From IMG/VR virus record IMGVR_UViG_3300044641_001462, positions 1 to 20,858 of that record: a DNA stretch of 20,858 nucleotides. One strand, 5' to 3'. The number at the start of each line of letters is the position of its first letter. Position 1 is the stretch's first letter. Of the stretch, positions 1-20,858 are shown piece after piece. This stretch comes from a virus. Both the position numbers and the translations under genes were made by a program. The notes under the pieces were generated by a model. That model was not told the DNA's origin. It searched no databases and saw only the letters and a list, made by a program, of their open reading frames with translations.

Positions 1-560
1 TTCGGATTCTTCTTTATCTCCGTCTCCAAAGAGGTAAGCGTATGTTGTACTAAGTCGCTTCCTAAAGTCGAAAAAAAAACCGTTGCACCTAAGACAACAT
101 TTAACGGTGCGTACTTCATTACCTCACTAAATTCATCTGTCCCCGTGTACTCAAATATTTCATGCCTATCTTTTACTTTCTTTGTAATTGGTCGATACAT
201 TACAGCCATCGCTTTGTGAAAAGTTTCTACGCTGGATATATTACTTTCTAAATCAATATACTCTCCGAAAGTCATGTCCTCCAGATTAGGAATAAACCCA
301 AATTCAACACCCTTTATTTTAAATGTAGCTTGAAATTTAGGCTTCTCTTTGAAGATGTTGTTTAGGTGTACTGTTAAATCTCTGATGTCGTTCCATTTTA
401 CCCTTACTACGTCTTTCATTTGTAGGCCGCAGAATATTTCAACCGTCTTTTGGCCAATAAATTCTTGGTCATTCGATTTTTCAACTACCTTCATGAACTC
501 TTGATAGCTCTTTAAAGGTATTTCACTTAATGAAGTAGGGATTACTATTTCTGTTTTCAT
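1..560 (-). CDS. Phage protein of tail-chaperone-like type, 3' end outside the window
   Basis: An uninterrupted reading frame runs from an ATG at 558-560 to the window edge, giving about 186 residues that begin MKTEIVIPTSLSEIP. It is a soluble, mixed alpha/beta sequence with no signal peptide or membrane helix; notable stretches are FGFIPNLEDMTFGEYIDL and HKAMAVMYRPITKK. I recall similar proteins in flavobacterial tailed phages near tail genes, where a tail assembly chaperone role is plausible, but no catalytic motif proves it. The gene is separated from the large terminase by 113 bases that carry a near-palindromic element, so it probably begins a new transcription unit. Function is inferred from family resemblance and position only; that it is a real gene is nearly certain. 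Confidence 0.8.
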   Translation of the reverse strand, partial: MKTEIVIPTSLSEIPLKSYQEFMKVVEKSNDQEFIGQKTVEIFCGLQMKDVVRVKWNDIRDLTVHLNNIFKEKPKFQATFKIKGVEFGFIPNLEDMTFGEYIDLESNISSVETFHKAMAVMYRPITKKVKDRHEIFEYTGTDEFSEVMKYAPLNVVLGATVFFSTLGSDLVQHTLTSLETEIKKNP

Positions 561-598
561 TCTATTTATTAACTTTTTATTCGTGTTTTTGTAGTTTG

Positions 599-618
599 AG
601 CATTTTGTTAACGTCAAC
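599..618. repeat. 20-bp near-palindromic element, copy 1
   Basis: The plus strand reads AGCATTTTGTTAACGTCAAC. It matches the copy at 12104-12123 at 18 of 20 positions. The core GTTAACGTCAAC is a dyad with a single mismatch. It lies in the gap between terminase and the gene at 1-560, upstream of the latter. Two copies in intergenic DNA ahead of separate operons suggest an operator or activator site for a dimeric regulator; this is inference. Confidence 0.5.
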
Positions 619-673
619 AAAAAGATATTTTCACACTATTTGCATACTTGAACGGGTGCGAAATATTATTTAT

Positions 674-1831
674 TTACCAAATGTGATACTTACCGTAGTT
701 AGAATTTAATCCTAACGTTTCCATTTCATGATATCGCAGCGCATCTATAGCATGATTGTTTGTGTCAATCGGTTTATTTAAACGTGTTCCTTGCTTGTCA
801 GTGTCCCAGCAATAGGCTCTCAGCTCTTTAATTAAATTAACGCTGTTAGAAGTAACTAAATATTCTTGGCGTTGCATAACATCAATACCGTAGTTAATTG
901 AATCCTTGCCCTTTGTAACGCCTTTAATTGTTATTCCGTAACGCTTTATTTCTTCAATGCTTTTAGGTTCGCTCGAATCAGCATATACAGGTACGTGTTT
1001 CGGTAGTTCTTTTGCAATATCACTATTAAGCATTCCCGTTTGGTACTTCAATTCGTTTAATATTCGTTGACCGTTGTAATTGTATATTTCTATTATTGCA
1101 GTTGGGTCGTTTGTATAACCAAAATCTAATCCAATACCGATTAACTTTGCGTCTTTCGGTAGTGTGTCGATTGTTTTCCAATTACTGAATATAACGCCTT
1201 CTAACATTCCTATTTCACCTAACCCATAGACTCTCCACCAGTTAGCCCAGTATGCGCTTGTTTCCGCTTTTAAACGGTTCTTTTCTATTTGTTGAACTAT
1301 ACTATTGTCTAAGGCTTCGTTATCTTTATACGTGAGAATTAAGAAGTCGCTGTCGGGTTCGTCTTTTAGTTCTTTGTGTACCCAGAACTCATTAGCTGGA
1401 TTGAAGTCTAAATAAACTTCTTTCTTTGTACGTATCGCAAGTTCGTTATAAGATTCAAAGGTTACGTTGTTACATTCGTTTATGTAAAGTATATCACGCC
1501 TTGCACCCCTTAATTTGCTTGAATCATCAGCACTAAAGAACTCCATTACACTACCGTTTGAAAATTCGTACCTTAAAAGCGACTTATTAAAGCGTTCGTC
1601 AAAGTACCTATTATTTTCTTTCATGATTTTAAGAAAGTCTTTTAACGCACCCCTACGCAAATGCGGAATACTTTCAGCGACAATACTAATTTCAGTTCGT
1701 GCATATGATGCCGCTTTTGTAATTAACACCGCTAAAACGGAATATGTTTTACCAGCTGAAGTACCGCCTTGAATTATTTTGATTCGTTTTTGTAACGCTT
1801 CAATTTTATCTATTGCCGTTGTTATTATCAC
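674..1831 (-). CDS. terL: Terminase large subunit (packaging ATPase and nuclease)
   Basis: This is the motor that pumps phage DNA into proheads and cuts the concatemer. The 385-residue protein has a Walker A motif GGTSAGKT at residues 22-29, a Walker B segment DILYINE at 113-119 with the likely catalytic Glu119, and a coupling-type motif DFNPAN near 142-147. The C-terminal RNase H-like nuclease domain shows LDFGYTND (Asp236), YADSS (Asp285) and NHAIDALRY (Asp363), the expected metal-binding aspartates. It is at the short end for TerL but complete. Its ATG overlaps the end of the small terminase gene by 26 bases, which suggests translational coupling. It ends at a 113-base intergenic gap. Confidence 0.95.
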   Translation of the reverse strand: MIITTAIDKIEALQKRIKIIQGGTSAGKTYSVLAVLITKAASYARTEISIVAESIPHLRRGALKDFLKIMKENNRYFDERFNKSLLRYEFSNGSVMEFFSADDSSKLRGARRDILYINECNNVTFESYNELAIRTKKEVYLDFNPANEFWVHKELKDEPDSDFLILTYKDNEALDNSIVQQIEKNRLKAETSAYWANWWRVYGLGEIGMLEGVIFSNWKTIDTLPKDAKLIGIGLDFGYTNDPTAIIEIYNYNGQRILNELKYQTGMLNSDIAKELPKHVPVYADSSEPKSIEEIKRYGITIKGVTKGKDSINYGIDVMQRQEYLVTSNSVNLIKELRAYCWDTDKQGTRLNKPIDTNNHAIDALRYHEMETLGLNSNYGKYHIW

Positions 1832-2234
1832 GTAACTTAAATAAAGGTTGTTCTACGTTCGTTTGTTCTACGTGTTCTTTCAGGTTGTTTAAACGCTGTG
1901 TAATACTTGGGTTGTACTGTCCTACCATACCACCCTCGATTTGATCGCGCCGTATTTCTTTGCGTATATGTGAACAGATAGCGGTATATTCTGAATATCT
2001 TTTATCTCTATTTAAAAAATAGTCTTCTACTTCGCCTACTTCGTGCCAGCAAAATATTTCGAATCCCTCCATTGTTAAAGGTCGTTCTAAAGGCTCTGCT
2101 CTTTCTTCAAACTCTTTACCACCAAATACACTTTTTATTCTTGGGTTCGCTTTTACGTCTTCTTTGTATCTTAGGAATAGTTCGTATAGTTGTTCTGGAC
2201 TATCTAAGTTTCTTGGTCTACCTACTTTTGCCAT
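1806..2234 (-). CDS. terS: Terminase small subunit / DNA-packaging protein
   Basis: This 142-residue protein starts MAKVGRPRNLDSPEQLYEL and has the form of the gp3-like DNA-packaging proteins: a short basic N-terminus, a helical segment that contains EPLERPLTMEGFEIF, and a DKRYSEYTAICSHIRKEI helix. Small terminases bind the packaging start site and hand DNA to TerL. It lies immediately before terL and overlaps it by 26 bases, which is the usual order. The C-terminus (NNGNR) is low complexity. The assignment rests on sequence pattern plus position and is good but not proven; no crisp catalytic residues exist for this family. Confidence 0.82.
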   Translation of the reverse strand: MAKVGRPRNLDSPEQLYELFLRYKEDVKANPRIKSVFGGKEFEERAEPLERPLTMEGFEIFCWHEVGEVEDYFLNRDKRYSEYTAICSHIRKEIRRDQIEGGMVGQYNPSITQRLNNLKEHVEQTNVEQPLFKLRDNNNGNR

Positions 2235-2248
2235 TTTACTTCGTGTTT

Positions 2249-2644
2249 TTATTGTTCTTCTTTATAACTGTTGTATAGAATTTCAAGTTTATTCATTACA
2301 TCACGTAGACAAGAACCGCAGCTTGTTGGTTGCATATTTACCTTAAATACTCTATTGTAAATTTCTAACATTCTTTTTTGTTCCGTTGGTTTCATTGTGT
2401 AACGCTTTTCAGTAAACCATTCAGATAAATATTCGTGTTCGTCTTTTAGTAAACATTCAGGCTTTCGATAAGGAAACAAAGAATTTAACTTCGCTTTTCG
2501 TTCGTCGCATCCGCAGTCTTCTCCCATTACCCATTTCGCAACTTTTGCTACTCCAGTAACTTCTAAAACTTTTTCTACCGTGTCCCCTAATCCTTCACTT
2601 TGTGCTGCTAATATTTCAGCTTTTGTACGTCTTTTTCGTGCCAT
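2249..2644 (-). CDS. Conserved flavobacterial-phage protein with CxC and CxxC pairs
   Basis: This 131-residue protein has a basic start (MARKRRTKAEILAAQ), a predicted helix with LGDTVEKVLEVTGV, and cysteines at residues 44 and 46 (DCGCDERK), 64, and 109 and 112 (TSCGSC). The paired cysteines could bind a metal ion or form a redox pair. I remember similar proteins in flavobacterial phages between sigma-like and terminase genes, without a known role. It sits 14 bases before terS and 3 bases after the sigma-like gene, so it belongs to the packaging operon. A packaging-linked or late-regulatory function is only a guess. Confidence 0.8.
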   Translation of the reverse strand: MARKRRTKAEILAAQSEGLGDTVEKVLEVTGVAKVAKWVMGEDCGCDERKAKLNSLFPYRKPECLLKDEHEYLSEWFTEKRYTMKPTEQKRMLEIYNRVFKVNMQPTSCGSCLRDVMNKLEILYNSYKEEQ

Positions 2645-2647
2645 AAT

Positions 2648-3187
2648 CTATTTTATTAATTCGTAATCCTGGTTCTTAAAATCTTCGTAATCTTCACTTA
2701 CATTTTCTTTTAATCGTTCTTTGCAAGTCTTAATTGTTTTCCATACGCTTTTAAAACTTATACCCGTTACACCTTCTATTTGTCTTGTACTCATTCCTGA
2801 AGTTCGGTATAAATCAAATAATAGTTGATCGTACCAATGCCATTGTTTAACCTCGTGGTTTATCTTTATTTCTAATCGTTTCTTTGCTTCAAGTATTTCA
2901 GGCAAGTATTCGTCTTTTATTTGATAGGCTTCCGTTATGCTTACTTTTGTTATTCGTGTTTTACTCTTTTTGTAATCAAACGCCATGTTTCTTAACACCG
3001 TCCAGACAAAGTTTTTATTCAGCTTGTTATTTAAATAAAACCGTTCTACGTTATTTATTACAGCCATCTTTAAATACATTTCTTGTACTATATCCTGCGC
3101 GTAAAATTCCTCGCCAAAAGTGCCTACGATTTTAATCCAGTCGTTGTGGTGCTTACTTAGTTCTATTAAAAACTTTTCATTTACCAA
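2648..3187 (-). CDS. Sigma-70-like RNA polymerase factor
   Basis: This 179-residue protein resembles a minimal sigma factor with regions 2 and 4. Residues 30-41 (AQDIVQEMYLKM) fit the core-binding helix of region 2.2, residues 59-76 (NFVWTVLRNMAFDYKKSK) fit regions 2.3/2.4, and residues 122-162 form a region 4-type helix-turn-helix around MSTRQIEGVTGISFKSVWK. It would direct host RNA polymerase to phage late promoters; placement directly ahead of the terminase genes supports that. No ATG gives a full-length product: the frame begins at a TTG (3185-3187), and the next Met (residue 37) would remove most of region 2. A weak TTG start may keep the amount low. The function is an inference from the motif pattern. 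Confidence 0.75.
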   Translation of the reverse strand: MVNEKFLIELSKHHNDWIKIVGTFGEEFYAQDIVQEMYLKMAVINNVERFYLNNKLNKNFVWTVLRNMAFDYKKSKTRITKVSITEAYQIKDEYLPEILEAKKRLEIKINHEVKQWHWYDQLLFDLYRTSGMSTRQIEGVTGISFKSVWKTIKTCKERLKENVSEDYEDFKNQDYELIK

Positions 3188-3381
3188 AGCGAAGTGAATA
3201 ATTGTATTACTGATAAGCTGGATAAAAATATTAAAACGCGGTGTATTGATTCTAATATTAATTCGTCTTTATATACCCACGTTTGAAACTTCTCACTACT
3301 TACCCAAAAGGCACAAACAAGAAAAACCCTATCTAAAATAAATAGGGTTATCAAAAAAGGTAAAAGTAAGGCGTGTCTCAC
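3181..3381 (-). CDS. Possible small two-helix membrane protein (GTG start)
   Basis: A 66-residue frame contains two hydrophobic stretches (about residues 4-27, LLLPFLITLFILDRVFLVC, and 48-65, RVLIFLSSLSVIQLFTSL) joined by a polar segment with EKFQTWVYKDELILES. Codon choice, rich in TTA and ATA, resembles neighbouring genes, and its stop overlaps the start of the sigma-like gene in the phage's usual style. There is no ATG; the GTG at 3379-3381 lies so close to the predicted -7 box that the mRNA would be leaderless, and a TTG at 3352-3354 is an alternative. A hairpin at 3325-3349 falls inside it. Real gene or mere leader are both possible. Confidence 0.5.
   Translation of the reverse strand: MRHALLLPFLITLFILDRVFLVCAFWVSSEKFQTWVYKDELILESIHRVLIFLSSLSVIQLFTSLW
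3325..3349 (-). terminator. Hairpin with short U tract (weak terminator or attenuator)
   Basis: On the minus strand an 8-bp stem AACCCTAT/ATAGGGTT closes a 9-base loop and is followed by TTTCTTG. The U run is short and the hairpin lies within a candidate ORF, so it may be a weak terminator, an attenuator between promoter 3386-3415 and the sigma-like gene, or chance. Confidence 0.4.
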
Positions 3382-3385
3382 CTCA

Positions 3386-3415
3386 CAAAGTTATACTATT
3401 TTTTTAAATATTCGA
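3386..3415 (-). promoter_or_regulatory. Probable promoter of the sigma/terminase operon
   Basis: On the minus strand TAACTTTG (3386-3393) fits the Bacteroidota -7 consensus TAnnTTTG exactly. Nineteen bases upstream is TCG in place of TTG, with TTTG one step further at 3416-3419. It lacks the tandem 13-mer seen in the four early promoters, so it may be differently controlled. It overlaps the last codons of the gene at 3404-3769. Confidence 0.55.
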
Positions 3416-3769
3416 CAAACGTCGCTCTTCAAATATTATTTCTTGGTTAAAATCAAATTCTTCTTGCATTAATTCGTACTCATCAAACTCAAAAGAATAC
3501 GGGTCATTGTCTAAAACGCTTTCAATGTATTCACAAATTAATTTCGTGTTTCTTTTGTTTAGGTGCTTAGAACTTATTAACGCTCCATCTTCAGCGTAGA
3601 AGTCGTATTTACTTAGTTTAACCGTTACGCTGTCTAATTCACCGCCTTTTAATATCCATTCAGGTGTAAATTGAAACTGCATCTCTTTACCTTTGCCGCA
3701 GTCAATATCAAAATACCCTACCCCGTTGTTAACTTCAATGTTTTTTACTGTTGTGTTTCGTGTTTTCAT
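3404..3769 (-). CDS. Unknown phage protein, acidic C-terminus
   Basis: I do not recognise this 121-residue protein. It starts MKTRNTTVKNIEV, has a beta-rich first half (QFQFTPEWILKGGELDSVTVKLSKYDFY) and a helical acidic tail containing SFEFDEYELMQEEFDFNQEI. The frame is open further upstream to 3901, but the ATG at 3767-3769 is the better start: a strong promoter (3793-3822) and a terminator (3833-3863) lie inside the longer version, and the extension looks non-coding. It is a single-gene unit placed between the early region and the sigma/terminase operon. No membrane segment or catalytic motif is evident. Confidence 0.72.
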   Translation of the reverse strand: MKTRNTTVKNIEVNNGVGYFDIDCGKGKEMQFQFTPEWILKGGELDSVTVKLSKYDFYAEDGALISSKHLNKRNTKLICEYIESVLDNDPYSFEFDEYELMQEEFDFNQEIIFEERRLSNI

Positions 3770-3792
3770 AACCTTAATTTTAATTATTTCTT

Positions 3793-3822
3793 CAAAATTA
3801 ATATAACTTTTTAAATAAACAA
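3793..3822 (-). promoter_or_regulatory. Early-type promoter P1
   Basis: The minus strand reads TTG (3820-3822), 19 bases, TAATTTTG (3793-3800), a full match to the flavobacterial TTG-N19-TAnnTTTG pattern. The spacer and -7 box contain a 13-base tandem repeat (second unit TTATATTAATTTT) shared with P2, P3 and P4. The -7 box ends 23 bases before the ATG at 3769, fixing that start. Confidence 0.8.
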
Positions 3823-3832
3823 TACTTTGAAT

Positions 3833-3863
3833 AAAAAAAATGCGGAATTTTTTACGTTCCGCA
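3833..3863 (-). terminator. Strong intrinsic terminator after the XRE-like gene
   Basis: On the minus strand the 7-bp stem TGCGGAA/TTCCGCA closes a 9-base loop and is followed by eight T. It ends the long early transcript that includes 3926-4132, just before promoter P1. Confidence 0.85.
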
Positions 3864-3871
3864 CTTAAAAT

Positions 3872-3922
3872 ACTTGCAAAGTGTGGGCGACCGTGTTTCA
3901 CAATCCTTTAACCACTGCAAGT
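3872..3922 (-). ncRNA. Extended hairpin in the 3' untranslated region of the XRE-like gene
   Basis: On the minus strand ACTTGCA pairs with TGCAAGT (7 bp), GTGG stacks inside it against CCAC, and a small GTG-AAA-CAC hairpin caps the interior. It begins 3 bases after the stop codon of the XRE-like gene and sits before the terminator at 3833-3863. It could protect the mRNA 3' end or be a released RNA; no promoter of its own is visible. Confidence 0.45.
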
Positions 3923-3925
3923 TTA

Positions 3926-4132
3926 TTACTTGTTAGCATCTAAAAACTTTCCTATTCGTTCAATTGTAGCGGTGTTTATTGTTTTACCCTTTAAGAACGT
4001 GTGTATGTTACTTTGGTGTAATTTAGCTTCTAAACAAAACTTATTTAGTGTTATTCCTTTGCTTTGAATATACCGCCAAATTAACGTCCGTGTTACATTA
4101 TTTATATTCGCTACTATCTTTTCTTCTTTCAT
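3926..4132 (-). CDS. Small XRE/Cro-type DNA-binding protein
   Basis: This 68-residue protein is almost entirely one helix-turn-helix domain. The pattern ITLNKFCLEAKLHQSNIHTFLKGKTINTATIERIGKFLDANK fits the Cro/C1 family, with the turn around AKLHQSNIHTFLKG. Such proteins act as dimeric repressors or switches. It is the last gene of the early block and has a long, structured 3' untranslated region followed by a strong terminator. Its natural targets could be the tandem repeats in promoters P1-P4 or the 20-bp dyads at 599 and 12104; this is a hypothesis. No integrase is seen nearby, so a lysogeny role cannot be claimed. Confidence 0.8.
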   Translation of the reverse strand: MKEEKIVANINNVTRTLIWRYIQSKGITLNKFCLEAKLHQSNIHTFLKGKTINTATIERIGKFLDANK

Positions 4133-4135
4133 AGC

Positions 4136-4396
4136 TTAAAAGTTGTTTAAAAAGTCTGAAATATCGTTGCTTTGCGGCTGCTGTGGTTGTTGTGGTTGCG
4201 GCTGCTGTTTTTCTTCAGACGGCTTAATTGATATACTTAAGAACCCGTTACCTTTTTTACTTATCTTTTTCCACGCGCTTAAATCAAATTGACGACCGTT
4301 TATTAATATGTTTCCAGTCATATCTGGTTGCGTTTCTTTCGTCTTTTTGTCGTTGGTAAACAACGCACCTGAATTGTCATAATTTTTGTTTTCCAT
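4136..4396 (-). CDS. DUF736-like small protein with an SSB-like tail
   Basis: This 86-residue protein has an N-terminal domain with [30 protein letters not shown] and [13 protein letters not shown], which resembles small DUF736-type phage proteins that may adopt a beta-barrel fold. A Pro/Gln linker ([12 protein letters not shown]) then leads to the acidic-hydrophobic end [10 protein letters not shown] disordered linker plus an acidic tip ending in Phe is the layout of single-strand DNA-binding proteins, whose tip recruits partners. It lies 3 bases before the XRE-like gene, downstream of ERF and the exonuclease, so a role in single-strand DNA handling is reasonable but unproven. Confidence 0.7.
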
Positions 4397-4397
4397 T

Positions 4398-4553
4398 TTA
4401 TTTTACTTTTAATTTTAACATTTTAATTACTAAAGAATCAGCGTTTACAGTACCGCCTTCATCTGTTACGCTTGTTAGTGCTTTTACTAATTGCTTTAAT
4501 TCTTTAAGTTCTTTTTTTAATTCTTGTATTTCTTGGTTAACTTCTGGATTCAT
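4398..4553 (-). CDS. Small coiled-coil protein
   Basis: A 51-residue protein begins [26 protein letters not shown], a clear heptad coiled coil, followed by [23 protein letters not shown] choose the ATG at 4551-4553 because it forms an ATGA overlap with the previous gene; a longer frame from 4592 would overlap that gene by 43 bases. It ends one base before the following gene. No function is recognised; the coiled coil suggests oligomerisation or partner binding. Confidence 0.65.
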
Positions 4554-4756
4554 AGCTTTTCTATTTCGTGTTTTACTTCTTCCCAATGACATTTTATTAC
4601 ACCGGGAAATGAATTTTGTATAAGCTCATCAACTGCAATTAAAGCGCATTGTTTAGCTTCAATTTCAAACATTAAATTAGCTCCATTTTTAAATTCTGAA
4701 TCTTCTATTTGTAGATATTTATCCACTAAATCTTGCGCTTTCTCTTTTGGTGTCAT
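4550..4756 (-). CDS. Small phage protein of unknown function
   Basis: A 68-residue, mostly helical protein starting MTPKEKAQDLVDKYLQI and containing EAKQCALIAVDELIQN. This opening followed by an AKQCALIAVDE helix is common among small proteins in Bacteroidota phages, whose role is not known to me. It overlaps the exonuclease gene by 4 bases (ATGA) and the coiled-coil gene by 4 bases, so it is part of the recombination operon. Confidence 0.75.
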   Translation of the reverse strand: MTPKEKAQDLVDKYLQIEDSEFKNGANLMFEIEAKQCALIAVDELIQNSFPGVIKCHWEEVKHEIEKL

Positions 4757-5427
4757 ATTACTTGAATTAAGTTATTATAATATTCTCTACATTCTTCTAT
4801 TCGTGTTTTAATAGCTTCTATTACTTTCTCATCTCGCTTAATTACGTGCGTTTTAACACGCTTTTCCTTAGGTATATGCCCGAATGTATGTTTATCTTCT
4901 ACAAACGTTCTTATATCGTCGCTTTCTCCTATTACATTTTGTTTCCAGTGTTCCCTTCTTATTTCGTCTTCTACTATTTGTAAAGGCGTATCAACTAAAC
5001 AATAACACAATAAAGCCTCTTGTTTGTCAGTTAGCCACATATAACCCTGAAGCTGGTAGTAATAATCTTTGTTATTTAGTTCGTTTTCTATTACCTTATC
5101 AAAAAACGTAAACGCATCCCAAGAACTTTTAACATCAATTAGTACATCCGTGTTTATGTCAGGCTTTCCTGTTACCCAGTCATTAGAAAATTGTTCTTCA
5201 TTCTTGTAAATAAAGCCTACGTCTAAAACACTTTCAGTTAATTTAATCGCTTCGGGTTCTACTTCGTTTCCTTTGTCCGTGTATCTACTCCAAAACTCTT
5301 TATGTATTCCGTATTTTTCTTGTATTGCTAATTCTAAAATATAGCTTTTAGTAGTTTGAGAAAGACGCTCCCCTTTTGTACGGGGGTTCGTCATTATTTT
5401 GCCGATTTGTGAACAACGTACTTTCAT
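4753..5427 (-). CDS. YqaJ/lambda-exonuclease-like PD-(D/E)XK nuclease
   Basis: This 224-residue protein is the exonuclease partner of the upstream ERF annealing protein. Its start (KVRCSQIGKIMTNPR) matches the opening helix of YqaJ-type nucleases. The active-site set is visible: Glu in NEVEPEAIKL, then GKPDINTDVLIDVKSSWD, which holds the PD...D(X)K residues, and the helix YYYQLQGYMWLT with the conserved Gln. These enzymes resect double-stranded DNA 5' to 3' so that the annealing protein can load. Start and stop overlap both neighbours by 4 bases. Confidence 0.88.
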   Translation of the reverse strand: MKVRCSQIGKIMTNPRTKGERLSQTTKSYILELAIQEKYGIHKEFWSRYTDKGNEVEPEAIKLTESVLDVGFIYKNEEQFSNDWVTGKPDINTDVLIDVKSSWDAFTFFDKVIENELNNKDYYYQLQGYMWLTDKQEALLCYCLVDTPLQIVEDEIRREHWKQNVIGESDDIRTFVEDKHTFGHIPKEKRVKTHVIKRDEKVIEAIKTRIEECREYYNNLIQVI

Positions 5428-5942
5428 AATAACAAGGCTTTTTCTTGTGCTTCACTTAATTGAAATTTCTCTTTTAACTTTTCGATAGTAATTTTACCTT
5501 CGTTAATTGCCTTCAAAGCATCAGTAAATCTTTTGTTATCCAACGTTTCTTTTTTAGGCTTTTCTTGTTCTCCTGAAGCGTCAGTGTCTTTGTCCGTTAC
5601 TAATCCTAAAATTGAACTTAAACAATACCTACGGAAATACGTAACGCCCGAACCGAAACTTTGAAAATCATTCATACCTTTTAATTGTACGTATGGAATT
5701 AAAGTATTTGAATCAATCATTTCACCGCTTTCAACGTGAAATAAAACCGTTTTAAGATAGTTTAATCCGTCTTGTGAGTTAATTAGTTGGGTGAATCCTA
5801 ATCCGTGTTTTTGTAGTAATGGATTTACTTCGCTAAATATTTTTGGAAGATCCGAATATGAGTAACCATATCCTTGTGTTTCTTTGTGAATTACTTTCAC
5901 CTCTTGCTGGAACGCCGCCAGACTTTTTAATAAATGTTTCAT
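5424..5942 (-). CDS. erf: ERF-family single-strand annealing protein
   Basis: This 172-residue protein fits the ERF family: AAFQQEVKVIHKETQGYGYSY, SDLPKIFSEVNPLLQKHGLGF, LKTVLFHVESGEMI, then the hallmark FQSFGSGVTYFRRYCLSSILGL followed by VTDKDTDASGEQ. ERF proteins anneal complementary strands and help circularise or repair phage DNA. The exonuclease follows with a 4-base overlap, giving the standard recombinase pair. Promoter P2 (5964-5993) lies 21 bases upstream of the ATG, so the pair can be expressed separately from upstream early genes. The C-terminal 45 residues are a variable partner-binding tail. Confidence 0.92.
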   Translation of the reverse strand: MKHLLKSLAAFQQEVKVIHKETQGYGYSYSDLPKIFSEVNPLLQKHGLGFTQLINSQDGLNYLKTVLFHVESGEMIDSNTLIPYVQLKGMNDFQSFGSGVTYFRRYCLSSILGLVTDKDTDASGEQEKPKKETLDNKRFTDALKAINEGKITIEKLKEKFQLSEAQEKALLL

Positions 5943-5963
5943 AATAACTTTGTTTAATTTTTA

Positions 5964-5993
5964 CAAATTTAATATTAATTTTTAATATAACAA
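5964..5993 (-). promoter_or_regulatory. Early-type promoter P2
   Basis: The minus strand reads TTG (5991-5993), 19 bases, TAAATTTG (5964-5971). The spacer holds TTATATTAAAAAT followed by TAATATTAAATTT, the 13-base tandem repeat. It drives the ERF-exonuclease operon. Confidence 0.85.
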
Positions 5994-6012
5994 TAGTTTT
6001 AAAAAAAAATAC

Positions 6013-6630
6013 TTAAAATAATTTTAATTGCGCTACGTGGTTGTTTATTCGTTCAACCGCCTTTTCGTAGTATTCTAAATCTAATTCACAAGCCGTTAGT
6101 TCAAAGCCGTAATCATGGCAAGCTATTGCTATTGAACCACTGCCTAAATGAGTGTCTAAAATTTTGTCACCTTGTTGAGCATATTTGTCTAAAAGCCATT
6201 TGTAAAGTGCTACGGGTTTTTGGGTTGGGTGTATTTTATTATATTGGTCTTGTTGATAACTTCTATCAAAATGCTTTGCGTTACCTATACTTGTGTAAGC
6301 TAATTCCCATTCAGAGAAATTACCATTTTGATGTTTAAACCAACAAATCATACCTTTACCTAAATTAAAATATTCTGTAAAATAATTAGCACCCCAAATT
6401 ATTTGATTTTTTGAAATTCTAAACAATTCGTTAAAATATAATTGTGTTGGCGTTTCTTTATCCCATTGCTTTGAATTATCATATTTAATTGTTTTTTGCC
6501 CATCTCTACCACTATAATTAATCCCATAAGGCGGATCAACTATTGCCAAATCAAAATACTTATCTGGATAGCGTGCCATGAGCTGCATGTTGTCTTCGTT
6601 TGTTATTTCTATTTTATCCGTTACTTTCAT
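6013..6630 (-). CDS. DNA adenine-N6 or cytosine-N4 methyltransferase
   Basis: This 205-residue protein has the catalytic motif IV DPPYGINYSG at about residues 32-41 and, toward the C-terminus, the S-adenosylmethionine-binding motif LDTHLGSGSIAIAC followed by FELTACELD. HPTQKPVALYKWLL precedes it. The order IV before I marks the beta class of amino-methyltransferases. It is short and has only a small target-recognition region in the middle. No cognate restriction enzyme is present, so protection against host restriction or control of packaging/replication is likely. Its start overlaps the previous gene by 4 bases. Confidence 0.9.
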   Translation of the reverse strand: MKVTDKIEITNEDNMQLMARYPDKYFDLAIVDPPYGINYSGRDGQKTIKYDNSKQWDKETPTQLYFNELFRISKNQIIWGANYFTEYFNLGKGMICWFKHQNGNFSEWELAYTSIGNAKHFDRSYQQDQYNKIHPTQKPVALYKWLLDKYAQQGDKILDTHLGSGSIAIACHDYGFELTACELDLEYYEKAVERINNHVAQLKLF

Positions 6631-6986
6631 AAAAATTTCTTTAAACCTTGCACCGCATTCTCAATTGAATTTGCACGTTCCTGAAGGCTTGTTATTTGTT
6701 CGAGGATAGTTTGCTTACAATCGCTTGTAAAATACCCGTGTGACGTAGCTATTAAGGGTATTAAGCTATTTGAACGAATGTAGTTAACCATTTTGCGTAA
6801 ACGTACGCCAGTCATTTTGATTTTGTATCCGTTGTTTTGTAAATACTGATTCATTCGTGTTACTATTAATTCGCTCTTAATCGGATTGTTTTTTTTATAT
6901 TGTCTAAATCCGTGAATTACTATATTTAGTATTTCCATTTCTTCAGCCGTTAATTCGCTGGTGTGTTCTTCAAACCCCGTAATCAT
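6627..6986 (-). CDS. Winged-helix-like phage protein, unknown role
   Basis: A 119-residue protein with a helix-rich first half (TAEEMEILNIVIHGFRQY), then KMTGVRLRKMVNYIRSNSLIPLIATSHGYF, which has the look of a winged helix with a beta hairpin, and a C-terminal coiled coil (ITSLQERANSIENAVQGL). Similar small proteins occur in the early regions of many low-GC phages, usually unnamed. The gene overlaps both the methyltransferase and the preceding small gene by 4 bases, so it is translated with them. DNA binding is plausible, not shown. Confidence 0.72.
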   Translation of the reverse strand: MITGFEEHTSELTAEEMEILNIVIHGFRQYKKNNPIKSELIVTRMNQYLQNNGYKIKMTGVRLRKMVNYIRSNSLIPLIATSHGYFTSDCKQTILEQITSLQERANSIENAVQGLKKFL

Positions 6987-7165
6987 TTGTAAATGTTTTT
7001 AATGTTATTCTTTTGAGCATATCTAATTACAAAGTCTTGCGCATCTTCTAACCTTTGGCTTGAATAAAGATACTGCCTATTCCTACGAACGTAAAAATAA
7101 TTATAAACGTAACCGTACTTGTTTTTTACCTTAGTTGGGTAAATCCATTTTAATTTAATTTCCAT
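6983..7165 (-). CDS. Small basic aromatic-rich protein
   Basis: A 60-residue protein, MEIKLKWIYPTKVKNKYGYVY, very rich in Tyr, Lys and Arg, with a helix around LEDAQDFVIRYAQKNN. I do not recognise the family. The frame extends to a TTG at 7189, but that codon lies within the -7 box of promoter P3, so the ATG at 7163-7165 is the real start, 21 bases after the box. It is the first gene of the operon with the wHTH protein and the methyltransferase. Nucleic-acid binding would suit the composition. Confidence 0.7.
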   Translation of the reverse strand: MEIKLKWIYPTKVKNKYGYVYNYFYVRRNRQYLYSSQRLEDAQDFVIRYAQKNNIKNIYK

Positions 7166-7186
7166 ACTTATTTGTTTTATGTTTGT

Positions 7187-7216
7187 CAAAAGTAATATAA
7201 ATTATTAATATAACAA
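7187..7216 (-). promoter_or_regulatory. Early-type promoter P3
   Basis: The minus strand reads TTG (7214-7216), 19 bases, TACTTTTG (7187-7194), a full consensus match. The spacer repeats TTATATTAATAAT and TTATATTACTTTT in tandem. It drives 7165 and the methyltransferase operon and decides the start of that first gene. Confidence 0.85.
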
Positions 7217-7747
7217 CTATATATCAAAATTCTTTATCTTTTTTTTGTAGGTGTTAATTATTTCCTTTAATTCGTCTATTGTAAACTTCCGTGTTTTATT
7301 AGCTTCCAGCTCCAAAAGTGTTAATTGTTCAATTCCTATCTTGTTAATTAATCTACTTCTATATTCTATTAAATTACCGCTTAAATACTGGTTACAAGTA
7401 ATGCAACTGCTATGGACGTTAAATTCATTAAAACGAACGTTCCAATGATTATTAGCATTGAAGTAATGCGAAGCGTTTACACGTCCTGTAATTGGCTTGT
7501 CGCAACTTATACATGGCAATCCTTTATCTCTTAAATTAATATACTTGTTTACTATTTGTTGTGTCAGTTTTAAGTAATCAGACAAAGTCATTAAGTCCAT
7601 TTTTAACTTCGCTTTTTTACGCTTCCAGTTCTTTTCTTTTACCTCGTTTATCCATTCAGATACGCAGTTAGGCTCAAAACAATTCTTTTGTAGGCTTGTA
7701 ATCGGTGAAAAGACGGATTTACAGTAGCGGCATTTTCGTGTTTTCAT
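7217..7747 (-). CDS. ninG: NinG/Rap-type recombination nuclease
   Basis: This 176-residue protein matches the lambda NinG (Rap) family, which acts on branched DNA such as Holliday junctions. A zinc-binding N-terminus carries Cys6, Cys9, Cys23 and Cys28 (CRYCKSVFSP...CFEPNC). The second, HNH-like half has CISCDKPI (79 and 82), ASHYF (His94), NHWNVRFNEFNVHSSCITCNQY (Cys115 and Cys118) and a C-terminal helix. This is the expected NinG order: zinc finger, basic linker, then Cys/His cluster. It belongs with ERF and the exonuclease functionally, and overlaps the coiled-coil gene upstream by 4 bases. Confidence 0.9.
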   Translation of the reverse strand: MKTRKCRYCKSVFSPITSLQKNCFEPNCVSEWINEVKEKNWKRKKAKLKMDLMTLSDYLKLTQQIVNKYINLRDKGLPCISCDKPITGRVNASHYFNANNHWNVRFNEFNVHSSCITCNQYLSGNLIEYRSRLINKIGIEQLTLLELEANKTRKFTIDELKEIINTYKKKIKNFDI

Positions 7748-8028
7748 ATCTCAATCTCCTTATTCATTTGTTCTAAGTGCCGTATCTTTTGTTTAAGCTG
7801 CATTATTTCTATTTCCATTTTGTACTGCTTTGAGTTACTCGCTCTCAACAGTTTGTCTACGTGTTCAAAGTACAACACCGCTTCACCTACTTCTGTTAAG
7901 CTCTTTTCCATTGAATCAATTAAATCTTTTCTGTGTCCGTGTTTTTCTTTTATTTTATCCAGTGAATTTTGAATCTTTAAATATACCGTCCAAAGACCCG
8001 TTTTTCTTTTTATAAACTCAATTGACAT
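7744..8028 (-). CDS. Helical/coiled-coil phage protein
   Basis: I do not recognise this 94-residue protein. It is highly helical: LWTVYLKIQNSLDKIKEKHGHRKDLIDSMEKSLTEV, then EHVDKLLRAS and a C-terminal coiled coil EIEIMQLKQKIRHLEQMNKEIEI. It overlaps ninG by 4 bases and probably shares its mRNA. The HNH endonuclease gene ends one base upstream, so it may once have followed the helicase directly. Confidence 0.7.
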   Translation of the reverse strand: MSIEFIKRKTGLWTVYLKIQNSLDKIKEKHGHRKDLIDSMEKSLTEVGEAVLYFEHVDKLLRASNSKQYKMEIEIMQLKQKIRHLEQMNKEIEI

Positions 8029-8029
8029 T

Positions 8030-8533
8030 TTATATGTTTTTTAATGCGTTTTGATATGCGTTATGTGCTTCTTCTTCTGTTTTAAAAGAACCTAAATAAT
8101 TATTAATACCATTAATTTGTATTTGAGCAACCCATGAATGATATATTCTATCTTTATATTTATCTGTTTTCAAATGTACTCCTTTAAATTTACTTGAATA
8201 AATTTTATTAGTTTTAAAAGAATTTTCTCTTTGTGTAATTATTTGTAAATTTTCAACTTTATTATCTAATTTATTATTATTTATGTGGTCAACTACTAAT
8301 TTATGCCCACAAGGAATATGATTTAAAAATGATTCAGCAACCATAACATGAATTTGCTTATGTTTTCTAATTCCTTTTTTATTTAACATAACTCCATTAT
8401 ATCCTTTTGAGTTTATTCCGCATTTTAAAATAACTCCTTGTTTATTTCGTAAAAAACTTTTTACATTACCATAATTACTAATTTGGTATAAACCTTCATG
8501 CCCTATCACATCTTTCCAAATTTCTTTTTTCAT
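8030..8533 (-). CDS. HNH homing endonuclease (NUMOD4-HNH-AP2)
   Basis: This 167-residue protein has an N-terminal NUMOD4 domain (EIWKDVIGHEGLYQISNYG), an HNH_3 core with IHVMVAESF (His62) and VDHINNNKLDNKVENLQIIT (Asp82, His83, Asn91), and a C-terminal AP2-like DNA-binding domain (KFKGVHLKT...WVAQIQINGINNYLGSFKTEEEAHNAY). Free-standing members cut a site in intron-less or element-less relatives and copy themselves by recombination. It is more AT-rich than the helicase upstream, consistent with recent arrival. The pseudoknotted RNA at 8538-8620 ends just before its start codon; whether that RNA is part of the mobile unit is open. Confidence 0.92.
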   Translation of the reverse strand: MKKEIWKDVIGHEGLYQISNYGNVKSFLRNKQGVILKCGINSKGYNGVMLNKKGIRKHKQIHVMVAESFLNHIPCGHKLVVDHINNNKLDNKVENLQIITQRENSFKTNKIYSSKFKGVHLKTDKYKDRIYHSWVAQIQINGINNYLGSFKTEEEAHNAYQNALKNI

Positions 8534-8537
8534 AAAA

Positions 8538-8620
8538 TAAAAAAGCCTTAATGCTTTCGAGGTTACGGACTCTACTCACATTAAGGACTTAAATAATTTT
8601 TTACTTGTAGCCGTAACTCT
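8538..8620 (-). ncRNA. Pseudoknotted small RNA R1 ending in a terminator
   Basis: On the minus strand GTTACGG (8611-8617) pairs with CCGTAAC (8562-8568), while CCTTAATG (8579-8586) pairs with CATTAAGG (8546-8553). The order a-b-a'-b' makes an H-type pseudoknot in which stem b, followed by CTTTTTT, is the terminator and a' lies in its loop. A TATATTTG box at 8627-8634 places the start near 8620. The 3' end is a few bases from the HNH gene ATG. Layout matches R2 at 10568-10659. It encodes no convincing peptide. It could be a small RNA or an attenuating leader. Confidence 0.7.
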
Positions 8621-8626
8621 ACTTTG

Positions 8627-8634
8627 CAAATATA
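8627..8634 (-). promoter_or_regulatory. -7 box for RNA R1
   Basis: The minus strand reads TATATTTG, an exact fit to TAnnTTTG, nine bases before the first stem of R1. No clear TTG sits 19 bases upstream (a TTA is found at 17), so the -33 element is weak or absent. Confidence 0.6.
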
Positions 8635-8659
8635 ATAAAATATATTTATTCTAACATAA

Positions 8660-9733
8660 TTAAAATGGCATTTCGGGGTTTCCGTCTTTATTTATAACTG
8701 GCTCTAATTCTTTAAACGCTCCTTGCTTTATTCGTTCACTAAACGAAAGTAATTCTTTTCCGTTTACAATATCAGGCTTACGTACGGGAAAACTATTTGA
8801 AACGGGCTTTAATTCGTGTTTTTGTCGCATAGCGTATATTTTATTTCCTACCATGTCTTTTATATAGTATTGATATTTTTCTACGTCTAAATACATTTTG
8901 TAAGTACCGTTTTTTGAAACGCCTTTAGGCTTGCTTTTAGCCACTTTTAAGTGTACTTCGTTTTCTTCATATACATTACCTTCGCTATCCATTACTCCAG
9001 CGGGTGGACGCCACGGAATTAAAACCGTTAAACCTTTTCTAAACCATACTTGACCGCCCGCAAAGTCGCGCGCCGTTGGCATAGGGTAAAATGTATGTCC
9101 GTTTTGTGTTACGGGTGCTTGATCACGTACGTGGTTTATAATGCAATTGTGTCTTTTCGTCTTTCGGGCGTTTTTACGTGCCATCCCTAAAATTCTACTC
9201 AAATATTTGTCCTCGCGTCCCAAGTCCGAATGTATATATTCTTCAGTAAGTTCGTTCCAAGGGTCTATTGTAGTTGTGTTAATTGTTATTTCTTGACTTC
9301 GTTCAATTTCATCTACTAATTTATAGAAGTTTTCAAGCGTTAAATCTTCGTCAATAGGGTCGATTACTATAAAATGATCGTTAACAAACATTTCTGCAGC
9401 CACTTGTTCGCCTTGTGTCATGTTATTTTCGCCTATTGTGTACGGTTTACCGATATATTTATAGCATAATTCCGCGTAAATTTCCGCAGCGTTACCCGTT
9501 TCGGGGGAAAATATTACGTGTTTCCAACCGTGTAAGCAACTTAAATTAATTAGAAACTCGAACCATATTTCCGTTTTACCGCTGGCGGGCGCTGCTCCTA
9601 TATAAGTTGTACATCCTTCTTTTACGGTGTAGGGTATTTGGTCGAAAGTCCAGCCTATTGAATTACCGCGTACGTTCTTTTCGTGCCTTATATTGTGTAA
9701 TTCCGTTTGTAGGTCGCTTAGTCTTTTATACAT
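8660..9733 (-). CDS. DnaB-like replicative helicase (RecA-fold ATPase)
   Basis: This 357-residue protein has a Walker A motif GAAPASGKTE at about 46-55, the segment VIFSPETGNAAEIYAEL at 73-89 typical of DnaB motif H1a, a Walker B strand TTTIDPWNEL with Asp157, NHVRDQAP near 200 and DFAGGQVWFRKGLTVLI near 223-239. The N-terminal primase-binding domain of full DnaB is missing; only the RecA-like motor is present. The upstream gene is a wHTH initiator, so together they form the replication module. No primase is seen in the window, so host primase may be used. Confidence in the helicase class is high, in the exact partner low. Confidence 0.88.
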   Translation of the reverse strand: MYKRLSDLQTELHNIRHEKNVRGNSIGWTFDQIPYTVKEGCTTYIGAAPASGKTEIWFEFLINLSCLHGWKHVIFSPETGNAAEIYAELCYKYIGKPYTIGENNMTQGEQVAAEMFVNDHFIVIDPIDEDLTLENFYKLVDEIERSQEITINTTTIDPWNELTEEYIHSDLGREDKYLSRILGMARKNARKTKRHNCIINHVRDQAPVTQNGHTFYPMPTARDFAGGQVWFRKGLTVLIPWRPPAGVMDSEGNVYEENEVHLKVAKSKPKGVSKNGTYKMYLDVEKYQYYIKDMVGNKIYAMRQKHELKPVSNSFPVRKPDIVNGKELLSFSERIKQGAFKELEPVINKDGNPEMPF

Positions 9734-9734
9734 T

Positions 9735-10385
9735 TTATTCGTGTATTATGTTAGGTGTATAAGTAATTGTTTTTGGTTTACTATATTCAATATCATTCCA
9801 ACATTTATTGTTTATCCAAGTAGCTGGATTCTTTCTAAATTGTTTATCAGGTGTATTACGAATATAGTTAGGAAGATTTTCAAATATAAGTTTTATTTCT
9901 TCGTCTTTTAGTTTCAAAAACTTTTCTAAACATTTTTTTCTGTCAATTTGCTTATCAAAAATTTTCCAAAAATCATTAAATAATATTTCTTTTTCATTAT
10001 TATCATTCTTGTTTGTTGTTAGTTGTTTGTTAGTTGTTTGTTGCTTGTTTGTTATTTGTTCGTTTATTATATCATTTTCTTGTTGGTAACATTCGTATTT
10101 ACAGATAGTTACAACGCTAAACTTGTTTGTTGTTTGTATGTTAATTTCATTTGTTTTTACAAACTTTTTTAAAAGTGTTCTAATCGTTTGCAAACTTATT
10201 CCTGTATCAGCTGAAATCTTACCAAAAGACGTAACAAATTGACCTTTTTTAATATCAATACCTTGCCATTGTCCATCTTTATGGTTAGCCTTTAAAACTA
10301 AATACATAAACAAATGAACAGCTTCGCTTTTATTAAACCATTCCCAGTCTAAAAACTTACGGTGTATTTTAATCCATCCAGTCAT
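9735..10385 (-). CDS. Winged-helix replication initiator, DnaD/O-like
   Basis: This 216-residue protein starts MTGWIKIHRKFLDWEWFNKSEAVHLFMYL, a typical opening of phage replication proteins, followed by a winged helix (GQFVTSFGKISADTGISLQTIRTLLKKF). A Gln/Thr/Asn/Lys linker (ITNKQQTTNKQLTTNKND) separates it from a C-terminal domain with FNDFWKIF and FRKNPATWINNKCW, the usual helicase-loader end. The linker is encoded by a repeated sequence that may be the origin (10010-10066), as in lambda gene O. The helicase follows one base after its stop. It overlaps the 59-residue gene upstream. Initiator function is strong by context and pattern. Confidence 0.85.
   Translation of the reverse strand: MTGWIKIHRKFLDWEWFNKSEAVHLFMYLVLKANHKDGQWQGIDIKKGQFVTSFGKISADTGISLQTIRTLLKKFVKTNEINIQTTNKFSVVTICKYECYQQENDIINEQITNKQQTTNKQLTTNKNDNNEKEILFNDFWKIFDKQIDRKKCLEKFLKLKDEEIKLIFENLPNYIRNTPDKQFRKNPATWINNKCWNDIEYSKPKTITYTPNIIHE
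10010..10066. repeat. Iteron-like array inside the initiator gene, candidate replication origin
   Basis: The plus strand holds repeated TTGTTTGTT and TTAGTTGTTTGTT units within the linker of the initiator gene, next to a very AT-rich block at about 9980-10009. Lambda-type phages place origin iterons in the same position, inside the initiator gene with an AT-rich unwinding region alongside. Repeats of a low-complexity linker could also be purely coding, so the origin is inference. Confidence 0.5.
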
Positions 10386-10548
10386 CGCTAATTTTTAAAA
10401 ATACCATCAATGATTCTATTTCCTCATGTGTCATTGTGTAAAATGTTTCACCATGTGAATTTAAAATTGACACAATTAATTCTCCTTCAATTCTTGTAAA
10501 TTGAATTTCACCATCTTTTTCATTAATACCTTTACAACTAATAATCAT
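10369..10548 (-). CDS. Small unknown protein before the initiator
   Basis: A 59-residue protein, MIISCKGINEKDGEIQF, with a beta-rich first half (FTRIEGELIVSILNSHGETFY) and an acidic helix THEEIESLMVFLKISDDW. I do not recognise it. Its 3' end overlaps the initiator gene by 17 bases. The pseudoknotted RNA R2 ends about 19 bases upstream of its ATG, so its expression may depend on read-through of R2's terminator. Codon use is very AT-rich, like the initiator and the HNH gene. Confidence 0.65.
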   Translation of the reverse strand: MIISCKGINEKDGEIQFTRIEGELIVSILNSHGETFYTMTHEEIESLMVFLKISDDWMD

Positions 10549-10567
10549 AATTCAAATTTTTAAGCAT

Positions 10568-10659
10568 AAAAAAAACCTCTTAAATCCTTTGGGGCTTCAC
10601 TTCCAAATTCATTAAAAGGCTTTAATAACTTCTTTAGGTTCTATAGTGTGAAGCCGAAC
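10568..10659 (-). ncRNA. Pseudoknotted small RNA R2 ending in a terminator
   Basis: On the minus strand GGCTTCAC (10648-10655) pairs with GTGAAGCC (10593-10600), and CCTTTTAA (10612-10619) pairs with TTAAGAGG (10576-10583, one G-U), followed by eight T. The order a-b-a'-b' is the same as in R1, with similar spacing: 10 versus 9 bases from the -7 box to stem a, 28 versus 24 bases from a to b, and 28 versus 25 bases in the b loop. Unpaired segments resemble R1 (TTATTAAAG before stem b, CAAAGGAT after a'). It lies between the 40-residue and 59-residue genes. Confidence 0.7.
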
Positions 10660-10665
10660 CGTATG

Positions 10666-10673
10666 CAAATATA
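10666..10673 (-). promoter_or_regulatory. -7 box for RNA R2
   Basis: The minus strand reads TATATTTG, identical to the box before R1 and ten bases ahead of stem a. No good -33 TTG is seen. Confidence 0.6.
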
Positions 10674-10684
10674 CAAATTATTTT

Positions 10685-10807
10685 TTAATCGAATTCGTTG
10701 TTTATTGTTTTTATTATTAATTTTCTTTTCCAGTATTTTGCTACTCTTAAATTCCTAACTGTTAAAGACGTGTTTCTAAACCGTGTCAAGTTTCGGCGTT
10801 TCTTCAT
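10685..10807 (-). CDS. Very basic 40-residue protein
   Basis: A 40-codon frame starts at an ATG (10805-10807) inside the last codons of the DnaA-like gene and ends at 10685. The product starts MKKRRNLTRFRNTSLTVRNL and continues RVAKYWKRKLIIKTINNEFD, with many Arg/Lys and few acids. The stretch between the DnaA-like gene and R2 would otherwise be empty, and codon choice looks like phage genes. Such a charge suits nucleic-acid binding or ribosome/polymerase inhibition, typical of early phage peptides. The family is unknown. Confidence 0.6.
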   Translation of the reverse strand: MKKRRNLTRFRNTSLTVRNLRVAKYWKRKLIIKTINNEFD

Positions 10808-11168
10808 TCGTTTTTTCATAGTATTTACATCTTATTCTTAACTTAATTAATTCTAACTTACGTACGGTATTGCATTTTAATACGTCGTGTTCTAAACTAA
10901 AACCGTTGGCGGGTACGTCGAACAAAACACGAACTAATTGAGTATGCTCTTTGTAAAGTACATCGTTCATTTCTTCGTACATTTTATGCATCCTAATTCC
11001 GTAAATAACAGTACAATGTAGTTTGTTAAACATATCTCCTATTTCGTACAATGTTAATCCGTGTTCTCGTAGTATATTATACAAGTAATAACGCTGGTAA
11101 CAACTGTCACGGTCTTTTTTAATACCGTCTAAACCGTTTGCTTTTATGTATTCAATTATCTTCTCCAT
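10776..11168 (-). CDS. DnaA domain IV-like DNA-binding protein
   Basis: A 130-residue protein whose centre, RYYLYNILREHGLTLYEIG followed by DMFNKLHCTVIYGIRMHKMYEE, closely follows the helix-turn-helix of DnaA domain IV (Leu-rich helix, LTLxEIG, then a xHxTV recognition helix). No ATPase domain is present. In bacteria this domain reads DnaA boxes at oriC. Here it lies just upstream of the initiator and helicase genes, so it may help choose or compete for an origin, or act as a transcription regulator. The C-terminal part (VRKLELIKLRIRCKYYEKTNEE) is a basic helix. The HTH resemblance is clear; the role is inferred. Confidence 0.8.
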   Translation of the reverse strand: MEKIIEYIKANGLDGIKKDRDSCYQRYYLYNILREHGLTLYEIGDMFNKLHCTVIYGIRMHKMYEEMNDVLYKEHTQLVRVLFDVPANGFSLEHDVLKCNTVRKLELIKLRIRCKYYEKTNEETPKLDTV

Positions 11169-11247
11169 GCTTTTTTATTAATCCTATTCCTATTAAAACT
11201 ATTCCTACCGTGAAAAGTAGTAAAGCCATTTTTGCTTCTTCAGTCAT
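11152..11247 (-). CDS. 31-residue single-helix membrane peptide
   Basis: ATG at 11245-11247 forms an ATGA overlap with the previous gene. The peptide is MTEEAKMALLLFTVGIVLIG followed by IGLIKKHGEDN: an acidic tip, one transmembrane helix (residues 7-23), then a basic and acidic tail. It fills the gap between two called genes and overlaps the next one by 17 bases. Such early membrane peptides may alter the host envelope or block superinfection; the specific role is unknown. Confidence 0.65.
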   Translation of the reverse strand: MTEEAKMALLLFTVGIVLIGIGLIKKHGEDN

Positions 11248-11513
11248 ATCTTACTTTTAATTACTAATTTCAATTGTCCGTTTATTTCTCGTTCAACGCT
11301 ATCGTGAATAACATCTAAATATTCTTGCTTGAATTCTACTTCGTGCCATTTATCTTCGATTTGAACGCTTTTCTTTTGATTGTGATACATTTCTATTCCC
11401 GAGCCTATTAAGTCCTTTAATTCGTCTAAAATTAGCCTTAAATCGGTTTGTACAGTCCACTCGAAAGTAACACTAACTCGTTTTGTCCGTTTTTTACCGC
11501 CGTTACCGTTCAT
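11244..11513 (-). CDS. Unknown small phage protein
   Basis: An 89-residue protein with a basic, Gly-rich start (MNGNGGKKRTKRVSVTFEW), a helix (TDLRLILDELKDLIGSGIEMY) and a charged C-terminal half (IHDSVEREINGQLKLVIKSKI). I do not recognise the family. It has ATGA overlaps with both neighbours and so is one link in a chain of co-translated small early genes (11810 to 10776). Confidence 0.7.
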   Translation of the reverse strand: MNGNGGKKRTKRVSVTFEWTVQTDLRLILDELKDLIGSGIEMYHNQKKSVQIEDKWHEVEFKQEYLDVIHDSVEREINGQLKLVIKSKI

Positions 11514-11680
11514 TTTGTAAAGTTTAATATTGCATCTAAATAATCTAAATATAGCTTTTCGTTGAACGATCCACCTTTGTCTTCAGGGCAAATCTTTGTT
11601 TTCCACTTGCGGCTTAAATAAACTACGTTAGGACGGTGCGGAAAATAGGTGTTAACCGCATTTTTAATTTTTGACTTCAT
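11510..11680 (-). CDS. 56-residue basic protein
   Basis: A 56-codon frame from the ATG at 11678-11680 to a stop at 11510, MKSKIKNAVNTYFPHRPNVV, YLSRKWKTKICPEDKGGSFN, then EKLYLDYLDAILNFTK. Its end overlaps the next gene's start by 4 bases and its start overlaps the upstream membrane-protein gene by 17. No family recognised. Codon use and the overlap pattern argue that it is real. Confidence 0.65.
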   Translation of the reverse strand: MKSKIKNAVNTYFPHRPNVVYLSRKWKTKICPEDKGGSFNEKLYLDYLDAILNFTK

Positions 11681-11810
11681 CTCTTTTAGTTTTAGAAATT
11701 AATACTAAAGATAAACATAATACGCCAGCCGCTAATAATAAATAGCTTTCGTAGTTAGCACCCAACAAAATAATTATTGAGTTAATTAAAATTCCTGTTC
11801 GTTTTTTCAT
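11664..11810 (-). CDS. 48-residue small membrane protein
   Basis: The frame opens at ATG 11808-11810: MKKRTGILINSIIILLGANY, ESYLLLAAGVLCLSLVLISK, then TKRDEVKN. Two hydrophobic stretches (residues 6-18 and 22-39) suggest one or two membrane helices with basic ends. It is preceded by a compact pseudoknot at 11826-11850, placed where it could control translation start. Function unknown; a membrane-active early peptide fits. Confidence 0.65.
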   Translation of the reverse strand: MKKRTGILINSIIILLGANYESYLLLAAGVLCLSLVLISKTKRDEVKN

Positions 11811-11825
11811 AGTGTTTGTTTAAAT

Positions 11826-11850
11826 GTGCGTTACCGAGTCGCACCCCTCG
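11826..11850 (-). promoter_or_regulatory. Compact H-type pseudoknot in the leader of the 48-residue gene
   Basis: On the minus strand CGAG (11847-11850) pairs with CTCG (11835-11838) and GTGCG (11840-11844) pairs with CGCAC (11826-11830). Loop lengths are 2, 1 and 4 bases, which fits the geometry of a coaxially stacked pseudoknot (short loop across the deep groove, GTAA across the shallow groove). It lies in a 49-base gap, 15 bases upstream of the ATG at 11810. A translational operator or ligand-sensing element is possible; it matches no riboswitch I know. Confidence 0.55.
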
Positions 11851-11859
11851 TTATGTTAT

Positions 11860-12015
11860 TTAATACTCCCAATTAATTATAATTGATTCGCAAACTCCAA
11901 AATTAGATGTAATAAAATCTAAAATTCTTTGATGCATTTCTGTTCTTGTTTCATTTTCAGATATGTTATAAAACATTCCTATTGATTTTTCATTTACTTT
12001 TACTGTTGCCTTCAT
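11860..12015 (-). CDS. 51-residue first gene of the early operon
   Basis: A 51-codon frame from ATG 12013-12015 to TAA at 11860: MKATVKVNEKSIGMFYNISE, NETRTEMHQRILDFITSNFG, then VCESIIINWEY. Promoter P4 lies 23 bases upstream, the same spacing as in the other early promoters, which supports the start. It looks like a small alpha/beta domain; no family recognised. It is the first early gene and so probably one of the first phage proteins made. Confidence 0.7.
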   Translation of the reverse strand: MKATVKVNEKSIGMFYNISENETRTEMHQRILDFITSNFGVCESIIINWEY

Positions 12016-12038
12016 AATTATTTGTTTAAATATTTCTG

Positions 12039-12068
12039 CTAAATTAATATAAATAATTAATATAACAA
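12039..12068 (-). promoter_or_regulatory. Early-type promoter P4, head of the early region
   Basis: The minus strand reads TTG (12066-12068), 19 bases, TAATTTAG (12039-12046), one base off consensus. The spacer repeats TTATATTAATTAT and TTATATTAATTTA in perfect tandem register. The 20-bp dyad element lies 36 bases upstream. Confidence 0.75.
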
Positions 12069-12103
12069 CTATCTAAACGAAATATTTTAAAAAAAGTTTT
12101 AAA

Positions 12104-12123
12104 AGCATATTGTTGACGTCAAC
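12104..12123. repeat. 20-bp palindrome-containing element, copy 2
   Basis: The plus strand reads AGCATATTGTTGACGTCAAC; the last 12 bases (GTTGACGTCAAC) are a perfect palindrome. It lies between the terminator at 12140 and promoter P4 and matches 599-618 at 18 of 20 positions. A dimer-binding operator is the simplest reading. Confidence 0.55.
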
Positions 12124-12132
12124 GAAATGGCA

Positions 12133-12159
12133 TAAAAAAACCCCTACCGAAATAGGGGT
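12133..12159 (-). terminator. Intrinsic terminator with UUCG loop after the lysis genes
   Basis: On the minus strand CCCCTAT pairs with GTAGGGG (one U-G) around a TTCG tetraloop, followed by seven T. It closes the late/lysis transcript. A TATATTTG box at 12202-12209 lies between the preceding stop codon and this terminator, so a short RNA of about 60 bases could also end here. Confidence 0.88.
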
Positions 12160-12201
12160 CTTTCAATCATAAATTAAACAAAGCATCGTATGAAATGCGT
12201 A

Positions 12202-12209
12202 CAAATATA
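12202..12209 (-). promoter_or_regulatory. Possible -7 box just before a terminator
   Basis: TATATTTG on the minus strand with TTA 19 bases upstream. The only thing downstream before the terminator is about 40 bases with a short GCAT/ATGC hairpin. It could drive a tiny RNA or be chance in AT-rich DNA. Confidence 0.4.
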
Positions 12210-12214
12210 AAAAA

Positions 12215-12499
12215 TTATTTTCCTACTTTAAAACGTCTTAAAACAAATTTTACTATTCTTTTTGCAATTGCTTTCCAAAGAACCCCCTTCGCGTCAACTT
12301 TCACCTCCACGCCCTCGGGGGTCTTTTCCACGTGAATATCTATATTTTTAGAATCTAATTCAAATTCTTTGCGTATCTCGTCACGTACTATTTTAATGTC
12401 TACGTTCTTCGTATCAATGTCAATCTTTACGTTTGTACCGTCTTTTTCCAAGTTAACGTCTACGTTATCCGTATCGATTGTAATTTTTTTCTTTGCCAT
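12215..12499 (-). CDS. Repeat protein with a cationic amphipathic C-terminus, candidate lysis factor
   Basis: A 94-residue protein. The first 70 residues consist of repeated strands of the form IDTxNVDI (IDTDNVDVNL, IDTKNVDIKI, LDSKNIDIHV, VDAKGV) and are rich in Asp. The last 22, VLWKAIAKRIVKFVLRRFK plus VGK, form an amphipathic helix with about eight positive charges, like membrane-active host-defence peptides. It is the last gene of the lysis block, right after the endolysin, and no spanin pair is seen here. It may disrupt the outer membrane at lysis, with the acidic repeats keeping the helix in check. No signal peptide is visible. This role is inference. Confidence 0.7.
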   Translation of the reverse strand: MAKKKITIDTDNVDVNLEKDGTNVKIDIDTKNVDIKIVRDEIRKEFELDSKNIDIHVEKTPEGVEVKVDAKGVLWKAIAKRIVKFVLRRFKVGK

Positions 12500-12505
12500 A
12501 ATTAT

Positions 12506-12889
12506 TTATTTATTCCAACGTCTTGGATTTTTTCCATTAAAATAAGTGTCGTAATGTACCCAAGTTGAATATGTACCTATTCCACCTTGTTTCATTTTAC
12601 CAGCCGCGATCAATTTCTCAATTACTTCTGTAACTTGTTTAGGTGTGTAACCTTCAACTTTTATATCAGCAGCTTGACCCGTAATATGTTTACTTGATTT
12701 AACTCCTCCTACTTTAGCGTTGTGTTCTGGTGAACGATAGCCGCTTGTTATCTTAATAGGCTTTTTAACTTCGTCTCTAAGCACTTGTAAATTCTTTGCG
12801 AGTTCCTGAATGTTACGTAATACAGTTTCAGTTAAAGCGAAATTATGCTTGTTAAACTCGTTTAAATTAAAATTGTTTGTTAGCTTCAT
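12506..12889 (-). CDS. Endolysin, peptidase M15 family
   Basis: This 127-residue enzyme is a zinc D-Ala-D-Ala-type carboxypeptidase that cuts the cell wall peptide. Motifs: ITSGYRSPEHNAKVGG at 47-62, SSKHITGQAADI at 65-76 giving His68 and Asp75, and WVHYDT at 110-115 giving His112. These are the three zinc ligands of the M15A group. It has no signal peptide, so export depends on a holin; the one-helix protein just upstream is the candidate. Full length for a compact phage M15 enzyme. Confidence 0.93.
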   Translation of the reverse strand: MKLTNNFNLNEFNKHNFALTETVLRNIQELAKNLQVLRDEVKKPIKITSGYRSPEHNAKVGGVKSSKHITGQAADIKVEGYTPKQVTEVIEKLIAAGKMKQGGIGTYSTWVHYDTYFNGKNPRRWNK

Positions 12890-12891
12890 AA

Positions 12892-13137
12892 TTATTTTTT
12901 CGCTAAGATACGCTTTTTACTATCAATCACAGCAACAGTATCAGATTTTATGATTGGAGCTTGTGGTTGTTTTTCTTCAATAGGCTTTCTATTGTAATAT
13001 TCGTTTTTATCTAAACAGTTGTACAAACGTGCTTTCACATCTTGCACTTCAAAATGCGTGTAAGCTAACCATAATGCAAGTACTCCGACTGCGCCTTGTT
13101 TTTTTATTATTTCAATAAATTGTGTAATAGGTATCAT
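12892..13137 (-). CDS. Candidate holin with one transmembrane helix
   Basis: An 81-residue protein with a short N-terminal polar stretch (MIPITQFIEIIKKQG), one hydrophobic helix (AVGVLALWLAYTHF, about 16-29), then a long charged tail with VQDVKARLYNCLDKNEYY and a basic end RILAKK. The layout resembles UviB/BhlA-type holins. It lies 2 bases before the endolysin. It could alternatively be an inner-membrane spanin-like protein; the position makes holin the better guess. Confidence 0.65.
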   Translation of the reverse strand: MIPITQFIEIIKKQGAVGVLALWLAYTHFEVQDVKARLYNCLDKNEYYNRKPIEEKQPQAPIIKSDTVAVIDSKKRILAKK

Positions 13138-13394
13138 TTTCGTAGTTCAAAAGGTGGTTGTGTTGGTTTTGGTTCGTAAGGAATTAATTCAAGGTCTTTA
13201 ACCCAAAGAAAGTCAGGGTTAACGCATTGCTCCATTTCTTCAACTGATATAATCCAATTATCGTTAAGGTCTTGGATAGGATTGAAGTAACTATCAGGTG
13301 CATACCATTGACCGATTAATTCGTCTTTTTGTAACTCAGTAAGCAAACCTACATAAGTTAGTCTTTGTTCTTTTGTTAATTCGTTTAGTTTCAT
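13134..13394 (-). CDS. Conserved phage protein before the lysis genes
   Basis: An 86-residue protein containing KDELIGQWYAPDSYFNPIQDLNDNWIIS and FLWVKDLELIPYEPKPTQPPF. I recall proteins like this next to lysis genes in flavobacterial phages, without known role. It overlaps the holin candidate by 4 bases and ends in a Pro-rich tail. No signal peptide or membrane helix. Could be a lysis or tail-fibre accessory. Confidence 0.7.
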   Translation of the reverse strand: MKLNELTKEQRLTYVGLLTELQKDELIGQWYAPDSYFNPIQDLNDNWIISVEEMEQCVNPDFLWVKDLELIPYEPKPTQPPFELRK

Positions 13395-13403
13395 ATCTTA
13401 TAA

Positions 13404-14285
13404 TTAAATATTTCTGGAAAGTGCCACTTGGAATGCTTGTACCGCTGTGTAAAAGTTAGCCGCTTCGGTATCTGTTAAACCATCTCCTATTGAAGCGAAT
13501 GCATATTGTCTATTTGTCCAAAGATTGTCATAATTACGTTTACCAATATGATATGTAATATTAGGCTTTGTTGCTCCAGAAGCACCCGTTGAACTACCTA
13601 AAACAGTACTTCCGTTTTTAAGTAATTTAAACGCATTGGATGCCGTTCTTGTATTAATATAATGACCTAATGAATTGGAATTAGTATGACTAAAATTAGC
13701 TGCCATATTCCAATTATAAGAAGTTGGAGCGTAATTTAATTCAAGGTCAACTAATACAGAACCAAACCCACCCCCCATATCAATACCACCTTGATTATTA
13801 GTTCTTGAATATATGGATATATGGTTACTATTTATATCAGTTAAGTTAGTTGATGGATTATAATAAGTTTCCGCAAAAGCATTAACTCCATTTGTTTGAT
13901 AACCATTTACTGAATGAGTACCACCACCACTAAATACTAATCTAAACGCAGCGTTTGTATCTAAAGGATTCTTTAAATTAAATTTATGCGTTGTTGCCGT
14001 ACCACCTACAAATGGATAAACCGCTGAAAATTTACTCCAAATGTTATAACCTTTCAAGTCAACTACTAAAGTATTAATAGCGCTTTGTTGAGTAGCATCC
14101 GTTATTGCAGCCGCTGTAATGAATGCTTGTGCATCCGTATCAAAAGGTACTGTCCCAATAATATCAGTTGCTCCAGCTTCAGAAACGGAATAAACCGAAC
14201 CCCAGCCGATTGCATTATCAGCACCTTGCCCCCATCCTATGTCGTTATTTGAAGCACCATCGCCCCATCCATTTGCATTTGCCAT
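13404..14285 (-). CDS. Putative tail fibre/adhesin
   Basis: This 293-residue protein has an N-terminal run of GWG repeats (GWGDGASNND, GWGQGADNAI, GWGSVYSVS) that is common at the start of flavobacterial phage virion proteins, perhaps for attachment to the particle. The rest is Gly/Ser/Thr/Asn-rich and beta-strand-like: DTDAQAFITAAAITDATQQS, INTLVVDLKGYNIWSKFSAV, TETYYNPSTN-type loops, and NWNMAANFSHTNSNSLGHYI. A lectin-like fold for binding a surface polysaccharide would fit. It sits between virion genes and the lysis genes, the usual place for host-binding proteins. Receptor binding is inferred. Confidence 0.72.
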   Translation of the reverse strand: MANANGWGDGASNNDIGWGQGADNAIGWGSVYSVSEAGATDIIGTVPFDTDAQAFITAAAITDATQQSAINTLVVDLKGYNIWSKFSAVYPFVGGTATTHKFNLKNPLDTNAAFRLVFSGGGTHSVNGYQTNGVNAFAETYYNPSTNLTDINSNHISIYSRTNNQGGIDMGGGFGSVLVDLELNYAPTSYNWNMAANFSHTNSNSLGHYINTRTASNAFKLLKNGSTVLGSSTGASGATKPNITYHIGKRNYDNLWTNRQYAFASIGDGLTDTEAANFYTAVQAFQVALSRNI

Positions 14286-14288
14286 TTT

Positions 14289-14732
14289 CTAAGTTGTTAT
14301 GTCTCCGTATAAATACCATTCGTTTGTATCTCTTTTGTACAAAGTAGCTACTGAATATTGACCCGTTGTTTTAGTCTTACCACCGCTACTTATTAAAGTT
14401 ACGCCCGTATCTGGTACAATAATAACTTGTCCTGTTCCGTATTGTGCCAAAGTTATAATAGTTCCAGAAGGAAAAGCAACCGCTGTATTCGTCGGTATAA
14501 TTAAGTTATTACTACCGCCAGAAAAATTTAACTCTACTACCTTGTTAGCATCACTTAAAGCTAAAGTATGTTGTGCCGTGAAAGTTGCTCTTGCTCTATT
14601 ACGCACCTCAGCGCCTGTAACGTACTTACTCGCAAAAGTGCCGCCTCCAGTATCTTGTGCAATTGCAAGCCTATCAGAAGCCTCTAAATTACTTCCTTTC
14701 GCTGTTAATTGACTTATCTTTACGTTCGCCAT
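14289..14732 (-). CDS. Putative fibre or decoration protein
   Basis: A 147-residue protein starting MANVKISQLTAKGSNLEASD, an opening typical of small virion-associated attachment proteins, then a beta-rich domain (TFTAQHTLALSDANKVVELN, FSGGSNNLIIPTNTAVAFPS, GTIITLAQYGTGQVIIVPDT, GDTKTTGQ-like loops and NEWYLYGDITT). The same fold pattern (strand, IPxN, TGxxxxWYxxG end) appears in the 19348-19770 protein, so both may be related surface trimers. Precise role unknown. Confidence 0.7.
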   Translation of the reverse strand: MANVKISQLTAKGSNLEASDRLAIAQDTGGGTFASKYVTGAEVRNRARATFTAQHTLALSDANKVVELNFSGGSNNLIIPTNTAVAFPSGTIITLAQYGTGQVIIVPDTGVTLISSGGKTKTTGQYSVATLYKRDTNEWYLYGDITT

Positions 14733-14796
14733 TTTGCTTGTTTAAATACGTTATTAATTTCTTTATGTTTTCTTGTTTTGGTTTATATTTCTTCAT
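14689..14796 (-). CDS. Possible 35-residue basic peptide
   Basis: The ATG at 14794-14796 overlaps the stop of the connector-like gene in an ATGA arrangement. The frame reads MKKYKPKQENIKKLITYLNK then QNGERKDKSINSERK, and ends 44 bases inside the next gene. It fills an otherwise 60-base gap, and composition is protein-like and basic. Such small genes are common here, but the overlap with the next gene lowers confidence. Confidence 0.5.
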   Translation of the reverse strand: MKKYKPKQENIKKLITYLNKQNGERKDKSINSERK

Positions 14797-15530
14797 AAAT
14801 ACCAGCCTTGATAATTGTTGTTCGTGTCTGGGTACATATCTCCGTTTGAATTAGAATTGTACTCAGGAAATTTATCGTTGTTAAAACTTATATGTTCAAT
14901 AAATCTTTCAGTGTAATGCTGTGCAATACTTCTTTCTTTCTCGATTAAGAAATCTATTTCGACTTTTTCTACGTTAGTGGCGTTTTCTGAATTGTGTTTA
15001 TACACCCCTTTATTAGCTATCGTGTAAGCTGCAAAAGGTAAATATTCTACCATTGCCCAGTGTATAAGCATCGGTTTAACATACGTAACTAAAAGGTTAT
15101 TGTAATCTGTAGGAATTGAATACAAAGTGTCGATAGTAATTTCAGCATCGTCGTTTCCACCGTCAATTATAATTACGTCGTTTACTTTATAACCCGTTCC
15201 AGCCGTGTCAATATCCGCATCGGTAACTAAACCACCCGTGTCTGTAATATCTAACGTTAAACCCGTTCCCGTACCACCCGTAGTAGTAACACCCGTTGCA
15301 GTAGTGTATCCCGTTCCTTGTTCACTTACTGTTATTGCATTTGGTATTCCTGAATTAGCTAAAATAATTTCAGCTTGTAATTTTTGTAGTAAATCAGTAC
15401 CTAAGAAATTTTGTATATGAATGTCTTGAGCTATTTTAACGTACTGAATAAAATTGTCCGTGTCTACGTTGCCGTTCATTGCAGTGAACTTAACTACATC
15501 GTTTCTTGTTATTAAAAGTGCTTCTGCCAT
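14793..15530 (-). CDS. Neck/connector-like protein (DUF6712-like) with an inserted beta domain
   Basis: A 245-residue protein whose ends match a family common in Bacteroidota phages: VKFTAMNGNVDTDNFIQYVK and IAQDIHIQNFLGTDLLQKLQ at the start, and YVKPMLIHWAMVEYLPFAAY, NKGVYKHNSENA and FIEHISFNNDKFPEYNSNSN at the end. Position after the portal suggests a head-completion or neck role. Residues about 60-140 are an insertion with two GTGY...GG beta repeats (QGTGYTTATGVTTTGGTGTG and AGTGYKVNDVIIIDGGNDDA), a kind seen in phage surface domains. It overlaps the portal gene by one base. Confidence 0.75.
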   Translation of the reverse strand: MAEALLITRNDVVKFTAMNGNVDTDNFIQYVKIAQDIHIQNFLGTDLLQKLQAEIILANSGIPNAITVSEQGTGYTTATGVTTTGGTGTGLTLDITDTGGLVTDADIDTAGTGYKVNDVIIIDGGNDDAEITIDTLYSIPTDYNNLLVTYVKPMLIHWAMVEYLPFAAYTIANKGVYKHNSENATNVEKVEIDFLIEKERSIAQHYTERFIEHISFNNDKFPEYNSNSNGDMYPDTNNNYQGWYL

Positions 15531-17290
15531 TATTTCCTTCTTTTATTCGTTGGTAAAAATCCGTTATTAGGCATATCCTTTGGTAATTGGCTAACTTTAG
15601 AATCATTCTTTACAACGTACCCTAACTTTTCAGCTTTACGTACCGCTATTTGTTTTAACTCTTTGCTGTTAACGTCAATTGCTTTACCGCTAAATGTAGC
15701 ATATACTTGTTTATTCCATCTGTGGTTACAGTTACCACCGCCTTTATAAAACCAAATTGAATATGTATTAGCTCCTTTCGGGCCCCATCCCGGATTAACT
15801 GATTCAGAACCCATTTTTAAAATGTCCTCTTTACGGTAAATCTTATTAGCCGCTATCATTTTACGGCAAAATTCACGCGTATTATCAGCACTTTTACCAG
15901 CGTAAACGTATCGAGTTAGAAACTTAACACCGTCTATAACTTCATCTTGTGCGCTTCTTATATTCGGTCTATTGTCACCCGTTGAAACTAAGTTAACTAT
16001 TTTACTCAATAAAGACTGTTTTGGCTCTTTAGAAAGCGTTTCGTTCTCTTGGTCGTCCAAATCATAGTCAACAGGATATTCATCTATTAAAATTGAGTTT
16101 TCGGGTATGTCTTCGCCTAAATCAATTAACGCTTGTGCTATTTGTATTTCTTTGCTTAACTCCGTTCCCGTTTCCTCAGCTACTTGTTCTTCAGTTTGTG
16201 CGTTTTCTAAATCTACAAACTCCAAAGGCTGTAATGTTTTAAAGAATAACTTTAAAGTGATTCCGTTATAACCTAAAATTTTGTCAAAGGCTTCTATTAT
16301 TTGATCCTGAATAGGTTTAATTACCATGTTGTCAAATAGTATAGAAGCATTCTTTAACTCATCAGCATTCGAGCTAAATCCATTTGCCGAACCTAATCCA
16401 AATAAAAGTGGCGAAGTAACGTTGTGCGCTAACATAATCTTTTTAACGCACTCCTCACTTAAGTAAGTATAGTGTTCTGGCGCATCGTTTAATGGCAAAT
16501 CATCTACCGTAGTTTTACTTTCTTGGTTATTGTTAAAAGCAACTATTACCTTTTGACCTCTTGAGCCAGTCAATTGGCTTAATACTTTTGATTTAATTAT
16601 TTGTTGCTGCTCTTCTGTTGGAACTCCATTATTAAAGTTTACTACTTTAGTTCCTGAAAAACCGTTTTGTACTTCGTTAATTAAATAATCAGCAATTTCT
16701 TCTTCTAATTTTGCATACGGAAGTCCACCTTGATAATCAGGCAAAGCGTAATATTTCATTCCAACAGCATAAGGCTTAGAATAAAGTATTTCTACTTGTT
16801 CATTAGAATATCCGTAAGCTGGGATTCTTTTAGGTGCGTATTTCTTTGTGTCTTCCCAATTATCAGAGTAGTAATAACCTTCTATTTCTCCGTCTTTATT
16901 ACACTTTTCAGCACGTAATAAATTAACAGGTATGTGATAAGCTTTAAGAATCTTTTTATGATCTTTAGAATAGTGAACTTGCATAGCAAATTGCCCGAAC
17001 ATTTTACGATCTAAAACTATTTTACGAATGCAATCGGCATGAAATAAAGCCATCATTTGAGCGTACTCATTTGGCTTTTTATTAGCGTCTAACGCACTCA
17101 ATCCACGGCCGTATATTAATCTACTTACATTATTAATCACAGCGCTGTTAGTCGTTGAATTAACGTATCTATCAATGATAAACTGAAAGTAATTGTTATC
17201 ATCGCCAAATTCTACCCAAGCATCTCGTTTAGACTCCTGAATTACGGGCGTTGTATATGTACTTAATTCTAAAACGTGTATATTATTCAT
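15530..17290 (-). CDS. Portal protein with a C-terminal extra domain
   Basis: This 586-residue protein forms the ring through which DNA enters the head. The first 370 residues have portal features: an N-terminal DAWVEFGDDNNYFQFIIDRY, VINNVSRLIYGRGL, and the stretch KKIMLAHNVTSPLLFGLGSA, GFSSNADELKNASILFDNMV then IKPIQDQIIEAF. After an acidic linker, the last 140 residues contain FLTRYVYAGKSADNTREFCR, IYRKEDILKMGSESVNPGWG and YKGGGNCNHRW, a module often fused to portals of Bacteroidota phages and reminiscent of minor head proteins. Longer than a bare portal for that reason. It overlaps the upstream gene by 8 bases. Confidence 0.85.
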   Translation of the reverse strand: MNNIHVLELSTYTTPVIQESKRDAWVEFGDDNNYFQFIIDRYVNSTTNSAVINNVSRLIYGRGLSALDANKKPNEYAQMMALFHADCIRKIVLDRKMFGQFAMQVHYSKDHKKILKAYHIPVNLLRAEKCNKDGEIEGYYYSDNWEDTKKYAPKRIPAYGYSNEQVEILYSKPYAVGMKYYALPDYQGGLPYAKLEEEIADYLINEVQNGFSGTKVVNFNNGVPTEEQQQIIKSKVLSQLTGSRGQKVIVAFNNNQESKTTVDDLPLNDAPEHYTYLSEECVKKIMLAHNVTSPLLFGLGSANGFSSNADELKNASILFDNMVIKPIQDQIIEAFDKILGYNGITLKLFFKTLQPLEFVDLENAQTEEQVAEETGTELSKEIQIAQALIDLGEDIPENSILIDEYPVDYDLDDQENETLSKEPKQSLLSKIVNLVSTGDNRPNIRSAQDEVIDGVKFLTRYVYAGKSADNTREFCRKMIAANKIYRKEDILKMGSESVNPGWGPKGANTYSIWFYKGGGNCNHRWNKQVYATFSGKAIDVNSKELKQIAVRKAEKLGYVVKNDSKVSQLPKDMPNNGFLPTNKRRK

Positions 17291-17615
17291 AAACTATAAA
17301 TTCATTCGTGGTATTATTAGCCGTATATTGTTTTTTGTTTACTGTAAAGGTATTAACATTTTGATTAGTACAAAATATCCTATCTTTATAAACTACGACC
17401 GCACCGTTAATAAATACCAAATCGTAAAAATGATTTTCTACTAAATTAAATTCAGCTTCAAACGTATCGTAATAGTCCCCTTCCGTGTAAGTGTAAGTAT
17501 TTATTTCAGTTGTTACGTTAGTTTGATCGTCCGTAATAGCTACGTAATCAAAATCTTTACTTCGTGGAATAAACACGAACGATTGGTCATTTGTTGAAGT
17601 AGTTAGAATAATCAT
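17283..17615 (-). CDS. Conserved structural-region protein next to the portal
   Basis: A 110-residue, all-beta protein (MIILTTSTNDQSFVFIPRSK, YVAITDDQTNVTTEINTYTY, YDTFEAEFNLVENHFYDLVF, INGAVVVYKDRIFCTNQNVN). I recall similar proteins beside the portal gene in flavobacterial phages, of unknown role. Its 8-base overlap with the portal gene implies coupled translation. A small virion or assembly factor is likely. Confidence 0.72.
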   Translation of the reverse strand: MIILTTSTNDQSFVFIPRSKDFDYVAITDDQTNVTTEINTYTYTEGDYYDTFEAEFNLVENHFYDLVFINGAVVVYKDRIFCTNQNVNTFTVNKKQYTANNTTNEFIVYE

Positions 17616-17650
17616 ATACTATAAACGATTAGAGGTTGATTTTGTACCGT

Positions 17651-17681
17651 AAAACAAAAAACCCCTACCGAAGTAAGGGTT
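17651..17681 (-). terminator. Intrinsic terminator with UUCG loop inside the head operon
   Basis: On the minus strand AACCCTTAC pairs with GTAGGGGTT (one U-G) around TTCG, followed by TTTTGTTTT. It lies between the tail-tube candidate and the portal-side genes. A near-consensus TATACTTG box at 17691-17698 lies just upstream. Partial termination would lower portal relative to capsid. Confidence 0.82.
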
Positions 17682-17707
17682 AATTGTATGCAAGTATATG
17701 AAGGAAA

Positions 17708-18283
17708 TTAAGAAGTAACTATTGTTGCATCAGTTCCAGTTCCATCTTCAAACAAAGTTTTTAATCCAGCTTCGTCTGTTACATCAAGAAAGTTCGCCGG
17801 GCTGACCTCCATGGATTCGAACGTCAAATTATAACCGTTAAAATCACCCAAGGCACTACCACTCGACACAGTACCAGCTGTTACGTCAGCACCTTGTGTA
17901 AGTCCCATTAAAAAGAATTGGTCGGTCATTGTTCTAACTACAATTCTCGGACGTCCGTAAGCAAGTAGTTTAACGTTTTTATGCGTTGCAACATCTTGTC
18001 TTTTTAATTGAATAGTCAAAGTTTGTTGAAAAAAAGTAGTACCGTTGTCACGGCTTGAATTGATTGTAGTTTCAAAACTGTTAGCGCCTTTTAATTCGTA
18101 TTTATACAAGTTCAAAGAACCAGTATTAACGGGCGTCCAGTCAACTATTAAATCAGTGTCCGTATTATCGTAGTCTACATCGTCAGAATTTAATTCATCG
18201 TAGTTAATAAAGTAGATAGCCTTCAACCCCGAAACGGAATCTTTACATTGTTCTATTCTACCATTTGTTATATCACAGCTCAT
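17708..18283 (-). CDS. Putative tail tube or related virion protein
   Basis: A 191-residue protein starting MSCDITNGRIEQCKDSVSGL, KAIYFINYDELNSDDVDYDN, with beta-rich LYKYELKGANSFETTINSSR, FFQQTLTIQLKRQDVATHKN and NVKLLAYGRPRIVVRTMTDQ. It is a typical flavobacterial phage virion protein, made right after the capsid gene; the strand pattern and length fit a tail tube (lambda gpV-like) fold. Two terminators flank it, so it may have its own expression level. Tail tube is a reasoned guess. Confidence 0.68.
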   Translation of the reverse strand: MSCDITNGRIEQCKDSVSGLKAIYFINYDELNSDDVDYDNTDTDLIVDWTPVNTGSLNLYKYELKGANSFETTINSSRDNGTTFFQQTLTIQLKRQDVATHKNVKLLAYGRPRIVVRTMTDQFFLMGLTQGADVTAGTVSSGSALGDFNGYNLTFESMEVSPANFLDVTDEAGLKTLFEDGTGTDATIVTS

Positions 18284-18306
18284 TTTATTATTTTTTAAAG
18301 TTTAAC

Positions 18307-18336
18307 AAAAAAAAAGGTGGTGTATTTTGCACCACC
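18307..18336 (-). terminator. Strong intrinsic terminator after the capsid gene
   Basis: On the minus strand GGTGGTG pairs with CACCACC (7 bp, 7-base loop), followed by nine T. Located 23 bases after the capsid stop codon. Partial termination here would give more capsid than downstream proteins. Confidence 0.9.
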
Positions 18337-18358
18337 CTTATTTATAGTTTATGGTTTT

Positions 18359-19327
18359 TTAGTTAGCAGAGTTAACGATTCCGTAAGTAACTACATCTTC
18401 AGCGAATCCGTATTTAACGTCTCCTGTAAATCTCATTACTACACGTACATTCATTGAACCGTCAATCAATCCCATGTCAATAATTTTAACTTCGTTCATG
18501 TCATTTAACAATCCAGTTGCAAAATGCAAGTTAGAACTTTGTGAAGCTAAACCAGTGTTATTTGCTAAACCGTTAGCCAAGAATATTGGTAGACCGTCAA
18601 AAGAAAGTGAACCGTTAGAATACCATTGAGTTCCCAAGTTATTTGTACCGTTAGCACCTAAACCGCTTGCACCAAATCCACCCAAAGCACGGATGTAAGC
18701 ACGAACGATGTTAGAAGAAAGATACAATTTAAGGTCTGGTTGTCCGTAAAGTCTTGTCGGGATAGCATCAACAATAGAACCGATTTGAGCGATTACGTTA
18801 GAAGCATCAACAGTTGTTCCAGCAACCTCTTGTGCAGCTGGCAAAGAAGCGTCAGTAGTTAATTGAGTCATGATTCCAGCGAATTGACCTTGTGTAGCAT
18901 TAACACCTTGCCAAATAGAAGTCTCCATGTTAGCAGCTACTTTCTCAGCAACGTGCGCAATTAAGAAATCTGAAAATGATTTAGGCATTACATCAAATGC
19001 AGAGTAACCCATTTCAATCGCTTGCCAAGTTTGGTGAAAATCTTTTTTACACAATTGTAGGTTAACTTGGAACTCCTCAGGTTGTAAAATTCTTTCAGTT
19101 AAAGAAAGTGTTGCGCTCGCATCAAAATCACATGAAGCATTTCTGATTAGATCGTCCGTTGCCACTCTTTGAATTACTTGTTTGAATTTCACGTTAGGGT
19201 GAATAGTCATTCCACCTTGCTCTAAAGTTGGTGCGCTAAGGATAGCCGCAGCAATGTACTTACCAGCAAATTCACCAGCATATGTAGTAGTGATATTTGT
19301 ACTTGTACTTAAATTAATTTTTTCCAT
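18359..19327 (-). CDS. Major capsid protein, HK97-like
   Basis: This 322-residue protein begins MEKINLSTSTNITTTYAGEF and has the composition of a major capsid protein: ARAV-like helix GKYIAAAILSAPTLEQGG, FKQVIQRVATDDLIRNASCD, a long helix FSDFLIAHVAEKVAANMETS with IWQGVNATQGQFAGIM, ARLYG-type loop PTRLYGQPDLKLYLSSNIVR, and a terminal VVMRFTGDVKYGFAEDVVTY. The predicted spine helix and the A-domain sheet fit the HK97 fold. It follows scaffold-like and decoration-like genes and ends before a strong terminator, as expected for the most abundant virion protein. Confidence 0.85.
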   Translation of the reverse strand: MEKINLSTSTNITTTYAGEFAGKYIAAAILSAPTLEQGGMTIHPNVKFKQVIQRVATDDLIRNASCDFDASATLSLTERILQPEEFQVNLQLCKKDFHQTWQAIEMGYSAFDVMPKSFSDFLIAHVAEKVAANMETSIWQGVNATQGQFAGIMTQLTTDASLPAAQEVAGTTVDASNVIAQIGSIVDAIPTRLYGQPDLKLYLSSNIVRAYIRALGGFGASGLGANGTNNLGTQWYSNGSLSFDGLPIFLANGLANNTGLASQSSNLHFATGLLNDMNEVKIIDMGLIDGSMNVRVVMRFTGDVKYGFAEDVVTYGIVNSAN

Positions 19328-19347
19328 TTTATAATATTTTATTTAGA

Positions 19348-19770
19348 TTAAACAGCAGTTAATGTAATTGCACCCGCAGCAGTTCCCAATCCGAAAACAT
19401 ACCAGTTTGTACCGTCACAATTTAATTCAACGAAATCACCGATTGTATCAGCAGAAGCAGAAAAAGTGATCGTGTTTTCATCAGCTCCCGGTACGTTTAC
19501 TGAATTTACAATAACACCACCTTGAATTTTGTTTGTAGCAGCTTTGATAGTCCAAGCAGTAGTAGCAAATAATGCAGCTACCGTAAAACGATATCTAAAG
19601 CCAGCAGAAGTAGCAACCGCTGGTAGTGTAATTTGCGCTCCAGCAGCAGCGTTTAAAGAAAATGACTTACCTGAATCTTCAGCAGTCAAAGTTGTTGCAC
19701 CTGTTAACGTTTCAACAAGTCCTACTTGTCTTGTTACGTCGTTAGATACAAAGTTGTAAGTTGTACTCAT
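19348..19770 (-). CDS. Capsid decoration-like or attachment protein
   Basis: A 140-residue, Ala/Thr-rich beta protein: NDVTRQVGLVETLTGATTLT, AEDSGKSFSLNAAAGAQITL, PAVATSAGFRYRFTVAALFA, WTIKAATNKIQGGVIVN, then SADTIGDFVELNCDGTNWYV. The terminal pattern LNCDGTNWYVFGLG is a frequent end of trimeric head or fibre proteins. Directly ahead of the capsid gene, the position of head decoration proteins. Resembles 14289-14732 in layout. Confidence 0.72.
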   Translation of the reverse strand: MSTTYNFVSNDVTRQVGLVETLTGATTLTAEDSGKSFSLNAAAGAQITLPAVATSAGFRYRFTVAALFATTAWTIKAATNKIQGGVIVNSVNVPGADENTITFSASADTIGDFVELNCDGTNWYVFGLGTAAGAITLTAV

Positions 19771-19790
19771 TTTTTTTTGTATTTAGTTAA

Positions 19791-20360
19791 TTATTTATTT
19801 AATTTTTCAAGTATAGAATCCATTGTAGTTCTTGCTCTTTTAGAACTTAACTTAATAGATTCAGATTTGTTTTCGTTTTCAGGGTTAAAAGAAATTGGTT
19901 TAACTTCTGAAAGTTCAACTTCTTTAGCTTCTTTTAGTTTAGATAGTTCAGCTTTTAGTGCGTTATTCTCGTTTTTAAGCGCTTCAATTTCAGAAAAGAA
20001 AGATTCTTTAATCATGCTTTCAACAATCTTTTTAGGCGCAGCTTTTGAAGTTTCCATTTCTTGCTCTTTCTTCGCTTCTTCTTCAATTGGTGCTTCTTCT
20101 TCAACCTCTTCTTCTTCTTTCTCTTTAATTTCAGAAATAACACCTTCTTCTACTACTACTAAAATACGACCATCTTCAAGTTCGTATTCACCTATTGGCA
20201 AAGCTATTTTTTGTTCATCTTCAGTAACTACAAATACTTCGTTTCCAGCTTCAAACATTTCAGCTTCTAAAACTGTAACACCGTCAGATAGTTTCATTGT
20301 TTCTAACTTTACTTCCATACCGAGTAAAGTTTTAATTTGATTGATTAGGCTATTTTTCAT
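19791..20360 (-). CDS. Scaffold-like capsid assembly protein
   Basis: A 189-residue protein with an N-terminal beta domain (VKLETMKLSDGVTVLEAEMF, VVTEDEQKIALPIGEYELED), a Glu-rich stretch (EEEEVEEEAPIEEEAKKEQE), and a C-terminal coiled coil (EIEALKNENNALKAELSKLK) ending in TTMDSILEKLNK. Acidic, helical and located just upstream of capsid genes, it fits a scaffold. No protease motif is visible. The low-complexity acidic run is encoded by a T/C-rich repeat on the plus strand at about 20050-20120. Confidence 0.75.
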   Translation of the reverse strand: MKNSLINQIKTLLGMEVKLETMKLSDGVTVLEAEMFEAGNEVFVVTEDEQKIALPIGEYELEDGRILVVVEEGVISEIKEKEEEEVEEEAPIEEEAKKEQEMETSKAAPKKIVESMIKESFFSEIEALKNENNALKAELSKLKEAKEVELSEVKPISFNPENENKSESIKLSSKRARTTMDSILEKLNK

Positions 20361-20366
20361 TTTTAT

Positions 20367-20777
20367 TTATTTAAGTGTAGTTAATGCTCGTAAAGCTTCT
20401 TCGATATTGTCTGAAACGTCCGTAGACAAATTAAACAATTCAGTTAATAATTTATCTGGTTCAGAACCTTGTAAATTAACACCAAGTTCTTTAGCTAATT
20501 TATCTAATTGCGCTCTAAATTTTTGAGCAGTTGCAAGATTCTTTTTACCTAAATCTTTATTTGTTTTTATAGCTTCAGAAGCTGCTTTCATAGCGTTAAT
20601 TGATTTTACAATAACGTCTTTATGTTTTCCGTATGTAGCAACTTGACCTTGAAAAACTTTAACCGTAGATTTTAATTCATCGGCTAACGCCAAATTAATT
20701 TCGTGTTTTGCTAATTCAACTTTTGAAGATTCAACTTCGTTAGCCTTTTCGATTTTCTTTAAAATATTGTTTATCAT
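20367..20777 (-). CDS. Long coiled-coil protein of the head region
   Basis: A 136-residue, almost wholly helical protein (NILKKIEKANEVESSKVELA, KHEINLALADELKSTVKVFQ, AMKAASEAIKTNKDLGKKNL, KFRAQLDKLAKELGVNLQGS). No family recognised. It is 6 bases before the scaffold-like gene, so an assembly or internal-virion role is possible. Confidence 0.72.
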   Translation of the reverse strand: MINNILKKIEKANEVESSKVELAKHEINLALADELKSTVKVFQGQVATYGKHKDVIVKSINAMKAASEAIKTNKDLGKKNLATAQKFRAQLDKLAKELGVNLQGSEPDKLLTELFNLSTDVSDNIEEALRALTTLK

Positions 20778-20788
20778 AGCTTATTAAC

Positions 20789-20858
20789 TTATTGGTTTTT
20801 TAATTGTTCCTTTTTTATAAATGTACTATTGTAGAAGTACCTTGATTTACTAAACTTC
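20789..20858 (-). CDS. 3' end of an upstream gene, cut by the window edge
   Basis: The frame with stop at 20789-20791 ends KFSKSRYFYNSTFIKKEQLK NQ and leaves 11 bases to the next start, the usual spacing here. A second frame (ending GTSTIVHL, stop at 20815) is also open; with so few codons I cannot decide. Confidence 0.4.
   Translation of the reverse strand, partial: KFSKSRYFYNSTFIKKEQLKNQ

Follow-up and report, generated by a model that had tools for sequence, protein, structure and literature searches.

Two RNA units and their genes on the minus strand

The window, a 20.9-kb stretch of DNA from an IMG/VR virus, holds nearly all of its long genes on the minus strand, and two small RNA units on that strand, R1 and R2, lie where the original prediction had placed them and in the layout that it had described. 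TAnnTTTG is the -7 promoter form of Bacteroidota. The box TATATTTG, which has this form and precedes both R1 (8627..8634) and R2 (10666..10673), is by its sequence a promoter-like -7 element of Bacteroidota, and the same box recurs at the same position in nearly all relatives. The 5' end of the RNA should fall 4-8 nt past TATATTTG, which is where the first hairpin begins. A -33 element in Flavobacterium hibernum has been given as TTG (PMC8092290).

R1 spans ~84 nt from its 5' hairpin through the T-run (8539..8622). Hairpin 1 (8607..8622) has stem c (GTAG/CTAC) and a loop with the segment a, GTTACGG (8617-8611); the terminator hairpin (8546..8586) consists of stem b (CCTTAATG/CATTAAGG), an internal loop of AGTA (8576-8573) and GAA (8558-8556), stem d (GAG/CTC), and an apical loop with a', CCGTAAC (8568-8562). 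R2 is built alike over ~94 nt (10568..10661), with hairpin 1 at 10637..10660 (stem c GGTTC/GAACC; loop with a, GGCTTCAC, 10655-10648) and a terminator hairpin at 10576..10619 (stem b CCTTTTAA/TTAAGAGG; internal loop TGAA/GGAT; stem d TTTGG/CCAAA) whose apical loop holds a', GTGAAGCC (10600-10593). Both end in the features of an intrinsic terminator, a stable hairpin (predicted at -12.5 kcal/mol each) followed by a T-run, of six T in R1 (8539..8544) and eight in R2 (10568..10575). A scanner that combines TAnnTTTG, stem a, stem b, a', b' and a T-run returned R1 and R2 as the sole matches in the window, at 19.5 each against a top score of 16.5 in dinucleotide shuffles (n = 60).

R2 heads a replication operon on the minus strand, formed by a 59-aa ORF directly behind the RNA (10369..10548), a DnaD-like helicase loader/replication initiator (9735..10385; phrog_2514, 2.6e-31) and a helicase-like ATPase (8660..9733; phrog_5482, and also phrog_239, DNA primase/helicase). 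R1 is followed on the same strand by an HNH endonuclease gene (NUMOD4 + HNH_3, 167 aa; 8030..8533), the ATG of which lies 12 nt past stem b. Comparison with loci L002-L006, where ~98 bp stand in place of the R1 and HNH stretch (~8655-8023), delimits an inserted cassette of promoter, R1 and HNH gene (8023..8655, minus strand), and R1 recurs in close copies, together with the gene behind it, at other sites in L013, L014, L045 and L053; R1 therefore belongs to a mobile endonuclease cassette.

Two further RNA features were seen in the window. A sigma-factor-like gene (2648-3187, phrog_1740, E 4e-4) is preceded, at 3320-3393 on the minus strand, by a small promoter-RNA unit of a second kind, in which TAACTTTG is followed by a hairpin whose loop reads GTGAGACAC and by a strong terminator (AACCCTA.../...TAGGGTT). 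L012 and L116 have a similar GTGAGAC stretch that agrees with the locus's own R2-type a' over 7 nt, and the window has no such match. A possible bidirectional terminator, a strong hairpin flanked on either side by T-rich tails, stands between structural genes at 18313-18339.

A kissing-loop fold in a family of phage RNAs

The original prediction read R1 and R2 as pseudoknots in the order a-b-a'-b'. The order of pairing stands, and the plain pseudoknot form gives way to a kissing-loop complex of 7-8 bp: ViennaRNA folds each RNA into two hairpins, hairpin 1 with stem c and the terminator hairpin with stems b and d, in which stem a is flanked by stem c and a' by the inner stem d. We use the kissing-loop description because a is held in the loop of hairpin 1 and a' in the apical loop of the terminator. 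An H-type pseudoknot without flanking stems was rejected in view of this fold and of the covariation of stems c and d. In the consensus, a:a' is compatible with terminator stem b:b', and since kissing and terminator thus coexist, no two-state switch is visible in the fold, a point that we count against the reading preferred below. A leader peptide in R2, starting at an ATG within stem b, was rejected after comparison of the sequences by eye, its frame being lost in relatives.

Relatives were gathered from IMG/VR by way of a neighbouring helicase-like ATPase (74 loci), a DnaA_C-like neighbour (few extra) and three pattern scans (many extra); with cultured Flavobacteriia phages included, the scanner identified ~90 elements carrying ~35 distinct stem-a sequences, and where two elements occur within one phage they never have the same stem-a sequence. 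This use of an orthogonal pair by each element fits a role in specificity but could be drift. Type II elements, which resemble R2, are marked by the linker TTATTNA and the internal loop TGAA/GGA; type I elements, which resemble R1, keep AGTAG...(C/T)GAA around a' in 33 of 33 sequences; and type III is a small group with ACAACCAC. Conserved positions are limited to the linker and AGTA/GAA, and no conserved ligand core was seen.

That these are real structured RNAs with homologues undergoing compensatory change in related phages was the central claim of the original prediction, and such homologues were sought and found, the pairing being kept across the ~90 relatives through many two-sided changes in a:a', c and d. 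Pair counts were taken from the type II alignment, and the poorly registered type I alignment A2 was left out as evidence. In 24 type II sequences, pairing in stem a stands at 99% and six of its eight pairs show two-sided changes; covariation over the whole structure reaches 0.431, against 0.203 after shuffling, and none of 500 shuffles attains it. Two-sided changes per cell in the same sequences amount to 46/192 for a, 17/119 for c, 7/192 for b and 9/102 for d, with b and d partly mis-registered; stems c and d co-vary above shuffled flanks. Because the scanner itself selects for pairing, we also used a covariance model stripped of the stem-a pairs. It gave 54 distinct matches, 53 of which pair their two loops over 6 bp or more, mostly over 8, the independence of this test being partial as its training set was scanner-selected. 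The lone exception, L349, reflects a register slip of the test, and its 8-bp a:a' was found separately; the model also recovered L057/L058, which the scanner had missed and which carry CTTCCTAC/GTAGGAAG.

Whether R1 and R2 are homologous to one another, as originally proposed, is answered in part. They fall into two distinct sequence types: a type II covariance model matches R1 weakly, at 22 bits (E 0.35), and intermediates exist, L038 for instance scoring 37 bits. The model's weak matches up to E = 1 (30 loci, 236 kb) are L038, L040, L031, R1, L080 and L059, of which R1, L038, L059 and L080 are confirmed as kissing elements by the scanner. With moderate confidence, we regard types I and II as homologous.

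Nine genome records of cultured phages were scanned whole or in large part. The element is present in FCL-2, FL-1, P12002L, phi13:2 and filifjonk9-1, and a longer form in RAP44 and other Riemerella phages; Harreka_1, elemoA_13-1A and phi38:1 gave no scanner match at the cut-off. No match was obtained by model or pattern in 395 Bacteroidia genomes, a search in which the model was limited to scoring 10 candidates in each genome and lacked a positive control; the type I pattern was not found in GTDB representative contigs, and plasmids gave no match. As the sampled host genomes are without a match, the element looks phage-borne, with the reservation that this search was a weak one. No RNA-seq of infected flavobacteria turned up in the literature searched; the F. 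columnare RNA-seq data of PMC8092290 come from cultures without phage. The impression that no family of this form had been described is borne out by Rfam, which has no match in the window, RAP44 or 11 further loci, and the open-access literature yielded no description of a family of this kind. Judged by sequence, this is a real, undescribed, apparently phage-borne and widespread RNA family.

Placement before genes and a third copy of the loop

Almost every element has a start codon close behind stem b, mostly at 17-27 nt, overall usually at 6-30 nt and in a few cases at ~50 nt, and in R1-like copies the gap to the gene is usually exactly 12 nt. The downstream genes are mutually unrelated and include replication initiators, small ORFs of 50-76 aa ahead of initiators, HNH endonucleases, ParB-methyltransferases and primase-like proteins. 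In L007, L008, L017 and L018, an R2-type element stands before a ParB-domain/DNA-methyltransferase gene and differs in its loop pair from the other element that the phage carries. As the RNAs sit directly before a gene, a role in the control of that gene is likelier than one as a free small RNA; and as there is no space for a promoter between terminator and gene, the latter must presumably be served by read-through or by transcription from upstream.

Many type I members and type III carry an extra copy of the element's own a, here termed a2, between the terminator and the start codon. The a2 sequences seen are GGGCAG, GTGCAG, AAGCAG, AGGCAG, GTTGCAG and ACAACCA. Among the 23 distinct type I elements, 9 have such a copy; in 20,000 permutations that swap a among elements, the number averages 1.9 and never exceeds 7. 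The Riemerella phages have a longer RNA (~135-150 nt) with the same promoter, located before a small gene and an anti-repressor (phrog_63, 6e-65). Five different a occur there, each with a matching a' and with an a2 of 12-13 nt set across the ATG of the anti-repressor operon's first gene (TGTTAATCCAAG, TGTTAAACCATC, TGTTCAAACAAGA, TGTACAATCAAG and TGTTCAAAACCC). The three-way covariation of a, a' and a2 marks a' as antisense to the beginning of the gene that follows; wherever a target is recognisable in the sequence, it appears to be the start codon of this neighbour. In the Riemerella RNAs, a:a' is stronger than a':a2 (-20.8 vs -14.2 kcal/mol, ViennaRNA), so a' would need a release step, either processing, as in C4, or an excess of a2. 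These RNAs are longer, and they are perhaps analogues rather than homologues.

The Riemerella phages have one or two anti-repressor operons (L341, which is RAP44, at 13712-14942 and 30567-29335; L350-L355), and at the head of each operon stands an RNA with an a/a'/a2 set of its own. This C4-like system is seemingly unannotated. Upstream of the Riemerella element, L354 (151-216, minus strand) and L355 (276-341, minus strand) have a sub-threshold Rfam match to DUF3800-VIII RNA (34.8 bits; gathering score 40.2).

R1 and R2 themselves have no a2, nor has any of the 49 type II elements. The loops and linkers of type II elements show no complementarity to the leader above swapped controls. Start-codon targets of these loops elsewhere in the phages are not in excess at 6 nt (9 vs 8.9 expected), and at 7 nt the excess rests on few matches that include near-identical loci, with no clear enrichment. 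R1 and R2 may work through a:a' alone, by attenuation or by kissing in trans between copies; of the two modes raised by the original prediction, stem a setting termination and the RNAs acting in trans, either may apply to them.

Known control RNAs and a proposed mode of action

In C4 RNA, an upstream copy, a1, competes for a'. R1, R2 and 53 of the 54 model matches have the equivalent of a1 in stem a, an upstream internal copy complementary to a', and the family resembles C4 as well in lying on the same strand directly upstream of a gene. C4 of P1/P7 (RF01695) is a same-strand antisense RNA upstream of icd-ant, and the Riemerella relatives precede anti-repressor operons just as c4-icd-ant does (PMC8198154). 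The C4 loops a' and b' bind the target and a 4-nt difference separates P1 from P7 (PMC5320573); in the present family, too, the specificity loops vary between phages. An a2 at the target start extends the likeness in relatives (9/23 type I, type III and Riemerella), whereas R1 and R2 lack it. Other features set the family apart: there is no Rfam C4 match at E<=1 in the window, RAP44 and 11 further loci; C4, whose 5' end is processed by RNase P, has three stem-loops, while R1 and R2 have two main hairpins, with a' in the loop of a terminator of their own; and R1 stands before an HNH gene and R2 before replication genes, anti-repressor operons being found only behind the Riemerella RNAs. C4 and its companion motif c4-a1b1 were assigned by Weinberg et al. 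to Proteobacteria or gamma-Proteobacteria and phages (PMC2864571), whereas our family belongs to Bacteroidota and has mostly replication and HNH genes as putative targets. On present comparisons, part of the family probably works like C4, and R1 and R2, which lack several features of C4, would be a distinct form of the same-strand control RNAs of phages.

Plasmid replication (ColE1, IncI-alpha, pT181) is controlled by kissing antisense RNAs and attenuation, the antisense coming from the opposite strand. Loop-loop pairing and, presumably, attenuation before replication genes are the common ground with the present family, which differs in having both partners in one sense-strand RNA. SAM-II and preQ1-I riboswitches are likewise small leader RNAs with crossing helices, but in the R1/R2 family no conserved ligand core is visible, the crossing helix is the part that changes fastest, and there is no Rfam match. 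HEARO/omega RNA differs in its partner, as R1 adjoins a NUMOD4-HNH_3 protein and not an IscB-like RuvC-HNH nuclease, again with no Rfam match. In the T-even homing endonucleases I-TevI, mobE and segB, RNA hairpins hide the Shine-Dalgarno site (PMC2988022); R1 is similarly an RNA structure before a mobile endonuclease gene, but one that forms a unit of promoter, kissing RNA and terminator moving with its HNH gene.

The promoter-like box, the fold, the covariation, the placement and, in part of the family, the a2 copies are established computationally; termination, repression and competition are our inference. The reading that we prefer, at a probability of roughly 0.55, is a C4-like family of same-strand control RNAs of Bacteroidota phages that repress or attenuate the next gene. 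Host RNA polymerase would start at the TATATTTG promoter and make an RNA of ~80-100 nt, in which the 5' hairpin would form first and the terminator hairpin next, whereupon the loops could kiss through a:a'. The T-run would halt most transcripts, leaving the gene 6-50 nt further on to read-through or upstream transcripts, and the RNA would thereby keep that gene low or time its expression. Among the RNAs that have a2 (some of type I and of type III, together with the analogous Riemerella RNAs), loop a' would be antisense to the start-codon region and could block translation, with the upstream copy a competing for a' in the manner of a1 in P1/P7 C4; it is where a2 exists that repression of the next gene appears well supported. 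On this reading the replication operon of 59-aa ORF, DnaD-like loader and helicase would be restrained by R2, and R1 would do the same for the HNH endonuclease with which it shares a mobile cassette. Weighing against it are the absence of a2 from R1, R2 and type II, the lack of excess pairing of type II loops with leaders or with start codons elsewhere, and the release step that a' would need in the Riemerella RNAs.

A rival that we judge rather unlikely, though it survives best, is pure attenuation in cis, in which co-transcriptional a:a' pairing alters terminator strength and a ligand or a phage or host protein, with the AGTA/GAA loop or the conserved linker as candidate contacts, sets the read-through without antisense action. 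It would account for a terminator and T-run directly before the gene, for AGTAG...(C/T)GAA being kept throughout type I, and for the constancy of the TTATTNA linker in type II, which has no a2; yet the kissing pair is the most variable part, which is not what a ligand pocket would show, it differs from one element to another within a phage, and the co-varying a2 copies are left unexplained. Stand-alone small RNAs acting in trans, their upstream position being incidental, would suit the promoter, the terminator and the compact stable fold, but we think this improbable, given that across many unrelated genes the next gene starts right behind the T-run with no promoter space and that start-codon targets in trans are not clearly enriched. 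Although stem b and its T-run have the standard terminator shape, plain terminators between transcription units, with a decorative 5' hairpin and no regulatory pairing, are very hard to reconcile with a:a', c and d co-varying strongly on both sides.

If the preferred reading of a C4-like same-strand control holds, the three-part logic of a, a' and a2 known from C4 exists in Bacteroidota phages with another architecture, ahead of genes for replication, anti-repressors and mobile endonucleases. With a loop pair of its own in each element, specificity, cross-talk between co-infecting phages and copy control would become directly testable, and the element would be a ready control part for Flavobacterium phages; the R1 cassette would be a homing unit that travels with its own regulator. 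More tentatively, at somewhat less than even odds, same-strand antisense RNAs that kiss themselves and diversify in loop specificity may form a large class in Bacteroidota phages, an independently evolved equivalent of C4 that would control replication, anti-repressor and homing-endonuclease genes and serve for dosage or superinfection control, and free-standing HNH cassettes may carry their own copy and so stay quiet in new phages.
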